Origin: Olsenella sp. SW781
GTDB taxonomy: Bacteria > Actinomycetota > Coriobacteriia > Coriobacteriales > Atopobiaceae
Assembly: GCF_012027725.1 (NCBI RefSeq)
Contig: NZ_SJOU01000002.1
Location: forward strand, 1 to 64,000
Direction: 5' to 3'
DNA: 64,000 nucleotides
Program-made: the position numbers and the translations under genes
Part shown: positions 1 to 64,000 of the stretch, piece by piece
Position numbering within the stretch: the first letter of the stretch is position 1
Layout: every line of letters starts with the position of its first letter
The notes under the pieces: generated by a model
Told to the model about the DNA's origin: nothing
The model's database searches: none
Seen by the model: only the letters and a program-made list of their open reading frames with translations

Positions 1-705
1 GAGCTTGAAGCCCATACCCCAGACGGTCTTGACGTAGTCGTCCGTGCCCGACTCACGGAGCTTAGAGCGGATGTTGGAGACGTGCACCGCCACCGTGGAG
101 TCGTCGCCGGCGAAGGGCTCGCCCCACGCCAGCTCGAAGAGCTCAGCCTTCGGGAGCACGCGGTTCGGCCTGCGGACGAGCGCCTCGAGGATGTTGAACT
201 CGATCCTGGTGAGCGAGACGGCGCCGCCGCGCCCGTCGCCCTCGCCGGGGGCCACCGTGAGCGTGCGGGCCTCCGGGTCGAGCTCCCAGCGGTGCCAGCG
301 CAGCGTCCTGCCGCCCGCGGCGGGCGTCCCGCGATGGCGCAGCTGCACCTCCACGCGCGCGGCGAGCTCGTCGAGGTCGAAGGGCTTGGTCAGGTAGTCG
401 TCCGCGCCGAGGCGCAGGAGGTCCACCTTGTCGGCGGCCGCCGTGCGGGCGGAGATCACCACGACGGGCGTCTCGGAGCCGCGGGAGCGGATGAGGCCGA
501 CGAGCTCCTCGCCGGTGGCGCCGGGCAGCATGAGGTCGCATACCACGACGTCGAAGCCGCCGCCCTTCTCGCCCGCCGCGCCCAGCAGGAGGCGCGCCTC
601 GGACCCGGAGAACGCCTGGGTCACGGCGTGGCCGTCGCGCGAGAGCCTCGTCGCCACCACGTCGTTGATCGCCGCGTCGTCCTCTATGACCAGCACCCGC
701 GCCAT
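1..705 (-). CDS. OmpR/PhoB-family response regulator (3' end cut by window edge)
   Basis: This is a two-component response regulator, read on the minus strand from an ATG preceded by GAGAGGAGTCAGG. The N-terminus MARVLVIEDDAA carries the acidic pocket. The phosphoacceptor Asp lies in VVVCDLMLPG, the switch region in VVVISAR, and the conserved Lys in YLTKPFDLDEL, so the receiver domain is complete. The C-terminal winged-helix domain includes SLTRIEFNILEALVRRPNRV and STVAVHVSNIRSKLRESG. The gene runs off the left edge after about 235 codons, so only the last few residues are missing. It is transcribed away from the ABC transporter gene at 884, with 178 bp between them. No histidine kinase is visible; one would be expected beyond the edge. 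The family is certain, the signal is unknown. Confidence 0.93.
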   Translation of the reverse strand, partial: MARVLVIEDDAAINDVVATRLSRDGHAVTQAFSGSEARLLLGAAGEKGGGFDVVVCDLMLPGATGEELVGLIRSRGSETPVVVISARTAAADKVDLLRLGADDYLTKPFDLDELAARVEVQLRHRGTPAAGGRTLRWHRWELDPEARTLTVAPGEGDGRGGAVSLTRIEFNILEALVRRPNRVLPKAELFELAWGEPFAGDDSTVAVHVSNIRSKLRESGTDDYVKTVWGMGFKL

Positions 706-883
706 GAGCCTGACTCCTCTCGACCGCCCCATTGTGCCAAATCCTCGGGCGGGGGAGCGGCGGCGGGGCGCGCCGGCCCCCGCGATCGGGCGTGCCGCCA
801 GGCCAACCGATCGTGCGGCCGGGTCTGAGGGGCGGGCGGTTTGGGTACCATGAATGGGTCCGCGACCATTCCGGAGGAACCAC

Positions 884-3800
884 ATGCTCGAGCTCAATGA
901 CATCTGCAAGCGCTACGTCACGGCCGGCTTCACGCAGGTCGCGCTCGATCACGTCTCCGTGGCCTTCCGCGACAGCGAGTTCGTGGCGGTGCTTGGCCCC
1001 TCCGGCTCCGGCAAGACCACGATGCTCAACATCGTGGGCGGCCTCGACCACTTCGACGAGGGCGACCTCGTGATCGACGGCATCTCCACCCGCAGGTACA
1101 AGGACCGCGACTGGGACACCTACCGCAACAACCGCATCGGCTTCGTGTTCCAGAGCTACAACCTCATCCCTCACCAGACCATCCTCGCGAACGTCGAGCT
1201 CGCGCTCACGCTCTCGGGAGTGGGGCGCTCGGAGCGCCGCCGCCGCGCGCTGGACGCCCTCGCGCGCGTGGGCCTCGCCGACCACGTGAACAAGCGGCCC
1301 AGCCAGCTCTCCGGCGGCCAGATGCAGCGCGTGGCCATCGCGCGCGCCCTCATCAACGACCCTGAGATCCTGCTCGCTGACGAGCCCACGGGCGCCCTCG
1401 ACTCGGCCACCTCCGTGCAGGTCATGGACCTCCTCAAGGAGGTCGCGCGGGACCGCCTGGTCATCATGGTCACGCATAACCCCGAGCTCGCGCACCAGTA
1501 CGCGACGCGCATCGTCGAGCTCGCCGACGGCCGCATCACCGCGGACTCCGACCCCTTCGACCCGTCCACGGCGCCGCGCCGCGAGGCAAAGCGGGCCCGT
1601 CGCACCTCCATGAGCTTCCTCACCGCGCTCGGCCTCTCCTTCAACAACCTCATGACCAAGAAGGGCCGCACCATCATGACGGCCTTCGCGGGATCGATCG
1701 GCATCATCGGCATCGCGGCCATCCTCGCCCTGGCAAACGGCGTCAACGAGTACATCGCGCGCGTGGAGGAGGACACGCTCTCCAGCTACCCGCTCACCAT
1801 CAGCAAGCAGAGCATGGACATCTCGGGCATGCTCTCGGAGGACGCGGGCTCCGGCGACGGCGGCGCCGCGCCCGAGGAGGGCGAGGGGGACGGCGAGAAG
1901 GACGCCGACGGGCAGATCCCCGAGTTCATGATGCTTACGGACATGTTCGCCTCCGTTGGCTCCAACGACCTCTCCGGTCTCAGGTCCTACCTCGAGACCA
2001 ACCCTGAGGGCCTTGACGAGGACGTCAACGCCATCCAGTACGACTACGGCCTCACGCCGCTCGTCTATAAGGCGGACACCTCGGGGGGAGCGGTCCAGCT
2101 CAACCCCAACGCGCTCTCCACGGCCATGACCGGCGGCGCGTCCGGAACCGCCACGGCGGGCATGTCCACCGGCGGGATGTCGGTCTTCAACGAGATGATC
2201 GACGACCAGGAGCTCCTCGAGTCCCAGTACGACGTCGTGGCCGGACGCTGGGCCACCGCGGCCGACGAGTGCGTGCTCGTGCTCACCCAGAGCGGCCGCA
2301 TCAGCGACTACACGCTCTACGGAATCGGCGTGCTCGACCCTGCCGAGCTCACGAAGATGGTGAACTCCGCGATGAGCGGCACGGCGGGCGACAATACGGT
2401 AGAGCGGGAGGACGTCGACTTCACCTACGACGACGCGCTCGACCTCTCCTTCAAGGTGATCGCCCCCACGGACGCCTATCGGAGAAACGAGGAGACCGGC
2501 GGCTGGACGAACATGTCCTCCGACGAGCAGTTCATGGCCAGCGCCGTGGACAACGGGCTCGACCTGCACGTCGTGGGCGTGGTGCGCCCCAACGAGTCCT
2601 CCGACGCCAAGGCGCTCTCCGCCGGCATCGCCTACACCCCCGAGCTCACGCTCGAGCTGATGGACCGCGCCGCGAGCTCGCAGATCGTCCAGCAGCAGCT
2701 GGCGGACCCCGAGGTCGACGTCTTCACGGGCAAGTCCTTCGACACGCTCCAGGAGGAGGCGCGCCAGGGCGTGGACCTGGAGAGCCTCTTCACGGTGGAC
2801 GAGGACAAGCTGCGCTCCGCCTTCTCCTTCGACACCTCCGGCCTCGCGGCGGGCTTCGACCCCTCGGGGCTCGACCTCTCGGGCCTCTCGGTCGACCTCT
2901 CGGGCGTGGCGGACTCCGTCGACGTGGAGTCGCTCGTCGCGGGCGTGCCCGCGCCGGACTTCTCGTCCATCCTCGACCAGGAGCTCGCCGACCCCGCGCT
3001 CACCACGGAGCAGCTCGAGGAGGTCACGACCCTCGGCGGCCAGCTCGCGCAGGACTTCGTCGCGTGGTGGGGCCAGAACGCCGGCGCCCTCGACCCCGAG
3101 GACCCCGAGCTCGCCCAGAAGGTGGCCGGGTACTTCGAGCAGTACCTCGCGACCGAGGGCGCGCAGGCGATCCTGGCCCAGATCGACGCCGTGGCCGGCC
3201 CCGCCGTCCGCGAGCGCGTGGAGGAGATCGTGCGCGCCTATGTGACGAACGACCTCGCCCCCTATCTCCAGGGCTTCATGCAGAGCATGTCCGCGCAGAT
3301 CGGCTCCGCCATCTCGTCCCAGCTCCAGGCGGCCATGACCGAGGTGCTCTCCCAGTACGCGAGCCAGGCCGCCGCGAGCCTCTCCAACCTCCAGGAAGCG
3401 TTCTCGGTGGACGTGGACGCGCTCGCGAGCGCGGTGCAGTTCAACATGGACGCCGAGGACCTGACCTCGCTCATGGAGAGCTACGCCAACGCGAGCCAGC
3501 TCACCTACGACAACAACCTCCAGACGCTCGGATACGCCACGCCGGACGACCCGGCCGCCATCCAGATCTACCCCAAGGACTTCGAGGCCAAGGAGCGCGT
3601 GGTGGGCATCATCGACGCCTACAACGAGCAGCAGCGCGCGGCCGGAAACGACGACGCCGTCATCACCTACACCGACTACATGGGCGTCATCATGGGCAGC
3701 GTCACCGACATCGTGAACATGATCTCGCTCGTGCTCATCGCCTTCGTGAGCATCTCGCTCGTGGTGAGCTCCATCATGATCGGCATCATCACCTACATCT

Positions 3801-4123
3801 CCGTCCTCGAGCGCAAGAAGGAGATCGGCATCCTGCGCGCCATCGGCGCCTCCAAGGGCAACGTCGCGAGCGTGTTCAACGCCGAGACCTTCATCGAGGG
3901 GCTCATCTCGGGCCTCTTCGCCATCGCCGTGGTGGTGGCCGTCTCGGTCCCGGTGAACGCCTGGGTGCTCGCGGACTACAACGTGGACAACATCATGAGC
4001 CTCCCCTGGACCTCGGCGGCCGCGCTCGTGTGCATCTCGGTCGTGCTGACCCTCGTGGCGGGCCTCATCCCGAGCTCTGCCGCCAGCCGACGCGACCCGG
4101 TGGAGGCCCTCAGGAGCGAGTGA
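884..4123 (+). CDS. MacB-type ABC transporter, fused ATPase and FtsX permease, 1079 aa
   Basis: This is a single-chain ABC protein. The N-terminal ATPase has Walker [10 protein letters not shown] (residues 38-46), signature LSGGQ (142-146), Walker [14 protein letters not shown] (162-174) and the switch His in MVTHN. A first transmembrane segment follows (ILALANGV region, about residues 265-290). A roughly 650-residue extracytoplasmic part comes next, Asp/Ser/Gln-rich with repeated Leu-Asp motifs, then three C-terminal FtsX helices, the first beginning near [14 protein letters not shown]. An upstream in-frame ATG exists at 854, but the ATG at 884 follows CCGGAGGAACCAC, so it is preferred. The family moves lipids, peptides or antibiotics, or transmits mechanical force to cell-wall enzymes; the substrate here is unknown. 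A 31-bp palindrome separates it from a second FtsX protein, which is probably in the same operon. Confidence 0.9.
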
Positions 4124-4145
4124 TGGCGAGGGTGCTGACAAGGGC

Positions 4146-4218
4146 GCGCGCCACTGGCGTCAGGTTCGTTTGGCACGCGCAGGGCTCGTGCCAAACGAAC
4201 CTGACGCCAGTGGCGCGC
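4146..4218. repeat. Palindromic element (family E), 31-bp perfect arms
   Basis: Perfect inverted repeat: arms 4146-4176 and 4188-4218 are exact reverse complements, with an 11-nt loop. The arm contains CACTGGCGTCAGGTTCGTTT. A close relative occurs twice as a direct repeat near 30,996-31,058. It lies in the 106-bp gap between two ABC genes and ends just before the GGAGG of the second, so it may form a strong RNA hairpin between the two cistrons. Confidence 0.95.
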
Positions 4219-4229
4219 GAGGAGGGGCG

Positions 4230-7200
4230 ATGAGCGCGTTTTCCCGGGGCATAAGCAGGGCGATCCAGACCTCGCTCGGGCGCTTCCTCGCGATCATGGG
4301 GATCGTGGCCCTCGGCTGCGGCTTCTTCGCCGGCATGCGCATGGGAGGGCCGGACATGCGCGCCGCCGCGGACGCCTACTACGACGACACGGCGCTCTGG
4401 GACCTGCGCGTCGTCTCGACCCAGGGGCTTGGCGAGAAGGACGTCGAGCGCCTGGCGCAGGCGGAGGGCGTCTCCGACGCGGTCGGCTCGACCTCCGTCG
4501 ACGTCATGGCGCGAATCGGGTCCGAGCAGGTCGCCGCGCGCGTCTCCACTCTGCCGGCCGAGTACCTGGGCGGCTCGTCCGAGCCGGACGTCAACCGCCT
4601 CGTCCTGCGCGACGGCCGGTGGCCGAGCGAGGCGGGGGAGTGCGTGGCCTCGGCGGACAACCCGGCGCTTGCCGTCGAGCCCGGCGATGTGGTCGAGGTG
4701 CTCCGCGAGGCTGGCGACGCGGGGGTCCTCGTGACCGAGGAGCTCACCGTCGTGGGGACCGTGAGCTCCTCGACGTATCCCTATACGGTGACCTTCGGCT
4801 CGACCACGCTCGGGTCCGGCATGATCGACCAGTACCTCTACGTTCCGGCGTCGACCTTCTCCGAGGACGCCCCCTACACCGAGGCGTACCTGCGCGTGGC
4901 GGGCGTCGAGGGTGAGAAGAGCGGGTCCGCCGCGTACGAGGCCGTGGTTGGCGCGGTCGCCGACGGGATCGAGGGCGACGCGCCCGCGTTCGCCGCGTCC
5001 CGGCTCGACGACGTCCGCGCCGACGCCCAGGGACGGGTCGACGAGGCCCGGGCGGACTACGAGGCCGAGCGCGCGTCCGCCGAGGCAGAGCTCTCCGACG
5101 GGCGCGCGGAGCTCGACGAGGCGCTGTCCCAGATCGAGTCGGGCGAGGCGCAGCTCGCCGACGGGGAGGCGGACCTCGCCGCCGCGCGCTCCGAGCTGGA
5201 GGCGAGCCGGGCCGAGGCCGACTCCCAGCTCTCCTCCGCCCGCGACCAGCTCGACGCCGCGCAGTCCGCGCTCGACGCCCAGGTGGCGGAGCTCGACGCG
5301 CGGGCGGGCGAGGCCGAGGCGGCCCGCGCGGCGTACGACCAGGGGCTCGAGGTCCTTCTCGCCAGCCTCTCCGAGCAGGGGCTCGACGCCGCCGACCTCG
5401 ACGGCGTGCTCAGCGCCCTCGAGGCGGCCCGCGGCGAGCTCTCCTCCGCGCGCGACGCCGTCGCCGCCCTCGTCGCGCAGCTCGAGGCCGCCCAGGAGGA
5501 GGCCGAGGCCGCGGGAGGGGAACTCCCCGCCGAGCAGCTCGCGCAGCTCGAGGCCGCGCGGGCGCAGCTCTCCCAGATCGACGCCCAGGCGCAGTCGCTC
5601 GAGTCCGCCTCGGCGAGCGCCTCGGAGCTCGCCTCCGCGCGAGACGCCGTCAGCGCCTACGACGCCGGGCGCGCCCAGGCGGCGGACGCCCAGGCAGAGA
5701 TCGACGCCGGGCGAGACGAGCTCGCCGCCCGCGAGCGCGAGGCCGACTCCCGGCTTGCCGCCGCCCAGGCGCAGATCGACGCCTCCGCCTCCGAGCTCTC
5801 CTCGGCGCGCTCCGAGCTCGACGCGGCGCGCGGCTCCTACGAGGATGGCCTCGCCGCCTGGGAGGAGGCACGCGCGGAGGCCGACGAGCGCCTCGCGGAC
5901 GCCGCGTCCCAGATCGACGACGCGCAGGCCGAGGTGGACGCGCTCGAGCCCGGCGACATCTACGTGCTCGACCGCACCCAGAACGAGGGCACGGCCTCCT
6001 ATCAGGGCGACTCCGAGCGCATGGACAAGATTGCCACCGTCTTCCCGCTCATGTTCTTCCTCGTCGCCGCGCTGGTGTCGCTCACCACGATGACGCGCAT
6101 GGTGGAGGACGAGCGCGGGGTCATCGGCACCCTCAAGGCGCTCGGGTACGGCACGGCGCGCATCGCCTCGCGCTATCTCGCCTATGCCGGGCTCGCCGCC
6201 ACGGCTGGGGCCGCCATCGGCATCCTCGTCCTCTCGCAGGTGCTCCCGCTCGTGGTGATGTCGGCCTACCAGATCATCTATGCCGTCCCGCTGCCGAGCC
6301 TCCCGCTGGCGGTCGACCCCGCCGTGGCGCTCGCCTCGGCCGGCCTGGGCGTGGGCGTGACGCTCGCCGCCACGTGGGCCGCCGTCGTGGCGAGCCTGCG
6401 CGAGTCCCCGGCCGCCCTCATGCTCCCGCGCTCGCCCAAGCCGGGAAGGCGCATCCTGCTCGAGCGCGTCCGGCCGCTCTGGCGGCGCCTCTCGTTCCTC
6501 CGCAAGGTCACGGCGAGAAACCTCTTCCGCTACAAGCGCCGCCTGCTCATGACCGTCATCGGCATCTCGGGGTGCACCGCGCTGCTGCTCGTGGGCTTCG
6601 GCCTGCACGACGCGATCTGGGACATCATCGACAACCAGTTCGGCCCCATCGTGCGCTACGACACGGCCGTGAGCCTGGACGACGGCGCCACCGCCGACGA
6701 GGCGGACGCCGTCGCGGCCCGCCTCGTCGCGGACGGGCGCGCCACCGACCTCTCCCACGCCGCCACGGTCAACCTCCAGCTCTCGTCCCCCTCCTCCGAG
6801 GGGGCGGTCTCCGCCCAGGTCATCATCCCCGAGGACGCCTCGTCGCTCGAGGACGCCATCGACCTCCACGACCGCCTGTCCGGCGAGGGGGTCCCGCTCG
6901 AGGGAGAGGGCATCGTCCTCGCCGAGAAGACCGCCACCAAGCTCGGCGTGTCCGTCGGCGACGAGGTGGTGCTCAGGGGCCAGGACGCCGTCGGCAACGC
7001 GATGGGCGAGGGGTGCGCCCTCACGGTCGCCGGCGTGGTGGAGAACTACGTGGGGAGCCTCGCCTACCTGGCGCCCGAGGCGTGGGGCACGCTCCGCGCG
7101 GCCGGCGTGGTCGATGACGAGGAGCCGTCCTTCTCGACCATCTACGCCACGACCGACGACGACCCCGCCTATCGAGCGGGCCTCGGCGCCGACCTCGCCG

Positions 7201-7673
7201 AGGCGGGGCCGGTCTCCACGGTGGCCTTCGTGGACGAGACGGTGGAGATGTACCGCGACATGCTCTCCGCCGTGGACATGATCGTCGTGGTGCTCATCGT
7301 GTCGGCGGCGGCGCTCGCCTTTATCGTGCTCTACAACCTCGCGAACATCAACGTGGACGAGCGCGTCCGCGAGATCGCCACCCTCAAGGTCCTCGGGTTC
7401 AGGAGAGGCGAGGTGGCCGCCTACGTCTTCCGCGAGATCCTCGTGCTCGCCCTCATGGGCGACGTGCTCGGCCTCGCGCTCGGGACCTGGCTCGAGGGCT
7501 TCGTCATCGTGACGGCCGAGGTGGACCTCGTGATGTTCGGCCGCGTCATCCATCCCGCGAGCTATGCCTGCGCGTTCGTGCTGACGCTCGTCTTCGCGGG
7601 CCTCGTGATGCTCGCCATGCGCCGCAAGCTCGACCGCGTGGACATGGCGGAGAGCCTCAAGTCCGTGGACTAA
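4230..7673 (+). CDS. FtsX-like ABC permease with long extracytoplasmic coiled coil, 1147 aa
   Basis: A large membrane protein of the FtsX/MacB permease superfamily without an ATPase domain. The N-terminus SLGRFLAIMGIVALGCGFF is the first membrane helix. Residues of about 270-570 are an extreme Ala/Glu/Asp/Leu-rich heptad region, predicted as a long coiled coil. FtsX helices follow at about 605-720 (MFFLVAALVSLTTMTRMVEDERG) and again at the C-terminus (MIVVVLIVSAAALAFIVLYN), giving two FtsX modules. The ATG at 4230 follows GCGAGGAGGGGCG. The protein probably pairs with the ATPase of the preceding gene. The layout (two FtsX modules with a coiled coil between) matches large Gram-positive permeases of unknown substrate. 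Confidence 0.88.
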   Translation: MSAFSRGISRAIQTSLGRFLAIMGIVALGCGFFAGMRMGGPDMRAAADAYYDDTALWDLRVVSTQGLGEKDVERLAQAEGVSDAVGSTSVDVMARIGSEQVAARVSTLPAEYLGGSSEPDVNRLVLRDGRWPSEAGECVASADNPALAVEPGDVVEVLREAGDAGVLVTEELTVVGTVSSSTYPYTVTFGSTTLGSGMIDQYLYVPASTFSEDAPYTEAYLRVAGVEGEKSGSAAYEAVVGAVADGIEGDAPAFAASRLDDVRADAQGRVDEARADYEAERASAEAELSDGRAELDEALSQIESGEAQLADGEADLAAARSELEASRAEADSQLSSARDQLDAAQSALDAQVAELDARAGEAEAARAAYDQGLEVLLASLSEQGLDAADLDGVLSALEAARGELSSARDAVAALVAQLEAAQEEAEAAGGELPAEQLAQLEAARAQLSQIDAQAQSLESASASASELASARDAVSAYDAGRAQAADAQAEIDAGRDELAAREREADSRLAAAQAQIDASASELSSARSELDAARGSYEDGLAAWEEARAEADERLADAASQIDDAQAEVDALEPGDIYVLDRTQNEGTASYQGDSERMDKIATVFPLMFFLVAALVSLTTMTRMVEDERGVIGTLKALGYGTARIASRYLAYAGLAATAGAAIGILVLSQVLPLVVMSAYQIIYAVPLPSLPLAVDPAVALASAGLGVGVTLAATWAAVVASLRESPAALMLPRSPKPGRRILLERVRPLWRRLSFLRKVTARNLFRYKRRLLMTVIGISGCTALLLVGFGLHDAIWDIIDNQFGPIVRYDTAVSLDDGATADEADAVAARLVADGRATDLSHAATVNLQLSSPSSEGAVSAQVIIPEDASSLEDAIDLHDRLSGEGVPLEGEGIVLAEKTATKLGVSVGDEVVLRGQDAVGNAMGEGCALTVAGVVENYVGSLAYLAPEAWGTLRAAGVVDDEEPSFSTIYATTDDDPAYRAGLGADLAEAGPVSTVAFVDETVEMYRDMLSAVDMIVVVLIVSAAALAFIVLYNLANINVDERVREIATLKVLGFRRGEVAAYVFREILVLALMGDVLGLALGTWLEGFVIVTAEVDLVMFGRVIHPASYACAFVLTLVFAGLVMLAMRRKLDRVDMAESLKSVD

Positions 7674-7746
7674 GTGAGACAAAGGGGACGGGTTCATTTG
7701 TCTCATGGAGCACATGAGACAAATGAACCCGTCCCCTTTGTCTCAC
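7674..7746. repeat. Palindromic element (family A), 33-bp perfect arms
   Basis: Exact inverted repeat, arms 7674-7706 and 7714-7746, loop 7 nt. The arm begins GTGAGACAAAGGGGACGGG. It starts directly after the TAA of the upstream permease gene. Copies or relatives occur at 29,241 and 40,629. It shares the GGGGAC[A/G]G core with families B, C and D and could act as a transcription terminator. Confidence 0.95.
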
Positions 7747-7798
7747 CGTCCCCCTTGCCGGGACGCGCTATGCTTGCGGGGTGACGAGAGGAGCATCG

Positions 7799-8191
7799 AT
7801 GCTGCAGCGAGACTATATCCTGGAAATCGTGGGCCAGTTCGTGGACGGCGTGGGCGAGGCGCTGCGTCGGGCGCTCGGCGGAGACGCCGGCGCGTGCGAG
7901 GACGTGGAGTCGCAGGTGGCGGAGCTCCTCGAGCTCGACCGCGCGACGGCGCTCTCGCTCGCCCCCGACTCCCTCGTGACGATGATGGTCCTCTCCGGCA
8001 TGGGTGACACGGTCGCCGCGTACGTGTGCTATGCGCTCGACAGGCTCTCCCGCGTCTACGAGGCGCGCGGCGAGGACGACCTCGCCGGGCTCAGGCGCCT
8101 GCAGGCGCGCGCCGTCGCGGAGTCCTTCGACTGCGACCCCGCCGCGGCCCCCGCGGAGCTCTCCGCGCTCGACGCCGAGCTCTTCTCGTAG
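7799..8191 (+). CDS. Small acidic alpha-helical protein, function unknown, 130 aa
   Basis: I do not recognise a characterised family, although the MLQRDYILEIVGQF start resembles small Firmicute/actinobacterial proteins of unknown function. The protein is Ala/Leu/Glu/Asp-rich and mostly helical by composition. It has no signal peptide and no cysteine cluster (one Cys in YVCYALDRL). The ATG at 7799 follows GACGAGAGGAGC; an upstream GTG at 7781 is open but lacks a good ribosome site. It stands alone between a palindromic repeat and the convergent HicAB pair. Confidence 0.7.
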   Translation: MLQRDYILEIVGQFVDGVGEALRRALGGDAGACEDVESQVAELLELDRATALSLAPDSLVTMMVLSGMGDTVAAYVCYALDRLSRVYEARGEDDLAGLRRLQARAVAESFDCDPAAAPAELSALDAELFS

Positions 8192-8215
8192 GTCCCCGGG
8201 CTGCCTCGCCGTGCG

Positions 8216-8674
8216 CTACGCGGACGCTGCGACGGCTTCCCCCTTGCGGGGCCTGCCGCCGCGCGGCCGCTCCTCGAGGCGGGCCCGGACGGAGTCCATC
8301 GTCACGTAGGTGTTGCGACCGTCCCGGTAGCCGATGAGGCGTGCGGAGGCGAGCATCTGCGTGATGCGCGCGGGGGTGACCCCCAGCAGCCGCGCGGCCT
8401 CTGATGCCGTGACCTTCTCCACCGTCTCGCGCCCCGCCTGCACGGCGAAGACCATGTTCGTGCCCCCGTGGCGCGGGGCGTTGCCGAAGGTCGGCCTGGG
8501 CGGCGTCTCGTCGCGCATGTCGAAGTCCTCGAGGGTTATCTTGAGCCAGTCCGCGACCATGAGGCAGAGGTCCTCAAAGTCCTCACCCTGCGTCCCCCCG
8601 GGAAGGTCGTAGGGAAAGGCAAGATACCACCCCTCGCTCATGAATACTTCGAACTCATATACCCCGAACAGCAT
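8216..8674 (-). CDS. hicB: HicB-type antitoxin with DNA-binding domain
   Basis: The N-terminal half (YEFEVFMSEGWYLAFPYDLP, then GGTQGEDFEDLCLMVADWL) is the partly degenerate RNase-H-like HicB fold. The C-terminal half contains a helix-turn-helix (TASEAARLLGVTPARITQML) that would bind the operon promoter. It ends in a basic tail RPRGGRPRKG. The start follows CTGGAGGGGAC. It lies 12 bp downstream of hicA in the same transcript, the common HicA-HicB order. It should neutralise HicA and repress the operon. Confidence 0.85.
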   Translation of the reverse strand: MLFGVYEFEVFMSEGWYLAFPYDLPGGTQGEDFEDLCLMVADWLKITLEDFDMRDETPPRPTFGNAPRHGGTNMVFAVQAGRETVEKVTASEAARLLGVTPARITQMLASARLIGYRDGRNTYVTMDSVRARLEERPRGGRPRKGEAVAASA

Positions 8675-8686
8675 GTCCCCTCCAGC

Positions 8687-8872
8687 CTATCGAACGGGCC
8701 CTATTCCGACCTCGCGTTTGATTTTCTCCGCCATTTCGTCGGGAATTTCGCGATGGCGGGGAACGGTTGCCTTTCTCCCGTCCGGATGCGAGAACCGCTC
8801 GTGTTTGGTCCCGCCGTCGGGCGCGAAGCCGTTTCTCACGAGCAGCCTGACGAGGTCCCTCCGCTTGGTCAT
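8687..8872 (-). CDS. hicA: HicA-type mRNA interferase toxin, 61 aa
   Basis: This is a small double-stranded-RNA-binding-fold toxin. The catalytic His sits in GGTKHERFSHPDGRK, followed by the conserved VPRHREIPDEMAEKIKREVG strand-helix. The length is typical of HicA. The ATG at 8872 follows TTAGGAGGCGTG; a GTG one codon upstream is also possible. It heads the hicAB operon and is preceded by an AT-rich palindrome likely to be its operator. Confidence 0.87.
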   Translation of the reverse strand: MTKRRDLVRLLVRNGFAPDGGTKHERFSHPDGRKATVPRHREIPDEMAEKIKREVGIGPVR

Positions 8873-8883
8873 CACGCCTCCTA

Positions 8884-8906
8884 AACTATATAGTCACTTT
8901 ATAGTT
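8884..8906 (-). promoter_or_regulatory. Candidate hicAB operator
   Basis: Inverted half-sites AACTATA (8884-8890) and TATAGTT (8900-8906) lie just upstream of hicA in a short AT-rich patch of an otherwise GC-rich region. Position and symmetry fit autorepression by HicB, which is usual for the family. No binding evidence is available from sequence alone. Confidence 0.55.
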
Positions 8907-9189
8907 ACGTCAAGGAGGAATCTCGCCAGTAGCGCGGCGTCTCGGCCATGAGCCTCTCGTGCAGGGCGCGCCGCCGGGCGAGGAGCCCGGGCGTGGACGG
9001 CGGAGGCGTGGCGCCCAGCTCGCGGGCAACGCGGGCCATGAGCCGGTTGAACCGGTCGAAGTCCGCAAGCTCGTCGCACGTGGTCTGAATGACGCGCACC
9101 CCTGGGTGCGCCGTCCGGTCGAACGGCTCCGCCAGCGGGTCGTCGACGATCTCCAGCGCAACTCCCTGCTCCGGCCAATAGAGCGCCAT
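8905..9189 (-). CDS. Conserved-looking small hypothetical protein, 94 aa
   Basis: The N-terminal part (MALYWPEQGVALEIVDDP) resembles the core strand of endonuclease-like proteins that are associated with abortive-infection antitoxins in Coriobacteriia. The rest is Arg/Ala-rich and helical, ending in PRYWRDSSLT. The ATG at 9189 is preceded by AGGTGAGGAGGACCC. Its 3' end touches the hicAB operator, so transcription could run into hicA. No function is assigned. Confidence 0.6.
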   Translation of the reverse strand: MALYWPEQGVALEIVDDPLAEPFDRTAHPGVRVIQTTCDELADFDRFNRLMARVARELGATPPPSTPGLLARRRALHERLMAETPRYWRDSSLT

Positions 9190-9492
9190 GGGTCCTCCTC
9201 ACCTCGCGTCCTCTGGGGCGCCCATGCTACGCAAACGGCGCGCGGGATTGTCTTCCCGTCAGCTGACGCTTTGCTGACGCCGCAGGTGAGGGCCGCCGTC
9301 CGGTGAAACAGGTTGAACATATTGTCGGCAGGCGGCCTCACTTCGCCCGCGGGCGCGGGCCTCCGGACGGCGCGGCGCGCGGGGACGTCGGAATCCGTCG
9401 CGTTCTGCACCGCCGGCTGAGGGGGCGTTGCGCGCCCGCCCGCGGGGGACGTAAGGTTGTCACGAGACGCCAAGAAAGAGGGGGAGGCCCGC
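9190..9492. other. Intergenic region, 303 bp, no gene seen
   Basis: No convincing coding sequence. It contains the short palindrome GTCAGCTGAC near 9259, followed by a second GCTGACG, and GC-rich low-complexity sequence. It probably holds the divergent promoters for the 94-aa gene (minus) and the membrane protein at 9493 (plus). A GGGGGAGG ribosome site ends the region. Confidence 0.5.
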
Positions 9493-10419
9493 ATGGACAA
9501 GATCGAGCGCCGCCAGTTCAGCGACGACGAGATGGGGGAGGCCGTCTACGTGTTCCCGGCAGAGGAGCTCGACAGGCCCTCGGCCGCCTCCGCGCTCTCC
9601 CTGCGCGCGCGGGCGGCCATCGCCGTCGCGCTCGTGGTCGTGGCCCTCGTGAGCGGGTTCCCGCTGCGCGAGCACTTCTCCGCGCCGGAGACCTATGCCG
9701 ACACCATCGCCACCATCGACGAGAAGAAGGCAAACGTCCTCGGCCTCGTGGCGAGCTCGACCGCCCTCTCCGCCGCGATCACCGCCATCCCGGACGACAC
9801 CGGAACCCCCGTCGCCGAGAAGCTCATGGAGGTCTCCGGGGACCTCGGCATCGTGCTCTCGGTCCTCTATCTCGAGAAGTACCTGCTCACCATCTTCGGC
9901 CTCGCCGCCTTCGGGATACTCGTCCCCGCCGCCTGCGCGCTGCTCGCCGCCGCCGTGCTCCTCGCCGGGAGAGTCTCCTGGGACGGGGCGCTCGCCCGGC
10001 TCGCCGCCAAGCTCGTGGCGCTCGCGCTCGTCATCCTCGTCACGATCCCGGCGAGCGTCGCCGTCACGCGGATGATCGACGACACCTACGCGGGCTCCGT
10101 CGCGCCGGTCGAGGAGGTCGCCGAGACGCAGTCGGACGAGCAGTCGGACGAGGGCGGCTCTCCGCTCGACTTCATCCTCAACCTGCCCAGCATGGTGGCA
10201 GACGGGCTCACCAGCATCACGGACGGCGTCCTCGACCAGGTGAACGCCCTCATCGAGTGGCTCGCCGTGATGGTCGTGACGTCCTGCGTGATCCCCCTGA
10301 TCGTGCTGCTCTTCTTCCTCTGGGTGGCAAACGCCATCCTCGGGATCGACGTCAGCGCCCCCATGGGGGCGCTCCGCGGCCGCGCGCGGCGTCTCGTCCC
10401 CGCGCGGAGAGGCCGCTAG
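9493..10419 (+). CDS. Multi-pass membrane protein, function unknown, 308 aa
   Basis: The start at 9493 follows GAGGGGGAGGCCCGC. Hydrophobic segments lie at about residues 35-55 (AAIAVALVVVALVSGF), 130-160 (LTIFGLAAFGILVPAACALL), 175-195 (LVALALVILVTIPASVA) and 265-290 (VVTSCVIPLIVLLFFLWVAN). An acidic, Gln/Ser-rich loop (VAETQSDEQSDEGG) sits before the last helix, and the C-terminus is strongly basic. No enzymatic motif is recognised. It is a single gene between the hicAB block and the priA operon. Confidence 0.75.
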   Translation: MDKIERRQFSDDEMGEAVYVFPAEELDRPSAASALSLRARAAIAVALVVVALVSGFPLREHFSAPETYADTIATIDEKKANVLGLVASSTALSAAITAIPDDTGTPVAEKLMEVSGDLGIVLSVLYLEKYLLTIFGLAAFGILVPAACALLAAAVLLAGRVSWDGALARLAAKLVALALVILVTIPASVAVTRMIDDTYAGSVAPVEEVAETQSDEQSDEGGSPLDFILNLPSMVADGLTSITDGVLDQVNALIEWLAVMVVTSCVIPLIVLLFFLWVANAILGIDVSAPMGALRGRARRLVPARRGR

Positions 10420-10429
10420 CCCCGCGTTG

Positions 10430-10475
10430 ACATGCAAAACTCTGCAGATTGACTAGTCTGCAAAGTCCTGCATGT
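10430..10475. repeat. Imperfect palindrome upstream of priA
   Basis: Arms 10430-10448 and 10457-10475 match at 16 of 19 positions around an 8-nt loop. The centre reads TCTGCAGATTGACTAGTCTG. It does not carry the GGGGAC core of the other palindromes. It may be the terminator of the membrane-protein gene or another dispersed repeat. Confidence 0.75.
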
Positions 10476-10647
10476 CGGGGGAGAAGGGCGCGGGCGCGCC
10501 GCCCTCCGGCATGACGTGCCAGGGGCTGCGGTGCCGCGCGGTTGAGTGGCGCTGCTCCAGCCCGCGCGGCGCGACGCCGCGGACGGTGCCGCCGGGTACA
10601 ATTGAGAGTCCGGACACCCAGCGAGAAGAACGGGAGGACCCGCGCCC

Positions 10648-12951
10648 ATGCCCTACGCGAGCGTCGTGCTCGACATACCGACGCGCCACCTCGAGGGCGC
10701 GTTCTCCTACGCGGTGCCGCCCGAGCTCGCGGGGGAGGCCAGGACGGGCTCGACGGTCCTCGTGTCCTTCTCGCACCGCATGGCGGTGGGCTACGTGCTC
10801 GCCGTCTCCGAGGAGCCCCCCGAGGGCGTGTCGGCGGAGCGGGTCCAGCCCGTGCTCCAGGTCCTGGCGCCGCCCGCCTTCGACGAGGCGGCCGCCCGCG
10901 TCGCCGCGTGGATGGCGCGCGAGTACGCCTGCCCGCTCTGCGAGGCCGTGCGCCCGTTTCTCGCCCCGGGGCAGAAGGTCCGCGTGACGCGCGCCGCCGA
11001 GGACGCCCCCTGGGAGCTCCAGACCGAGCGCGCCGGCGCCGTGGACGCCCGCTGGGCGAGCCTCACCCCCGCGGCGAACGACTTCGTTCCCGCCAGGACC
11101 GCCTCCCGCCAGCGCGCCGTGCTCGAGGCCCTGCGCCAGGGACCGCAGCGCGTGGCCGAGCTCTCCGCCACCATCCCGGGCGCCGCGTCCGCCGTGACGG
11201 CGCTCGCCAAGAGGGGCGTCGTGGCGATTGAGAGCCGACGGCAGATCCGGGGCGCCGACGACACCACGCTCTCGTCGGCCGCGGCGCCGCGGCCCGAGCG
11301 CCTCACGGAGGGGCAGCGCGCCGCCCTCGCGGCCATCGACGAGGCCCGCGCCGCCGGCAGGGGCGACGTGGTGCTCGTGGACGGCGTCACCGGCTCCGGC
11401 AAGACCGAGGTCTACCTCGCTGCCATCGAGCGCGCCCTCGCGGACGGCCGCGGAGCGCTCGTCCTCGTGCCCGAGATCTCGCTCACGGCGCAGACCGTGG
11501 GCCGCTTCCGCAGCCGCTTCGGCGACGAGGTGGCCGTGCTCCACTCGCGCCTCTCCGCCGGCGAGCGCTTCGACCAGTGGGACCTCGTCCGCGCCGGCCG
11601 CGCCCGCGTGGTGGTGGGCGCCCGCTCGGCGCTCTTCGCCCCGCTCGCCGAGGTGGGCCTCGTCATCATCGACGAGGAGCACGAGGGCTCCTACAAGCAG
11701 GACAAGTCCCCACGCTACCACGCGCGCGAGGTCGCGGCCCGGCTCGCCCGCGAGCGCGGCGCGGCGCTCGTGCTGGGGTCGGCCACGCCCTCCCTCGAGG
11801 TGCTCCAGCGCTGCCGCGAGGGCGGCTTCGGCGGCGCCCGCTGGACGCGCGTGGAGATGCCGGAGCGCCCCGGCGCGTCGGTGCTGCCGCGCGTCACCGT
11901 GGTCGACATGGGGGAGCAGTTCCGGGGCGGCGGTCGCTCGATCTTCTCGGCACCGCTCGCGAGGGCGCTCGAGGGCGTCGCGGAGCGGCGCGAGAAGGCC
12001 GTGCTGCTGCTCAACCGCCGCGGCTTCGCGAACTTCCTCATGTGCCGCGACTGCGGCTGCGTGCCCGAGTGCCCGCACTGCTCCACGGCGCTCACCTACC
12101 ACGAGCGCGGGCACCTGCTCGCGTGCCACACCTGCGGCAGGAGCTGGCCCGTGCGCGCCTACCCCGACCCCTCGACGAGCTGCCCCAACTGCGGGAGCCG
12201 CTACCTCGCCGCCTTCGGCGTGGGCACGCAGCGCGTCGAGGACGAGCTCTCCATGCTGCTGCCGGCCGACGTGGAGGTCATCCGCATGGACGCGGACACC
12301 ACGCGCGCCAAGGGCGCCCACCAGCGCCTGCTCGAGCAGTTCGACGCCGCGGAGTGCGCGGTGCTCGTGGGCACGCAGATGATCGCCAAGGGGCTCGACT
12401 TCCCGGAGGTCACGCTCGTGGGCGTCATCAACGCGGACACCATGCTCAAGCTCCCGGACTTCCGTGCCGCCGAGCGCACCTACGACCTCCTGGAGCAGGT
12501 CGCGGGCCGCGCGGGCCGCGGGGAGCGCCCCGGCGAGGTCATCGTGCAGACCTGGTGGGCCACGCACCCCGCCATGCGGGCGGTGGCGTCCCACGACCGC
12601 TCCGTCTTTCTCGAGGCGGAGCTCGCCGAGCGCGCCGAGGCGGGATACCCGCCGTTCGGCCGCCTCGCCAACGCCGTCGTGTGGGGCCGCTCGGAGCGCG
12701 GCGTGCGCGACGCCTCGGCCCGCCTCGCCGAGGCGGTCCGCGAGCGCGTGGGGGGCGCCCCCGGCTGGGAGGTGCTCGGCCCCGCCGACTGCGTCAAGGC
12801 GCGGGCGAAGGACCAGGTGCGCCGCCACGTGATGGTGAAGGCGCCCGCAGGCGCGGACCTCGGCGGGATGCTTTCCGCGTGTGCCGCCTCGCTTGGCCGC
12901 CTGCCGGGTATTAACATGGCAGTGGACATCGACGCATACGACATGATGTGA
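10648..12951 (+). CDS. priA: Primosomal protein N' (replication restart helicase PriA), 767 aa
   Basis: PriA is a 3'-5' helicase that reloads the replisome at stalled forks. The N-terminal 3'-DNA-binding domain starts VVLDIPTRHLEGAFSYAVP. Walker A is GVTGSGKTEVYL (from about residue 247), the Walker B box is VIIDEEHEGSYKQ, and the paired zinc sites (CRDCGCVPECPHC, then CHTCG and CPNCGSRYL, about 466-515) are complete. The helicase C-terminal motif QVAGRAGRG is present. Length is normal. The ATG follows GGGAGGACCCGCGCCC. It begins a run of co-directional housekeeping genes with def, fmt and rsmB. Confidence 0.97.
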   Translation: MPYASVVLDIPTRHLEGAFSYAVPPELAGEARTGSTVLVSFSHRMAVGYVLAVSEEPPEGVSAERVQPVLQVLAPPAFDEAAARVAAWMAREYACPLCEAVRPFLAPGQKVRVTRAAEDAPWELQTERAGAVDARWASLTPAANDFVPARTASRQRAVLEALRQGPQRVAELSATIPGAASAVTALAKRGVVAIESRRQIRGADDTTLSSAAAPRPERLTEGQRAALAAIDEARAAGRGDVVLVDGVTGSGKTEVYLAAIERALADGRGALVLVPEISLTAQTVGRFRSRFGDEVAVLHSRLSAGERFDQWDLVRAGRARVVVGARSALFAPLAEVGLVIIDEEHEGSYKQDKSPRYHAREVAARLARERGAALVLGSATPSLEVLQRCREGGFGGARWTRVEMPERPGASVLPRVTVVDMGEQFRGGGRSIFSAPLARALEGVAERREKAVLLLNRRGFANFLMCRDCGCVPECPHCSTALTYHERGHLLACHTCGRSWPVRAYPDPSTSCPNCGSRYLAAFGVGTQRVEDELSMLLPADVEVIRMDADTTRAKGAHQRLLEQFDAAECAVLVGTQMIAKGLDFPEVTLVGVINADTMLKLPDFRAAERTYDLLEQVAGRAGRGERPGEVIVQTWWATHPAMRAVASHDRSVFLEAELAERAEAGYPPFGRLANAVVWGRSERGVRDASARLAEAVRERVGGAPGWEVLGPADCVKARAKDQVRRHVMVKAPAGADLGGMLSACAASLGRLPGINMAVDIDAYDMM

Positions 12952-12995
12952 CCCTCGGCGCCGTGACACAGAGCCCGGCGCCCGGAAGGAGGACC

Positions 12996-13544
12996 ATGAA
13001 CGAGCTCAAGGAGATCGTGCTCTCGCCCGACCCCCGCCTCTCCCAGGAGTGCGCCCCCGTCGAGAGGATCGACGACGACGTCCGCGCCCTCGCCAAGCGC
13101 ATGCTCAAGGTCATGTACGCCGCCGACGGCTGCGGCCTCGCGGGCCCGCAGATCGGCGAGATGCGCCAGATCGTGGTCATCGACGTCGACTACGCCGGGC
13201 GCGGGGGCAAGAAGAACCCGTACGTGCTCATCAACCCGCGCGTCGTCACGGCCGACGGGCCCGAGAGGGAGGGCTCGGAGGGCTGCCTCTCCTTCCCGGG
13301 CGTGAGCGTGCGCGTGAGCCGCCCCTCCCACGTGGTGGTGCAGGCGCTCAACCTGGACGGCGACCTCATGCAGTACGAGGCGTCGGACAACCTGCTCGCC
13401 GTCTGCCTCCAGCACGAGATCGACCACGTCCACGGCGTGACGATGTTCGACCACCTGCCGCCCATCCGCCGCGCCGAGGCGCAGCGCGAGTACGAGGCGG
13501 CGCTCGCCGCGGGCGCGCGCCCCGGCGACACCGAGGTCGGGTAG
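12996..13544 (+). CDS. def: Peptide deformylase, 182 aa
   Basis: Removes the formyl group from nascent N-termini. All three family motifs are visible: GCGLAGPQIG (46-55), EGCLS with the metal Cys (95-99), and HEIDH with two metal His residues (140-144). The ATG at 12996 follows GGAAGGAGGACC. It lies 44 bp after priA and 8 bp before fmt, whose product makes the substrate for the pathway. Confidence 0.97.
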   Translation: MNELKEIVLSPDPRLSQECAPVERIDDDVRALAKRMLKVMYAADGCGLAGPQIGEMRQIVVIDVDYAGRGGKKNPYVLINPRVVTADGPEREGSEGCLSFPGVSVRVSRPSHVVVQALNLDGDLMQYEASDNLLAVCLQHEIDHVHGVTMFDHLPPIRRAEAQREYEAALAAGARPGDTEVG

Positions 13545-13552
13545 GGGGAGCC

Positions 13553-14506
13553 ATGGCTGACGAGAAGAACGAGGCCGCCCCGGGGGCGCGACGCCCGCGC
13601 GTCGTCTTCATGGGGACGCCGGAGTTCGCCGTGCCGTCCCTCTCCGCGCTCGCCGAGGCCTGCGACGTCGCCCTCGTGGTCACGCGCCCGGACGCCGTTC
13701 GCGGGCGCGGCAGGAGGCTCGAGCCCTCGCCGGTCAAGGCCCGCGCGCTCGAGCTGGGGCTCCCCGTGCTCGAGGCCTCCCGCATGACGCCCGAGGCGCT
13801 CGAGGCCCTGCGCGCGGCCGCGGCCGACGTCTTCTGCGTGGCCGCCTACGGCTGCATCCTGCCGGACGAGGTGCTCACGATGGCGCCCGCCGGGTGCGTG
13901 AACGTGCACGCCTCGCTCCTCCCGCGCTGGCGCGGCGCCGCGCCCATCCAGCGCTCGATCCTCGCCGGGGACGAGCGGACGGGCGTCTCCATCATGCGGA
14001 TCGGTCACGGCGTGGACACCGGCGCCTACTGCGCGCAGGCCTCGACGACGGTGGCCGGAAAGACCGCGACCGAGCTCACGCGCGAGCTCGCCCGCCTGGG
14101 GGCGGACCTTCTCGTGGAGACGCTCCCCGCCGTGGTGGGCGGCACCGCCTCATGGGTGGAGCAGGACGAGGCGCGCGTCACCCATGCCGCCAAGATCTCC
14201 AAGGCCGAGCTCATGCTGGACCCGGCCGACCCCGCTGCCGACAACGTCCTGCGCGTGCTGGCGTCCTCGGACGCCGCGCCGGCCCGCTGCTCGGTGGCGG
14301 GCCGCGGCGCCCGCGTGACCCTCGCGCGAGAGGGTGAGAAGGACCTCGGGCCGGGGGAGGTCGCGACCGCGCACGGGCGCGTCCTTCTCGGCTGCGCCGA
14401 CGGCGCGCTCGAGGTCCTGCGCGTGAAGCCCGACGGCAAGCGGGAGATGGAGGCCTCCGCATGGGCCGCCGGCCTGCGCGGCGGCCTCTCCTGGGGGCGC
14501 GTCTAG
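13553..14506 (+). CDS. fmt: Methionyl-tRNA formyltransferase, 317 aa
   Basis: Formylates initiator Met-tRNA using 10-formyl-tetrahydrofolate. The N-terminal Rossmann part begins VVFMGTPEFAVPSL. The hallmark VHASLLPRWRGAAPIQRS loop starts near residue 119, with catalytic Asn/His/Asp context (NVHASLLP and HGVDTGAYC). The C-terminal OB-like domain is present. The start follows TAGGGGGAGCC. The stop codon is directly followed by the GTG of rsmB, so translation is probably coupled. Confidence 0.97.
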   Translation: MADEKNEAAPGARRPRVVFMGTPEFAVPSLSALAEACDVALVVTRPDAVRGRGRRLEPSPVKARALELGLPVLEASRMTPEALEALRAAAADVFCVAAYGCILPDEVLTMAPAGCVNVHASLLPRWRGAAPIQRSILAGDERTGVSIMRIGHGVDTGAYCAQASTTVAGKTATELTRELARLGADLLVETLPAVVGGTASWVEQDEARVTHAAKISKAELMLDPADPAADNVLRVLASSDAAPARCSVAGRGARVTLAREGEKDLGPGEVATAHGRVLLGCADGALEVLRVKPDGKREMEASAWAAGLRGGLSWGRV

Positions 14507-15835
14507 GTGGCGCGCGCGACGCCCGCCCGTCGCGCCGCGCTCTCGCTCGTCTCGGAGCGCCGCCGCCGCGACGCCCGCGCCCGCGACCTGCTGCGCGCCT
14601 CCGATGAGCTCTCGGGCCTTTCGGAGCGCGAGCGCGCCCAGGTCACGCGCCTCGTGCTCGGGGCCGTTGCCGCGGAGGGGGAGCTGGACCGCGTCATCGA
14701 CGCCCACCTCTGCCGGGGTGCGCACCTCGAGCCGCGGGTGCGCGACGCCCTGCGCCTCGCCGCCTTCGAGCTCCTCTACCTCGGCACGCGCGACGACGTC
14801 TGCGTGAGCCAGGGCGTCGAGCTCGTGCGCGGCGTGTCCCCGCGCGCCGCGGGGCTCGCCAACGCCGTGCTGCGTCGCGTCGCCGAGAAGGACGCGCCCG
14901 CGCTCGCCCGAGCGCGCGAGCGCGTCGTGGCCGGGGCCTTCGACGCCCGCGACCTCGCCCGCGTCGGCGCCCTTCCCGAGTGGCTCTGCGCCCGGGCCCT
15001 CGCCTCGCTCGGCGAGGGGCGCGCCGCCGCCTGGGCCGTCGCGGCGCTCGGCCCCGCGGGCGCCTGGGTGGCCGCCAACCGCGTGCAAAGGGGACAGGCA
15101 CTTTTGCACGCTCTCGAGGAGGCGGGGTGCGCGCCCACCCCCGGTCCCGTGCCGGGATCCTACCTTCTGGGCGCCCCCGCGCGTCTTGCGCCGTCCGGCC
15201 TCGTCGAGCGCGTGGACGTCCTGCCCTGCGACCTTGCGGCGCAGGAGGTGGTGCTTGCCGCCGCCCCCGAGCCCGGCAGCCGCGTGCTCGAGGTGGGGCA
15301 GGGCCGCGGCACCAAGACCGTGCTCCTCGAGGGTGCGGCGGTGGCCGCGGGCGGCCCGTGCGAGATCGTCTCGGTGGAGATCGACCCCCGCAAGTCCGCG
15401 CTCGCCGCGCGTCGCATGGAGGCCGCCGGGATCTCCGAGCACGTCCGCTGCGTCGCGGCCGACGGGCGCGCGCTTGGCGGGGATGACCTGCCCGACGCTC
15501 TTTTCGGCAGCTTCGACCTCGTGTTCGTCGACGCGCCGTGCTCGGGGTCGGGCACGCTCGCGCGCCACCCGGAGATTGCGTGGTCGCTGCGCGAGGAGGC
15601 GCTTCCCGGCCTCGCCGCGCTCCAGGCGGACATCCTGCGCGCCGCCTCGACGCGCGTTGCGCCGGGCGGGCTCGTTGTCTACTCGACCTGCTCGATCCTC
15701 GCCGAGGAGGACGAGCGCGTCGTGGAGGCGCTGCTCACCGGTCCTACGGGCGGACAGTTCGAGCTGCTCGACGCCCGGCGCACCGACCTTCCGGGCGCCG
15801 ACACCCACTTCGTGGCGCGCCTGAGAAAAAGCTAG
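14507..15835 (+). CDS. rsmB: 16S rRNA (cytosine-967-C5)-methyltransferase RsmB/Sun, 442 aa
   Basis: The N-terminal NusB-like RNA-binding domain (residues 1-140, SELSGLSERERAQVTRLVLG type) is followed by a Rossmann methyltransferase domain. SAM motif I is VLEVGQGRGTKTVLL; motif IV DAPCSGSGTLARHPE (about 342) carries one conserved Cys and motif VI STCSI (about 393) the catalytic Cys. The GTG start abuts the fmt stop. A copy of the family B repeat unit (15081-15111) is embedded in frame in the linker between the domains, encoding RVQRGQALLHAL. Both flanking domains are intact, so the insertion appears tolerated. Confidence 0.95.
   Translation: MARATPARRAALSLVSERRRRDARARDLLRASDELSGLSERERAQVTRLVLGAVAAEGELDRVIDAHLCRGAHLEPRVRDALRLAAFELLYLGTRDDVCVSQGVELVRGVSPRAAGLANAVLRRVAEKDAPALARARERVVAGAFDARDLARVGALPEWLCARALASLGEGRAAAWAVAALGPAGAWVAANRVQRGQALLHALEEAGCAPTPGPVPGSYLLGAPARLAPSGLVERVDVLPCDLAAQEVVLAAAPEPGSRVLEVGQGRGTKTVLLEGAAVAAGGPCEIVSVEIDPRKSALAARRMEAAGISEHVRCVAADGRALGGDDLPDALFGSFDLVFVDAPCSGSGTLARHPEIAWSLREEALPGLAALQADILRAASTRVAPGGLVVYSTCSILAEEDERVVEALLTGPTGGQFELLDARRTDLPGADTHFVARLRKS
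15081..15111. repeat. Family B repeat unit inside rsmB coding sequence
   Basis: The 27-nt unit at 15083-15109 is nearly identical to intergenic units at 31,445-31,471 and 40,656-40,682. Arms GCGTGCAAA (15081-15089) and TTTGCACGC (15103-15111) are perfectly inverted, and the GGGGACAGG core is present. It is read through in frame by rsmB. Confidence 0.85.
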
Positions 15836-15836
15836 C

Positions 15837-15868
15837 CCCTCCCGAGCTCCATGGAGGGCCCGGGAGGG
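15837..15868 (+). terminator. Possible terminator hairpin after rsmB
   Basis: CCCTCCCG (15837-15844) pairs with CGGGAGGG (15861-15868), and an inner CTCCATGGAG extends the fold. It begins 2 nt after the rsmB stop. No T-run follows, so it would be an atypical terminator. Confidence 0.35.
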
Positions 15869-15973
15869 TACGCTATTGCTTTAGTACGGGTGTCGAGTTG
15901 TACGTGCTGAACGAGCCTTGTCATATGCCAGCCAATCAATTCTTCACCCCCATGAGCCTCTCCTTGCTCCTGG

Positions 15974-16951
15974 CTATCGCGGTGTGAACCTGCCAATCTG
16001 TATCGAGCCCATCTCCCTCCTCCCGTTGGCCTCCCAGACGATTACGTAACCATCGGGGCTTCTCGTGCCGCTTAAGAAGTCTTCCTTCCTGACGTAGCCG
16101 GGCTGGCCATATGAGTTCGAGGATGTTGACGTTGTCGCAATGAGGTCGGGCAGGCATTTACGCATATCGGATTCCGTTACAGAGGGATGCTCAAGAAACT
16201 CGTCCCATGGTTCGGGCAGGCTGGCGCGTTCGATCGAGCCGAAGGTCTGGTCGTTCTCGTTGATTGCGTAAAGGACGCCGTTGACGCTGCGCATGCCCAC
16301 GGCCTCGCCACTCAGGAATTCCCCAATGGAGTCGACCGGGAGAAATGCCCCAGCGAGCGCGAGAAGCGCGGAGACGGCAATTACCGTGACCATGCATCCG
16401 AGAGCGAGACGCTTTCCCCTCCTCTGCCTCCTCTCACGTTCCGTGCGTTCGCCTTCCAGCATGGAAAGGAGCTCTTCTCGTGAGCGAACGCCGAGGAGCC
16501 GGTACCCGTTGGACCTCGCGCATCCGACGGTGCCAGGCGCCACGTGGAGCTCCCGGGCAATCTCTGACGTGGGAACTCCCGCCGCAGCACGTGCGAGGAC
16601 GTCGAGCTGGGTATCCGTAAGGCCCCTGTTCACAAGGGAGCTGCGAAAGCCCTCGATATCGTTCGCGAGTTCGTTCGCGTCCTTGTCGCCATGTGGCCCG
16701 TAGCGTCGCACGAGTTCGCGCCCGTCCTCCATGCCGAGCTTGTGATACGCCCGTTGCCTGAAGCCGCCCACCGTTGATGCCTCAATGCCCATCTCCCTCG
16801 CCGCCATCTCAGCGGTCATGCCGGCGAGCACGGAGCGCGCGGCGTCGACCTCTCGCTCGGTGAGGCCATGCTCGGAGAACGAGCGCTCGGCCGCGTCGGA
16901 GGCGTGCGGGATCCCGGGCGCCTCATGGGTGGAACGTCGCTGGTCGCTCAT
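15974..16951 (-). CDS. Membrane-anchored regulator with two LuxR-type HTH domains, 325 aa
   Basis: Two GerE/LuxR-like helix-turn-helix domains are arranged in tandem: LTEREVDAARSVLAGMTAEM (about residues 30-90) and LTDTQLDVLARAAAGVPTSE (about 113-165). A basic stretch (ERTERERRQRRGKR) then leads into one membrane helix (LALGCMVTVIAVSALLALAG). The C-terminal 120 residues lie outside the membrane and show no known motif, so they may be a sensor. The topology is that of a one-component transmembrane regulator. The start at 16951 has a weak ribosome site. Target genes are unknown. Confidence 0.75.
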   Translation of the reverse strand: MSDQRRSTHEAPGIPHASDAAERSFSEHGLTEREVDAARSVLAGMTAEMAAREMGIEASTVGGFRQRAYHKLGMEDGRELVRRYGPHGDKDANELANDIEGFRSSLVNRGLTDTQLDVLARAAAGVPTSEIARELHVAPGTVGCARSNGYRLLGVRSREELLSMLEGERTERERRQRRGKRLALGCMVTVIAVSALLALAGAFLPVDSIGEFLSGEAVGMRSVNGVLYAINENDQTFGSIERASLPEPWDEFLEHPSVTESDMRKCLPDLIATTSTSSNSYGQPGYVRKEDFLSGTRSPDGYVIVWEANGRREMGSIQIGRFTPR

Positions 16952-17169
16952 GGTAGCTCCTATCGCCTAGGCCTCTTTCGAGCATCGTATGTTCCCGTGG
17001 TGGGGAGGTCTGTGCTAAGGGGGCATGAATCCCGATTGCCACAGGTTTTGATGTGCGATGAGTCGATCTTCTCAACGTTGCCGAGGCATATCCTGCATTG
17101 TGGGAGGCGCGATTCCCGGTGCACTATGGCAGCAATGTGCAGAAGTTCGGGCGCTCGGCTCCGCTGCCC

Positions 17170-17832
17170 TCAGCCCGCGAGCTCCTCCCAGCCGTCGATC
17201 CAGAGGTCGGCCGCGCGACGCAGCTCGCGGGCGGGCTGGCGCGGGTCCTCGCAGCGCACGGCGACCGTGGTCATCCCGGCGCGTGCGGCCGAGAGCGTGC
17301 CGGGCAGTATGTCCTCGAAGACGCAGCACGCCCCCGGCACCGTGCCCAGGCGGCGTGAGGCCTCGAGGTAGATGTCCGGGTGGTCCTTCCCGCGCGCGAC
17401 CTCGCGCCCGCAGACGACCTCGTCGAAGAGGCCGTAGACGTCCACGTGCCGCATGGCGCCCAGCACGTGCGGGTCGTTCGTGGTGGCAAGGGCCAGCGGC
17501 ACGCCCGCCTCCCGGAGCGCGCGCAGGTAGGCCTCGGCCCCCGGGCGCAGGCGGACCTCCTCCTCGTAGAGCGCCGCCCCCAGGCGGTTCCACTCGTCCA
17601 CGATGTCGGACACCTCGTCGCGCAGGCGGTAGCGCTCGACGCACCAGCGCGCACCGGCGGCAAAGCCGAGCGTGGCGAGCGTCGCGGAGGCGTCCTCGTC
17701 GAAGGGCAGCCCCCGCGTGGCGAAGAAGATCTCGTCGACGCGCCGCCAGAGGTGCCAGGTCTCCGCGAGCGTCCCGTCGAAGTCGAAGATGCCCGCCGAG
17801 AAGGACGGCGGGAGGAGCGAGGGCGCGGCCAT
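17170..17832 (-). CDS. HAD-superfamily phosphatase (beta-phosphoglucomutase-like), 220 aa
   Basis: Motif I is FDFDGTLAETWHLWRR with the nucleophile Asp and the acid/base Asp two residues on. Motif II is LATTND, and motif IV is CVFEDILPGTLSAARAGM. A helical cap domain follows motif I. It probably hydrolyses a small phosphate ester; the substrate cannot be read from sequence. Its ATG overlaps the stop of the upstream TPR gene by one base (TGATG), so the two are translationally coupled. Confidence 0.88.
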   Translation of the reverse strand: MAAPSLLPPSFSAGIFDFDGTLAETWHLWRRVDEIFFATRGLPFDEDASATLATLGFAAGARWCVERYRLRDEVSDIVDEWNRLGAALYEEEVRLRPGAEAYLRALREAGVPLALATTNDPHVLGAMRHVDVYGLFDEVVCGREVARGKDHPDIYLEASRRLGTVPGACCVFEDILPGTLSAARAGMTTVAVRCEDPRQPARELRRAADLWIDGWEELAG

Positions 17833-20090
17833 CAGCGGTCCGGCTCGTCCTCGAGGGAGCGGAGCATGCCGAAGTAGACGTCGTCACGCGAGATCATGCA
17901 GAGCTTGCGCAGGAGGTCGCGCGCCACGCGGAAGATGCCGGCGTCCGTGGCGGCGCGCGTGGCCTCGAGGAAGGCCGTGCTCACGGGCTCGGTCGGGGCG
18001 AGCGGGATCCCGGCCGCCTCCAGGAGCGAGTCCGCCTGGTCGGGCGAGAGCTCGCCTCCCGCCGAGACCCCAACTTGGCCGATGAGGGCCGCCATGGCGA
18101 GCCGCGCCACGAGCGCGGGCGCCCCGAGGTGACGGGTCGCGCGCTGGTAGCAGGCCTGGGCGGTGAGCACGTGGCCGCCCTGCCACTGGAGCTGTGCCAT
18201 GCCCAGGTAGCCGAGCCCGATCGACTCCGGGTCGTGCGCGAGCGAGAGCAGGCGGCAGAGCTCGCGCCCGGCCGCCTCGGGGTCGCCCGAGGCCTCGAGG
18301 CACTGCGCCAGGTTGAGGCTCGCCTGCGAGGAGAGCGGGGCCACCTCGGCGGCGCGCCGGGCGTGCGCGAGCGCCTCCTCGGCGCGGCCCCGGGCGAGGG
18401 CGGAGGCGGCGGCGATGGTGTGGGCCTCGAGGTAGGCGGCGGGGACGAGGGCGCAGCGCTCGCCGGGGGCCGCGACCAGCCGGTTGTAGAGCGCGCGGTC
18501 GGCATAGGACCCGAAGCCGCGCCAGACGAGCCCGTCCGACCCGTCGAAGGACCCGAGCCCGTCGATGGGCAGGAGCGCGTCCGCCGCGTACTTCCCCGCG
18601 GACTCCAGGTCGTGCGAGAGCAGGGCGTCGCGCGCCCGCGCGCAGCCGCGCTGGAGGTCGCCGCCCTCCACGAAGGACTCGCCGATGGCGAGGGGGTCGT
18701 CCTCCAGCTCGCCGTCGATGAGGCCCGACACGCAGCGCCGCGCCGCATCGACGACGTCGGGGTGACCGTCCTCGCGCGCCGCGGCGAGGATCGCCTGGAC
18801 GTTCTTCTCGGTGGAGTCCGTGAGGTGGCGCGCGAGCTCGTCGGCGACGCTCCTGCGCCGGGCCCCCTCGTCGATCCCGAGGTCGCTCACGCGCCAGCAG
18901 CCGAGCGCGTCGCCCAGCTCGCCGGCGAGCGTCGCCTCGGAGAGCTCGGGCGCGTCGTAGCGCTCGCGCGGGCAGAGCGCCTCGTCGTCAAGGGAGAAGC
19001 CCTGGCGGACGGGGGCGAGGCCGCCCGTCTCGTCGAGGGAGATGGCCGCCCCGCAGGAGCGCAGCAGCGCGACGGGGTCGAACGACCCCTCGAGGTCGAC
19101 GGCCTCCAGGGCCTCCCGCGCGATGCGGGCGGAGTAGAGGCAGACGTGGTCGCGCGCGGTGTCGATGACGCCCGCCACCCAGACCTCCCCGAGCTCGGGG
19201 GCGGCGGCCAGGGCGTAGCCCGCCACGAGCGCCGCAAGCCGGGCGTTGTAGGTGCCGGCGGCGCGCCGGCGCATCTGCTCGGTCGCGGGGACCACGCCGA
19301 GGCCGTCGACGAAGGCCGAGCGCGGCCACGCCTCCGGGGGGACGAGGTCGAGCTCGAAGGCGGCGAGCCCCGCCCGCGCGTTCACGCGGAAGCGCGCCGT
19401 GAGGCGGTGGGGGAGGCGGAAGGCCTCGATGCCGTAGGCAAGGGCGTAGCGCACGTCCCACTCCCCGCGCACGGGCCCCTCGAGGCGCGACGCGACCTCG
19501 CGCGCCTGGCCGGCGACGGACCTCGTGACGCGCTGCTCGGCCCGCACGATCGCGTCGAGCGGGGCGTCGTTGGGGCTTTCGAGCGCATGGCTCGCGAGAA
19601 GGACGGCGTTGAGCGCGGACTCGATCTGCAGGACGCGGAGCTTGGCGAGGTAGCTGACCCGCTCCTCCTCGATGCGCAGGTAGAAGAGGCCCGAGGTGCG
19701 CGGGCGGACCACGCGGACGCCCGGGAGCTCGACGTCTGGCTCCAGCAGGCCCGCCTCCACGAGCCTCGTGGCGAGATGCACCTCGAGCGGGCTCGGCGGC
19801 AGCTTGGGCGCCTCGCCCGGGAAATCGGGCGCGCCGGTCGCGCCGACCCGCGCGCGGACGTCGACGACGAGCCCGGCGAGAAGCGCCATGGGGTCGGGGG
19901 ACGAGGCGAGGGAGCGCGAGAGCCCCTCGAGGTCGAGGACGGTGGTGTTGCCGCCCGCCGGGTCCTTCTCGGCATCCGGCTCGACGAGGCCCGTCCCCGC
20001 GGGCGCCGCCTCGTCCGCGCGATCGTCGCCCACGTTCACGAGCGCGGCGAAGAGCCTCCCGAGCCGCCCCGTGCGCTCATCCTCTGCCAT
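17832..20090 (-). CDS. TPR-repeat protein, function unknown, 752 aa
   Basis: Large cytoplasmic protein without a signal peptide. The last third contains degenerate tetratricopeptide repeats, for example LARGRAEEALAHARRAAEVA followed by QASLNLAQCLEASGDPEAAG and the next LGYLGMAQLQWQGGHVLTAQ. The first two thirds show no domain I recognise. The ATG at 20090 follows GAGGGGGCAAGGAC. The gene lies in a three-gene minus-strand operon: DUF1015 protein, this protein, HAD phosphatase (gaps of 40 bp and a 1-bp overlap). It probably scaffolds a partner protein, but that is inference. Confidence 0.72.
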   Translation of the reverse strand: MAEDERTGRLGRLFAALVNVGDDRADEAAPAGTGLVEPDAEKDPAGGNTTVLDLEGLSRSLASSPDPMALLAGLVVDVRARVGATGAPDFPGEAPKLPPSPLEVHLATRLVEAGLLEPDVELPGVRVVRPRTSGLFYLRIEEERVSYLAKLRVLQIESALNAVLLASHALESPNDAPLDAIVRAEQRVTRSVAGQAREVASRLEGPVRGEWDVRYALAYGIEAFRLPHRLTARFRVNARAGLAAFELDLVPPEAWPRSAFVDGLGVVPATEQMRRRAAGTYNARLAALVAGYALAAAPELGEVWVAGVIDTARDHVCLYSARIAREALEAVDLEGSFDPVALLRSCGAAISLDETGGLAPVRQGFSLDDEALCPRERYDAPELSEATLAGELGDALGCWRVSDLGIDEGARRRSVADELARHLTDSTEKNVQAILAAAREDGHPDVVDAARRCVSGLIDGELEDDPLAIGESFVEGGDLQRGCARARDALLSHDLESAGKYAADALLPIDGLGSFDGSDGLVWRGFGSYADRALYNRLVAAPGERCALVPAAYLEAHTIAAASALARGRAEEALAHARRAAEVAPLSSQASLNLAQCLEASGDPEAAGRELCRLLSLAHDPESIGLGYLGMAQLQWQGGHVLTAQACYQRATRHLGAPALVARLAMAALIGQVGVSAGGELSPDQADSLLEAAGIPLAPTEPVSTAFLEATRAATDAGIFRVARDLLRKLCMISRDDVYFGMLRSLEDEPDR

Positions 20091-20130
20091 GTCCTTGCCC
20101 CCTCTCGTCACTCCCGACGTTTCATGCGGC

Positions 20131-21390
20131 CTAGCGAGCGCCCGCCCCGCGGCCGGGGCCGACCCTCCGGATGAAGAGCCCGCTTCTGAGCTTGGGCTCG
20201 AGCCAGGTCGACTTGGGCGGCATGAGCCTCCCGGCGTCGGCCACGGCCATGAGCTCCCCCATGGAGACGGGGAAGAGCGAGAACGCGACGCCCCGCTCGC
20301 CCGCGCGCCGCGCGAGCGCCTCCGGGCCCTCGGCGCCGCCCACGAACGAGATGCGCCCGTCGGAGCGCGGGTCCGCGATGCCGAGGACGGGGCCGAGGAC
20401 CCGGTCCTGCAGGATCGCGACGTCGAGGCCCTCCGCGGGGTCGTCGGGCCGCGCGCCCCCGAGGGCGAGCTCGCGCCACGCCCCGAACGCGTACATCCCG
20501 ACCTGCCCACGTCTGCCCGGGCTCACCGGCCCCTCGCGGCGCTCCCCGACGGCGACGCCCGCCGCCTCGAGCGCCGCCACGAGCCCGGCCTCGTCGAGGC
20601 CGCCCGTGTCCGCGACCACGCGGTCGTACGGCAGGACGGAGAGCTGGCTCGTGGGGAAAAGGACGCAGAGCAGGTAGTTGTAGGGCTCGGTGCCGGACAG
20701 GCTCGCGCCCGCCGCCTCGCGCATGCGCCGGCAGACGCCCGCCGCCGCGGCGGCGCGATGGTGCCCGTCGACGATGTAGGCGCGGCCCACCTGGCCGAGC
20801 ATCGCGCGGAAGCTCTCGACGGCCGCCGGGCGCGCCACGCGCCAGACCGTCTGGCGGACGCCCTCGTCGTCGGTGAAGTCATAGAGCGGCTCGGCCGCCT
20901 TCGCGGCCTCAACGAGGATGTCCATGACCGCGTTGTCGCGGTAGGCGAGAAAGACGGGGCCGGTCTGGCAGCCCGTGGCCTCGATGTGGCGGGCGCGGTC
21001 GGCCTCCTTCTCCGGCCGGGTGAGCTCGTGGGCCCGCACGGTCCCGTCCGCGAGGTCGTCCATCGCCACCCCGGCGACGATGCCGGTCTGCTCGTGGCCG
21101 CCACTGCGCAGGCGGTAGAGGTAGTAGCAGGGCGTGGCGTCGCGCAGGAGCGTCCCGTCGGCGACGCGCTCGGCGAGCAGGTCGCGGGCGCGCGCGTAGA
21201 CGTCCTCGGCATAGGGGTCGTGCCCGGGCGGGAAGGCGGTCTCCGGGCGGTCGATCGCCAGGAATGAGCGCGGGTGCTCGGCCACGTACGCGGCGGCCCC
21301 GGCGCGGTCGAACACGTCATAGGGCGGCGCGGCGAACTCCGCGGCGGCGTCCGGGCGCGGGCGGTGGCAGGTTATGGGCTCAGCGTGCAT
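20131..21390 (-). CDS. DUF1015-family protein, 419 aa
   Basis: The family is often called HTH-like or SerC-associated, but its function is not firmly established. The signatures are AAPPYDVFD near the N-terminus, RSFLAIDRPET, YYLYRLRSGGHEQTGIVAGV, HELTRPEKEADR, YIVDGHHRAAAA and the end motif MPPKSTWLEPKLRSGLFIRR. Length is typical. The ATG at 21390 follows CGAGGAGGCCAA, so the much longer open frame upstream is not coding. It leads the operon with the TPR and HAD genes. Confidence 0.88.
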   Translation of the reverse strand: MHAEPITCHRPRPDAAAEFAAPPYDVFDRAGAAAYVAEHPRSFLAIDRPETAFPPGHDPYAEDVYARARDLLAERVADGTLLRDATPCYYLYRLRSGGHEQTGIVAGVAMDDLADGTVRAHELTRPEKEADRARHIEATGCQTGPVFLAYRDNAVMDILVEAAKAAEPLYDFTDDEGVRQTVWRVARPAAVESFRAMLGQVGRAYIVDGHHRAAAAAGVCRRMREAAGASLSGTEPYNYLLCVLFPTSQLSVLPYDRVVADTGGLDEAGLVAALEAAGVAVGERREGPVSPGRRGQVGMYAFGAWRELALGGARPDDPAEGLDVAILQDRVLGPVLGIADPRSDGRISFVGGAEGPEALARRAGERGVAFSLFPVSMGELMAVADAGRLMPPKSTWLEPKLRSGLFIRRVGPGRGAGAR

Positions 21391-21489
21391 TTGGCCTCCT
21401 CGCTTGCGTATGAGGACATGATACCCCGCGGGCGCGCTCCGTCGCTCGCCCGCTCCTACCGCTCGGCGCCGCTCAGTGCTGCCCTTTGC

Positions 21490-21559
21490 GCCCAGACAGA
21501 GCGAGCGGACGTTTTCGGCCGCCCGAGGGCGCGTTTTTGTCGATTCGCTCTGTCTGGGC
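21490..21559. repeat. 15-bp inverted repeat with 40-nt spacer
   Basis: GCCCAGACAGAGCGA (21490-21504) and its exact reverse complement (21545-21559) lie in the 316-bp gap between divergent genes. The spacer is Ser/Phe-codon-like but has no gene. The structure resembles the 47,994 element, which also has an ACAGAG-containing arm. Confidence 0.85.
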
Positions 21560-21560
21560 A

Positions 21561-21650
21561 CGGGGGCATGCTCGGTTGGCTCGCGGACCCGGGCCCACCC
21601 GGGCGCGGGGGCATGCTCGGCCGGCTCGCGGACCCGGGCCCGCCCGGGCG
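21561..21650. repeat. Two tandem 45-bp copies
   Basis: Copies 21561-21605 and 21606-21650 match at 42 of 45 positions. Each contains GGGGGCATGCTCGG and a CCCGGGCCC block able to self-pair. The tandem lies directly upstream of the HAD gene promoter region, and no ORF in it looks real. Confidence 0.85.
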
Positions 21651-21706
21651 CGCCGCGCATGCCGCCGGCCGGGGTGCTACCCTGATACGGACGAAAGGAG
21701 GCGCGC

Positions 21707-22381
21707 ATGGCGCTCACGGGCGAGGACGTCACCGGCAGGGGCCTCGTGATCTTCGACTTCGACGGGACGCTGGCGGACACGATCGCCGGCATCATCTCCA
21801 CGGCGCGCACGGTCCTGCTTCGCCACGGGCTCACCGAGGAGGAGATAGGCGACGTGCGCAGGATCATCGGGCCGCCCTTCCCGCAGGCGTTCTCGAGCGT
21901 CTACGGGCTCTCCGAGGAGGAGGCCGCGCAGGTGACCGACGAGTATCGGGCCATCTACCTGGACCTCGGCCTCGAGGGGTGGCCGCTCTACCCGGGCGTC
22001 CGCGAGCTCCTCTCTGACCTGCGCGCCGCCGGCAGGACGCTCGCCGTCGCCTCCTCCAAGCGCCAGCAGCTCGTGGAGCGCGCCGTCGCGGACAACGGCG
22101 TCGAGGGGCTCTTCCTCGCGGTGCTCGGCAAGGCGTCCGACGCGCAGGGCGACAAGACCGCGACGATCGGGCGCATCCTCGAGCTCGCGGGGGCGGGCCC
22201 GGACGACGCCGTGATGGTGGGGGACCGCCACCACGACGTGGAGGCGGCAGCGGCATGCGGCGTGCCCTGCGTGGGCGTGACGTATGCGGGCACCGCCGAC
22301 CCGGGCGAGCTCGAGGCCGCCGGGGCGTGCGCCGCGGCGGCGAGCGTCGACGAGCTTCGCCGCGTCCTTCTCGGCACGTGA
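21707..22381 (+). CDS. HAD-superfamily phosphatase (phosphoglycolate phosphatase-like), 224 aa
   Basis: Motif I FDFDGTLADT (residues 15-24), motif II VASSK, motif III Lys in GDKTATIGRIL, and motif IV VMVGDRHHDVEAAAACG are all present, with a C1 helical cap between motifs I and II (LRHGLTEEEIGDVRRIIGPP). This Gph/PgmB-like subgroup commonly acts on phosphoglycolate or nucleoside phosphates; the substrate is not decided here. The start follows ACGAAAGGAGGCGCGC. Confidence 0.9.
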   Translation: MALTGEDVTGRGLVIFDFDGTLADTIAGIISTARTVLLRHGLTEEEIGDVRRIIGPPFPQAFSSVYGLSEEEAAQVTDEYRAIYLDLGLEGWPLYPGVRELLSDLRAAGRTLAVASSKRQQLVERAVADNGVEGLFLAVLGKASDAQGDKTATIGRILELAGAGPDDAVMVGDRHHDVEAAAACGVPCVGVTYAGTADPGELEAAGACAAAASVDELRRVLLGT

Positions 22382-22545
22382 CCGCAGGTCGCGGCGGCCA
22401 CCCGCGACCGCCCCGGCGGGCCGTCCCCAGACGGGCCGCGCCGCTTGCCGAGAAGTGCGGGGCCGCGGCCCCGGGATGTGGGTAGAAGGACGAGCATAGA
22501 GGGATGCGAGGGGCGTCCCGCCGGTCTCGAGAGATGGGAGCAGAC

Positions 22546-22893
22546 ATGGCAGACTTTGACGTGACCGAGGGCATCCGCAAGCTCTTCCTGGCCAGTGTGG
22601 GCGCGGTTGCCATGGGGGCCGAGAAGTCCCAGGAGGTCGTCGAGGAGCTGGTCAAGAAGGGCGAGCTGACGGTCGAGCAGGGCAAGACGCTCAACCAGGA
22701 GCTCACCCGCAAGGCCAAGGAGGTCATCGACGGCGCCGGAGACTCCGCCCTGCGCGCCCGCCTCGAGTCCATGACGCCCGAGGAGCGCGCGGCGTACGCC
22801 GCCAAGGTGGCCCAGATGTCCGCGGACATCGACGCGCAGGCCGTCACGGTCGACGTCGAGGACGCCGAGGGAGAAGAGGAAGACGCCGAGTAG
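22546..22893 (+). CDS. Phasin-like/helical protein next to a UbiB-family kinase, 115 aa
   Basis: The N-terminus (DVTEGIRKLFLASVGAVAMGA) is an amphipathic helix, followed by KSQEVVEELVKKGELTVEQG and a long charged helix, then a very acidic tail (EDAEGEEEDAE). This is the layout of small phasin-like proteins that accompany AarF/UbiB kinases in Coriobacteriia and Firmicutes. The ATG at 22546 follows GGGAGCAGAC. The upstream ATG at 22534 is less well placed. It ends 15 bp before the UbiB-like gene, so the two form an operon. Confidence 0.72.
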   Translation: MADFDVTEGIRKLFLASVGAVAMGAEKSQEVVEELVKKGELTVEQGKTLNQELTRKAKEVIDGAGDSALRARLESMTPEERAAYAAKVAQMSADIDAQAVTVDVEDAEGEEEDAE

Positions 22894-22908
22894 CGGCTTG
22901 GGGAGCAC

Positions 22909-24825
22909 GTGACAGAAGCTCGAAGTGACACAGACCGGGGTCGCGCCGACGACGCGGCCCCGGCTCGGCAGGACCCGCGGGCCACGACGTCGCCCGCGGA
23001 GCAGGCGCCCCCCGCGGGCGACGTCCCCCCCGAGGGGGAGGGGCGGCGCGCGTGGGGTCCCGTCATGGGCACCGAGCTGCCCCGGCGGCAGGTTCCCACC
23101 ACGGCAAAGACCCCGGACGACATCCTGGACGCCTGGTACGCCGCCGTGAGGAAGCGCGAGGAGCAGCGCGACTCCTCGCAGACGATCGGCCTCTTCGGCG
23201 GGCGCGCGGACGGGGCGGACGACTACGGCCTCACCACGGGGTCGCGCCTCGCGCGCATCGGCGAGATGGTCAACATCGTCCGGCGCTACGACATCTTCCA
23301 CGGCCTCACGCCGAAGAGCCTGCGGCGCATGCTCGAGGAGCTCGGCCCCACCTTCGTCAAGGCCGGGCAGATCCTCTCCATGCGCTCGGAGATCCTGCCG
23401 GAGAGCTTCACGCGCGAGCTCGGGAAGCTCCGCACGAGCGTGGAGCCCATGGACCGCGACACGGTGATCTCAGCCCTGCGCGCCGAGTACGACCGCCCGA
23501 TCGAGGACATCTTCGACGCCATCGACGACCGCCCGCTCGGCTCTGCCTCCGTCGCCCAGGTGCACAAGGCGCGCCTCGTGACCGGCGAGGTCGTTGCGGT
23601 GAAGGTCCAGCGGCCGCACGTGCAGGAGATCATGGCGCGCGACATCTCCATCATCCGCTCGCTCGCGCGCTACGCGAGCCGCTTCATGGGCGACGAGCAG
23701 TTCATCGACCTGCAGTCGGTGGTGGACGAGCTCTGGCAGTCGTTCCGCGAGGAGACGGACTTCCTCGTGGAGGCGCGCAGCCTCGAGGAGTTTCGCCGCA
23801 ACAACGCGGGCTGCCGGTTCATCGACTGCCCCAAGCCCTACCCCGCGCTCTGCACGCGGCGCGTGGTGGTCATGGACTACGTCGAGGGCATCCCCATCAA
23901 CGACACCGCGCGCCTCGTCGCCGAGGGCTACGACCTCGCGGAGATCGGCACCAAACTCGCGGACAACTACACGAGCCAGATGCTCGACGACGGCTTCTTC
24001 CACGCCGACCCGCATCCCGGCAACCTCGTGATCAACGGCGGCAAGATCGTCTACCTCGACCTCGGCATCATGGGACGCCTCTCCAGCCATGACCGCGGCG
24101 CGGTGCGCGACATGGTCTTCGCCGTGGCGCGCTGCGACTCGCCGGCGCTCGCCGACGGCCTGCTGCGCTTCTCGACGTCCGACACCACGGAGGTCGACCA
24201 CGCGCACCTGCTCGCCGACCTCGACGCCATCGTCGCCGACTACGGCCTCGCCGACCTCTCCGACCTCGACATCGGCTCGTTCATGAACGCGCTCATCTCC
24301 ATGGCGCAGAAGAACGGCATCGAGCTCCCGGGGTCGGTCACCATGCTCGCCCGCTCCCTCGTGACGCTCGAGGGCGTGGTGCACGCGCTTTTGCCGGACG
24401 CCTCGATCGTGGAGATCATCCAGAGCCACCTGCACGCGCACGCCGCGCCCGACGAGCTCGTGCGCCAGGAGCTCTCTCGCCTCTCGCGTGAGACGGTCGC
24501 CGCGACGCACGGCCTGCTCGGGGCGGCGGGCGACCTCAGCCTCATCACGCGCATGCTCACGCGCGGCCAGCTCCGCGTGAACCTCGACCTCGCCGGCACC
24601 GCCGACCCGCTCGAGGACCTCTCGCGCATCGCCAACCGCCTCACGATGAGCGTCATCGTGGCGGGCCTGTTCATCGGCTCGTCCGTGGTCTACTACGCGC
24701 GCATCCAGCCGGTCATCTTTGGCATCCCCATCATCGGCTTCATCGGCTACCTCGTCGCTTTCATCCTCGGCGCGTGGGTGGCGCACGACGTCATCCGCGA
24801 GAGCCGCCGGCGCAGGCGCAGGTAG
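22909..24825 (+). CDS. AarF/UbiB-family (ABC1) atypical kinase, membrane-anchored, 638 aa
   Basis: UbiB-like kinases bind ATP and support quinone or lipid metabolism. The family-specific KxGQ motif is FVKAGQILSMRSEILP (Lys near 151). The Ala-rich loop (SASVAQVHKA), the catalytic-site Lys in VAVKVQRP, the HADPHPGNLV loop (about 365) and the DLG-type motif YLDLGIMGRL are all present. Two C-terminal membrane helices follow (MSVIVAGLFIGSSVVYYA, then a second). The first 60 residues are disordered and Pro/Asp-rich. The GTG start follows TTGGGGAGCAC; the only nearby alternative is the internal ATG at about 23,065. Confidence 0.92.
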   Translation: MTEARSDTDRGRADDAAPARQDPRATTSPAEQAPPAGDVPPEGEGRRAWGPVMGTELPRRQVPTTAKTPDDILDAWYAAVRKREEQRDSSQTIGLFGGRADGADDYGLTTGSRLARIGEMVNIVRRYDIFHGLTPKSLRRMLEELGPTFVKAGQILSMRSEILPESFTRELGKLRTSVEPMDRDTVISALRAEYDRPIEDIFDAIDDRPLGSASVAQVHKARLVTGEVVAVKVQRPHVQEIMARDISIIRSLARYASRFMGDEQFIDLQSVVDELWQSFREETDFLVEARSLEEFRRNNAGCRFIDCPKPYPALCTRRVVVMDYVEGIPINDTARLVAEGYDLAEIGTKLADNYTSQMLDDGFFHADPHPGNLVINGGKIVYLDLGIMGRLSSHDRGAVRDMVFAVARCDSPALADGLLRFSTSDTTEVDHAHLLADLDAIVADYGLADLSDLDIGSFMNALISMAQKNGIELPGSVTMLARSLVTLEGVVHALLPDASIVEIIQSHLHAHAAPDELVRQELSRLSRETVAATHGLLGAAGDLSLITRMLTRGQLRVNLDLAGTADPLEDLSRIANRLTMSVIVAGLFIGSSVVYYARIQPVIFGIPIIGFIGYLVAFILGAWVAHDVIRESRRRRRR

Positions 24826-25002
24826 CGCGCCCTGCCGCGCGGGTACGATGGCGGCGCGGGGCGAGAAGAGCGGGGCGAGAAAAGCGCGGCGAGAAGGACG
24901 TGGCAAGAAGAACGCGAAAAAGCCCGCAAGGATTCCCGTCCCTGATTCGTGTCTGTGATGAGGGGCGAGAGGGTCGCCCCACGGAGCAGGGGAGTGATTG
25001 CG

Positions 25003-25356
25003 ATGCTGAGGGGAATCTGCCTGGGACTTGCCGGCCTCGCCACGGCGGGGACGATTGCGTTCGGGTGCCTGGCGACGCCGGCCGCCGCGACGGGGTCGAC
25101 GCCCGCCAGCCAGGCGATCGAGCGCAAGGTCGACGCCGCTACGGCCCGATGCGCCTACGCGGACGCGGACGGGGTGTGCGACAACCGCGAGGCCAACGCT
25201 TGCGGCTCCTTCGTCGATGCGGACGCCGATGGCGTGTGCGACAACCGCGAGGACGGGACGTGCGCCGGGAGGGGCTGCGGACGTGGCCGCCATTCCGGCC
25301 GGGGCTGCGGCCCCGCCGCGCGGAACGGCTGCGGCGGGGCGCATCGTTGCCGGTAG
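25003..25356 (+). CDS. Secreted Cys-rich protein with two DADGVCDNRE repeats, 117 aa
   Basis: The start at 25003 follows GCAGGGGAGTGATTGCG. A signal peptide is clear (MLRGICLGLAGLATAGTIAF, with a likely cleavage after AAATG). The mature part has two copies of ADADGVCDNRE, each an Asp-rich, calcium-loop-like motif, spaced by Cys residues (CAYADADGVCDNREANACGS), then a GRGCGRGRH Gly/Cys/Arg-rich tail. Similar proteins in Firmicutes sit next to sigma/anti-sigma genes. Here an ECF sigma gene follows in 30 bp, so it may belong to the same regulon. Function unknown. Confidence 0.78.
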   Translation: MLRGICLGLAGLATAGTIAFGCLATPAAATGSTPASQAIERKVDAATARCAYADADGVCDNREANACGSFVDADADGVCDNREDGTCAGRGCGRGRHSGRGCGPAARNGCGGAHRCR

Positions 25357-25386
25357 CATGAGGGAGGGGAGCGAGGGGGAGGTCAC

Positions 25387-25872
25387 GTGCGCGACGCGGC
25401 GGACATAGAGCGCGCCATGGGCGCCCACGCCGACGCGGTGTGGCGCGCCTGCCTCGTCTACCTGCCCAGTGCGGACGCCGAGGACGTCTTCCAGGAGACC
25501 TTCCTCAAGTACGCGCTGCACGACGGGCCGTTCCGCGACGACGCCCACGCCCGCGCCTGGCTCCTGCGCGTGGCCATCAACGGCTGCAAGGACGCCCTGC
25601 GCGCGGCCCGGAGGCGTGACGTCTCGCTCGACGAGCGCATGGAGCGGCTCGGCGAGGGGGCCGTCGACGCCGAGGCGCCCTCCGAGCTCGGCCTGCGCGA
25701 GGTGCTCGACGCCATGTCCGCGCTCGGGGACCCGCCCCGGACTCAGCTCTACCTCGCCCTGTGCGAGGGATACACCGCGCGCGAGATAGCCGGGATCTGC
25801 GACATGCCCGTGGGCACGGTCTACTCCTGGATCTCGCGGGGAAAGCGCAGGCTCAGGGAGGTGCTGTCATGA
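25387..25872 (+). CDS. ECF-type RNA polymerase sigma factor, 161 aa
   Basis: Sigma region 2 is recognisable in DAEDVFQETFLKYALHDG followed by ARAWLLRVAINGCKDALR. Region 4 helix-turn-helix is REIAGICDMPVGTVYSWISR, ending in GKRRLREVLS. The length is standard. The GTG start follows GAGGGGGAGGTCAC. The gene overlaps the downstream anti-sigma gene by 4 bp (ATGA), implying coupled synthesis. Stimulus unknown. Confidence 0.93.
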   Translation: MRDAADIERAMGAHADAVWRACLVYLPSADAEDVFQETFLKYALHDGPFRDDAHARAWLLRVAINGCKDALRAARRRDVSLDERMERLGEGAVDAEAPSELGLREVLDAMSALGDPPRTQLYLALCEGYTAREIAGICDMPVGTVYSWISRGKRRLREVLS

Positions 25873-26663
25873 GGGAGGGTGCCGCCGAGAGGCGCGTGCG
25901 CGAGGCGTTCGCGTCCGTCCACGCCCCCGAGGACGTCAAGGCCCGCGCGCTTGCCGCGATCGAGGTCCGCCGCGGCGAGGGGGAGCGTGCCGACGCGGGC
26001 GCGCCCGCCACGAGCGTCGCCGCGACGGAGCCGCGTCCTTCTCGCCCGCGCGCCCGACGTCGCGCGCGGCTGCTGCTCGCCGCCTGCCTCGTGGTCGCCG
26101 CGGTGGGCGCGGGCCTTCTCGGGCTTGCCGTCGCCACCCCGACCGCGTACGTGGACATCGACGTGAACCCCTCGATCGAGCTCGGCCTCAACCGCTTCGA
26201 CCACGTGGTCAGCGCGCGGGGCCTCAACGAGGACGGGGAGGACGTGCTCGCGGCCACGGACGTGACGTGGATGGGGTACGAGGATGCCGTGCTCGCGCTC
26301 TCCGAGGGCATGGAGGCCGCCGGCTACCTCACAGAGGACTCGGCGGTGAGCGTGACCGTGAGCTGCGAGGACGACGCCCAGTACGGCGCCATCGAGGATG
26401 CGAGCCATCGGTGCCTGGGCGCCTCCGCCGCCGAGGTGAGCTGCTCGCATGCGAGCGAGGAGGAGCACCATGCCGCGCACGAGGAGGGGCTCGGCGTGGG
26501 GAAGTGGCGCGTCTGGCGCGAGCTCGTGGACGCGGGCTCCGACCTTACCGCCGAGGACGCGGCGGACATGAGCGTGCGCGAGCTCTCGGAGCTGCTGGAG
26601 GGCACGGGGTCCACCTCGGGACACCATGGGGGGCGGCATCGGGGGCAGGCCGGGCACGACTGA
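25869..26663 (+). CDS. RsgI-like membrane anti-sigma factor, 264 aa
   Basis: A short cytosolic N-terminus (REAFASVHAPEDVKARAL) would hold the sigma factor. A single membrane helix follows (ARLLLAACLVVAAVGAGLLG). Outside the membrane comes the RsgI mid-domain signature AYVDIDVNPSIELGLNRFD, with MGYEDAVLALSEGMEAAGYL. The C-terminus is His/Gly-rich (GHHGGRHRGQAGHD), which could bind a metal. In Clostridia RsgI proteins sense extracellular ligands; the tail replaces the usual carbohydrate-binding module here. Confidence 0.88.
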   Translation: MREGAAERRVREAFASVHAPEDVKARALAAIEVRRGEGERADAGAPATSVAATEPRPSRPRARRRARLLLAACLVVAAVGAGLLGLAVATPTAYVDIDVNPSIELGLNRFDHVVSARGLNEDGEDVLAATDVTWMGYEDAVLALSEGMEAAGYLTEDSAVSVTVSCEDDAQYGAIEDASHRCLGASAAEVSCSHASEEEHHAAHEEGLGVGKWRVWRELVDAGSDLTAEDAADMSVRELSELLEGTGSTSGHHGGRHRGQAGHD

Positions 26664-26673
26664 CCCGGACTGC

Positions 26674-26812
26674 CCGGCGCGTTTGCACGAGCAAACGCGG
26701 TCTGTGCCCCTCTCCAGCGACGTTTCCGCAGGTCGGTTCTTCTCGCCCCGGCTCCGAGTGACGTTTGCTCGTGCAAACGCGCCGGCCGTGGACGGTTGCT
26801 CGTGCAAACGCG
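26674..26812. repeat. Three copies of TTTGCACGAGCAAACG motif
   Basis: A 24-nt arm at 26674-26697 is perfectly complementary to 26762-26785 with 64 nt between, and a third half-site (GTTGCTCGTGCAAACGCG) lies at 26795-26812. The block fills the gap between the anti-sigma gene and the HIT gene. Each unit is itself dyadic (TTTGC/GCAAA). The unit differs from the GGGGAC-core families. Confidence 0.88.
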
Positions 26813-26903
26813 ACGTGCCCGCACGCTTGCCGACATGTCCCCCGCGCGCGGTGGCCCCGGCGCTACAGTTAGGTCGTCAGGAGCATGCGAGAAAGGGGAG
26901 ACC

Positions 26904-27335
26904 ATGAGGGACGAGAGCTGCGCATACTGCATGATTGGCGAGAAGGACGAGCTGGTGGGCGCCTTTGGCATCCCCATCTGCGAGCTGCCGGCAAGCCGGC
27001 TGATACTCTTCAAGGAGCAGAGCCATCGCGGCCGGTGCATCGTGGCATCCAAGCGCCACGTCGACGACATCAGCGACCTCGCCGAGGAGGAGTCGGCGGC
27101 GTTCATGGCCGACGTCCGCCATGTGGCCGCCGCGCTGCATCGGGCCTTCTCGCCCGACAAGATCAACTTCGGGGCGTATGGCGACACGATGCATCACCTG
27201 CACTTCCACCTCGTGCCCAAGTACGCGGAGGACCCCTTCGAGTTCGGCGACGTGTTCGCGATGAACCCGGGTCGCGTGACGCTCTCCGACGCCGAGTATG
27301 CCGAGCTCATCGACAAGATCTCTGCCGCCCTGTAG
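26904..27335 (+). CDS. HIT-family nucleotide hydrolase/transferase, 143 aa
   Basis: The histidine-triad motif is HHLHFHLVPKY (residues 97-107). The N-terminus has a Cys pair (CAYCMIGE) typical of HIT proteins of the Hint/HinT branch. The family cleaves nucleoside phosphoramidates or dinucleoside polyphosphates. The ATG at 26904 follows GAAAGGGGAGACC. It is a monocistronic gene followed by a large hairpin. Confidence 0.9.
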   Translation: MRDESCAYCMIGEKDELVGAFGIPICELPASRLILFKEQSHRGRCIVASKRHVDDISDLAEEESAAFMADVRHVAAALHRAFSPDKINFGAYGDTMHHLHFHLVPKYAEDPFEFGDVFAMNPGRVTLSDAEYAELIDKISAAL

Positions 27336-27349
27336 CGCCCCCGCCAGAG

Positions 27350-27417
27350 GCTGACAGAGACGACGGGGTCGACCACCAGGTTTTTTCCTGACGGTCGACC
27401 CCGTCGCCTTTGTCAGC
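27350..27417. repeat. 31-bp imperfect hairpin after HIT gene
   Basis: Arms 27350-27380 and 27387-27417 match at 27 of 31 positions around a TTTTTT loop. The right arm includes GGTCGACCCCGTCG. It may end transcription of the HIT gene, but the T-run lies in the loop and not after the stem. It looks like a dispersed palindrome of its own family. Confidence 0.85.
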
Positions 27418-27532
27418 GCCCTAAAGTTATGCTCATCTAACAAATTGAGTTGCAATAGGCTAACCCTTGTGTCCAGATAGTTTACTCTGTCTAACAGAGA
27501 AGGACGTCGGACGTGAGGGGCGACGACACGTG

Positions 27533-30500
27533 ATGATCGACAAGCGGCTCATCGGCATCGTGCCGGGGAGCATGAGGTACGTGGGCGCAAGCGTGGCCCT
27601 GCAATGGGCGTCGCTCGTGGCCAACATGGGTATGGTGCTCGTCATCTGCCGGACGCTCTCCGCGCTCTGGGCGGGCGCGGCGGGCGAGAGGGACCTCGTT
27701 CTTCTCGCCGTCTGCGTGGTCGTGGCGGCAGTCGTGCGCGGCCTTGCCGCCGTGGGCTCCGCGCGCATGGGGTTTCTCGCCAGCCGAGAGGTCAAGCGCA
27801 CGCTGCGCCACCGCATCTACGAGAAGCTCCTGCGGCTGGGGCCGAGCTACCGCGAGGACGTGCGCACCTCCGAGGTCGTGCAGGTGGCCGTTGAGGGATG
27901 CGATCAGCTCGAGACCTACTTCGGAGCGTACCTGCCGCAGTTCTTCTACGCCATGCTCGCGCCGCTCACGCTCTTTGTGGCCCTGGCCTTTGTGAACGTG
28001 CCGGCGGCCGTGGTGCTGCTCGTGTGCGTGCCGCTCATCCCGGTTGCCATCGCCGCGGTGCAGACCTGGGCAAAGAAGCTGCTCGGCCGCTACTGGGGGC
28101 AGTACACCGAGCTCGGCGACACGTTCCTGGAGAACCTCCAAGGCCTCACCACTCTCAAGGTCTACCAGGCCGACGAGTTCAAACAGGCCGAGATGAACGA
28201 GCAGGCCGAGAAGTTCCGGCGCATCACGATGCGCGTGCTCACGATGCAGCTCAACTCCATCACGATTATGGACCTCGTTGCGTACGGCGGGGCGGCCGCC
28301 GGCGTGGCGGTGGCGCTTACGCAGATGGCCGCGGGTGCCGTTGACCTGGGCGGCTGTCTTGCCATCATCCTGCTGGCGGCGGACTACTTCATCCCCATGC
28401 GCCAGCTGGGGTCGTTCTTCCACGTGGCCATGAACGGCATGGCGGCGAGCGAGAAGATCTTTAGGCTGCTGGGCCTGCCGGAGCCGCCTGCGGGCGGGGA
28501 GAGTTTCCCCGCGTGCTGTGACGTGCGCGCCTGCGAGCTGCGCTTCTCCTACGACGGCGAGCGTGAGGTGCTGGACGGCGTGAGCCTGGACGTGCCGGCT
28601 GGCGGCCTTGTGGCCGTGGTGGGGGAGTCCGGCTGCGGTAAGTCCACGCTCGCAGCGCTCCTGCTGGGGCGGCTGCGCGGGTATCGTGGCTCGCTCACGG
28701 TGGGCGGCGTTGAGGTTGGCGCGCTCGACGCCGCAGACCTGCTCGCCCACGTGACCTACGTGGGACACGAGAGCTACCTCTTCAAGGGAACGGTGCGCGA
28801 GAACCTGCTGGTCGCGGCCCCGGGTGCGAGCGACGATGCGCTCTGGGCCGCGCTCGAGGCCACGCGCCTGGCGCCCTTCCTGCGCGGCGAGGACGGGCTG
28901 GACACGATGCTCGCGGAGCGTGGCTCCAACCTCTCCGGCGGCCAGCGCCAGCGCCTGGCAATCGCCCGTGCCCTCTTGCACGAGACGCCGGTCTACGTCT
29001 TTGACGAGGCCACCTCCAACGTGGACGCGGAGAGCGAGGACGCCATCATGGGTGCGGTTCGCGGGCTGGCAGGCCGCGCGACGGTAATCCTCATCTCGCA
29101 CCGTCTGGCAAACGTGGTGGGGGCCGACAAGATCTTCGTGCTCGACGATGGCCGTGTGGTGGAGCACGGGCGCCACGACGAGCTCGTTGTCGCGGGAGGC
29201 CGCTACGCAACCCTCTGGCGCGCCCAGCGCGAGCTCGAGGGTGAGACAAAGGGGACAGGTTCATTTGTCTCATCAGCTAGCCCTGCGCGCCCGTCTCTGC
29301 ACGACCAGCGCGATGAGACAAATGAACCTGTCCCCTTTGTCTCACGGAGGGTGATGCGGCGGCTCGTGGGGCTGGTGCGCCCGCTCATGGGATTCATGGT
29401 GCTGGCAATCCTCATGGGACTTCTCGGCCACGTCTGCGCGGCTGCGATCACGGTGCTCGGTGGCTACGGCGTGCTCGCGGTGCTTGCGGACGGCGCGACG
29501 GCGCCGCTCGCCGGCCTCATCGTGGCGATGGCAGTCTGCGCCGTGGCGCGCGGGCTTCTCCGCTACGGCGAGCAGGCGTGCAACCACTTCATCGCGTTCA
29601 AGCTGCTCGCGCTCGTCCGCGACCGCGTGTTCCGGGCGTTGCGGCGCCTTGCCCCGGCCAAGCTCGAGGGGCGAGACCGCGGCGACCTCATCTCGCTCAT
29701 CACCTCGGACATCGAGCTTCTCGAGGTCTTCTACGCGCACACCATCTCACCGGCGGCGATTGCGCTCCTCTTCTGCGCGGGTGCCTGCGCCTTCATCGGG
29801 AGCTTCCACCCTGCGCTTTCCGTCGTGGCCGCAGCGTCGTATCTCGCCGTGGGCGTGGCGTGCCCGCTCGTCGCGGCGCGCCTCGCCGGTGACACCGGCG
29901 CGCGCTTCCGCGCCGGCGCGGGCGAGCTCTCGAGCTTCGTGCTGGAGAGCCTGCGTGGCCTGGACGAGATCCTGCAGTACGGAGCGGGTGCGGAGCGCCT
30001 TGCCCAGATGGACGAGCGGTCCCGAGCGCTCGCCGCGGACGAGGAGCGCATGAAGCGCGCCACCGGACGCGCGACGGCGCTCACCAACACCGTCATTCTC
30101 GCCTGCGACCTGGTTATGCTGCTCGTGGCGGCTGGTCTCAACGCGCAGGGTGCCGTGGGCTTTGACGGGGTGCTCATCCCCGTGCTCGCGCTCATGAGCT
30201 CGTTTGGGCCGGTCGTGGCGCTCGCGAACCTGGGCTCCACGCTGCAGCCCACCCTCGCGGCGGGGGAGCGCGTGCTCGCCATCCTGGACGAGGAGCCGGT
30301 AACGCCAGAGGTCACGGGCGAGAAGCACGTGGGCTTTGACGGCGCCGCGGCAAGCCATGTGAGCTTCTCCTACGGGGACGAGCGCGTGCTCACGGACGTC
30401 TCGCTCGAGGCGCCTGCCGGCAGAATCGTGGGCATCACCGGGCGCTCCGGCTCCGGCAAGTCCACGCTGCTGCGCCTCTTCATGCGGTTCTGGGACGCGG

Positions 30501-30985
30501 GCGACGGGAGCGTTTCCGTCTCCGGGCGCGACGTGCGGCACGTGGACACTGCCAACCTGCGCGAGCTTGAGTCCCTCGTCACGCAGGAGACCCACCTCTT
30601 CCACGACAGCATCCGCAACAACCTGCGCATCGCGCGGCTCGATGCCACGGACGAAGAGATCGTGGAAGCCTGCCGCAAGGCATCGGTCCACGACTTCGTG
30701 ATGAGCCTGCCCCAGGGCTACGACACGCCGGTCGGCGAGCTCGGCGACACCCTCTCCGGCGGCGAGCGCCAGCGCCTGGGGCTCGCCCGCGCCTTCCTGC
30801 ACGACGCCCCGTTCATGCTGCTCGACGAGCCCACGAGCAACCTTGACAGCCTGAACGAGGCCGTCATCCTGCGCTCCATTGCGCGGGAGCGCGCCGGCCG
30901 GACGGTCCTTCTCGTTTCCCACCGGCCGTCCACGATGCGCATCGCCGACACCGTGGCCAGCGTTGAGAACGGGCGCGTCTCATGA
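27533..30985 (+). CDS. cydDC: Fused CydDC-type ABC exporter (two half-transporters in one chain), 1150 aa
   Basis: Both halves are complete membrane-domain/ATPase units. Half 1 has Walker A GESGCGKST (about 365), signature LSGGQRQR and Walker B VYVFDEATSNVD. Half 2 has Walker A GRSGSGKST (about 970), signature LSGGERQR and Walker B FMLLDEPTSNLD. Half 2 matches CydC (LRYGEQACNHFIAFKLLALV, APAKLEGRDRGDLISLITSD). CydDC exports cysteine/glutathione or moves heme to support cytochrome bd assembly. The linker (about residues 570-604) is translated from a palindromic repeat. The gene could once have been two. GTG at 27530 is an alternative start. No cydAB is in the window. Confidence 0.8.
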   Translation: MIDKRLIGIVPGSMRYVGASVALQWASLVANMGMVLVICRTLSALWAGAAGERDLVLLAVCVVVAAVVRGLAAVGSARMGFLASREVKRTLRHRIYEKLLRLGPSYREDVRTSEVVQVAVEGCDQLETYFGAYLPQFFYAMLAPLTLFVALAFVNVPAAVVLLVCVPLIPVAIAAVQTWAKKLLGRYWGQYTELGDTFLENLQGLTTLKVYQADEFKQAEMNEQAEKFRRITMRVLTMQLNSITIMDLVAYGGAAAGVAVALTQMAAGAVDLGGCLAIILLAADYFIPMRQLGSFFHVAMNGMAASEKIFRLLGLPEPPAGGESFPACCDVRACELRFSYDGEREVLDGVSLDVPAGGLVAVVGESGCGKSTLAALLLGRLRGYRGSLTVGGVEVGALDAADLLAHVTYVGHESYLFKGTVRENLLVAAPGASDDALWAALEATRLAPFLRGEDGLDTMLAERGSNLSGGQRQRLAIARALLHETPVYVFDEATSNVDAESEDAIMGAVRGLAGRATVILISHRLANVVGADKIFVLDDGRVVEHGRHDELVVAGGRYATLWRAQRELEGETKGTGSFVSSASPARPSLHDQRDETNEPVPFVSRRVMRRLVGLVRPLMGFMVLAILMGLLGHVCAAAITVLGGYGVLAVLADGATAPLAGLIVAMAVCAVARGLLRYGEQACNHFIAFKLLALVRDRVFRALRRLAPAKLEGRDRGDLISLITSDIELLEVFYAHTISPAAIALLFCAGACAFIGSFHPALSVVAAASYLAVGVACPLVAARLAGDTGARFRAGAGELSSFVLESLRGLDEILQYGAGAERLAQMDERSRALAADEERMKRATGRATALTNTVILACDLVMLLVAAGLNAQGAVGFDGVLIPVLALMSSFGPVVALANLGSTLQPTLAAGERVLAILDEEPVTPEVTGEKHVGFDGAAASHVSFSYGDERVLTDVSLEAPAGRIVGITGRSGSGKSTLLRLFMRFWDAGDGSVSVSGRDVRHVDTANLRELESLVTQETHLFHDSIRNNLRIARLDATDEEIVEACRKASVHDFVMSLPQGYDTPVGELGDTLSGGERQRLGLARAFLHDAPFMLLDEPTSNLDSLNEAVILRSIARERAGRTVLLVSHRPSTMRIADTVASVENGRVS
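29241..29345. repeat. Family A palindrome inside the cydDC linker, translated in frame
   Basis: Arms 29241-29274 and 29312-29345 are perfect 34-bp reverse complements, loop 37 nt. The element is 105 bp, exactly 35 codons, so the frame is kept. It encodes GETKGTGSFVSS...DETNEPVPFVS between the two transporter halves. Confidence 0.93.
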
Positions 30986-31084
30986 TGCGGCACGCCACTG
31001 ACGTCAGGTTTATTTGGCGCGTTGAGGACGCACGCCACTGGCGTCAGGTTTATTTGGCGCGTTGAGAACGGGAGGGTCAGCTGA
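30960..31084. repeat. Duplicated gene end plus two direct family E units
   Basis: The sequence GCGTTGAGAACGGG occurs at 30960-30973 and again at 31059-31072. In both places the following codons read V-E-N-G-R-V-S-stop, with different synonymous codons. Between them are two direct copies of a CACTG[A/G]CGTCAGGTTTATTT unit related to the 4,146 palindrome. The second stop overlaps the ATG of the YgbA-like gene. Confidence 0.85.
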
Positions 31085-31440
31085 TGGCGCGCACGTCCGA
31101 CTCCGAGCGCGTGGCAGCCAAGCGCGAGCGCGAGAAGTGCATGGTCTCCGAGATGATCGCGCTCTACTGCCGCAGGCGGCATGGCACGCGCGGCGACGAG
31201 CTCTGCCCGGAGTGCGCCGAGCTCGCGGAGTACGCGCGACAGCGCAGCGACCGCTGCCCCTTCATGGAGACCAAGACCTTCTGCTCGAACTGCCGCGTGC
31301 ACTGCTACAGGCCGGAGATGCGCGAGAAGATCCGCGAGGTCATGCGCTTCTCGGGCCCGCGCATGATCTTCCATCACCCTGTGGCGGCCGTCCGCCACGT
31401 CATCGAGACCAAGGCCGAGAAGAGGCGGCTGTCCGTGTAA
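31084..31440 (+). CDS. YgbA-like (nitrous-oxide-stimulated-promoter family) protein, 118 aa
   Basis: The family pattern is clear: MIALYCRRRHG, LCPECAELAEYARQRSDRCP, FCSNCRVHCYRPEMREKIRE and VMRFSGPRMIFHHPVAAVRH. Six cysteines could bind a metal or an iron-sulfur cluster. In enterobacteria ygbA is controlled by nitric oxide (NsrR) and helps recovery from nitrosative stress. Its ATG overlaps the duplicated, non-used stop of the upstream ABC gene. Placement beside CydDC suggests a respiration or nitric-oxide-defence link. Confidence 0.82.
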   Translation: MARTSDSERVAAKREREKCMVSEMIALYCRRRHGTRGDELCPECAELAEYARQRSDRCPFMETKTFCSNCRVHCYRPEMREKIREVMRFSGPRMIFHHPVAAVRHVIETKAEKRRLSV

Positions 31441-31444
31441 AAGC

Positions 31445-31471
31445 GTGCAAAAGTGACAGGCACTTTTGCAC
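31445..31471. repeat. Family B unit, 11-bp arms
   Basis: GTGCAAAAGTG (31445-31455) and CACTTTTGCAC (31461-31471) are perfect inverted arms around ACAGG. The unit begins 4 nt after a TAA stop, and the next gene starts 16 nt later. It is nearly the same as the unit inside rsmB. Confidence 0.9.
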
Positions 31472-31487
31472 ATCGGAAGGAGGACGC

Positions 31488-31874
31488 ATGAAGGTGAAGA
31501 AGGTGCTGCTCGTTGCGCTTGGCTGCGTGGGGCTCGTGCTGGGGGCCATCGGCGCGGTGGTGCCGCTGCTGCCGGCGTTTCCGTTCCTGATGCTCGCGGC
31601 GTTCTGCTTTGCCAAGAGCTCCGAGCGGCTGCACGCGTGGTTCACTGGCACCAAGCTCTACAAGAAGAACCTCGAGAGCTACGTGAGCGGCCAGGGCATG
31701 GACTGGGCCACCAAGATCCGCGTGATGGTCACGGTGACCGTGCTCATGTCCATCGGCTTTGTCATGATGCACCAGGTGCGCCTGGGCCAGATCGTCCTCG
31801 CGTGCGTGTGGGTGTTCCACATCCTGTACTTCTGCTTCGGCGTGAAGACCCGTCGCGTCCCCGCCGAGGCGTGA
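31488..31874 (+). CDS. DUF454/YbaN-family inner-membrane protein, 128 aa
   Basis: The family signature is GAIGAVVPLLPAFPFLMLAA followed by FCFAKSSERLHAWF. Hydrophobic helices lie at residues 5-45, 80-98 and 100-120. The function of YbaN is not known. The ATG follows GGAAGGAGGACGC. The stop codon is inside the following family C palindrome. Confidence 0.85.
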   Translation: MKVKKVLLVALGCVGLVLGAIGAVVPLLPAFPFLMLAAFCFAKSSERLHAWFTGTKLYKKNLESYVSGQGMDWATKIRVMVTVTVLMSIGFVMMHQVRLGQIVLACVWVFHILYFCFGVKTRRVPAEA

Positions 31875-31904
31875 TCCAAAAGGGGACAGACCCCTTTTGA
31901 ATCA
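31872..31904. repeat. Family C palindrome overlapping a stop codon
   Basis: TGATCCAAAAGGGG (31872-31885) pairs with CCCCTTTTGAATCA (31891-31904) with one mismatch; loop ACAGA. The TGA at its left end is the stop codon of the DUF454 gene. Confidence 0.9.
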
Positions 31905-31945
31905 TTTGGCGGGCGAGAAGAACGTGAGCTCGTAAGGAGGTTGCC

Positions 31946-32311
31946 ATGATCAACGTCATTATCGTCCTCGCCGCGGTGGCGGTGGTTCTTCTCGCCGCCC
32001 AGCGCTACCTGCGGACGCTGCGACGGGGCGGCTGCGGCTGTGGGTGCTCCGGCGGGGGAGAGTCCCACGTCGCGCGCCCGACGGTCGCCGACACCAACGA
32101 GGCGCACTACCCCTACGAGGTCGAGCTCACCGTTGAGGGGATGCACTGCGAGCACTGCCTCGCAGTAGTGGAGACCGCGCTCGACGGCATCGGAGGCGTG
32201 TGGGCGCGCGCGACCCTGCCCGGCCACGTGCGCGTGCTCTCCAAGGACCCGATCGACCGCGCCGCGCTCGCCGCCGCGGTGGAGGCGGCCGGCTACCGCG
32301 TGGTGGGATAG
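31946..32311 (+). CDS. Membrane-anchored heavy-metal-associated (HMA) domain protein, 121 aa
   Basis: One N-terminal helix (NVIIVLAAVAVVLLAAQRYL) is followed by a CGCGCSGGG cysteine patch, like FeoB-associated Cys-rich proteins. An HMA domain follows, with the metal site GMHCEHCLAVVETALDGIGG. It probably binds Cu(I) or a similar soft metal at the membrane. The start follows GTAAGGAGGTTGCC. No P-type ATPase is adjacent. Confidence 0.82.
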   Translation: MINVIIVLAAVAVVLLAAQRYLRTLRRGGCGCGCSGGGESHVARPTVADTNEAHYPYEVELTVEGMHCEHCLAVVETALDGIGGVWARATLPGHVRVLSKDPIDRAALAAAVEAAGYRVVG

Positions 32312-32375
32312 GGTTTTCGCGTTACGGAAAAGACGGGCAAGCAAAAGGGGTCTACGTCGCTCGGGCGAGTTTGAG

Positions 32376-33257
32376 CTAAGAGCAGAGCCTTTGCGTGACA
32401 GCGGAATACGTCTCGCTGATGCACGTGGCGAGCGCCTCGGCGTATCCGGGGACTCCGAGGATTTTCTCAAATGCCTCGCGCGGAACGAATCGCGCCATCT
32501 GGTCGGCAAACTCACGCGAGGTGGCAAGCGCGAGCGCTCGCGCCCGCCCGGACTCAAGGAGCTCCAGCAGGCGCCGCGAGCATCCGTAATCAACGTGCTT
32601 GAGGCCCACCATGCGAGCGACTTCGTCCATGTGCCACCCATGGTTTCCGACGATCCACGGAATGTCCCACAGGTCACGGTAGCGGGGCGCTGCGGACGAA
32701 TTGGCAAACGAGATGAGCTTGCCAGCGAGAATCTCATCTGCGCTCTGACAGCGCACGAGCATGTTGGCAAAAGCTCTGGGCAGCTCAGGATAGTTAATGG
32801 CGAGGAAGCGCATCGAAGTATCGTAGGATGGAATCCTTGCGATTTCAATCTTGATTCTCTGCGAGGGAAGGTCAGGACGTTCGGGGGCGGTATCTACGAT
32901 GATTTGCCAGCGTTTGAGACTTCCGCCTCCGCTGAAGGCCTTGACGGAGGTGGGTTCCTTGACGCGAACCCCAAGATGGTACTGTGTGTCGAGAGCTTGT
33001 GACAGCACTTGGGCAAAACCGGCGAGGTCGATCTCAATGAGTTCATCGGGGGTCGTGAAATCCAGGTTCTCACTGTACCTCACGTTGCCGTAGCACAGCC
33101 TCAGACAGGTGCCGCCCTGGAACACGAGCCGTTTCAGCCATCCCGAGGCGTCGAGCGCTGCGAGGATGTCGTAGTGCAGAAGCTCCTTCTCCACGACGGG
33201 AAGGAGGGTTCCCAGCTGGTGCCGCGCTGCGACCCCTCGTGCGAATTCGGAAAACAT
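32376..33257 (-). CDS. abiEii: AbiEii/AbiGii-type nucleotidyltransferase toxin, 293 aa
   Basis: The DNA polymerase beta-like motif is RLVFQGGTCLRLCYGNVRYSEN followed by LDFTT, giving the GG...D-x-D-like core. IKIEIAR and KLISFANSSAAPRYRDLWDI match conserved family blocks. AbiEii toxins modify tRNA 3' ends or transfer nucleotides and act in phage abortive infection. The ATG at 33257 lies 2 bases after the antitoxin stop. Upstream reading through the antitoxin frame has no better start. Confidence 0.85.
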   Translation of the reverse strand: MFSEFARGVAARHQLGTLLPVVEKELLHYDILAALDASGWLKRLVFQGGTCLRLCYGNVRYSENLDFTTPDELIEIDLAGFAQVLSQALDTQYHLGVRVKEPTSVKAFSGGGSLKRWQIIVDTAPERPDLPSQRIKIEIARIPSYDTSMRFLAINYPELPRAFANMLVRCQSADEILAGKLISFANSSAAPRYRDLWDIPWIVGNHGWHMDEVARMVGLKHVDYGCSRRLLELLESGRARALALATSREFADQMARFVPREAFEKILGVPGYAEALATCISETYSAVTQRLCS

Positions 33258-33258
33258 G

Positions 33259-33795
33259 CTACTGCTCACCTTCAAGCTCCTCCCAGTCGATGAGGTCAAG
33301 CGAGCGCCGTGCGCGTTTGAGACCGACGGCGGCGTAACGCTTTGTTGCGAGGCGCAAGGGGCTGTTGGGGACATCTACCGTGTTCTTCGCGATTTCGAAT
33401 GCGTCCGCGCGGGTGTGGATGAACTCAATGGTTCCGAAGGGTGTGGGAAACGTCCCCTCGCGTCCAGTCGTGACCACGGTGAGACGGTCGACGGGGACCT
33501 GCGAGATGATGCCCCATCTCGAAGCGGCGCTCTCCATGCCCACGTAGCAGCTGCTGCCGATCCGCAGCAGCGCGGCGATCTCCTCGATGGGCTGAAACTT
33601 GGTTGCGGCTGTAGTGGGGTGCCAGTACAGGTCACGCGCGACGCGCACGAGGACACGGGCGTCGACGAGGCGCCTAATGGTGCTTCTCAGCTTCTCCCCA
33701 CGTTCCTCGAGCAGAAGCTCGAGGTCTCGAGAGCGGTATGCGTTCTTGACGTTTTCGAGTTGAGAGAAACGCCGCTGTGCCTCCAGTGTCTTCAT
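33259..33795 (-). CDS. abiEi: AbiEi-type antitoxin/transcriptional repressor, 178 aa
   Basis: An N-terminal winged helix (DLELLLEERGEKLRSTIRRL, then VDARVLVRVARDLYWHP) is followed by the AbiEi antitoxin core (CYVGMESAASRWGIISQVP). AbiEi proteins repress their own operon by binding two inverted repeats and neutralise AbiEii (type IV system). The ATG at 33795 follows CAAAGGAGGACGGGC. The promoter contains a matching dyad. The base composition is lower in GC than its neighbours, suggesting acquisition. Confidence 0.82.
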   Translation of the reverse strand: MKTLEAQRRFSQLENVKNAYRSRDLELLLEERGEKLRSTIRRLVDARVLVRVARDLYWHPTTAATKFQPIEEIAALLRIGSSCYVGMESAASRWGIISQVPVDRLTVVTTGREGTFPTPFGTIEFIHTRADAFEIAKNTVDVPNSPLRLATKRYAAVGLKRARRSLDLIDWEELEGEQ

Positions 33796-33816
33796 GCCCG
33801 TCCTCCTTTGGAACAG

Positions 33817-33854
33817 TATACAGCAATCGTCTATATAAAGCCGATTTCTGTATA
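33817..33854 (-). promoter_or_regulatory. Candidate AbiEi operator/promoter dyad
   Basis: TATACAGCAATCG (33817-33829) and CGATTTCTGTATA (33842-33854) are inverted with one mismatch, separated by 12 nt. The dyad lies 22 bp upstream of abiEi. A TATATAAAG run sits between the arms. This matches the family's autoregulation through paired repeats. Confidence 0.6.
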
Positions 33855-33905
33855 GTTATAGTGGATTGAACAGAAGCGAATAGACACGCTCTGTGTTATG
33901 TATTA

Positions 33906-33920
33906 TTGACCAATGTTCAA
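33906..33920 (+). promoter_or_regulatory. TetR-type operator copy 1
   Basis: TTGACCAATGTTCAA lies 36 bp upstream of the TetR-family start. It matches 13 of 15 bases of TTGAACAATGCTCAA at 34590 before the methyltransferase gene. The outer TTGA/TCAA bases form a dyad. Confidence 0.6.
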
Positions 33921-33956
33921 TCAAGGTGTACGATCCCTCCCGAGGAGGTGGCAGCC

Positions 33957-34544
33957 GTGACCAGAACCGTGATGGACCCCGAGGAGCGCAGGCGCGAGCT
34001 GCTGGCGTGCGCCATGAGGCTCTTCGCCGAGGAGGGCTACGACAACGTGTCCGTGCGGGCCGTGGCGCGCGCCGCAGGCGTGGCGCCGGGGCTCGCCTAC
34101 CACTACTTCGACTCCAAGGAGAAGATGTTCGCCGAGGCCATCGGGGACTACGCCCGCCGCTGCGCCGAGGGGATTAACGCGGCGCTGGACGAGGAGGGCC
34201 CCTCGCTGGACGAGAGGCTCGAGCGAGCCCTCGACCTCGGCGCGGGCGGCGGCTACCCCTACGCCGCCTTCTTCCACGCCGAGGGGCACGGCGCCCTTCA
34301 CGATCGGCTCTCGCTCGCCATGTGCGAGGCGGTGCGGCCGCACCTGCGCGCCGCGCTCGAGGCCGACGCCGCCTCGCGCGGCTCATCGGCTCCCGACGCC
34401 GACGAGCTCGCCGCGATCATGACCTACGGCGCGGTGGGCCTCGCCTCGGGCCCGGGCATGCCGGACGGGGCCGCGACCGCCGCCGCCCGCCGCTACCTCC
34501 GCGCGCTGCTCGCCGAGTTCCGCTCGGGGGGCGCCGCCGACTAG
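33957..34544 (+). CDS. TetR-family transcriptional regulator, 195 aa
   Basis: The DNA-binding domain is RRRELLACAMRLFAEEGYDN followed by VSVRAVARAAGVAPGLAYHYF, ending in DSKEKMF, which is the canonical TetR helix-turn-helix. The C-terminal ligand domain is helical and Ala/Asp-rich. The GTG at 33957 follows GAGGAGGTGGCAGCC. It appears to control itself and the following methyltransferase through a shared 15-bp operator. Confidence 0.9.
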   Translation: MTRTVMDPEERRRELLACAMRLFAEEGYDNVSVRAVARAAGVAPGLAYHYFDSKEKMFAEAIGDYARRCAEGINAALDEEGPSLDERLERALDLGAGGGYPYAAFFHAEGHGALHDRLSLAMCEAVRPHLRAALEADAASRGSSAPDADELAAIMTYGAVGLASGPGMPDGAATAAARRYLRALLAEFRSGGAAD

Positions 34545-34589
34545 GGATCCCGCCCCGGCCCCGGCCGGGGCTCCTTTCGGCCGATTGTA

Positions 34590-34604
34590 TTGAACAATGC
34601 TCAA
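34590..34604 (+). promoter_or_regulatory. TetR-type operator copy 2
   Basis: TTGAACAATGCTCAA, 15 bp before the methyltransferase ATG and 45 bp after the TetR stop. It overlaps where RNA polymerase or the ribosome would engage, consistent with repression. Confidence 0.6.
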
Positions 34605-34619
34605 CAGAAAGGACGACTG

Positions 34620-35273
34620 ATGGACAACAGGATGGACGAGAAGGACGCCGAGCTGCTGCGCTCCCGCTCCCGCGCGGCCTTCGACGCGCAGGCGCCGACC
34701 TACGACGAGAGCATGCAGGGCGATCACGCGCACCGGCTCTACCCGCACGTGCTCGCGGAGGTGGCGCGCGCCGTGGCGGGCGACCCAGCGCCGCGCCTGC
34801 TCGACCTGGGCTGCGGCACGGGCGCCCTCGCCGAGCTGGCGCTCGAGGTGGTCCCGGGCGCGCGCCTCTCGTGCGTGGACCTGTCGCCGAGGATGGCCGA
34901 GGCCGCGAGGGCGCGCCTGGGCGGGCGGGCCGACGTCCTGCTCTGCGACGCCGAGCGCCTGCCCTTCCGCGACGGCTCGTTCGACGCCGCCTGGTGCAAC
35001 GACTCCTTCCACCACTACCCGGACCCCGAGCGCGCCGCCTTCCAGGCGTGGCGCGTGCTCGCGCCCGGCGGCGCGCTCGTCGTCGGCGACGCGTGGCAGC
35101 CGGCGCCCGCCCGCGCGATCATGAACGCGTGGATGCCCCACTCGAAGGGGGGCGACGTCCGCATCTACTCCGAGGCCGAGATGCGCCACATCCTCGGCAC
35201 CTGGTTCAGCGACGTGTCCTGGCGCCGCGGGGGCTCGACCGCCTGCGTCGTTGTCGCGCGCAAGGGTGCCTGA
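34620..35273 (+). CDS. Class I SAM-dependent methyltransferase, 217 aa
   Basis: SAM motif I is LLDLGCGTGALAELALEVVP and motif II ends LSCVDLSPRMAEAAR. Later blocks include LLCDAERLPFRDGSFDAAWC, FHHYPDPERAAFQAWRVLAP and GGALVVGDAW, the UbiE/Methyltransf_11 pattern. The substrate is unknown. The ATG at 34620 follows AGAAAGGACGACTG. The TetR regulator directly upstream suggests induced expression, for example in detoxification or small-molecule modification. Confidence 0.88.
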   Translation: MDNRMDEKDAELLRSRSRAAFDAQAPTYDESMQGDHAHRLYPHVLAEVARAVAGDPAPRLLDLGCGTGALAELALEVVPGARLSCVDLSPRMAEAARARLGGRADVLLCDAERLPFRDGSFDAAWCNDSFHHYPDPERAAFQAWRVLAPGGALVVGDAWQPAPARAIMNAWMPHSKGGDVRIYSEAEMRHILGTWFSDVSWRRGGSTACVVVARKGA

Positions 35274-35326
35274 TTACCCTGTCAGTATGATCGCTCATGG
35301 CAATCGCGCAAGCGCAAAAGCTCTTC

Positions 35327-35381
35327 TTAGACAAGCATATCTTTCTGTTATAGTCTATTATAGAAGCAATTCTTTCTATTA
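35327..35381 (+). promoter_or_regulatory. hipBA promoter with direct repeats
   Basis: TTAGAC (35327-35332) and TATAGT (35349-35354) are spaced by 16 nt, a plausible promoter. TCTATTA occurs twice as direct repeats (35354-35360 and 35375-35381), 21 bp apart, about two helical turns, and could be HipB sites. The region is AT-rich compared with flanks. Confidence 0.5.
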
Positions 35382-35389
35382 GGAGCGCT

Positions 35390-35686
35390 ATGGCGGGAAG
35401 AACCCCCATACCAGTGTCGCGTGCGATGCGTACCATTGCGGCCAATCTCGACCTGGCGCGTCGCCAGCAGCGCATCACGCTTGGGCTGCTCGCCGAGCGT
35501 GCGAACCTCTCTGTCCCCACAGTTCGTCGCCTTTTGAACGAGGGCGCGGGCACATTCGAGAACTTCCTGCGCGTCGCCCGCATTCTGGGTTTGCTGCAGG
35601 GCGTCGAGGACGCAACCGACCCGCTGAACACGCCTATCGGTCGCGCGCGGGCGGAGCAGGACGTGCCCAAGCGTGTGAGGAGGTGA
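35390..35686 (+). CDS. hipB: HipB-like XRE antitoxin, 98 aa
   Basis: A helix-turn-helix of the Cro/cI type spans ITLGLLAERANLSVPTVRRL, followed by a second helix set and a basic C-terminal tail (AEQDVPKRVRR). It would repress the operon and bind HipA. The ATG follows ATTAGGAGCGCT. The stop is 4 bp before hipA. Confidence 0.83.
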   Translation: MAGRTPIPVSRAMRTIAANLDLARRQQRITLGLLAERANLSVPTVRRLLNEGAGTFENFLRVARILGLLQGVEDATDPLNTPIGRARAEQDVPKRVRR

Positions 35687-35690
35687 GGGC

Positions 35691-36926
35691 ATGCAGCTCG
35701 ACGTTACCGTTCAGATCGAGGGCGAGGACGTCCTGGCGGGAAGGCTGTATCAAAACGTCCGTCACGGCGATGAGACGGCGACCTTCTCTTATGCGACCTC
35801 TTATTTGGATGACGCCCGCGCCTTTACTCTGGCGCCGGACATGCCGCTCGGCCCGGGGACTTTTCACTCCGAGGGGCTTCGGGCTTTTCGCGCGCTCGAG
35901 GACTGCATGCCAGACCGGTGGGGGCGCAACCTGATGCTTCGTGCGGAGCGCGTCCGCGCACGGGAGGACGAGCGGGTTCCCAGGACGCTCTTCGAGGCCG
36001 ATATGCTCGTCGGCGTTAACGACGAGGCAAGGCAGGGTGCCTTGCGCATTTGGGATACGGATGGCCGGGTGCTTTCGGGAGTTGCGGACGGGGTGCCGCG
36101 CGAGACGAGCATCCCCTCCCTTCTGCGGGCTGCCGACATCGCGGCCTCGGACATGGACGCCGACGTCCGTGACCTTCTCGCCGCCGGGTCAAGCCTGGGC
36201 GGCGCTCGGCCCAAGGCCTCTGTTCGGGATGAGGGAGGTTTTCTCTGCATCGCGAAGTTTCCCAAGGCGGACGAGTCGGCCATCGATGATGTGTGCGCAT
36301 GGGAGCACGTCGCTCTGTGCCTCATGGAGAGGTCGGGTATTCCCGTACCGGTCTCCCGTCTGCTGCGCGTCGCCGGGCGCTCTGTTCTGCTGACGCGGCG
36401 CTTTGACCGACGGGGGCGCGAGCGAGTCCCGTACATCAGCGGTCTGACCGCGGTTCAGGGCACCGATGGTGGGCGGTACTCCTATCTCGAGCTAGTTGAC
36501 TTCATCGAGACTGAGGGGTCGCAGCCCGCCTGGGATCTCAGGGACCTCTGGACGCGGGCGCTCTTCTCCTGTGCCGTTGGCAACACGGACAACCACCTGA
36601 GGAACTACGGCTTTCTCCGGGAGGAGTCCGGCTGGAGGCTCTCGCCCGCATTCGACGTGAACCCCACGCCGGGGTCCGAGCCCAAGTTCCTCACGACTGG
36701 CCTCGAGTTTGACGTGCGCGACGCGGAGCCGGAGCTGGCGTTTGAGGTTCTCGACTTCTTCCGTCTGGGCCTCGCCGAGGCGCGCGACGTCGCGTCCCGC
36801 ATGGTGTCGGCCCTCTCCGGTTGGCGCAGGCAGGCCCGTGCGGACGGCATATCCGAGGCGTCCATCGACTACATGGCGGACTGTTTCGAGGTCGGCGTTC
36901 GCAAACTGAGGGCGCTCTCTCGGTAG
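35691..36926 (+). CDS. hipA: HipA-type serine/threonine kinase toxin, 411 aa
   Basis: The N-terminal HipA domain (GRNLMLRAERVRAREDER) and the kinase core are both present. The Gly-rich loop is GSSLGGARPKA, the ATP Lys is in FLCIAKFPK, the catalytic loop is GNTDNHLRNYGFL (about 297-309), and the DFG-like metal site is PAFDVNPTP. HipA toxins phosphorylate aminoacyl-tRNA synthetases or similar targets and cause dormancy. Length is normal and no inactivating change is seen. Confidence 0.88.
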   Translation: MQLDVTVQIEGEDVLAGRLYQNVRHGDETATFSYATSYLDDARAFTLAPDMPLGPGTFHSEGLRAFRALEDCMPDRWGRNLMLRAERVRAREDERVPRTLFEADMLVGVNDEARQGALRIWDTDGRVLSGVADGVPRETSIPSLLRAADIAASDMDADVRDLLAAGSSLGGARPKASVRDEGGFLCIAKFPKADESAIDDVCAWEHVALCLMERSGIPVPVSRLLRVAGRSVLLTRRFDRRGRERVPYISGLTAVQGTDGGRYSYLELVDFIETEGSQPAWDLRDLWTRALFSCAVGNTDNHLRNYGFLREESGWRLSPAFDVNPTPGSEPKFLTTGLEFDVRDAEPELAFEVLDFFRLGLAEARDVASRMVSALSGWRRQARADGISEASIDYMADCFEVGVRKLRALSR

Positions 36927-36937
36927 GCGCCGCCACC

Positions 36938-37573
36938 TCACGGAAGCCTGAGGGCAAGAACCATTGCGGCGAACATGATCGTGAAGACGAGGTTGCTCCA
37001 CCCGCCAAAGAGGATGCAGCGCGCCGGCTGCGGCACGCGCATCCACACGAGGCCGAGAAACGACGTAACCAGCGGCGTGAGGACGACAAGCCACGCGGGA
37101 AAGACCGTCTGCCCCAGCACTATGGCAACGCCGAGAACAACAAAGCCCAGGTACATGGGCACAGTGGCAAATCGCATGACAAACATGATGTTGCCCGCGA
37201 CCTCGTCGTACAGCTCTTCTCGCCCCGCCTTGGCGATGACGGAGAGATAGACGTACTGGGCATGGTAGGCACCGCCGCAGATGAGGGCAAAGGCGAGCAG
37301 CGCCGCGGCCAGCCAGACGAGCCAGGAGAAGTCGCCGCGCGCCGTGAGGGCAAGCCCCGCAAACCCGAGCACGTACAGGAACGCGGCGATCGGTCCGAGC
37401 GCGCCTCCAACCCGCACGCGGCCGGCGGGCACGTCCCGCATGATGCGCATATACGGCCTGAGCGTGCCGTCCATGTCGTAGGCGCCGGGCGTGAAGTAGA
37501 GCAGCATGTCCCCGGCGAACATGAGAATCGAGCCCAGGAGCCCCAGGGCGAGAAGAACGAGCGTCGGCGGCAT
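36938..37573 (-). CDS. Multi-pass membrane protein (DUF6796-like), 211 aa
   Basis: Five to six hydrophobic helices are visible, starting LVLLALGLLGSILMFAGDML. Conserved-looking blocks are GDMLLYFTPG, YHAQYVYLSVIAK and VPQPARCILFGGWSNLVFTI. The protein resembles small membrane proteins of unknown function (DUF6796 type) from gut Firmicutes and Actinobacteria, from memory only. It starts next to a GGTGCC-rich region without a strong ribosome site and converges on hipA. Confidence 0.7.
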   Translation of the reverse strand: MPPTLVLLALGLLGSILMFAGDMLLYFTPGAYDMDGTLRPYMRIMRDVPAGRVRVGGALGPIAAFLYVLGFAGLALTARGDFSWLVWLAAALLAFALICGGAYHAQYVYLSVIAKAGREELYDEVAGNIMFVMRFATVPMYLGFVVLGVAIVLGQTVFPAWLVVLTPLVTSFLGLVWMRVPQPARCILFGGWSNLVFTIMFAAMVLALRLP

Positions 37574-37646
37574 GGGTGCCTCCCATCCATCGCGGGCGTC
37601 AGATGGTCCCGGAGCCCGCTCGGTTCCGGGGTCTCAGCATGAGCCA

Positions 37647-38075
37647 TTACGCCTCGATAAGGCTCCTTGCGGCTGCCTCGAGCTCGGCGACGGCATCGTC
37701 GTCGGGGGCCTCGTTGGCGATCACGGTGCAGACCACGTTCACGCCGGCCCCTTCCGCGTCCGCCCGCCAGGTCTCCATCCACTCACCGGTGCCCCAGCCG
37801 TAGCTGCCGAACAGCACAACGGGCTTGTCGCCCAGCGCGTTGCGGCATGCCTCCCAGACGGGCTCGAACTCGTCAGACTCCAGCTCCTCGGCGCCCATGG
37901 CGGGGCAGCCAAAGGCGAGCGCGTCGTAGTTGGGCACGTCCTCCGCCGAGAAGTCCGCGACGGGCACGACGCGGGCCTCGGCCCCTGCGGCGGCGATGCC
38001 CGCCTCGAGCGTGCGGGCCATCTCCTCGGTGTTGCCCGTCCCCGTCCAGTACACGATCGCGATGCTCTTGCTCAT
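37647..38075 (-). CDS. Flavodoxin, 142 aa
   Basis: The FMN phosphate loop is YWTGTGNTEEMA, the second loop AFGCPAMGAEELE, and the third VVLFGSYGWGTGEWM. This is the short-chain flavodoxin set, an electron carrier that replaces ferredoxin under iron limitation. The start follows GAAGGGAGACTTCC. It ends a minus-strand operon behind a DUF3793 gene whose promoter has a DtxR-like box, so iron control is likely. Confidence 0.92.
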   Translation of the reverse strand: MSKSIAIVYWTGTGNTEEMARTLEAGIAAAGAEARVVPVADFSAEDVPNYDALAFGCPAMGAEELESDEFEPVWEACRNALGDKPVVLFGSYGWGTGEWMETWRADAEGAGVNVVCTVIANEAPDDDAVAELEAAARSLIEA

Positions 38076-38113
38076 GGAAGTCTCCCTTCGTCGTGCGGAC
38101 TCAGCCGCCCCTG

Positions 38114-38782
38114 CTATGCCGTTGCCATCCGGAGAAGCCCCCGCAGGGGCGTTCCCTCGGAGTAGAGCCTCTTGATCCTGAGCTCCTCGCGCTCGAGCTC
38201 CTTGAAGCGGCGCAGCGCCTCGTCCACGTCTCCGTAGACCTTCCAGCGCCCGCACGCCCGCGCTCCCTGGCCCCCGTCCGACATGAAGCCGTCGACGTCC
38301 TCGATGGGATAGCCGAGGACAAAGCCGATCTCGTGGGGAAAGGGGGCCCTGTTTCCGTAGTAGGCGCGCAGGCGCCGCCTGAGCTCTCCCATGAGCGCTC
38401 CGCTGCGAGAGGGGAGGCGGTTCTTGTCGAGAAGCGCGTGCGCCCCCGCGTCGGAGAGGAGAGACCGGATACGGCGTGGCCGCCAGACGAGCAGCATCGC
38501 CCGCCCTTCTCGCCAGCCCAGCAGGGAGACGCGCACGCCGAAGCGTCGGAGGTGCCACGCGTAGGTCCCTATGAGGACCCTCACGAGGAGGCGGCGCATG
38601 AACGTCGGGCGCGCGGCCTCGTCGGGCGACATCCGGAAGCCAAAGACTGCTGCCGGCTTGCGTCCCGCGAGCACGATGCCCGCCTGACAGACGAGGCAGC
38701 GCACGAACCTCGCCTCTAGGTGCTCGCGAGGCGAGGCGTCGCTGGCGTCAACGGCAAGGCAGACGTCCATTCCCTGGCCCAT
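38114..38782 (-). CDS. DUF3793-family protein, 222 aa
   Basis: Family blocks include VFGFRMSPDE, LLVWRPRRI and FPHEIGFVLGYPIEDVDGFM, with RWKVYGDVDEALRRF near the end. In gut Firmicutes and Coriobacteria this family is usually found next to flavodoxin and iron-uptake genes, as here. It has no signal peptide. Its biochemical role is unknown. A DtxR-like box lies 13 bp upstream of the ATG. Confidence 0.85.
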   Translation of the reverse strand: MGQGMDVCLAVDASDASPREHLEARFVRCLVCQAGIVLAGRKPAAVFGFRMSPDEAARPTFMRRLLVRVLIGTYAWHLRRFGVRVSLLGWREGRAMLLVWRPRRIRSLLSDAGAHALLDKNRLPSRSGALMGELRRRLRAYYGNRAPFPHEIGFVLGYPIEDVDGFMSDGGQGARACGRWKVYGDVDEALRRFKELEREELRIKRLYSEGTPLRGLLRMATA

Positions 38783-38794
38783 ACGTCTCCAATA

Positions 38795-38810
38795 GTTAGC
38801 TTAGCCTAAC
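38795..38810 (-). promoter_or_regulatory. DtxR/IdeR-like iron box 1
   Basis: GTTAGCTTAGCCTAAC; the sequence TTAGCTTAGCCTAAC matches 14 of 15 bases of the left part of the known DtxR consensus (TTAGGTTAGCCTAAC). It lies upstream of the DUF3793-flavodoxin operon. A similar 16-mer lies at 42624 before the ABC genes. Confidence 0.7.
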
Positions 38811-38851
38811 TCTAATGAGCATAGAGTAACCCATAGTTAACATATTGTCCA

Positions 38852-38884
38852 TGACCAAAAAGGGGACTGCCCCCTTTTGGATCA
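38852..38884. repeat. Family C palindrome overlapping the ABC stop codon
   Basis: Arms 38852-38865 and 38871-38884 match at 12 of 14 bases, with the AAAAGGGGACTG core. The TGA stop of the minus-strand ABC gene (38882-38884) lies inside it. It separates two iron-linked transcripts. Confidence 0.88.
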
Positions 38885-40615
38885 CAGCGACCAGTTGGCG
38901 CTCTCGGTTTGCAGGCGCACCATGCGGGCGAAGAGGCCGCCCGTGGCGAGCAGTCCCTCCGGCGAGCCCTGCTCTGCCACGCGACCGTCCTCGAGCACCA
39001 CGATCTTGTCCGCGCTCATGACCGTGCGCATGCGGTGGGCGATCACGATGACGGTCTTGCCAGCGAGCAGGCGCGAGAGCGCCTCCTGGACCTGCGTCTC
39101 GTTCTCCACGTCGAGCGACGCCGTGGCCTCGTCCAGGAGCACGACCGGCGCGTCCTTGAGCAGCGCCCGCGCGATGGAGATGCGCTGGCGCTCGCCGCCG
39201 GAGAGGCGCGCGCCGTTCTCTCCGATCATCGTGTCGTAGCCCAGCGGCAGGCGACTCACGAACTCGTCGCAGTTGGCCGCCCGCGCCGCGGCGAGCACCT
39301 CCTCGTCGGTGGCGCCGCGCCGGCCGAGGCGGATGTTGCCCATCACCGTGTCGTCGAAGAGCAGCACGTCCTGGAAGACCACGGAGAAGTCGGCGAGAAG
39401 GACCTCGGGGTCCACGGTCGCCACGTCCACGCCGCCCACGGTGACGCGCCCCGCGTCGGCGTCCCACAGGCGCGCCGCCAGCCTCGCGCACGTTGACTTG
39501 CCGGAGCCGGAGGGCCCCACGAGCGCCGTGACCTCGCCCTCGCGCGCAATGAACGTCACGCCGTCGAGGACCTTCTCTCCGCCGTCGTAGGAGAAGGACA
39601 CGTCCTCGAAGGCAACGTCGTGACCGGCAGGCTCGTACGCCTCGCCTCCCTGCGCGAGCGGCTCCTCGTAGAAGCTCTTCACGCGCGCCGCGGCGGTCTT
39701 GGCCGAGAAGAGCTCGGCGATGAGCATGAGGCACTGGTCGAAGGGCGCGTAGATGCGGCTCACCACTACAAGGAAGGCGAAGAGCGTCATGAACGTGCAG
39801 GAGCCTTCCAGGATGAGCGCCGCACCCACGAGCACCGTGGTGGCAAGGCCCAGGCGCAGCACGATCTGGGCGCCGTTGACGGCGATGCCGCAGGCGATCT
39901 CCGAGCGGGCGGCCTGGCGCTCCGCCGCGTCCACATCGGCGTGGATGTGCTCGAGGTAGCGCCCCTCCTGGTTGGTCGCGCGCACCTCGCGCACGCACTC
40001 GAGCGCCTCCTGGATGTCCTCCGAGGTGGCGAGGCCGCGCATGCGCGTGGCCTCCATCATGGGCTGGAGGGCGCGTCGCGCGCCGAAGAGGATGGCGAGC
40101 CCCACCGGGCAGCTCCAGAGCGACGCGAGCGCGAGCCGCCAGTCAAAGGAGAACAGGCAGACGGCCGCCACGGCGAGCGTGATGTAGGCGCCATAGAGCT
40201 CGGGCAGCACGTGGCTGTAGGCGTGCTCGGTGGTCTTGACGTCGGTCATGAGGGTCTCGGTGAGGTCGGCGAGGTCGCGGCGGCCAAAGAAGCCCAGGGG
40301 CAGCTTGCGCAGGCGCTCTGCGAGGCCGATGCGCTGCCGGCCGCTCTCCTTGTAGATGACGCCGTACTGGTAGTAGTAGGCCCAGTACTCCGCCACGAAG
40401 AGCGCGACGGCAAAGGCGGCGAGACCCGCCGCGTACGGGAGGAGGTTCGGCAGCGGCGCGCCCTCGGTGAGGTGCGCCACGAGCTCACTCATGAGCAGAT
40501 AGAGGGCGCCCACGCCGCCAAAGACCACGAGGTTCGAGGCGGCCGTCCACACGGCGCCGAGCTTGACGTTCTTCAGGCCCTCGTCGGTGAGGGCGTACTT
40601 CTCCTGGATGCTCAT
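38882..40615 (-). CDS. ABC exporter-fold half-transporter, siderophore-import type (YbtQ/IrtB-like), 577 aa
   Basis: A six-helix membrane domain (residues 20-320) precedes the ATPase: Walker A GPSGSGKST, signature LSGGERQR, Walker B VVLLDEATASLDVENE, switch IAHRMRTV. Exporter-fold pairs of this type with AraC and flavodoxin neighbours import Fe-siderophores (YbtPQ, IrtAB). The ATG directly follows the TAG of its partner gene, so the two halves are made together as a heterodimer. No siderophore synthesis genes are in the window, so scavenging of foreign siderophores is likely. Confidence 0.82.
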   Translation of the reverse strand: MSIQEKYALTDEGLKNVKLGAVWTAASNLVVFGGVGALYLLMSELVAHLTEGAPLPNLLPYAAGLAAFAVALFVAEYWAYYYQYGVIYKESGRQRIGLAERLRKLPLGFFGRRDLADLTETLMTDVKTTEHAYSHVLPELYGAYITLAVAAVCLFSFDWRLALASLWSCPVGLAILFGARRALQPMMEATRMRGLATSEDIQEALECVREVRATNQEGRYLEHIHADVDAAERQAARSEIACGIAVNGAQIVLRLGLATTVLVGAALILEGSCTFMTLFAFLVVVSRIYAPFDQCLMLIAELFSAKTAAARVKSFYEEPLAQGGEAYEPAGHDVAFEDVSFSYDGGEKVLDGVTFIAREGEVTALVGPSGSGKSTCARLAARLWDADAGRVTVGGVDVATVDPEVLLADFSVVFQDVLLFDDTVMGNIRLGRRGATDEEVLAAARAANCDEFVSRLPLGYDTMIGENGARLSGGERQRISIARALLKDAPVVLLDEATASLDVENETQVQEALSRLLAGKTVIVIAHRMRTVMSADKIVVLEDGRVAEQGSPEGLLATGGLFARMVRLQTESANWSL

Positions 40616-42556
40616 CTACTCCACCTCCGGTGAGACAAAGGGGACAGGTTCTTTCGTGCAAAGGGGACAGTCACTTTCGCACGGCGAGCTCGTGCGAAAG
40701 TGACTGTCCCCTTTGCACGGTGTCCCCTTTGTCTCACCGCTCGTGATGCGCCAGCTCACGGACTTTTCGTAGTCGACCCACATACGGGCGTAGAGGCCGC
40801 CCGCCGCCAGCAGCTCGTCGTGCGTGCCCTGCTCGGCCACGTGCCCGGCGTCAAGCACCACGATCTTGTCGGCGTTCCGCACCGTGGAGAGGCGGTGCGC
40901 GATCATGAGGACGGTGCGCGGGGAGCCGTCGCGCCCGCGGGCAAGGCGCCTGAAGGCGGCCTGGATCTTGACCTCGTTCTCCGGGTCGGCGAAGGCCGTC
41001 GCCTCGTCGAGCACCACCACCGGAGCGTCCTTGAGAATCGCGCGGGCGATCATGAGGCGCTGCACCTCGCCGCCGGAGAGGTGGGTGCCACCCGTCCCCA
41101 CGAGCGTGTCGGCACCCTGGGGCAGCTTCTCCAGGATGTCCGCGCACTGGGCGGCCTCGAGGGCGGCGAGCGCCTCCTCGCGGGTGGCCTCGGGGCGCGC
41201 GGCGCGCACGTTCTCCAGGATCGTCTGACGGAAGGGGCGGTTGGCCTGGAAGACAAAGGCCACGCGGTCCATGAGGTCGTGCGGGTCCATCTCGCGCACG
41301 TCCACGCCGCCGAGCGTCACGCGCCCGGCGGTCACGTCCCAGAAGCGCGGCACGAGGCTCGCCGCCGTGGTCTTGCCGCCGCCGGAGGGGCCCACGAGCG
41401 CCACCGTCGCGCCGGCGGGCACCTCAAAGCTCACGTGGTCGAGCGCCGGGGCGTCCGCACCTTCGTAGGTAAAGGTCACGTCCTCGAAGCAGATGGCGTT
41501 ACCCGCGGGCGTGCGCGGCGCGGCGGGAGCGGAGATTACGGGGGCGGCCAGCACCTCCTCGACGCGCGAGACGGCGTCCGCGGCGGACTGGAACGCCTCG
41601 GACATGAACATCACGCGGGTCATGGCGGTGGGGATCACGGCCGAGAAGATCGCGTAGAACGCGAAGTTGGCCAGGAAGCGCGCGAAGTCACCCTCGCCGG
41701 GCGCGACGAGGATCGCCGCCGGTACGAGGAAGATCGCGACGCCGTTGATGATGGTGAGCGAGAGCGACTGAGGCGTCTGGCACCACTTGACGGCGTAGTC
41801 CTGCGCGAGCCGCGTGAACTCCTCGATGGCGTCGTGGAACGCGCGGAAGCTGTAGACCGTCTGCTGGAATACCTTGACCACGGGGATGCCGCGCACGTAC
41901 TCGGTGCCCGTCTTGTTCATCTTGACGAGCGACTCCATGTAGCGCGTCATGAAGTCCATGCCGCGCCCGCCCATCATGTAGAACATGCAGCCGAGCGAGA
42001 TGACCACCGCGACAAGGCACGCGAGGCCGAGCCGCCAGTCAAAGACGAAGAACAGCACCAGCATGCCGACGATCATGGCGATGCTGCCCGCGGTGTCAGG
42101 GAGCTTGTGGGCGAGAAGCCCCTCGGTTTCGGCGGCGCAGCCGTCCACGACGCGGCGCAGCGCCCCGCTCGCGTGCGTGTCGAAGTAGCCGAGGCTCGCG
42201 TGCATGAGGTGGTCCGTGGTGCGCTTTCGCATGTTGGACGCGCAGCGGAAGGCGGCGAGGTGCGTGCACATGAGGCCGGCGAAGTAGGTGAGGATGCTCG
42301 CGGCCGCAAGGCCGAACGCCCACCAGCCGTATGCGGCGATCCCGGTGGCCGCGCCCCAGTCGGGGGCCACGGCGATGAGGTCGCGCGCCACGAGCCAGAC
42401 GCAGACGTACGGGCCAAAGCCCACGAGCATAGAGACGGCCGAGAGCGCGCAGCCCAGGTACGTGAGTGCACGGCGCGGGCCGGCGAAGGCGAGCAGGCGT
42501 CTCACGGCGCCCTTGTCGCGGGCACCGCTCGCCTTGGTTGCTTGAGAGTCAGACAT
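40616..42556 (-). CDS. ABC exporter-fold half-transporter, siderophore-import type (YbtP/IrtA-like), 646 aa
   Basis: The membrane domain is followed by Walker A GPSGGGKTT, signature LSGGEVQR and Walker B VVVLDEATAFADPENE, a motif frequent in Ybt/Irt-type transporters. The ATG at 42556 follows GGCAGGAGGTTTCG. The last 35 or so residues (from GETKGTPCKG to SPEVE) are encoded by two nested palindromic repeats and do not belong to the family, so the original C-terminus has probably been replaced or extended. A DtxR-like box lies 68 bp upstream. Confidence 0.83.
   Translation of the reverse strand: MSDSQATKASGARDKGAVRRLLAFAGPRRALTYLGCALSAVSMLVGFGPYVCVWLVARDLIAVAPDWGAATGIAAYGWWAFGLAAASILTYFAGLMCTHLAAFRCASNMRKRTTDHLMHASLGYFDTHASGALRRVVDGCAAETEGLLAHKLPDTAGSIAMIVGMLVLFFVFDWRLGLACLVAVVISLGCMFYMMGGRGMDFMTRYMESLVKMNKTGTEYVRGIPVVKVFQQTVYSFRAFHDAIEEFTRLAQDYAVKWCQTPQSLSLTIINGVAIFLVPAAILVAPGEGDFARFLANFAFYAIFSAVIPTAMTRVMFMSEAFQSAADAVSRVEEVLAAPVISAPAAPRTPAGNAICFEDVTFTYEGADAPALDHVSFEVPAGATVALVGPSGGGKTTAASLVPRFWDVTAGRVTLGGVDVREMDPHDLMDRVAFVFQANRPFRQTILENVRAARPEATREEALAALEAAQCADILEKLPQGADTLVGTGGTHLSGGEVQRLMIARAILKDAPVVVLDEATAFADPENEVKIQAAFRRLARGRDGSPRTVLMIAHRLSTVRNADKIVVLDAGHVAEQGTHDELLAAGGLYARMWVDYEKSVSWRITSGETKGTPCKGDSHFRTSSPCESDCPLCTKEPVPFVSPEVE
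40629..40738. repeat. Nested palindromes: family B inside family A, translated as an ABC C-terminus
   Basis: The outer arms 40629-40646 and 40721-40738 are perfect 18-bp reverse complements of family A (GGTGAGACAAAGGGGACA). The inner family B arms 40656-40682 and 40692-40718 are perfect 27-bp reverse complements with loop GGCGAGCTC. The outer element is truncated at TTCTTTC, exactly where the inner one begins. The block is read through by the minus-strand ABC gene. Confidence 0.93.
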
Positions 42557-42623
42557 CGAAACCTCCTGCCTGTGGAGACCTTGATAGACGTTCCGTCGCA
42601 CCGTATCATGGGGACGGCTATTT

Positions 42624-42639
42624 GTTAGCTACGGCTAAC
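42624..42639. promoter_or_regulatory. DtxR/IdeR-like iron box 2
   Basis: GTTAGCTACGGCTAAC, a perfect 6+6 dyad with a 4-bp centre, 13 of 16 identical to the box at 38795. It lies between the divergent ABC pair (minus) and the AraC regulator (plus) and so could control both. Confidence 0.65.
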
Positions 42640-42682
42640 TAACACGGGACGATTCCTCAAGGGAGGCGGACGAACCCTCAAG

Positions 42683-43678
42683 ATGGCGGGCATGGGTGAC
42701 ATTCCTCGCGAGCTCGTCGCGCTCTTCGAGCCGCAGGTCGAGCAGCTCGGTGTGCGGCTCGAGCGCCGGGGCGGCATCTGGGTGGGCGAGGCGCGCGGCT
42801 CCGTGGCGACGGGCTCGATGTGGCTCTGCGCATCGGTTCCGCACTGCCTCGTGCTCTGCCACGACGTCACCCCGCTTGAGGACATGCCGCTCTTCGAGGG
42901 GTCGCTCGGGCCGTACGCCTGCGCCTGCACGATGGGGGACGACGCGGTGGTGTGCTCACGGGACTGCGGGCTTCCGATCAGGTTCGTCGGCGCCGGGGGC
43001 GGCGCGCGGCATCCGCGGGACGAGGTTGCCACGTTCGTCGAGCGCGGCCCTCGTTCGCTCTCAAGCCGCCTGCTCGCTGGTCACGTCTACCGTTCCCGTT
43101 CCATCATCTGTCTGCCCGACTTCTTCGACGAGCTGGACCGTAGCTATCCGGGGGAGTTCGGCGGGCTCTTCTCGGCGTTCGACGGCACCTGGGGTCCCGA
43201 GGCCAAGGGAGCGATTCGTTATGCGCTCGGCAACATACCCGCGGGCCCGCCGCTTGGTCCTGGCGGTTCGCTCGGGCTTCTCTCGACCGTCACTTCTCTC
43301 ATGGCGTCTCTGGTGGCGGAGGGGAGTGGTGCCGACCAAGATGAAAGTGCGCTGGTAAGTCACGCGAGGAGGCTCCTGTCGTCCGCCGTCGAGGAGGGCG
43401 TCACGCCGCCCTCTCTCGATGCGCTGGCTAAGGAGCTCTACGTGAGTCGCTCACGGCTCTGCGACGCATTCAGGTGCGAGACGGGCCAGAGCGTGGGCGC
43501 GTACGCCCGCCAGCTGCGGATGGAGCGCGCGTGCCGTCTCCTTGGGGATAGGGCTTATACCGTCTCCGAGGTCGCCGTTCTTCTCGGCTACCCAAGCCCC
43601 TCGGCCTTCTGCCACGCCTTCTCTGACTTCACGGGCATGTCCCCGCGCGCATGGGTCAAAAGTGACTGTCCCTTTTGA
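42683..43678 (+). CDS. AraC-family regulator of the siderophore-type ABC genes, 331 aa
   Basis: The C-terminal double helix-turn-helix is SLDALAKELYVSRSRLCDAF followed by RLLGDRAYTVSEVAVLLGYP and SAFCHAFSDFTGMSPRAW, the standard AraC arrangement. The N-terminal 230 residues would sense a ligand; YbtA-type regulators sense the ferric siderophore. Divergent orientation from the ABC genes supports local control. The final residues VKSDCPF and the stop codon come from a family B/C palindrome fused onto the gene. ATG at 42692 is an alternative start. Confidence 0.85.
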   Translation: MAGMGDIPRELVALFEPQVEQLGVRLERRGGIWVGEARGSVATGSMWLCASVPHCLVLCHDVTPLEDMPLFEGSLGPYACACTMGDDAVVCSRDCGLPIRFVGAGGGARHPRDEVATFVERGPRSLSSRLLAGHVYRSRSIICLPDFFDELDRSYPGEFGGLFSAFDGTWGPEAKGAIRYALGNIPAGPPLGPGGSLGLLSTVTSLMASLVAEGSGADQDESALVSHARRLLSSAVEEGVTPPSLDALAKELYVSRSRLCDAFRCETGQSVGAYARQLRMERACRLLGDRAYTVSEVAVLLGYPSPSAFCHAFSDFTGMSPRAWVKSDCPF

Positions 43679-43682
43679 CCCA
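43652..43682. repeat. Palindrome forming the AraC gene 3' end
   Basis: TGGGTCAAAAG (43652-43662) pairs with CTTTTGACCCA (43672-43682), loop TGACTGTCC. The TGA stop of the AraC gene lies in the right arm. The minus-strand XRE gene ends 2 bp further on, so one element serves two convergent genes. Confidence 0.88.
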
Positions 43683-43683
43683 C

Positions 43684-44313
43684 TTACCCGAGCAGCGTCT
43701 CCGCGAGCCACGCGATCCCGTAGCCGATGAAGAAGCCCATCGCCATCCCAAGGAGCGCCCAGCCGACGATGCGGACGACCCTCATCCACCTGGGAATGAG
43801 GCGCTCGCGCCGGCCGCGCTCGGTGTCCCGGTCCACGGGTTCGCCGTTCCAGAAGGCGAGGACCTCCTGGTAGGTGACGAGGTCGTGCTCCCTCTTGATG
43901 CGGTCGGCCCATCGCGCCGCAAACAGGGCGATGCCCCAGAGCACGATCACCAGTGCCAGGGTGGGCAGCGTCTGCAGGATCGAGAGGTCCCATACGGTCA
44001 TCTGGCAGACCCACCAGACCAGGGCGAGCACCATCAGCACGATGAAGCCCAGCATCACGTTTCCTAGGCGCCTGAGCAGCTGCACGTCCTTCTCGACCGT
44101 CTCCTTCATGGTGTCCACGTCTCCTCTCACGAGCTCGTCGATGGTCGTGCCAAAAACCTGCGAGAGGAGCAGCAGGCTCTGGACGTCGGGGTAGGTCTTG
44201 TCGTTCTCCCACGAAGAGATTGTCTGGCGACTTACGTAGATGCGACTTGCCAGCTCGTCCTGCGAGATGCCGAGCTCCGCGCGCCGCGTCTTGATGTGAC
44301 TTCCCAGCTCCAT
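43684..44313 (-). CDS. XRE-family regulator with C-terminal membrane helices, 209 aa
   Basis: The HTH is IKTRRAELGISQDELASRIY followed by VSRQTISSWENDKTYPDVQS. It is followed by four hydrophobic segments (LGFIVLMVLALVWWV, LPTLALVIVLWGIALFAA and two near the C-terminus). The same architecture occurs in the interrupted gene at 48,265/61,349. The ATG at 44313 follows GGAGGGGAGGCAGC. These proteins are thought to regulate nearby membrane functions; targets are unknown. Confidence 0.83.
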   Translation of the reverse strand: MELGSHIKTRRAELGISQDELASRIYVSRQTISSWENDKTYPDVQSLLLLSQVFGTTIDELVRGDVDTMKETVEKDVQLLRRLGNVMLGFIVLMVLALVWWVCQMTVWDLSILQTLPTLALVIVLWGIALFAARWADRIKREHDLVTYQEVLAFWNGEPVDRDTERGRRERLIPRWMRVVRIVGWALLGMAMGFFIGYGIAWLAETLLG

Positions 44314-44554
44314 GCTGCCTCCCCTCCGCTCCTTGGCTCGACCCTTGTCGAGAAGAACGTGCCACCGTGGGGGAGAGCGTACCATCAAAGGTGGCCGACA
44401 CCGGGTCTCGCAAGGCCGCCCGGTGCTGTCAAATGTTCCTTACATGGCCCGTGAGCTGGCGATAAGCACGAGGGGCTTGAAGCTTCCCCGCTGTCCTGCG
44501 TGCGGCATGGCGATTCCCGCTACAATAGCTGCGCTCAATCTACGCCATCGAAAA

Positions 44555-44587
44555 TGATTCAAAAGAGGTCTGTCCCCTTTTGAATCA
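44555..44587. repeat. Family C palindrome upstream of prfC
   Basis: TGATTCAAAAG (44555-44565) and CTTTTGAATCA (44577-44587) are perfect inverted arms. It lies just upstream of the GGGAGGAAG ribosome site of prfC and could influence its translation. The same core is found at 31872 and 38852. Confidence 0.88.
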
Positions 44588-44600
44588 CGGGAGGAAGCGC

Positions 44601-46214
44601 ATGCCAAGCCTTGAGGAGGAGATCTCTTCTCGCCGCACCTTTGCCATCATCTCGCACCCGGACGCGGGCAAGACCACGCTCACGGAGAAGCTCCTGCTCT
44701 ACACCGGCACCATCCAGAGCGCCGGCTCGGTCAAGGGCAAGGCCTCGGCCAAGCACGCGGTCTCCGACTGGATGGACATCGAGAAGGCGCGCGGCATCTC
44801 CGTCACGTCGTCGGTCCTGCAGTTCACCTACGAGGGCCACTGCGTGAACATCCTCGACACCCCCGGCCACCAGGACTTCTCTGAGGACACCTACCGCACG
44901 CTCATGGCCGCGGACTCCGCCGTCATGGTGATCGACGGCGCCAAGGGCGTGGAGGCGCAGACCGTCAAGCTCTTCAAGGTGTGCGCGCTGCGCGGCATCC
45001 CCATCTTCACCTTTGTGAACAAGCTCGACCACGAGACGCGCGATCCCTTTGACCTCATGGAGGAGATCGAGAACGTCCTGGGCATCGGGACGTACCCCAT
45101 GAACTGGCCCATCGGCAACGGGCGCACGTTCCGCGGCGTCTTTGACCGCGCGAGCCGCCACGTCCTCGCCTTCGAGGGCGACGGTCGCGCCAACGCCACC
45201 AAGAAGGTGGGCGAGGTGGAGGCCGCGCTCGGCGACGCCGCCCTCGACGAGCTCATCGGCGAGGAGAACCACCGCACCCTCATGGACGACATCGAGCTCC
45301 TCGACGGCGCGGACCACGAGTTTGACCTCGAGGCCGTGCGCACGGGCAAGCTCACGCCGGTCTTCTTTGGCTCGGCGCTCACCAACTTTGGCGTGGAGCC
45401 GTTCCTGCGCGACTTCCTGCGCCTCTCGCCCGCGCCCGGCCCGCACACGGACTCCCTCACGGGCGAGCCGGTTGAGGCCACGGACCCGGACTTCTCCGGC
45501 TTTGTCTTCAAGATCCAGGCCAACATGGACAAGAACCACCGAGACCGCATCGCCTTCCTGCGCATCTGCTCGGGCAAGTTCGTGCGCGGCATGGACGCCT
45601 TCCACGTGCAGGGGGAGCGCAAGATCAAGCTGGCCACGGGCACGGCGATGATGGCCGACGACCGCGCCACGGTGGACGAGGCGTGCGCCGGCGACATCGT
45701 GGGCCTCTTCGACCCCGGGATCTTCTCGATCGGCGACACGCTCTGCAAGGTGGGCCGTCGCGTGCAGTTTGCGGGTATCCCCACCTTTGCGCCGGAGCAC
45801 TTCGCGCGCATCGAGCAGGTGGACACCCTCAAGCGCAAGCAGTTCGTGAAGGGCATGGAGGAGCTCGCCCAGGAGGGCGCCATCCAGATCTTCCGCGAGT
45901 ACGGCGCCGGCATGGAGCGCGTCATCGTGGGCGTGGTGGGCACGCTGCAGTTTGAGGTGCTCGAGCAGCGCCTCAAGAGCGAGTACCACGTTGACGTGTA
46001 CCGCTCGCCGCTGCCGTACAACCTCATCCGCTGGATTGACGAGAAGGACGGCGAGGTCGACATGCGCAGCCTCAACCTCACGCGCGAGACCCTGCGCGTG
46101 GAGGACATGCGCGGCGGTAAGCTGCTGCTCTTCACGAGCCCGTGGAACCTCAACTGGGCCGAGGAGCACAACGAGGGCCTGCGCCTCTCCGAGTTCGGCA
46201 ACGTCACGTTCTAG
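44601..46214 (+). CDS. prfC: Peptide chain release factor 3, 537 aa
   Basis: RF3 is a translational GTPase that recycles RF1/RF2. G1 is ISHPDAGKTTLTE, G2 region GISVTSSVLQF, G3 DTPGHQDFSEDTYR, G4 NKLD. DKNHRDRIAFLRICSGKFVR and GTLQFEVLEQRLKSEYHVDV belong to RF3 domains II and III and separate it from EF-G. The ATG at 44601 follows CACGGGAGGAAGCGC. Length is normal. A 51-bp perfect hairpin follows its stop. Confidence 0.96.
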   Translation: MPSLEEEISSRRTFAIISHPDAGKTTLTEKLLLYTGTIQSAGSVKGKASAKHAVSDWMDIEKARGISVTSSVLQFTYEGHCVNILDTPGHQDFSEDTYRTLMAADSAVMVIDGAKGVEAQTVKLFKVCALRGIPIFTFVNKLDHETRDPFDLMEEIENVLGIGTYPMNWPIGNGRTFRGVFDRASRHVLAFEGDGRANATKKVGEVEAALGDAALDELIGEENHRTLMDDIELLDGADHEFDLEAVRTGKLTPVFFGSALTNFGVEPFLRDFLRLSPAPGPHTDSLTGEPVEATDPDFSGFVFKIQANMDKNHRDRIAFLRICSGKFVRGMDAFHVQGERKIKLATGTAMMADDRATVDEACAGDIVGLFDPGIFSIGDTLCKVGRRVQFAGIPTFAPEHFARIEQVDTLKRKQFVKGMEELAQEGAIQIFREYGAGMERVIVGVVGTLQFEVLEQRLKSEYHVDVYRSPLPYNLIRWIDEKDGEVDMRSLNLTRETLRVEDMRGGKLLLFTSPWNLNWAEEHNEGLRLSEFGNVTF

Positions 46215-46215
46215 C

Positions 46216-46324
46216 CAAAAGGGGGACGGGTTATTTCTCTCAGGGAGTTTGGGACGGGCCTGAGGCTTTTACCGCCTCAGGCCCGTCCCAAACTCCCTGA
46301 GAGAAATAACCCGTCCCCCTTTTG
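46216..46324. repeat. Family D palindrome with 51-bp perfect arms
   Basis: Arms 46216-46266 and 46274-46324 are exact reverse complements; loop 7 nt (TTTTACC). The arm has AAAAGGGGGACGGGTTATTT and then CTCTCAGGGAGTTTGGGACG. It begins 2 nt after the prfC stop. A second, similar 51+51-bp element lies at 62271. Confidence 0.96.
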
Positions 46325-46400
46325 AATCACCGCCGCAAGCTCCGACTTATGCGCGAGCGGCGTGTCCTTCTCGCCCTCTGCCGCGCCTCTTGTCGCGCCT

Positions 46401-46542
46401 CCTGCCGACACTCATGAGTGTCGGCAGGGAGTGTCGGCCTAGTTGACAGATTATGAGCTGGAGTGTCGGCACCCTCTCGGCGTTTGCGCTCAAGTGTCGG
46501 CACGGAGGTCTCTTCCGGCCGACACTTATGAGTGCCGGCCGG
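46401..46542. repeat. Cluster of GTGTCGGC palindromes
   Basis: A perfect 28-nt palindrome spans 46401-46428 (centre CACTCATGAGTG). Further GTGTCGGC or its complement appear at about 46431, 46459, 46493 and within the imperfect 28-nt palindrome 46515-46542. The 353-bp gap between prfC and the membrane protein holds only this cluster and the family D hairpin. Confidence 0.85.
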
Positions 46543-46567
46543 GGGCCATGAACCGTCTATTCTCTGA

Positions 46568-46954
46568 TTACCGCTTTGCGGTGGCGCAGCCGACGGCGAG
46601 GCCGATCGCGGCGGGGATGAGGCCGTACATGAAGGTCGCAAGGTCTGCCGGTGCGATGTTGGTGAGACCGAGGGCGTTCGAGAGGCTGAACGTCGACGCA
46701 GAGTGGAGCACGTAGAGGATGGCGATCGCGACCGGCGCGGCGAGGCGCCGCCACCCGAGCTGAGCCATTCGCCCAACCAGAAAGGTCGCCACGACGCCGG
46801 CAATCGGCAGGGCTAGGTGGAACGTCAGGATTATGTAGCCCATGATGCCCCCGCCGCCGAGGGCGCCCGTCGCGAGGGACCCCCAGTACAGGGCAAGGCA
46901 GGCGAGCCAGACTGCGCCGTAGACGATCGCGGCCCTGGTGAGACGCTTCTCCAT
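46568..46954 (-). CDS. Small four-helix membrane protein, function unknown, 128 aa
   Basis: Four hydrophobic segments are seen: AAIVYGAVWLACLALYWGSL, YIILTFHLALPIAGVVATFL, LAAPVAIAILYVLHSAS and ATFMYGLIPAAIGLAVGCAT. The start at 46954 follows ACCGAGGAGGTGCCCT. No known motif is recognised. It lies divergently from an AraC-type gene, with about 143 bp between. Confidence 0.72.
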   Translation of the reverse strand: MEKRLTRAAIVYGAVWLACLALYWGSLATGALGGGGIMGYIILTFHLALPIAGVVATFLVGRMAQLGWRRLAAPVAIAILYVLHSASTFSLSNALGLTNIAPADLATFMYGLIPAAIGLAVGCATAKR

Positions 46955-47097
46955 AGGGCACCTCCTCGGTCGTGCCGTTACCGTCAGTCTACCCAAGAGA
47001 AAAAAGTCCGCCTCAGGGCAGCCGACAAAGTTCCCGACAAACCGTCGGGTGCGGCTGGGTGCTGCAACGTACAATTTCGCAGGAGGGGGGTGAGGGG

Positions 47098-47958
47098 ATG
47101 CCGGGTTCGTATCTTGAGCACGCGCTCGACTACATTGAGCGCCATCTTGCTGAGGCACCAACGACCGAGGAGGTCGCCCGGGCGACCGGTGTCACCGCCG
47201 AGCAGCTTCGCGCGGCATTTCTGCTGATTGCCGGCATGGCGCCATCGCGCTACATCCGCGAGCGGCGCCTCTCCGCGGCGGCCTCCGATCTCATGGCCGG
47301 TGGCTCCGTCACCGAGGTTGCGTTTCGCTATGGCTATGATTCGGTCGAGGGCTTCTCTCGAGCGTTTCGCTCTTGGTGCGGCACACTTCCTTCGGACGTC
47401 GCACAGCTTGGTTCGCACATGCGCTCACCTCTACATATTGCGGTTGACGTAAAGGGAGGTCATCTCATGGAGTATCGAATCGTCGAGAAGGGCGAGTTTC
47501 GCCTTGCTGGCGTCGTGGCGCGTGTGCCGATGCAGTTCGAGGGCGAGAACCCCGCGATCGCGGAGCTTGCGCTCAGCATCACGGAGGCGCAGCGCGCCGA
47601 GATGCACCGCCTGATGGACACGGAGCCGCGTCGTGTGGTGAACGCCTCTTGGAACTCGGACACCAACTTTCAGGAGGAAGCGGGCGAGCTCACGCATCTC
47701 ATCGGCGTGCCGACCATGGCACATGAGGCGGGGGAGAACCTCGCGCTCGTGGAGGTGCCGGCGCTCACCTGGGCGGTCTTCCCCAATGACGGTCCCCATC
47801 CGGAGACCATGCAGCAGACGACTGCCCGCATCTATGCCGAGTGGCTCGCCGAGGTACCCTACGAGCTTGACGGATTCCGCATGCTCTCGTTCAGCGACGT
47901 CCGCGACGACGGCACCGCCTACAGCGAGATCTGGGTGCCGGTACACTGCAAAGCGTGA
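47098..47958 (+). CDS. AraC-type HTH fused to GyrI-like effector-binding domain, 286 aa
   Basis: The AraC HTH is N-terminal (EHALDYIERHLAEAPTTEEV with PSRYIRERRLSAAASDLMAG and SVTEVAFRYGYDSVEGFSRA). From residue 123 onward the protein matches GyrI-like/SOUL-type small-molecule-binding modules (MEYRIVEKGEFRLAGVVARV, ending EIWVPVHCKA). This Rob/AraC_E_bind architecture often senses drugs or heme-like ligands. The ATG at 47098 follows AGGAGGGGGGTGAGGGG. Confidence 0.87.
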   Translation: MPGSYLEHALDYIERHLAEAPTTEEVARATGVTAEQLRAAFLLIAGMAPSRYIRERRLSAAASDLMAGGSVTEVAFRYGYDSVEGFSRAFRSWCGTLPSDVAQLGSHMRSPLHIAVDVKGGHLMEYRIVEKGEFRLAGVVARVPMQFEGENPAIAELALSITEAQRAEMHRLMDTEPRRVVNASWNSDTNFQEEAGELTHLIGVPTMAHEAGENLALVEVPALTWAVFPNDGPHPETMQQTTARIYAEWLAEVPYELDGFRMLSFSDVRDDGTAYSEIWVPVHCKA

Positions 47959-47993
47959 CACTGTCCTTCTCGCCCACCCGCTGCGGCCAACCT

Positions 47994-48065
47994 CGCCGAG
48001 ACAGAGAAACGGCACAGAATCGGCCTCTCGGAGGGGCTATTCTGTGCCGTTTCTCTGTCTCGGCG
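47994..48065. repeat. 27-bp perfect inverted repeat
   Basis: Arms 47994-48020 and 48039-48065 are exact reverse complements (CGCCGAGACAGAGAAACGGC...), with an 18-nt loop that has its own short stem. It lies in the 306-bp gap upstream of the interrupted XRE gene. The host motif GGCGAGAAGRAC flanks it on both sides (47966 and 48071). Confidence 0.93.
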
Positions 48066-48264
48066 GTTTTGGCGAGAAGGACGTGCGGTCGAGAAGGTCA
48101 TGCGGCCGACCAACGCATCTACCTGCGGCGCGCAACCGGTGGGTGCCCTCTGGTTGCCGCAAAATCGGACAAATTGCTTACCGTCGGTTGGTAGAATTGC
48201 GCCGTGCGCGCCTGCAGACTATGAGGTGCCGGCAGACAGAGCACATCCCGACGAAGGGCAGACC

Positions 48265-48377
48265 ATGAGCTTTCGCGACAACCTTCAGCACCTGCGCGCA
48301 GAGCGCAACATGACCCAGGAGCAGCTGGCCATGCTGCTCGGCGTCTCCCGCCAGAGCGTCACCAAGTGGGAGGCCGA
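48265..48377 (+). pseudogene. XRE membrane regulator, 5' part, interrupted by the 13-kb element
   Basis: Encodes MSFRDNLQHLRAERNMTQEQ and LAMLLGVSRQSVTKWEAE, a normal XRE helix-turn-helix. The frame breaks at the element end, giving an unrelated tail and stop at 48420. Joining base 48377 to 61349 gives 1032 bp (344 codons) with no stop, reading TKWEAEKSQPEMDKLLKMCE. The start follows GACGAAGGGCAGACC. The truncated product may still bind DNA but lacks the membrane part. Confidence 0.92.
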
Positions 48378-48403
48378 ATCTTTCACTATTAAGGTGAATT
48401 CGA
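48376..48403 (+). other. attL: GA core plus element left half-site
   Basis: Host sequence GAGGCC is followed by the GA core (48376-48377) and the element half-site beginning ATCTTTCACTATTAAGGTGA. Its counterpart is attR at 61321-61348. The 2-bp core and dyad flanks are typical of large serine recombinases. Confidence 0.82.
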
Positions 48404-48444
48404 GAGTTTCCGCAGCTTGAGACACGTGAGACAATCGCAGGGGC

Positions 48445-48473
48445 TTGACGGCGTTAGCGCTTGCGAGTAGAAT
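48445..48473 (+). promoter_or_regulatory. Strong sigma-70-like promoter at the element left end
   Basis: TTGACG (48445-48450), 17-nt spacer, TAGAAT (48468-48473). It points into the element and would make a leader of about 200 nt before the first gene. It lies 67 bp inside the att site. Confidence 0.7.
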
Positions 48474-48627
48474 AATCAATGAGCGGCGTATAGGGGGCAG
48501 CGGCTTCCGTCGGGCTATTAGCGACGCGAAGTGGCCAGCGCATAATCGTCGCGCGCGCCTAACCCGAAAGGGGCACGAAAAAGAATCGGCGCGTCTCGGT
48601 CAACGAATCAAGCCAAGAAGCACCCCA

Positions 48628-48674
48628 CCGAGGAGTCCAGCGCAGACCCGAGCGGCCTGTGCGCTACTCCTCGG
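48628..48674 (+). promoter_or_regulatory. Leader hairpin able to mask the first ribosome site
   Basis: CCGAGGAGT (48628-48636) pairs with ACTCCTCGG (48666-48674), and inner bases AGCGCAGA/TGTGCGCT extend the stem. The right arm runs into the CGGAGG ribosome site of the gene at 48683. This could limit expression of the element's first operon. Confidence 0.5.
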
Positions 48675-48682
48675 AGGCTTTT

Positions 48683-49000
48683 ATGGCTACCCTCGAACCG
48701 CTTTCCACCAAACCCCAACTGAGCATGAGCGAGGCGACGACCCTCGGTTACGCGTCGCGTGCGACGCTGAACCGCTGGATTGAGCGTCGGCTCGTGCGCA
48801 CTGCCCTCGTGAAGGGCCAGCGCCTGATGCTCACGGAAGACCTTGAGCGCGTGCGCTCGCTGCGCGCCGAAGGCAAGGTGCCGGCACCGAACATCGACGC
48901 CGAAATCGACAAGATTGCGACGACTGCCGCCGCCATGCTGCCTGTCATGACCGATGCGCAGAAGAGCCGCCTCTCGGCCATTCTGGCTCAGTGCGCCTAG
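48683..49000 (+). CDS. Small helix-turn-helix (MerR/excisionase-like) protein, 105 aa
   Basis: The N-terminal half (LSMSEATTLGYASRATLNRW followed by IERRLVRTALVKGQRLMLTE) reads like a MerR/excisionase HTH with a wing. The C-terminal half is helical. It leads the element operon and may regulate it or steer the recombinase (directionality factor); neither is shown. The ATG follows TCGGAGGCTTTT. It ends 12 bp before the helicase gene. Confidence 0.68.
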   Translation: MATLEPLSTKPQLSMSEATTLGYASRATLNRWIERRLVRTALVKGQRLMLTEDLERVRSLRAEGKVPAPNIDAEIDKIATTAAAMLPVMTDAQKSRLSAILAQCA

Positions 49001-49012
49001 GCGGTGACGCTC

Positions 49013-51772
49013 ATGTCTGACGACGAGAAGCGCCTGCCGGGGGTGCTCCCGGAAATGGAGGGGACCGCCCCCGCGCCTGCCAGCGCTCCCGGGACGGCCA
49101 CAGCCCAAAACACCTTGTTTACCTCGAATAATACCACGGATTCGAGCGCTGATTGGCGACGAGTTAGCCTCGTGAGCAACATCGAGGGGGAGTACACCGA
49201 CAACCCCAGGAGCCGTCGGGACGGCTACATCGACGAGTTCATGCGGCGACTGGTCGCGTTCACTGGGGTCAGCACGGGCAGCTTTGAGCACGGTTGCCCC
49301 ATGTTGGACGCCCCCGACGCGGCGTGGCCGCTGATCGTGGGCGGGCTTATGGACTTCTGCGTGCGCGGGCAGGAGGACCCCGCCACCCGCGCCGAGTTCA
49401 TGGACCTCTTCGACCTCTTCGCGAACCGCGTGTGCGTCGTGCGCGACATCATCAAGCTGACCAAGGATAACAAGAAGGTACCGTGCAGCGTGACGGTCGC
49501 CGAGGGCTACGTCCCCCTCTACAACCGTGAGCACGCGACTGAGGGCACCGGCCTGAGCCGTGCCCCGGCCGACGCCGTGGCCTACGCGATGGCGGTCTAC
49601 GACGCCGAGTTCTATGAGGCCAAGGGCTTCCGTCAGGTCGTCGTCAAGGGCAGCGATGACATCGCCGAGTACTCACCGACCTGCAACGATGACGACACGG
49701 CCCCCTACGCCGTCAAGACGCATCGTGAGCTTGAAAGGCAGTTCCACCATTGGGGCCGTCACCTCGGCCAGCGTCAGCTCAAGCGCTACCTCGAGCACCT
49801 CCGAGACCTGCTCCCCGAGGTGGACTTCACCGAGGAGCTGGACGCGATGGAGTGCCCCATCGGCAACGGCATGCTCCGCCGCGACTTCTCCGGCGGGGAG
49901 GTCACGCTGCACGTGCGCCCCTACACTGCGGACGACTACCGTTTGGGCAAGTACGCAGGACTCCGCTTCGACACCGACGCGAACGGCGAGGTCATCCCCC
50001 CGGAGGAGCCCGTCTACCGCCGCGACGGCTTCCCGGACTGGAGGCCGGGCGAGTGGCTGCGCGACGTCATGGCCGACGAGGACGGCCGCAGGGTGCTCCG
50101 CGCGGTGCTCGTGCTGTTCCTGTTCCCGGCGGTGAACATCGAGAAGGCAGTCGTGTTCTACTCGCCGGGCCGCAGCGGCAAGGGCACCTACCTCGCCATG
50201 ATGCGCGCCATGGTGGGCCCGAAGCAGTTCCAGCAGCGGTATCTCGCGAGCGTGGGCCTTGAGAAGATGGGGCAGGAGTACTACCTCGCGCGCCTCGTGG
50301 GCAAGGTCGCGAACCTCGTGGACGAGACCGAGGTAACCTACCTAAAGAAGATGGCCGACGCCAAGAAGGTGCTCGGCGGCGACGTGGTGACGGGCCGCGA
50401 CCCCTACGGCAAGGCGCGCGAGTTCATCGCCAAGATGCTGCACGTCATCTGCATCAACTCCGACCTGAGCATCGCCGAGCAGACCGACGCCATCTTCGGG
50501 CGCTTCCTGTTCGTCGTCTTCCGAGAGTGCTTCCTCGACCGCCCCGGCGGCATCGACCGGCGCATCAAGGAGGACTTCATGCAAAGGCCCCAGACGCTCA
50601 GGTGGTTCGCCTACGACGCAATCGCGAACACCCCCTACTTCGAGACGTCGTCATACCTCGACGAGAACTCCTACGTCATCTCGTCGAACGAGGAGAACTG
50701 GGCGGAGTCGAACCCGACGATGCGCGCATGGCGGCTCCTGCGCGAGGAGGTAGAGACCTCCGGCGAGGACGGCCCGGCCAAGTGGGCGGGCGTGCGTGCC
50801 ATGCCGGTCTGCGTCGCCCACGCGCTCATGTCCTCCGCCAAGGAGCGCTACGAGGGCGAGGCCGGGAAGCTCCCGCGCCAGAACGGCCGCACGTTCCGCA
50901 GCACGCTCGAGCGCGCCGCCAAGGCCGACGGGTTCGTGCTCGTGCGCAACAAGGACGGCACCCCCAAGCAGTTCCCTATGGCCGAATGGTGGGTCGAGGA
51001 CGACATGAAGCCGCTCATGGACGCGCTGGGGGACGAGGGGCTGCGCAGCTGGGTGCGGGCCCATGCCAAGGCGCGCCCGCGCGCATGGCTCGTGCGTCGG
51101 GATGCGTGGGAACGCTATCTCCACGGCCGCACGTCGCTGAAATCGCAGGACATCGGCGCAGTGGAGGACAAGGCTGCGCTGCATGTCATCGAGGACGCGG
51201 GCATGGACGCCGGAGCCGCCCGCGAGGCGCTCGATTCGTTCGAGCGCGACTTGGGTCATATTGACATTCGAATCGAGCCGGACGACGAGGAGGCCTTCTC
51301 GGATGACGAGTTGGGGCCGTCGGAGTGGTTCCCGTCGGAGCGGTTCGACAGAGCTCTCCGCGAGAGGTACGGCCGCCTTAAGGGCGAGGCCGTCGTCGCG
51401 AGCCGCGCGCCGGGCGGCTACGAGCTCTGGCTGAATCCGTGGGCGGCCACCTTCGACGACCGCAACCCTACCGGCAACCCGCATTTCTCGTTCCCGGTCC
51501 CGTCGGGGGCGTCGCCGCGCGACGAGCTGGAGCACGTGACGCTCGCGCCCGTCGTCGAGCGCCACGTCGAGCGGGATGCCTCGTGGGAGGAGGTCGCGGG
51601 CGTCATCGAGGGCGCGGTTCGCGAGGCGCGCGAGGGCGAGGTCCGCGTCTGCGTGACCGCACCGACCGGCGTGGCCGCGCTGCCCAGTTTCGGTGAGTGG
51701 ATCAAGCTGCCGACCCGCTACACCTCGTGGCTCGTGCGGCCTGTCTCGCCGCCTGTCGGGGGCTCCTCGTGA
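49013..51772 (+). CDS. SF3-type helicase/primase (D5-like replication protein), 919 aa
   Basis: Walker A is FYSPGRSGKGTYLAMMRAM (Ser384 to Thr392), with the SF3 sequence order continuing NLVDETEVTYLKKMADAKKV and HVICINSDLSIAEQTDAIFG RF-like sensor region. The N-terminal third would be the D5_N/primase part, and the C-terminal third is acidic and specific. Such proteins drive autonomous replication of phage-plasmids and mobilizable elements. The ATG at 49013 follows CTAGGCGGTGACGCTC; the in-frame GTG at 49004 is an alternative. Confidence 0.82.
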   Translation: MSDDEKRLPGVLPEMEGTAPAPASAPGTATAQNTLFTSNNTTDSSADWRRVSLVSNIEGEYTDNPRSRRDGYIDEFMRRLVAFTGVSTGSFEHGCPMLDAPDAAWPLIVGGLMDFCVRGQEDPATRAEFMDLFDLFANRVCVVRDIIKLTKDNKKVPCSVTVAEGYVPLYNREHATEGTGLSRAPADAVAYAMAVYDAEFYEAKGFRQVVVKGSDDIAEYSPTCNDDDTAPYAVKTHRELERQFHHWGRHLGQRQLKRYLEHLRDLLPEVDFTEELDAMECPIGNGMLRRDFSGGEVTLHVRPYTADDYRLGKYAGLRFDTDANGEVIPPEEPVYRRDGFPDWRPGEWLRDVMADEDGRRVLRAVLVLFLFPAVNIEKAVVFYSPGRSGKGTYLAMMRAMVGPKQFQQRYLASVGLEKMGQEYYLARLVGKVANLVDETEVTYLKKMADAKKVLGGDVVTGRDPYGKAREFIAKMLHVICINSDLSIAEQTDAIFGRFLFVVFRECFLDRPGGIDRRIKEDFMQRPQTLRWFAYDAIANTPYFETSSYLDENSYVISSNEENWAESNPTMRAWRLLREEVETSGEDGPAKWAGVRAMPVCVAHALMSSAKERYEGEAGKLPRQNGRTFRSTLERAAKADGFVLVRNKDGTPKQFPMAEWWVEDDMKPLMDALGDEGLRSWVRAHAKARPRAWLVRRDAWERYLHGRTSLKSQDIGAVEDKAALHVIEDAGMDAGAAREALDSFERDLGHIDIRIEPDDEEAFSDDELGPSEWFPSERFDRALRERYGRLKGEAVVASRAPGGYELWLNPWAATFDDRNPTGNPHFSFPVPSGASPRDELEHVTLAPVVERHVERDASWEEVAGVIEGAVREAREGEVRVCVTAPTGVAALPSFGEWIKLPTRYTSWLVRPVSPPVGGSS

Positions 51773-51849
51773 GCCCGGCGGCGCGGCCGCGCGACGGCCC
51801 CGGCGGGGCCGAGCCAAGACTACCGATAGGGCATTGGAAGGAGATTGAT

Positions 51850-52155
51850 ATGTGCAAGGAGAAGTGCGCGGGCGGCGACGGTCTGGCGGCGCTCGTGGAG
51901 CGCACGGCGGTCGTCGAGCTGTTGCGCGAGGACCCGTGGATTGGGGCCTCGGCGCTCTCGGTGCTCGCGCGAGTGGCGGGCCCCGACGGGCTCCCACCAT
52001 GCGATGACGAGTCGCTAGGGGTGGCCCTGCGGGAGGCGACCGTTGCGCAGCTCGTGGGCGCGTGCGCGTCGCTGCCGACCGGCGACAAGACGACGCTGGC
52101 GCGGGCGCTCGGCCGCATCGCCGAGGCGCGTGCTGCGAATGAAATGAACGACTAG
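51850..52155 (+). CDS. Small element protein, function unknown, 101 aa
   Basis: Short Ala/Leu/Asp-rich protein beginning CKEKCAGGDGLAALVERTAV and ending IAEARAANEMND. No motif is recognised. The ATG follows GGAAGGAGATTGAT. It lies between the helicase and another small gene in one direction, so it probably belongs to the mobilization operon. Confidence 0.65.
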   Translation: MCKEKCAGGDGLAALVERTAVVELLREDPWIGASALSVLARVAGPDGLPPCDDESLGVALREATVAQLVGACASLPTGDKTTLARALGRIAEARAANEMND

Positions 52156-52169
52156 AGGGAGTGATTGCA

Positions 52170-52496
52170 GTGAGCAAGAGAGCCAAGACGAGCGCCGAGA
52201 TTCAGGCCGAGCTGTCGAAGCTGGACGAGGAGCGCAAGGCCGTCCGCCGCGCGCTCGACGTGGCCAAGCGGCGCGAGGCCGCCGAGGCCGCAGCTGCCAA
52301 GGCCGAGGCGGACGCCCGTCTCGCCGCGCGGCTCCTCGGAGTCGTCCGGAAGTCCCTCGGGGACGACGCGGGCGACGACGTGCTGACCGCTGCCGTGGAG
52401 GCCCTTCTGGGCCTCACGGTCAGCGGTCTGCCCGCGCCCGAGTGGGCCCTGACGCAGGCGCGCAAGCGCCTCGGCAGCGGCCCCGAGGGCGCGTAG
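52170..52496 (+). CDS. Small coiled-coil protein upstream of oriT-like region, 108 aa
   Basis: Begins SKRAKTSAEIQAELSKLDEE followed by a long charged helix (KAVRRALDVAKRREAAEAAA). The layout resembles small mobilization accessory proteins that bind relaxase or oriT, but this is inference. The GTG at 52170 follows AGAGGGAGTGATTGCA; GTG at 52161 is an alternative. Confidence 0.65.
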   Translation: MSKRAKTSAEIQAELSKLDEERKAVRRALDVAKRREAAEAAAAKAEADARLAARLLGVVRKSLGDDAGDDVLTAAVEALLGLTVSGLPAPEWALTQARKRLGSGPEGA

Positions 52497-52620
52497 CGAG
52501 CGCCGCAGCCATGGAGCGGATCGCGGCGGCAGCCGCTTCCGCGACATGGGCGGCGCGAGCGGGGGTGGGCGCCCCTGCGGCGGGGGGGGGCGCAGCCCCC
52601 TCCCGAGAGCAGCACCGCAG

Positions 52621-52698
52621 CCCCACCCGGAGGGTGGGGCGTAGGTGCAAGCCCCACCCTGCTTCCGCAGGGGGGTGGCTTGACCGGGCGCAGCCCGG
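52621..52698. other. Candidate oriT: three clustered hairpins before the relaxase
   Basis: CCCCACCC/GGGTGGGG (52621-52639), an imperfect hairpin built on AAGCCCCACCCTGC (52649-52662) with GCAGGGGGGTGGCTT (52667-52681), and CCGGGC/GCCCGG (52684-52698). They fill the 273-bp gap between the accessory gene and the relaxase, the usual oriT position for MobV elements. No nick site can be placed. Confidence 0.45.
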
Positions 52699-52769
52699 CA
52701 AGAGTGGCGCCTCATGGGCGACGACCAAGCGCCCGACGAGGCACAGACGAGGAAGGGAGAGTGGGCCGG

Positions 52770-54980
52770 ATGGCAAGCGCGCAGTGGAAAAAGGCCAAGG
52801 GACGCAGTGCGGCGAAGGCGTGGCTCCGCCACAACGACAAGGGGCACCGCGCCGACAAGGCCGTGACGCACGAGAATCCGGACATCCAGCCGGAGCTGAG
52901 CCACCTCAACTTCGAGGTGGGCGCGACGGCGGGCCTTACGCTCAAGGAGAAGTGCGCGCGGCTCGATGCCGTGCTCGACAAGTACGGGTTCGACGACGCT
53001 ACGGGCAAGGGCACCGTCAACGAACGCGTAGCGATGGTCTCGCGCTGCGCCTACCCTCCCAAGGCGCTCGTGGAAGCGGCGCGCGACCCGGAGACTGGCA
53101 AGTGTTACGTCCACGCGCCGGGCTCCACGCCGAGCGCCGAGCTGCTTGCTGCCGAGGCGAGGCTCGCCGAGTGGTTCGAGGCGTTTGCTAAGCTTTGCGA
53201 GGACGAGGACGGCGAGGAGGCGGTCATCGCTGCTTATGTCGATGTTGACGAGCAGCACGAGTACATCGACGAGAACGGCCTTACGGTCATGTCCGCGCCG
53301 CACCTGCACCTCTACGAGGCCCCGGTCTGCGAGGGCCCGGTGGAGCTGCCGCGCGAGGTCGTCTTCGAGACCGTCAGGGACGCCGACGGCGCGACCGTCT
53401 GGGCCAAGAACGACGACGGCATGCCCAAGCTCGACGAGCTGCGCCGCCCCGTGCCCGAGTACGTGCTCGACGGCGACGGCAACCGCGTCCCCGAGCGCGG
53501 CCGCGACGGCAAGATCAAGCGTCGCCGCGTCTTCGAGGAGCGCGTCGTCTACGATACGATGAAGGACGCCGACGGCAACGAGGTGCCAAAGCTCGACGCC
53601 GAGGGCAAGCCCGCCCCCAAGCTCTACCGCTCCGGCAAAAAAAGGGGGCAGGTCGTCACCGAGCGCGTGACCGAGCGCCACCTCAAGGGTCGCGACTTCT
53701 GCGACCGCTCGCGCATCGTGAGGCTCAACAACGCCGCACATGAGATGACGAAGGAGCGCTTCAAGTGCGACTGGAACGAGCACGAGCCGGGCACCTACGA
53801 GCGCCAGAAGGGCCGCGCGGGCAAGACCAACGAGCAGCTTAAGAAGGACTCGCTTGCGCGTCTCGACGCCAAGGAGCTCGCCAGGGCCGAGGCGGAAATC
53901 TCGGCCAACGTCGCGGCGTCTGAGGCGACGCTCTACGACGCCCAGGCAGTGCTGTGGGACGCGCAGGCCGCCGCGCACGAGTCGGCTGTCGAGTCCGTGC
54001 TTGAAGACGAGATTGCGCGCGGCCTCGTGACGCGTGAAACGCGTCACGCCAAGGCCGAGGCCGAGGCGGCGAAGACCGAGGCCAAAGTTGCAAAGGCGGA
54101 GGCGGCGACCGCCAAGCGGGAGGCCGCCGAGGCCGTGCGCGAGCGCGACGCCTACGCGGGCGAGAGCTACCGCACCAAGGACGGTCGCACCGTTCTCGGC
54201 ACCAAGGGCCTCAAGGCCGAGAACGAGAGGCTGCGCGCCGAGGGCGAGCGGATCGCCGAGGCGAACGCCGGGCGCTCCGCCGCCCTCGACGAGCGCGAGC
54301 GGGCCCTCAGGGCCGGAGAGGACAAGCTCGCCGAGGACCGCGCCGAGGTCTCAAGGCTCCTCGACGGCGACGACCGCACGGCGACCGTCGAGGACTACCT
54401 CCCGGCCGAGTACCACGCGACGAACGATTTTTATCTGCGCAACAGCCTCCGTTACACGGCGGAAATCACGCTCCAGAACGAGACCATGGCAAACGGAGGC
54501 GAGCCCCCAATCATTCACGCGCCGGGGCTCCGCGAGACGGTCAAGCGGGCCGAGGAGGCGCGACAAGGCTACGAGGCCGCCGCCGAGGAGGCCCGCCGCG
54601 AGCGCGACGCCCTGCGCGACTTCCGCGAGGACATGGTCCATCTGCTTGAGGGCCTGTGCGGGTCGGTCAAGCGCAGGCAGATGGACAACGACCGCAAGGG
54701 CCGCAAGGCCACGGCGACGTTCTTCAAGGCCGTTCACGGCATGTTCGTCGAAGTGCTCAAGACGCTCGACGACGCGCATGTGCCCGAGGCACCGACGCTC
54801 GACCGCGCGGCGTGGGACGACGCCCTGAGCGCCGCCGAGGCTGAGCAGGCCCGCGCCGACCAGCGCACGCGCGTAATCGCAGCGGCCCGCGTTCCCGCGC
54901 CCGGCATCCCGCGCGAGACGCCGGGCTGGGGGACGCCGAGGACGCCGAAGCCGAGCGGCTGGGACGGCCCGAGCATGTAG
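52770..54980 (+). CDS. MobV/Pre-like relaxase, 736 aa
   Basis: The N-terminus (QWKKAKGRSAAKAWLRHNDK then NPDIQPELSHLNFEVG) follows the Mob/Pre pattern of a basic start, an R-H-N-D/N block and the ENPDI..SHLN motif. The metal-binding His motif is in APHLHLYEAPV (about residues 176-186), preceded by VDVDEQHEYIDENG. The C-terminal half is a long charged coiled coil (residues 370-640) as in MobV proteins. It would nick oriT and lead transfer with helper secretion. The ATG follows GGAAGGGAGAGTGGGCCGG. Confidence 0.72.
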   Translation: MASAQWKKAKGRSAAKAWLRHNDKGHRADKAVTHENPDIQPELSHLNFEVGATAGLTLKEKCARLDAVLDKYGFDDATGKGTVNERVAMVSRCAYPPKALVEAARDPETGKCYVHAPGSTPSAELLAAEARLAEWFEAFAKLCEDEDGEEAVIAAYVDVDEQHEYIDENGLTVMSAPHLHLYEAPVCEGPVELPREVVFETVRDADGATVWAKNDDGMPKLDELRRPVPEYVLDGDGNRVPERGRDGKIKRRRVFEERVVYDTMKDADGNEVPKLDAEGKPAPKLYRSGKKRGQVVTERVTERHLKGRDFCDRSRIVRLNNAAHEMTKERFKCDWNEHEPGTYERQKGRAGKTNEQLKKDSLARLDAKELARAEAEISANVAASEATLYDAQAVLWDAQAAAHESAVESVLEDEIARGLVTRETRHAKAEAEAAKTEAKVAKAEAATAKREAAEAVRERDAYAGESYRTKDGRTVLGTKGLKAENERLRAEGERIAEANAGRSAALDERERALRAGEDKLAEDRAEVSRLLDGDDRTATVEDYLPAEYHATNDFYLRNSLRYTAEITLQNETMANGGEPPIIHAPGLRETVKRAEEARQGYEAAAEEARRERDALRDFREDMVHLLEGLCGSVKRRQMDNDRKGRKATATFFKAVHGMFVEVLKTLDDAHVPEAPTLDRAAWDDALSAAEAEQARADQRTRVIAAARVPAPGIPRETPGWGTPRTPKPSGWDGPSM

Positions 54981-55486
54981 GACGGGCCGCGTCTGGCGCC
55001 CCCTGCGGGCGCTGGCGCGGCGTCGGCCCGTCCCCGCGTCCGGGAGCGCCCCGGGGGCGCTTCGAGACCGTCAGGGCGCGCCAAACCCCTCGAATCAAAA
55101 CGGCGAAACGAGCGACGGGGGCACAGCCTCGTCGCACACCCTCCCCCTAGGGGCCAGTTCGGGGCCGATGCCGCACCTCTCGGCGTCACCGGCCCCGGAT
55201 TGGCCCCCTTGCTTGCTCCCGCTAGGCCCCATTCATTGGCGCTTTAGCGCCCAATCAAGGGCCGACCCTTGAGCGTGGAAACCACCCTGCACAGGTTTGC
55301 ACAGAAACCTGTGCAGATGTTTTCGCAGTTAAACGCCATAATCTTGGAGCTTGCACAGGTTTGGCTCCCGTTTTGAAACTCGTCACACCATGCACACAAT
55401 TGAAGTCGCGGCCGTTCGCTGGCCGTTCAAACGCCAATGATTGGCCTTCTCGTGCGACAATGGATAGGCACCATGAGAGGAGTCCG
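54981..55486. other. 506-bp gap with hairpins, no gene seen
   Basis: Contains several short dyads. CTGCACAGGTTT (55287-55298) and AAACCTGTGCAG (55305-55316) are perfect inverted arms, with a third GCACAGGTTT at about 55353. TTGGCGCTTTAGCGCCCAA near 55236-55254 forms a hairpin. The first half is GC-rich with CCCCGGGGGCG-type runs. It may hold a replication origin or transcription signals; no open frame is convincing. Confidence 0.5.
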
Positions 55487-55597
55487 ATGCCCCTTCAATC
55501 CATCGAGATATGCGCCGGCGCGGGAGGCCAGGCCCTCGGCCTCGAACAGGCCGGCTTCGAGCACGTGGCGCTCGTCGAAATTGAGACGCTTGCATGA
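55487..55597 (+). pseudogene. Truncated DNA (cytosine-5) methyltransferase, N-terminal fragment, 36 aa
   Basis: Encodes IEICAGAGGQALGLEQAGFE followed by HVALVEIETLA, which is motif I and the start of motif II of C5 DNA methyltransferases. It then stops. Adding two bases after GCATG would give A-C-E-T-R-H-A-L, close to the family's motif, so a small deletion or the junction itself broke it. The rest of the gene is not found up to 61 kb. The start follows GAGAGGAGTCCG. Confidence 0.8.
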
Positions 55598-55728
55598 GAC
55601 GCGTCACGCCCTCTGATAAAACCTTCATTTACTGCTGGAAATGAGACGCTCAGAGGATTTGCTCGTATCGAACCAAACTCGGTTTGGTAAACTACAAGCA
55701 CGGTTCCGTTTTAGGGAATGGAGTGGAT

Positions 55729-56007
55729 ATGGGCAATCCGGATGGCGGCTTCATTAACGAACGTACTGGCGCCTATGTTTCTCCCGAACGCGCACACCAG
55801 CATGTTGGCGAAGAGCATGCGTTTGACGGCTATGAGAAAGCACGGAGCAGGTCGACGGGCAACTTCTACATGCGTGAAACTGGGTCGGGCGCTCCTTCCT
55901 CAGTTAATTCCGCCCTTGAAGCCCTCGAGAATATTGAGCGTACCAGATCTTTGATGCGCATGACGTCTATGCCTGGCATTCTTGGTTATGATGGACGTTC
56001 AGCTTAG
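55729..56007 (+). CDS. Small protein upstream of the E2-E1 gene, 92 aa
   Basis: Sequence begins MGNPDGGFINERTGAYVSPE and ends MTSMPGILGYDGRSA. I do not recognise a family, and it has no clear ubiquitin fold. It overlaps the E2-like gene by 20 bp, so they are probably coupled. In related operons a small modifier or target is encoded at this position, which makes it a candidate substrate; this is inference. The ATG follows GGGAATGGAGTGGAT. Confidence 0.6.
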   Translation: MGNPDGGFINERTGAYVSPERAHQHVGEEHAFDGYEKARSRSTGNFYMRETGSGAPSSVNSALEALENIERTRSLMRMTSMPGILGYDGRSA

Positions 56008-56230
56008 AGAGTACCTCTGTTCCCTTGCACGACAGGAGGGCTTCTCTGTCGAATCTTGTGATGAGTTTGTCTTATCGTTCAACTTCGAGGGAGACTATGT
56101 TCAGATAAAATGGATTAATACTGAGACGTTTCCTTTCGAGATTCCCGAGTTTCAGCTTGTCGGCAATTTCCCCGACAAGCTTATTGGGATTCCTCATGTG
56201 TCTCCAGACGGACGAGTTTGTGTTTTATAA
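55988..56230 (+). pseudogene. E2-like (UBC-fold) N-terminal part of an E2-E1 gene, split by insertion, 80 aa
   Basis: The translation follows a prokaryotic E2 pattern: FEGDYVQIKWINTETFPFEI (with PFEIPEF) and then IPHVSPDGRVCVL. The Cys after HVSPDGRV is at the place of the E2 catalytic cysteine. The frame ends three residues later in AT-rich inserted DNA. The rest of the protein seems to resume at 57,400. Together they would be about 600 aa, the size of Cap2-type E2-E1 fusions. The start is weak; TTG at 55982 is also open. Confidence 0.68.
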
Positions 56231-56320
56231 TTACACATATCGTTGATGTTGAAAAATTAGAAATCATAATCAAAAACTCTGAAAAACAAACTTTTTAATT
56301 TTGAAAAGGAAGGATATTAA

Positions 56321-57309
56321 ATGAAACACTTACCTAAAAGTACACCTACGGAAATATTGAATGACCCATACGGATTTACTTACAAAGAAATGTCGGAAGT
56401 AATTGGAGAGGATAAAGCAAGAGCCTTATATACGGAATTATATAAACAGCCATTTCACAAAAAAATCTATCAATATCAACAAAAAAAGTCTATAAAAGTA
56501 GCGATACTGAAAAGTATGTTTATGAATTGAAAGACAACAGGTATATCGAAACGGTTTTTATTAAACGGCGAGATGGTGGGACTGTTTGCGTAAGTACGCA
56601 AGTTGGTTGTTCTGTTGGCTGTATTTTTTGTGAGTCCGGACGCAATGGTTTTGTTCGTAATCTAACACCGTCTGAAATTGTGCAGCAGGTCATATTGATA
56701 CGTCAAAAAGTAAATCGTATCGTTTTTATGGGAATGGGAGAACCTTTATTCAATTACGACAACTTGATTGCAGCAATCCATATTCTTCGAGATAGAAATG
56801 GACTTAACTTTCCAACCGACGGCATTACCGTATCAACAGTTGGTCCAGTTAATCAATTAAAAAAATTGCGCGAAGAACATCTAAAAATTCAGTTGACAAT
56901 ATCTTTACATGCAGCAACACAGGCTGCGAGAAACTGTATCATTCCTCATATGCACATGTACGCTATTGAAGATGTTGTTAAGCAAGCATTGTCCTATTCA
57001 CAAAGGCATAATCGAAAAGTGGTATTTGCGTATTTACTTTTACCAGGTATAAATGACCGTTCCTCAGATATAAGGCAACTTGCAAAATGGTTTAAGGGCA
57101 AAAATGTTATGATTAACGTGCTGCAATACAACCCGACGAGTAATTCAAAAATTAGAGCACCACAAAAACAAGAAATGGTTGCGTTCAAACATCAATTAGA
57201 GCAAACAGGACTTGAAGTTACCATGAGAGTTTCTCATGGTAGAGAGATTAAAGCAGCTTGTGGACAATTAGCTAATACATATAATAAAGCCAAAAAACAA
57301 CAAAAATAA
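56321..57309 (+). pseudogene. Cfr/RlmN-like radical SAM 23S rRNA methyltransferase, split in two frames at A_AAA_AAG
   Basis: The family methylates A2503 of 23S rRNA; Cfr-type members give resistance to several ribosome-targeting antibiotics. The radical SAM motif is STQVGCSVGCIFCESG (C-x3-C-x2-C). FMGMGEPLFNYDN, SLHAATQAARN, FAYLLLPGINDRSSD, YNPTSNSK and the methyl-transfer Cys in IKAACGQL match Cfr/RlmN; AYLLLPGIND and YNPT are closer to Cfr. The first 56 codons are in one frame. At 56482-56488 the heptamer A_AAA_AAG permits a -1 shift that continues VYKSSDTEKYVYELKDNRYI into the rest, about 328 aa in total. The ATG follows AAAAGGAAGGATATTAA. Confidence 0.8.
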
Positions 57310-57339
57310 TTTAATTAAAAGAGCCAGACGCACAGACGC

Positions 57340-57388
57340 AGAGCCGATAATATGCAGTTTGAAATACTGCTGTTATCGGCTCTTTTTT
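57340..57388 (+). terminator. Rho-independent terminator of the Cfr-like gene
   Basis: AGAGCCGATAA-TATGCAGT pairs with ACTGC-TGTTATCGGCTCT and is followed by TTTTTT (57383-57388). It lies 30 bp after the stop, close to the right end of the inserted AT-rich cassette. Confidence 0.88.
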
Positions 57389-57399
57389 GATTTTAATTT

Positions 57400-58956
57400 G
57401 TGCCCCCAATAACCATATTGGAGCAAAATCAGAACTGTTGCTTGTCGTTCTTTGATTTCCGCAGCAGCTTTGAAAAATCAAAGCCGCCGTTTCTTTTTAT
57501 TTTTGATAAAACCACCGCTCGAGTCGATCCATGTGATCCCGCAGGTGCATTCTGCCAAGTTCTCATCAGACTTCGGGAATTATTGCATTCAGGCGTTGAC
57601 GGGATAAACAAGAGCGACTATTTCGATGAGTTCACCGCATATTGGAGTTATAACAGTAGCTTTAAGGGCATCTTTTTTTCATGCGCTAATGTCAGCGATG
57701 AATTCAAAGAACTCGTGGTAGCTCCAAGCGATATTCCAAAGGGATGGCTTATCGCCGACTCTAAAGAAGCCGCCGAACGATATGTTGGCAGTTCATTAGA
57801 TGACGCCATGATCAAAGCATGTATCTATGTTCCTTTAGATCAGGAATTGCGATATCCGTTTCCAGATGGTCGAGCTGAGTGGATTGACGTCATATCCTCT
57901 TCCTGCCCCTGTGGCAACCAGCTCCGAAGTGCCCTCAGAAAGGCTGGACGCAATCCTTTGGTAGTATTGTTCTCACAACCTGCCAAAAACGGAAGGGTCC
58001 TTGCTGCGCTTGTATTTAATTTTGAGGCATTCAATTCTAAAGCAGCCCTTCAGAAAGGTTTGTTTGAACTGAGATATCTGGATGACGAAATGACAGATTC
58101 TGAGTTCAATGCGAAGCTGCGATCATTAAGCAGGACAATCAAGCCTGGTCAGCTCGCGAGAGCTCATGTCGAGGATCTGCGCGGCAGTAGACTTCTGAAC
58201 AGGGGCGGCGTCGGTCGAATGCTCGACTTTGATTCCGTGCTAATGTTGGGATGTGGGTCGCTAGGTTCGGTCGCTGCCGATGCCTTTGCTAGATTGGGAG
58301 TGAAAAGCCTCACTTTAGTTGATAATGATTTCATAATGCCGGAAAATGTCGCGCGTCATATCTGTGGCCTGGATAATGTGATGATCAATAAGGCGGTTGC
58401 CACGAGAAACCGCATCCGCTTGTTAGCCCCGTGGTGTGAGTGCGTGCCTCAAGCGCAGGATATTCACCTTTATCTTGATTCTCTCACCGATTCATCCCCA
58501 AAACCCGGGTTAGTTGTAGTGGCGACCGGTTCGCTATCTACAGAGCTGCATGCCTTTAAAATATGGAGGGACCTCTACCCGGATACTCCAATCATGGCAA
58601 TATGGATGGAACCATATGGGGTTGCGGCTCATGCACTTTTGCTGAACTCCCCAACCGCGCTCGATAAGTTAGCACTTAATGACAATGCTGAATTCGATGG
58701 AGGAATTGTTATTAATGCTAACGAGCTCTCGAAGCGTGAGTCGGGATGTGCTTCAACATTTGTTCCCTATGCAGGTTCTGACGTGTTAATTTTCGTTAAT
58801 ACGCTACTCAGCGTTATTCCGAATTGCATAAATTCATGCGATGGATACCGCTTCGATTGGTTCGGAAAACTATCAGTCTCCCATAATTATCCAGTGTTGC
58901 TTCGTGATGGGGCGCTCGAGCATCACGATTATTCTTTCGAGATAGTGAGGCTGTGA
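57400..58956 (+). CDS. E1-like (ThiF-fold) adenylyltransferase part of an E2-E1 fusion, 518 aa
   Basis: The C-terminal half is an E1/ThiF domain: nucleotide loop VLMLGCGSLGSVAADAFARL (from about 281), acidic strand end TLVDNDFIMPENVARHICGL, Lys in NKAVATRNRIRLLAPW. A candidate thioester Cys lies in ESGCASTFVPY (about 449). The N-terminal 250 residues (from CCLSFFDFRSSFEKSKPPF) would be the rest of the E2 part and a linker. The GTG at 57400 is only the first open codon; the native start is probably upstream in the E2 fragment. JAB follows with TGATTTG spacing. Confidence 0.8.
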   Translation: MPPITILEQNQNCCLSFFDFRSSFEKSKPPFLFIFDKTTARVDPCDPAGAFCQVLIRLRELLHSGVDGINKSDYFDEFTAYWSYNSSFKGIFFSCANVSDEFKELVVAPSDIPKGWLIADSKEAAERYVGSSLDDAMIKACIYVPLDQELRYPFPDGRAEWIDVISSSCPCGNQLRSALRKAGRNPLVVLFSQPAKNGRVLAALVFNFEAFNSKAALQKGLFELRYLDDEMTDSEFNAKLRSLSRTIKPGQLARAHVEDLRGSRLLNRGGVGRMLDFDSVLMLGCGSLGSVAADAFARLGVKSLTLVDNDFIMPENVARHICGLDNVMINKAVATRNRIRLLAPWCECVPQAQDIHLYLDSLTDSSPKPGLVVVATGSLSTELHAFKIWRDLYPDTPIMAIWMEPYGVAAHALLLNSPTALDKLALNDNAEFDGGIVINANELSKRESGCASTFVPYAGSDVLIFVNTLLSVIPNCINSCDGYRFDWFGKLSVSHNYPVLLRDGALEHHDYSFEIVRL

Positions 58957-58957
58957 T

Positions 58958-59443
58958 TTGATTCAGATTTCACTCGATGAAAGATTCTCTCTTTCTATTG
59001 CCTCAGAAGCGATAAACAGGTTGCAGGATTATCTTAAAGATGCAGGTTTTAATAGCGAATCCGGAGGGATTCTGCTCGGCTGCCAACAGGAAAATTCGCT
59101 TGATTGTTTCATTCTAGACTTCACACTTCCAAATCCTGAGGACGACGCAGGTCCATATTACTTCGTGAGAAAAGCTCGACCCGCAGAAAAATTAATTGAA
59201 CGCATCTGGCATAAGAGTAATGGGAAAATCAATTATATTGGCGAATGGCATACACACAATGAGGATAGGCCAACCCCTTCGTCAACCGATATGGCTCTTT
59301 TGCGTCAAGCTGCAACGTCGGGCGCCAGTCCGTACGGCTTTGTTTTTTTAATTATTATTGGGAATAATCGAGAGGCGTTCTTAGCTTTTACACGCACTGG
59401 CGAACGTGTAGAAAAAATCAAATCAACCTATTTTTGCTGCTAA
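58958..59443 (+). CDS. JAMM/JAB-type deconjugating metallopeptidase (Cap3-like), 161 aa
   Basis: JAMM motif: Glu in SESGGILLG (about 34), His98 and His100 in GEWHTHNEDRPTPSSTD, Ser108 and Asp111. This is the exact E...HxH-x7-S-x2-D zinc site. In CBASS type II and related operons such enzymes cleave a modifier from its target after E1/E2 conjugation. The TTG start follows GTGAGGCTGTGA and is 1 bp after the E1 stop. Length fits Cap3-type proteins. Confidence 0.87.
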   Translation: MIQISLDERFSLSIASEAINRLQDYLKDAGFNSESGGILLGCQQENSLDCFILDFTLPNPEDDAGPYYFVRKARPAEKLIERIWHKSNGKINYIGEWHTHNEDRPTPSSTDMALLRQAATSGASPYGFVFLIIIGNNREAFLAFTRTGERVEKIKSTYFCC

Positions 59444-59620
59444 TATATCCCGCGTTTTGCCCGAGCTTCTAATTCAGATACAGATTTGATTGAATGACTA
59501 TCTCATCTAGTAACACTTGTGGATAAAACTCTGCTGCCGCTGCATATCCCCTCGTCAGTTCATATGCCGGTGATATTGTTTTCGTGTATTGCTTTTCGGA
59601 TTGTCAACCGATTTGTGCGT

Positions 59621-61273
59621 CTAGGCGGCCGTTTCGGCCTCTTCGCCCACCTTCGGCGTCACCCTGATGCGCGAGAAGTCGAAGACGCCGCCGTGCTTTC
59701 CGTCTCGTGTGCCGCCCTTGCGCTTCACGGGGTCGATGCGGACGTCGAGCAGGAAGTCGAGCGCGGCTCGCTTGGTCGCGAGGTCGGCCTCGTGGAATGC
59801 TTTCGCCGGGTCGATGGCCTCGGCAACCTCTCGCGGCATGACGGCCCGCGTGGCCTCGTCGGCCTCGCGCCGCTGCTCTACGCGTATGGCCTCGATGCGC
59901 TCGCGTGCCCTCTCGCGTCGACCTTGCAGGTCGCGGCCCTCGATGATGCCTTCGTTATATTCTCGCTCCGCCTTCTCGATAAGGCGCTCCTGCCGGGCAA
60001 CCTCTGCCTCGTAGTCGCGCGACGCTCGTGCTCCGCGCTGGATCACGAACGACGCGCGCACCTCCTCGCGGTCGAGGTACTTCTCGACCAGCACCTCGAC
60101 GTACTTGTCCGTGTAGCTGGCGAGCGCGCACACGTGGGCGCTCTCGCCGTGCGCGTGGTTCGGGCAGACGTATGAGCCGCCCTTGCCACCTTGGATGTGG
60201 AGCGTGTGGCCGCAGACGCCGCAACGGAACAGCCCGCTGCCGATGTGGCGGCGCACCTTCGGCGACATGAGGTTGGTGCGGCGGGCGGAGTCGTCGAGCA
60301 CGTCCTGCACGCGCCACCACGTCTCGCGGTCGATGATGGGCTCCCACGCGCCGCTGACCGGGTGGCCGTCCCCGTCGAGCCACAGCATCGAGTACCACTT
60401 GCCGGAGCCGTCGCCGCCCTTCTTGCTCTTCGAGGTGGGCGTGTACCCGACGTAGGCCGCGTACTTCGGGTTTCGCAGCATGAGCCGCACGGTAGCCGAG
60501 TACCACGGCTGCTCGGGCGGCAGCTCGCGGGGCCGGTCAGGGTGCGCCTTATTGAACTCGACGGCCTTTGTGTATGCGGGCCTTGGGACGCACGGCACAT
60601 CTTCAAGGCCGTCCTCCGCCTCGCCCGATAGGGCACGCGCGATGGCGTCGAGCGACGCGCCGCGAAGAAATGCCCGGTAGACGGCGCGCACGACCTCGGC
60701 CTCGTCCTCGACGACGCGGGCCACGCGCAGCCGTCCCTGCTCGTCGCGGTGCATCTCACGAACGTAGCCGATGGGTCGCGCGCCGGTGAAGAGCAGGCCC
60801 TTGTCGGCGCGGTCCTTGTTCGCCGCCCGCTGTCGCTCGCCCTTGTGCGCCACCTCGTAGGCGGCGAACGTGGCGCGCATTCGCAGGAACAGCTCGCCCA
60901 TCGGAGAGCGCGTGTCGAGCGCCATGTCGCCGCCCTTGGCGTCGGCCATGTCGAGTCCGTGGTACTTGCACTGATCGAGCCACCATTCTAGTTGGCGGGG
61001 CTGGCGTGTGAGGCGGTCGATGTCCCAAAAAATCACAGCGTTGATGCTGCCGTCCTCGACGGCACGCGTCATCCGCTCGTACTCCGGCCGCTTGCCTCCG
61101 GGTTTGCTCGCCGATACGGAGTTGTCGCAGAAGACCTCCTCGACGGGCCACCCGGCGCGCTCGGCCCACTCGCGGCAGTATTTCTCTTGGCGCTCCACGC
61201 CCTCCTCGCGGCCGGTCGCATCGAGCGATATACGGGTGTAAATCGCGGCCCTGACGTGTTTCGCCTGTCTCAT
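59621..61273 (-). CDS. Large serine recombinase (integrase of the element), 550 aa
   Basis: The resolvase domain begins HVRAAIYTRISLDATGREEG; the nucleophile is Ser16. RQEKYCREWAERAGWPVEEV and FWDIDRLTRQPRQLEWWLDQ follow. The recombinase domain is IGYVREMHRDEQGRLRVARV onward, then a zinc ribbon (LFRCGVCGHTLHIQGG, YVCPNHAH, about 347-375) and a coiled coil. The ATG at 61273 follows CAGGGAGAGACGGCAT; TTG at 61294 is less likely. It lies 50 bp from attR and points inwards, as usual for these integrases. Confidence 0.94.
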   Translation of the reverse strand: MRQAKHVRAAIYTRISLDATGREEGVERQEKYCREWAERAGWPVEEVFCDNSVSASKPGGKRPEYERMTRAVEDGSINAVIFWDIDRLTRQPRQLEWWLDQCKYHGLDMADAKGGDMALDTRSPMGELFLRMRATFAAYEVAHKGERQRAANKDRADKGLLFTGARPIGYVREMHRDEQGRLRVARVVEDEAEVVRAVYRAFLRGASLDAIARALSGEAEDGLEDVPCVPRPAYTKAVEFNKAHPDRPRELPPEQPWYSATVRLMLRNPKYAAYVGYTPTSKSKKGGDGSGKWYSMLWLDGDGHPVSGAWEPIIDRETWWRVQDVLDDSARRTNLMSPKVRRHIGSGLFRCGVCGHTLHIQGGKGGSYVCPNHAHGESAHVCALASYTDKYVEVLVEKYLDREEVRASFVIQRGARASRDYEAEVARQERLIEKAEREYNEGIIEGRDLQGRRERARERIEAIRVEQRREADEATRAVMPREVAEAIDPAKAFHEADLATKRAALDFLLDVRIDPVKRKGGTRDGKHGGVFDFSRIRVTPKVGEEAETAA

Positions 61274-61320
61274 ATGCCGTCTCTCCCTGAACAAGTTTGT
61301 GCTGTTCAGGCCTTATTTTA

Positions 61321-61348
61321 TCGCATTCACCTATCTAGCGGAAGATGA
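61321..61348 (+). other. attR: element right half-site plus GA core
   Basis: The half-site TCGCATTCACCTATCTAGCG and AAGAT is followed by the GA core (61347-61348) and host sequence GAAGAGCC. Read in reverse it matches the left half-site at 20 of 26 bases, with AGGTGAAT identical. Confidence 0.82.
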
Positions 61349-62267
61349 GAAGAGCCAGCCGGAGATGGACAAGCTCCTCAAGATGTGCGAGATCTTCGAC
61401 TGCACGCTCGACGAGCTCGTGACGGGCAACCTCACCGGCCGCACCGCGCCCGCGACGGCCGCGCCCATCCCCGCCGGCCCGCCCACCGACGTCTGCGGCT
61501 ACGAGGAGCACTGGCGCATGATGGCGCTCAAGGTCCCCACCGGCGTGGCCCTCATCCTTCTGGGCATCGCGCTCGGCCTGCTCTTCGAGGGCTCGGTCGA
61601 GCTGGCGTCCTGGAATGGGCGCGACGGCCTCTTCGTGATCATCGTGCTCGTGGGCATCCTCGCTGGCCTCGCGTTTCTCGTGCCCGCGGGCATGGAGCAC
61701 ACGGCGTTCCAGAAGGCGCACCCCTACGTGGAGGACTTCTACACCGACGAGGACCGCGCCGCAGCCCGCCGGCAGTTCTCGACGGCGCTCATCGCTGGCC
61801 TCGCGCTCATCTTTGCGGGCATCGGCTGCCTGCTCATGCTCGAGAGGACGGCGGAGAACTGGGGGCTCTTCTTCCTCATGTTCTTCATCGCCCTGGGCGT
61901 GTGGTGGATCGTTCGCGGCGGCATGCTGCTCGGGCGCGTCAACGTCGAGGAGTACAACCGCTCCATCGCAGAAGACCTCGAGGTGGAGGATATCGTATCC
62001 GCAGAGCTGGACGAGGCGCAGCGCGAGGCTCTTCTCGCCCAGAGGCGGCGTGGCAAGAAGCTCGGCGCCGTGTGCGGCGTCATCATGATCGTGGCCACGA
62101 TTGTGGGCCTGGCGCTTCTCTTTGCGCCGGTGTTCTCGGCGCCAAACATGGACTCCTGGACCCCGGAGGGCACCTCGGCCATGTGGTTCTGGGTGGCCTG
62201 GCCGGTGGGTGGCCTCGTCTGCGGCATCGTGACGCTGCTCTGGGAGGCGTTCGGCCGGGAAGAGTGA
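61349..62267 (+). pseudogene. XRE membrane regulator, 3' part, separated by the element
   Basis: Continues the gene broken at 48377: KSQPEMDKLLKMCEIFDCTL then the linker (TAPATAAPIPAGPP) and four or more membrane helices (VALILLGIALGLLFEG, LFVIIVLVGILAGLAFLVPA, and others). Without the HTH it cannot act as a DNA-binding regulator. An in-frame start at 61299 within the element could express it, since the frame is open back to there. The whole gene would be 343 aa. Confidence 0.88.
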
Positions 62268-62270
62268 CGA

Positions 62271-62375
62271 TGAAAAGGGGACGGGTTATTTCTCTCAGGG
62301 AATTTGGGACAGGTTATGCCCCGAGGGCATAACCTGTCCCAAATTCCCTGAGAGAAATAACCCGTCCCCTTTTCA
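62271..62375. repeat. Family D palindrome with 51-bp perfect arms, second copy
   Basis: Arms 62271-62321 and 62325-62375 are exact reverse complements around CGA. It shares AAAAGGGGACGGGTTATTTC and CTCTCAGGGA with the element at 46216; the inner parts differ (GGTTATGCCC against GGCCTGAGGC). Its right arm contains the stop codon of the minus-strand sirtuin gene. Confidence 0.96.
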
Positions 62376-63230
62376 AATCACTTCCGCTGCGCCCACGTCG
62401 AGAAGGATGCTCTGCTCGGCGATTTCCGCCGGAGCCACGGCCTCCCCAAGGTTCACGCAGGCGTAGGTGGCGCGCGGGTTCTCGGCTGCCATGCGCCAGA
62501 AGGGGTACTTAATGATGACGGGGGTGTTGGCGCCCACGCCGATCTCAAGGAGCAGCAGGCGCGAGCCCCGGTGACGGCGGACGAAGTCCCGGTAGTGGGT
62601 CGCGGCGGCGTGCCATCCCTCGTCCTCCACGAAGGTGTCGTCCGCGCGCAGGTTCATGGTCATGGGCGCCCCGCAGACGGGGCAGCGCGGCACGAGCCCC
62701 GCGGGCACGCGCATGTCGCGCTGCTCGGCGACCATGCGCAGCACCGCGGCCTCGTTGTCGTAGGTGCGCGCGTGGCACGGGACGCCGCACTGCCACAGGC
62801 CGTAGTCGCCCTGCGTGTAGAAGAGGCGCCCCTTGGGAAAGCCCGCGCGCTGGAAGCAGTGGTCCACGTTGGTGGTGAGGACGAAGAAGTCCTTCTCGCC
62901 CAGCGCCTCGAGCAGGTGCTCGTAGAGCGGGGTGGGCACCGGGTCGTAGCGGTTGATCTTGATGTAGCGGCTCCAGTACGCCCAGCGCTCCTCCTCGGAC
63001 GGGAAGGGGAAGAACCCGCCGGAGTACATGTCCGTGAAGCCGTACTTCTCGATGAAGTCGGAGAAATGCTCGCGGAAGCGCGCGCCGGAGTATGTGAGCC
63101 CGGCTGCTGTGGAGAGCCCGGCCCCGGCTCCCACGAGCACGGCGTCCGCAGCGTCAAGCGCGTCGGCGAGCCGCTCGAGCTCCGTCGAGGAGCTCCTGGT
63201 AGATGCGCTGGTCAGAGTCGAGAAAAACAT
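62373..63230 (-). CDS. SirTM-type (class M) sirtuin, protein ADP-ribosyltransferase, 285 aa
   Basis: NAD-binding GAGAGLSTAAGLTYSG, TTNVDHCFQRAGFP and CPVCGAPMTMNLR are sirtuin motifs in the bacterial SirTM variant. Four Cys (CGVPC and CPVCG) form a zinc site. SirTM enzymes ADP-ribosylate a lipoylated carrier (GcvH-L) and act with a linked macrodomain hydrolase. The ATG overlaps the macrodomain gene by 77 bp. The stop lies in a palindrome arm. No GcvH-L or lipoate ligase is in the window. Confidence 0.85.
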   Translation of the reverse strand: MFFSTLTSASTRSSSTELERLADALDAADAVLVGAGAGLSTAAGLTYSGARFREHFSDFIEKYGFTDMYSGGFFPFPSEEERWAYWSRYIKINRYDPVPTPLYEHLLEALGEKDFFVLTTNVDHCFQRAGFPKGRLFYTQGDYGLWQCGVPCHARTYDNEAAVLRMVAEQRDMRVPAGLVPRCPVCGAPMTMNLRADDTFVEDEGWHAAATHYRDFVRRHRGSRLLLLEIGVGANTPVIIKYPFWRMAAENPRATYACVNLGEAVAPAEIAEQSILLDVGAAEVI

Positions 63231-63978
63231 CGAAGATCACCTTGAGCCCGTGGTCGGTGTATACGAGGTGGTCGAGGACGGCGCGCTCGGCGACGCGCGC
63301 CGCCTCCTCCTGCGGAAAGCCGAAGACACCCGTTGAGATGCAGCAGAACGCAAGCGTGGAGATGCCGCGGCGCGTTGCCTCCTCGAGGCACGCCCGGTAG
63401 CAGCTGGCGAGAAGAACCTCGTCGTGCGGGGTTGGACGGCCGTCCCGCACGATGGGTCCCACGGTGTGGAACACGTACCGGCACGGCAGATTGTGCGCGG
63501 ACGTGACTTTGACCTCGCCCGTGGGCTCGGCATGCCCCTGCGCCGCCATGAGGCGCGCGCAGTCCAGGCGCAGCTGCATGCCGGCGTAGGTGTGTATCGC
63601 GTTGTCGATGCAGTGGTGCCCGGGCACAAAGCACCCGAGCATCTGGTCGTTGGCGGCGTTCACGACGGCGTCTGCCGCGAGGCGCGTGATGTCGCCGCGC
63701 CAGAGCGCCACGCGCGAGAACACGGGGTCCGCGGCGTCGACGGGCGGGAGCGCCGTCGCGTCGACCGCCCCGCCGCGCTCGCGCAGGCGCTCCGCGAGGT
63801 AGGCGTCCTGCACGGCCAGTGCCTCTGCCGCCACGGGCGCGGGCGGGCGAACGTTCATGAGTGCGCGCAGGAGGGCCCGCTGGTCGTCGGTGCCCTCCGG
63901 CACCACGATCTTCTCGCCGTCCTCGCGCTCCGCCAGCAGTACGTCGATGAGATAGCGCCTGCGCTCGTCCTGGGTCAT
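63154..63978 (-). CDS. SirTM-linked zinc macrodomain protein, ADP-ribosyl hydrolase, 274 aa
   Basis: The macrodomain core is RVALWRGDITRLAADAVVNA followed by ANDQMLGCFVPGHHCIDNAI; the GCFVPGHHC block is the zinc-binding insert of SirTM-linked macrodomains. CISTGVFGFPQEEAARVA is the phosphate-binding loop. The N-terminal 90 residues form a helical extension. It should remove ADP-ribose placed by the adjacent sirtuin. The ATG at 63978 lies near the right window edge; the promoter is beyond it. Confidence 0.88.
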   Translation of the reverse strand: MTQDERRRYLIDVLLAEREDGEKIVVPEGTDDQRALLRALMNVRPPAPVAAEALAVQDAYLAERLRERGGAVDATALPPVDAADPVFSRVALWRGDITRLAADAVVNAANDQMLGCFVPGHHCIDNAIHTYAGMQLRLDCARLMAAQGHAEPTGEVKVTSAHNLPCRYVFHTVGPIVRDGRPTPHDEVLLASCYRACLEEATRRGISTLAFCCISTGVFGFPQEEAARVAERAVLDHLVYTDHGLKVIFDVFLDSDQRIYQELLDGARAARRRA

Positions 63979-64000
63979 GACCGTCGCCCGCCCTTCTCGC

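What the first reader, a model, noticed from the sequence alone, without database searches (positions are those of the whole stretch)
55729..59443. Bacterial ubiquitin-like conjugation operon (small protein, E2-E1, JAMM peptidase) on a mobile element
An E2-like fragment with HVSPDGRVC, an E1/ThiF protein and a JAB peptidase with a complete JAMM site lie in one direction. This matches the Cap2/Cap3 parts of CBASS or Bil/Bub-type operons, yet no CD-NTase or effector is present. The 92-aa upstream protein is a candidate modifier, target or adaptor of an undescribed subtype.
Basis: partly seen in the sequence, partly recalled or inferred. Interest (0 to 1): 0.85.

Follow-up and report, generated by a model that had tools for sequence, protein, structure and literature searches.

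The report
Broken CBASS conjugation module, swapped substrate
A mobile element in an actinobacterium carries the ubiquitin-like conjugating half (Cap2 and Cap3) of a known anti-phage system, but the enzyme that is normally attached to targets has been replaced by a tiny unrelated protein bearing the same C-terminal attachment tail, and the conjugating enzyme itself is cut in two by a piece of foreign DNA.

Summary
(1) The "E2 fragment" (55988-56228) and the "518-aa E1" are the two halves of one E2-E1 (Cap2-type) gene. They are split just after the E2 catalytic cysteine by a 1,275-bp insert (56229-57503). The insert is 97.6% identical to part of a Firmicutes mobile element and carries a frameshifted RlmN-type methyltransferase gene. 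(2) The family is identifiable: the closest intact relatives in the same order are full type II CBASS operons (CD-NTase, Cap2, Cap3, Cap15). Here the CD-NTase core and effector are absent from the locus and were not found elsewhere in the genome. (3) The 92-aa first protein is a fusion. Residues 1-51 are a small Coriobacteriia-restricted domain. Its last 14 residues, TSMPGILGYDGRSA, are the CD-NTase conjugation tail of this CBASS clade (relatives end TSAPAVLKHDGRSG, TSEPAILKDDARSA), with the permitted terminal Ala. The element is 12.97 kb, inserted by a serine recombinase into an HTH gene. Best reading: a tail-bearing substitute substrate for Cap2, later inactivated by the insert. The main rival is that the tail is a relic of a truncated CD-NTase; a Ruminococcus albus plasmid shows such a relic. 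Single occurrence; no function shown.

The parts
48377..61347 (.). Mobile element, about 12.97 kb, with GA dinucleotide core, inserted in an HTH regulator gene
   Evidence: Left flank matches L088/L089 up to 48377 and right flank from 61347; the joined gene is intact at 96-97% identity in about a dozen relatives of the same genus
55490..55597 (+). 5' remnant of a C5 cytosine DNA methyltransferase, truncated just upstream of the cassette
   Evidence: PF00145 E 1.3e-6, first 32 positions only
55660..55700 (.). Inverted repeat upstream of the first gene (ACCAAAC-TCG-GTTTGGT), possible operator
   Evidence: function inferred
55729..56007 (+). Protein P, 92 aa: Coriobacteriia small domain (residues 1-51) fused to an extension ending in a CD-NTase-type conjugation tail; SD-like GGAG upstream of the ATG
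   Evidence: domain homologues 46-67% identical; tail ranks 1 of 4645 C-terminal 15-mers
55963..56004 (+). Conjugation tail TSMPGILGYDGRSA with C-terminal Ala
55988..56228 (+). 5' part of cap2: N-terminal half of the E2 domain up to the catalytic Cys (HVSPDGRVC) plus one codon
   Evidence: PDLC00850 E 1.6e-7; A1 profile E 2e-33, the window being one of its three rows
56229..57503 (+). Insert of about 1,275 bp interrupting cap2: 3' end of a cysteine-rich KTR gene, a frameshifted RlmN-type rSAM methyltransferase gene and a hairpin terminator (57340-57383, then T run)
   Evidence: 97.6% identity to Monoglobus plasmid NZ_OY725736.1; the same limits against L032 and L093, the same right limit in L094
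57504..58956 (+). 3' part of cap2: rest of the E2 domain and E1 domain (GCGSLGS, D352/N360/R363 in A1 numbering, ESGCAST Cys)
   Evidence: PDLC00850 E 1.6e-92; ThiF E 1.8e-15; alignment A1
58958..59443 (+). cap3: JAMM isopeptidase with complete metal site
   Evidence: PDLC00896 E 6.4e-38; PF14464; similar to PDB 9ild
59621..61294 (-). Large serine recombinase of the element
   Evidence: PF00239, PF07508, PF13408

Best explanation
The locus is a rearranged and now interrupted type II CBASS conjugation module. Shown by sequence: a Cap2-type E2-E1 gene and a Cap3-type JAMM gene follow a first gene whose product has no CD-NTase core, carries a small Coriobacteriia domain, and keeps the C-terminal tail by which CD-NTases of this clade are presented to Cap2. 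Inferred: while Cap2 was intact, its E1 domain adenylated the C-terminal Ala of protein P, passed it by thioester to the E2 cysteine and joined P to lysines of target proteins, and Cap3 released it. P thus took the place of the CD-NTase as the modifier, and the outcome would be tagging or relocation of targets rather than cyclic-nucleotide signalling. Later a 1,275-bp fragment of a Firmicutes mobile element landed one codon after the E2 cysteine. It separates E2 from E1 and brings a terminator, so conjugation is most likely dead in this genome.
For: One split gene: PDLC00850 matches both halves, and the in-silico junction restores the family sequence. Insert limits are shared with independent copies. 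Intact relatives are CD-NTase, Cap2, Cap3, Cap15 with the same gene overlap. The tail of P matches the CD-NTase tails of L003 and L004, ranking first of 4645 C-terminal 15-mers (score 77, next 49), and of L082. In the overlap the tail frame is conserved (DGRSA/DGRSG) while the Cap2 frame varies (MDVQL, MDDLV, MVALD), so selection has acted on the tail. C-terminal Gly/Ala is what Cap2 uses (PMC10097602; PMC11153139). P's domain is complete: homologues end a few residues after the conserved FYM. E1, E2 and JAMM catalytic residues are present.
Against: Single occurrence: no other P-tail fusion in 397 genomes of the order or in plasmids or viral contigs. Residues 52-77 of P match nothing, and the GC change near residue 54 fits a recombination joint. 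The R. albus plasmid keeps a bare CD-NTase C-terminal relic before intact Cap2, so tails can survive as relics. The Cap15 effector is gone as well. No reads were available to exclude a mis-assembled insert. No structure supports docking of P on Cap2.
Confidence: 0.5

Rival explanations
1. Relic: recombination into the 3' end of a CD-NTase gene joined the end of an unrelated small gene to the surviving tail codons. P is an accidental fusion, and the Cap2-Cap3 remnant is decaying cargo that has also lost its effector and taken an insert.
For: R. albus plasmid pRUMAL01 keeps only the last ~59 residues of a CD-NTase before an intact Cap2-Cap3-2TM set. GC drops between residues 1-54 and 55-92 of P (56.8 to 49.1%). 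A truncated methyltransferase lies just upstream. Effector lost and Cap2 interrupted.
Against: The fusion is in frame, keeps the whole domain with its own start and SD, and keeps the tail to the last residue. Cap2 and Cap3 show no decay apart from the recent insert (97.6% identical to its known copy).
Confidence: 0.37
2. P is only a translational leader: its overlap with the cap2 start couples translation of Cap2, whose real substrate is a CD-NTase supplied from elsewhere.
For: The first gene overlaps the cap2 start by 17-20 bp in all three related operons, so an upstream ORF may be needed to translate Cap2.
Against: No CD-NTase of the closest profile is found in this genome. Coupling needs only the stop-start overlap, not the TSxPxxL residues upstream of it, which are also kept.
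Confidence: 0.08
3. Assembly artefact: the split of cap2, or the P-cap2 joint, is a chimera made during assembly.
For: Insert-like modules exist in many genomes, including 9 others of 199 of the order; no reads are held.
Against: The contig is 203 kb in a 99.7%-complete, 0.34%-contaminated genome, and element ends are consistent with relatives. The insert differs from the copies compared (about 2% plus indels).
Confidence: 0.05

Closest known systems
Type II CBASS (CD-NTase, Cap2, Cap3, effector), Coriobacteriia clade with Cap15 (L003/G091, L004/G105)
   Same: E2-E1 fusion 31% identical over its whole length, JAMM protease, gene order, gene overlap, C-terminal tail motif of the first gene
   Different: No CD-NTase core, no effector; the first gene is a 92-aa fusion with an unrelated domain; cap2 is interrupted
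Ruminococcus albus 7 pRUMAL01 Cap2-Cap3-2TM set without CD-NTase (L081)
   Same: Cap2 and Cap3 follow a CD-NTase C-terminal tail without the catalytic core
   Different: There the remnant is plain CD-NTase sequence with no new domain; the 2TM effector is kept and Cap2 is uninterrupted
6A-MBL system (NCBIfam NF058523, cap2_3)
   Same: CBASS-like E2-E1-JAB enzymes with a partner other than a CD-NTase (MBL operons are called related to type II CBASS in PMC13373217)
   Different: There E1 and JAB are one protein with a metallo-beta-lactamase partner; the window proteins score far below its cut-off (65 vs 320 bits)
Bil and Bub operons
   Same: Bacterial E1, E2 and JAB proteins with a small first protein
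   Different: Those systems are organised differently and use ubiquitin-like or other modifiers (own knowledge); here an E2-E1 fusion of CBASS type and no sign of a ubiquitin fold in P

Membership tests
Type II CBASS | CD-NTase (cyclic oligonucleotide synthase) | tested here: not met
   No cyclase in the cassette and no PDLC00774 match in the whole genome at E 1
Type II CBASS | Cap2: N-terminal E2 fused to C-terminal E1 in one protein | tested here: inconclusive
   Both domains present and collinear with PDLC00850, but the gene is split by an insert, so no fusion protein can be made as it stands
Type II CBASS | Cap3: JAMM isopeptidase | tested here: met
   PDLC00896 E 6.4e-38; complete JAMM residues; the NF050170 hit is below its cut-off (70 vs 200 bits)
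Type II CBASS | Cyclic-nucleotide effector gene | tested here: not met
   None next to Cap3; no Cap15 receptor domain in the genome
Type II CBASS | First-gene product ends in a tail with C-terminal Gly/Ala used by Cap2 | tested here: met
   TSMPGILGYDGRSA versus TSAPAVLKHDGRSG, TAAPAVLKRDGRSG, TSEPAILKDDARSA; Gly/Ala rule from PMC10097602
Type II CBASS | Conjugation of the first-gene product to targets and anti-phage activity | not testable with these tools
   Needs bench work
Bil/Bub-type systems | Ubiquitin-like modifier with beta-grasp fold | tested here: inconclusive
   No Pfam, PADLOC or NCBIfam match for P; AlphaFold model of P is low confidence, pLDDT 63, without a beta-grasp; no fold match
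6A-MBL | cap2_3 fusion with metallo-beta-lactamase partner | tested here: not met
   NF058523 65 bits versus cut-off 320, E1 and JAB in separate proteins; no further gene in the cassette that could encode the partner

The most novel reading that the evidence does not exclude
A Cap2-Cap3 system whose modifier is neither a CD-NTase nor a beta-grasp protein: a small domain that acquired the CD-NTase conjugation tail by fusion. It would show that the tail is a portable tag that lets Cap2 attach unrelated domains to targets.
Probability: 0.4. Interest if true: 0.82.

Novelty: new variant of a known kind. Interest (0 to 1): 0.6.

Why it matters
Cap2 has been described as the only known transfer system that activates a protein without the ubiquitin fold (PMC12355090), and that review suggests that other such substrates may be undiscovered. 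A natural tail swap gives a direct test: does the ~14-residue tail suffice to make an unrelated protein a Cap2 substrate, and what does a CBASS conjugation machine do without a cyclase? If it proves to be a relic, the case still shows how CBASS operons break, leaving the tail because it overlaps the cap2 start.

Tried and rejected
Bil/Bub membership: best profiles are CBASS E1-E2 and JAB, so not filed there. CD-NTase or Cap15 remnants elsewhere in the cassette: tblastn found only the tail as a meaningful match. P as a plain CD-NTase fragment: its extension (44 aa) matches no cyclase profile, unlike the R. albus relic. Structures of P (single sequence, pLDDT 63) and of the E2-E1 of L068 (4-row alignment, pLDDT 38) are too poor to use. 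Genome contigs and viral-contig scans found no closer Cap2 and no P relatives in viral contigs; no tblastn match in phages. A DNA search with the recombinase gene found no close relative of the element, so no second copy of the cassette. The RlmN-type gene was considered as a functional part of the operon and rejected: it lies inside a separable insert with its own hairpin and close copies in other mobile elements.
Full report
What is there. On the + strand, the region 55729-59443 holds a first small gene, an E2-like piece, an E1-like ORF and a JAB ORF, with further ORFs of an insert between. The first is a 92-aa protein (P). It overlaps the start of an ORF that carries the first half of an E2 domain and ends just after the catalytic cysteine. 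A 1.3-kb stretch of much lower GC (35% against 43-57% in the neighbouring genes) follows. Then come a long ThiF/E1 ORF and a JAB ORF. The flanking DNA is 65-70% GC.

The E2 and E1 pieces are one gene. The best PADLOC model, PDLC00850 (CBASS E1-E2), matches the E2 fragment over its positions 26-82 and the E1 ORF over 79-557. Prok-E2_B likewise matches residues 26-80 of the first piece and continues at residue 35 of the second. The DNA between is 97.6% identical over 1,277 aligned positions to Monoglobus pectinilyticus plasmid NZ_OY725736.1, where it forms part of a larger stretch with relaxase and recombinase genes. Of two copies in genomes of the order, L093 has both limits and L094 the right limit at the same places. 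The insert therefore runs from about 56229 to 57503. It contains the end of a KTR gene, an RlmN-type rSAM methyltransferase gene (frameshifted here, intact on the Monoglobus plasmid) and a hairpin terminator. Leaving it out in silico gives HVSPDGRVCV-FDKTTARVDP. In intact relatives the same place reads HVGPTGQICAFDRETNIPCP and HVGPNGIVCTFDQASNTVHP. The GTG start at 57400 and the first 35 residues of the '518-aa' protein are insert sequence.

Identity of the module. Two genomes of the same order hold the closest intact relatives (31% identity over the full length): L003/G091 and L004/G105. Both are complete type II CBASS operons: a DncV-like cyclase (PDLC00774, E 8e-100 and 5e-102), E2-E1, JAB and a Cap15 effector. 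A third, more distant operon of the phylum, L082/G584, also has a cyclase of this family. Such Cap2 genes are rare here: 5 of 397 genomes of the order, the window's own included. The window's own genome has no PDLC00774 cyclase and no Cap15 domain. The JAB protein has a complete JAMM site, matches the CBASS JAB profiles best and, among solved structures, resembles 9ild.

Protein P. Its first ~51 residues belong to a small protein family seen only in this order in these searches: ten genomes besides the window's, E-values from 1e-7 to 2e-15 and identities 46-67%. The other members aligned are 53-90 aa, mostly with Gly/Ser/Arg-rich N-termini, and end a few residues after the conserved FYM. P carries about 40 further residues, and the last 14 read TSMPGILGYDGRSA. 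The cyclases of the related operons end TSAPAVLKHDGRSG (L003), TAAPAVLKRDGRSG (L004) and TSEPAILKDDARSA (L082). Scored against the first two, P's end ranks first of 4,645 C-terminal 15-mers from the window and loci (77, next 49). With the last five residues, which overlap cap2, left out, it still ties for first. Other CBASS cyclases examined end differently (for instance IISSSASA), so the motif looks specific to this clade.

Selection on the tail. In all three related operons the first gene's end overlaps the cap2 start by 17-20 bp. In the overlap the tail frame keeps DGRSG or DGRSA, while the Cap2 frame reads MDVQL, MDDLV and MVALD. The tail, not the start of Cap2, is what was conserved. This says that the tail was used in the lineage. 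It does not date the loss of the cyclase core.

How it most likely works. Cap2 activates the C-terminal Gly or Ala of a CD-NTase, passes it to its E2 cysteine and joins it to target lysines, and Cap3 reverses this (PMC10097602; PMC11153139; summarised in PMC12355090). P offers the same tail with an accepted terminal Ala. The best-supported inference is that P replaced the CD-NTase as the protein conjugated by Cap2 and released by Cap3. Shown: the domain fusion, the tail, the catalytic residues of Cap2 and Cap3, the lack of cyclase and effector, and the interruption. Inferred: that P was conjugated, that it served defence, and that the insert ended it.

The main rival is that P is a relic of recombination. 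The R. albus plasmid pRUMAL01 keeps only a 59-residue C-terminal piece of a CD-NTase (PDLC00795 E 3e-13) before intact Cap2, Cap3 and a 2TM effector, next to brxL. It shows that tails can outlive the cyclase. Against it for the window: the fusion keeps a whole conserved domain with its own start, in frame, and the tail complete to the last residue. GC drops from 56.8 to 49.1% between P's domain and its extension, which fits a joint near residue 54 under either reading.

The mobile element. Comparison with relatives of the same genus, which hold the HTH regulator gene whole at 96-97% identity, puts the element's ends at 48377 and 61347 with a GA core, 12.97 kb in all. It carries a large serine recombinase, a DUF5906 (primase-like) protein just under Pfam's cut-off and a weak Mob_Pre match. 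No close relative of the recombinase DNA was found in 396 genomes of the order. A C5 methyltransferase is cut short just before the cassette.

Verdict. Anatomy is secure; function is open. As a family member it fails type II CBASS on two tested features (cyclase, effector) and is best called a derivative of it. It is a new variant of a known kind, seen once, in a broken state.

Noticed in passing
L081 2400-5667 (Ruminococcus albus 7 plasmid pRUMAL01): Cap2-Cap3-2TM effector set whose CD-NTase is reduced to a C-terminal relic ending SESA, next to a divergent brxL gene.
   Followed up: partly
56229-57503: KTR end plus RlmN-type methyltransferase module from a Firmicutes-type mobile element; similar modules in 9 other of 199 genomes of the order. 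The window copy is frameshifted relative to the intact copy in L032.
   Followed up: partly
62373-63978 (- strand): Weak SIR2-like protein next to a macro-domain protein, like SirTM-macro pairs; just outside the element's right end.
   Followed up: no
55660-55700: Near-palindromic ACCAAAC-TCG-GTTTGGT upstream of P, possible operator of the cassette.
   Followed up: no
L058, L059, L061, L062, L064: The small Coriobacteriia domain family of P (GGFxNxRTGxYVSxxRAHQHVG...GNFYM) has no known function and lies near TIR/ThsB-like (L061, L064), protein-kinase (L059) and PD-T4-6-like kinase (L058) genes, once in tandem (L062).
   Followed up: partly
55490-55597: Start of a C5 DNA methyltransferase gene cut off after about 35 residues, suggesting a cargo exchange site in the element.
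   Followed up: partly
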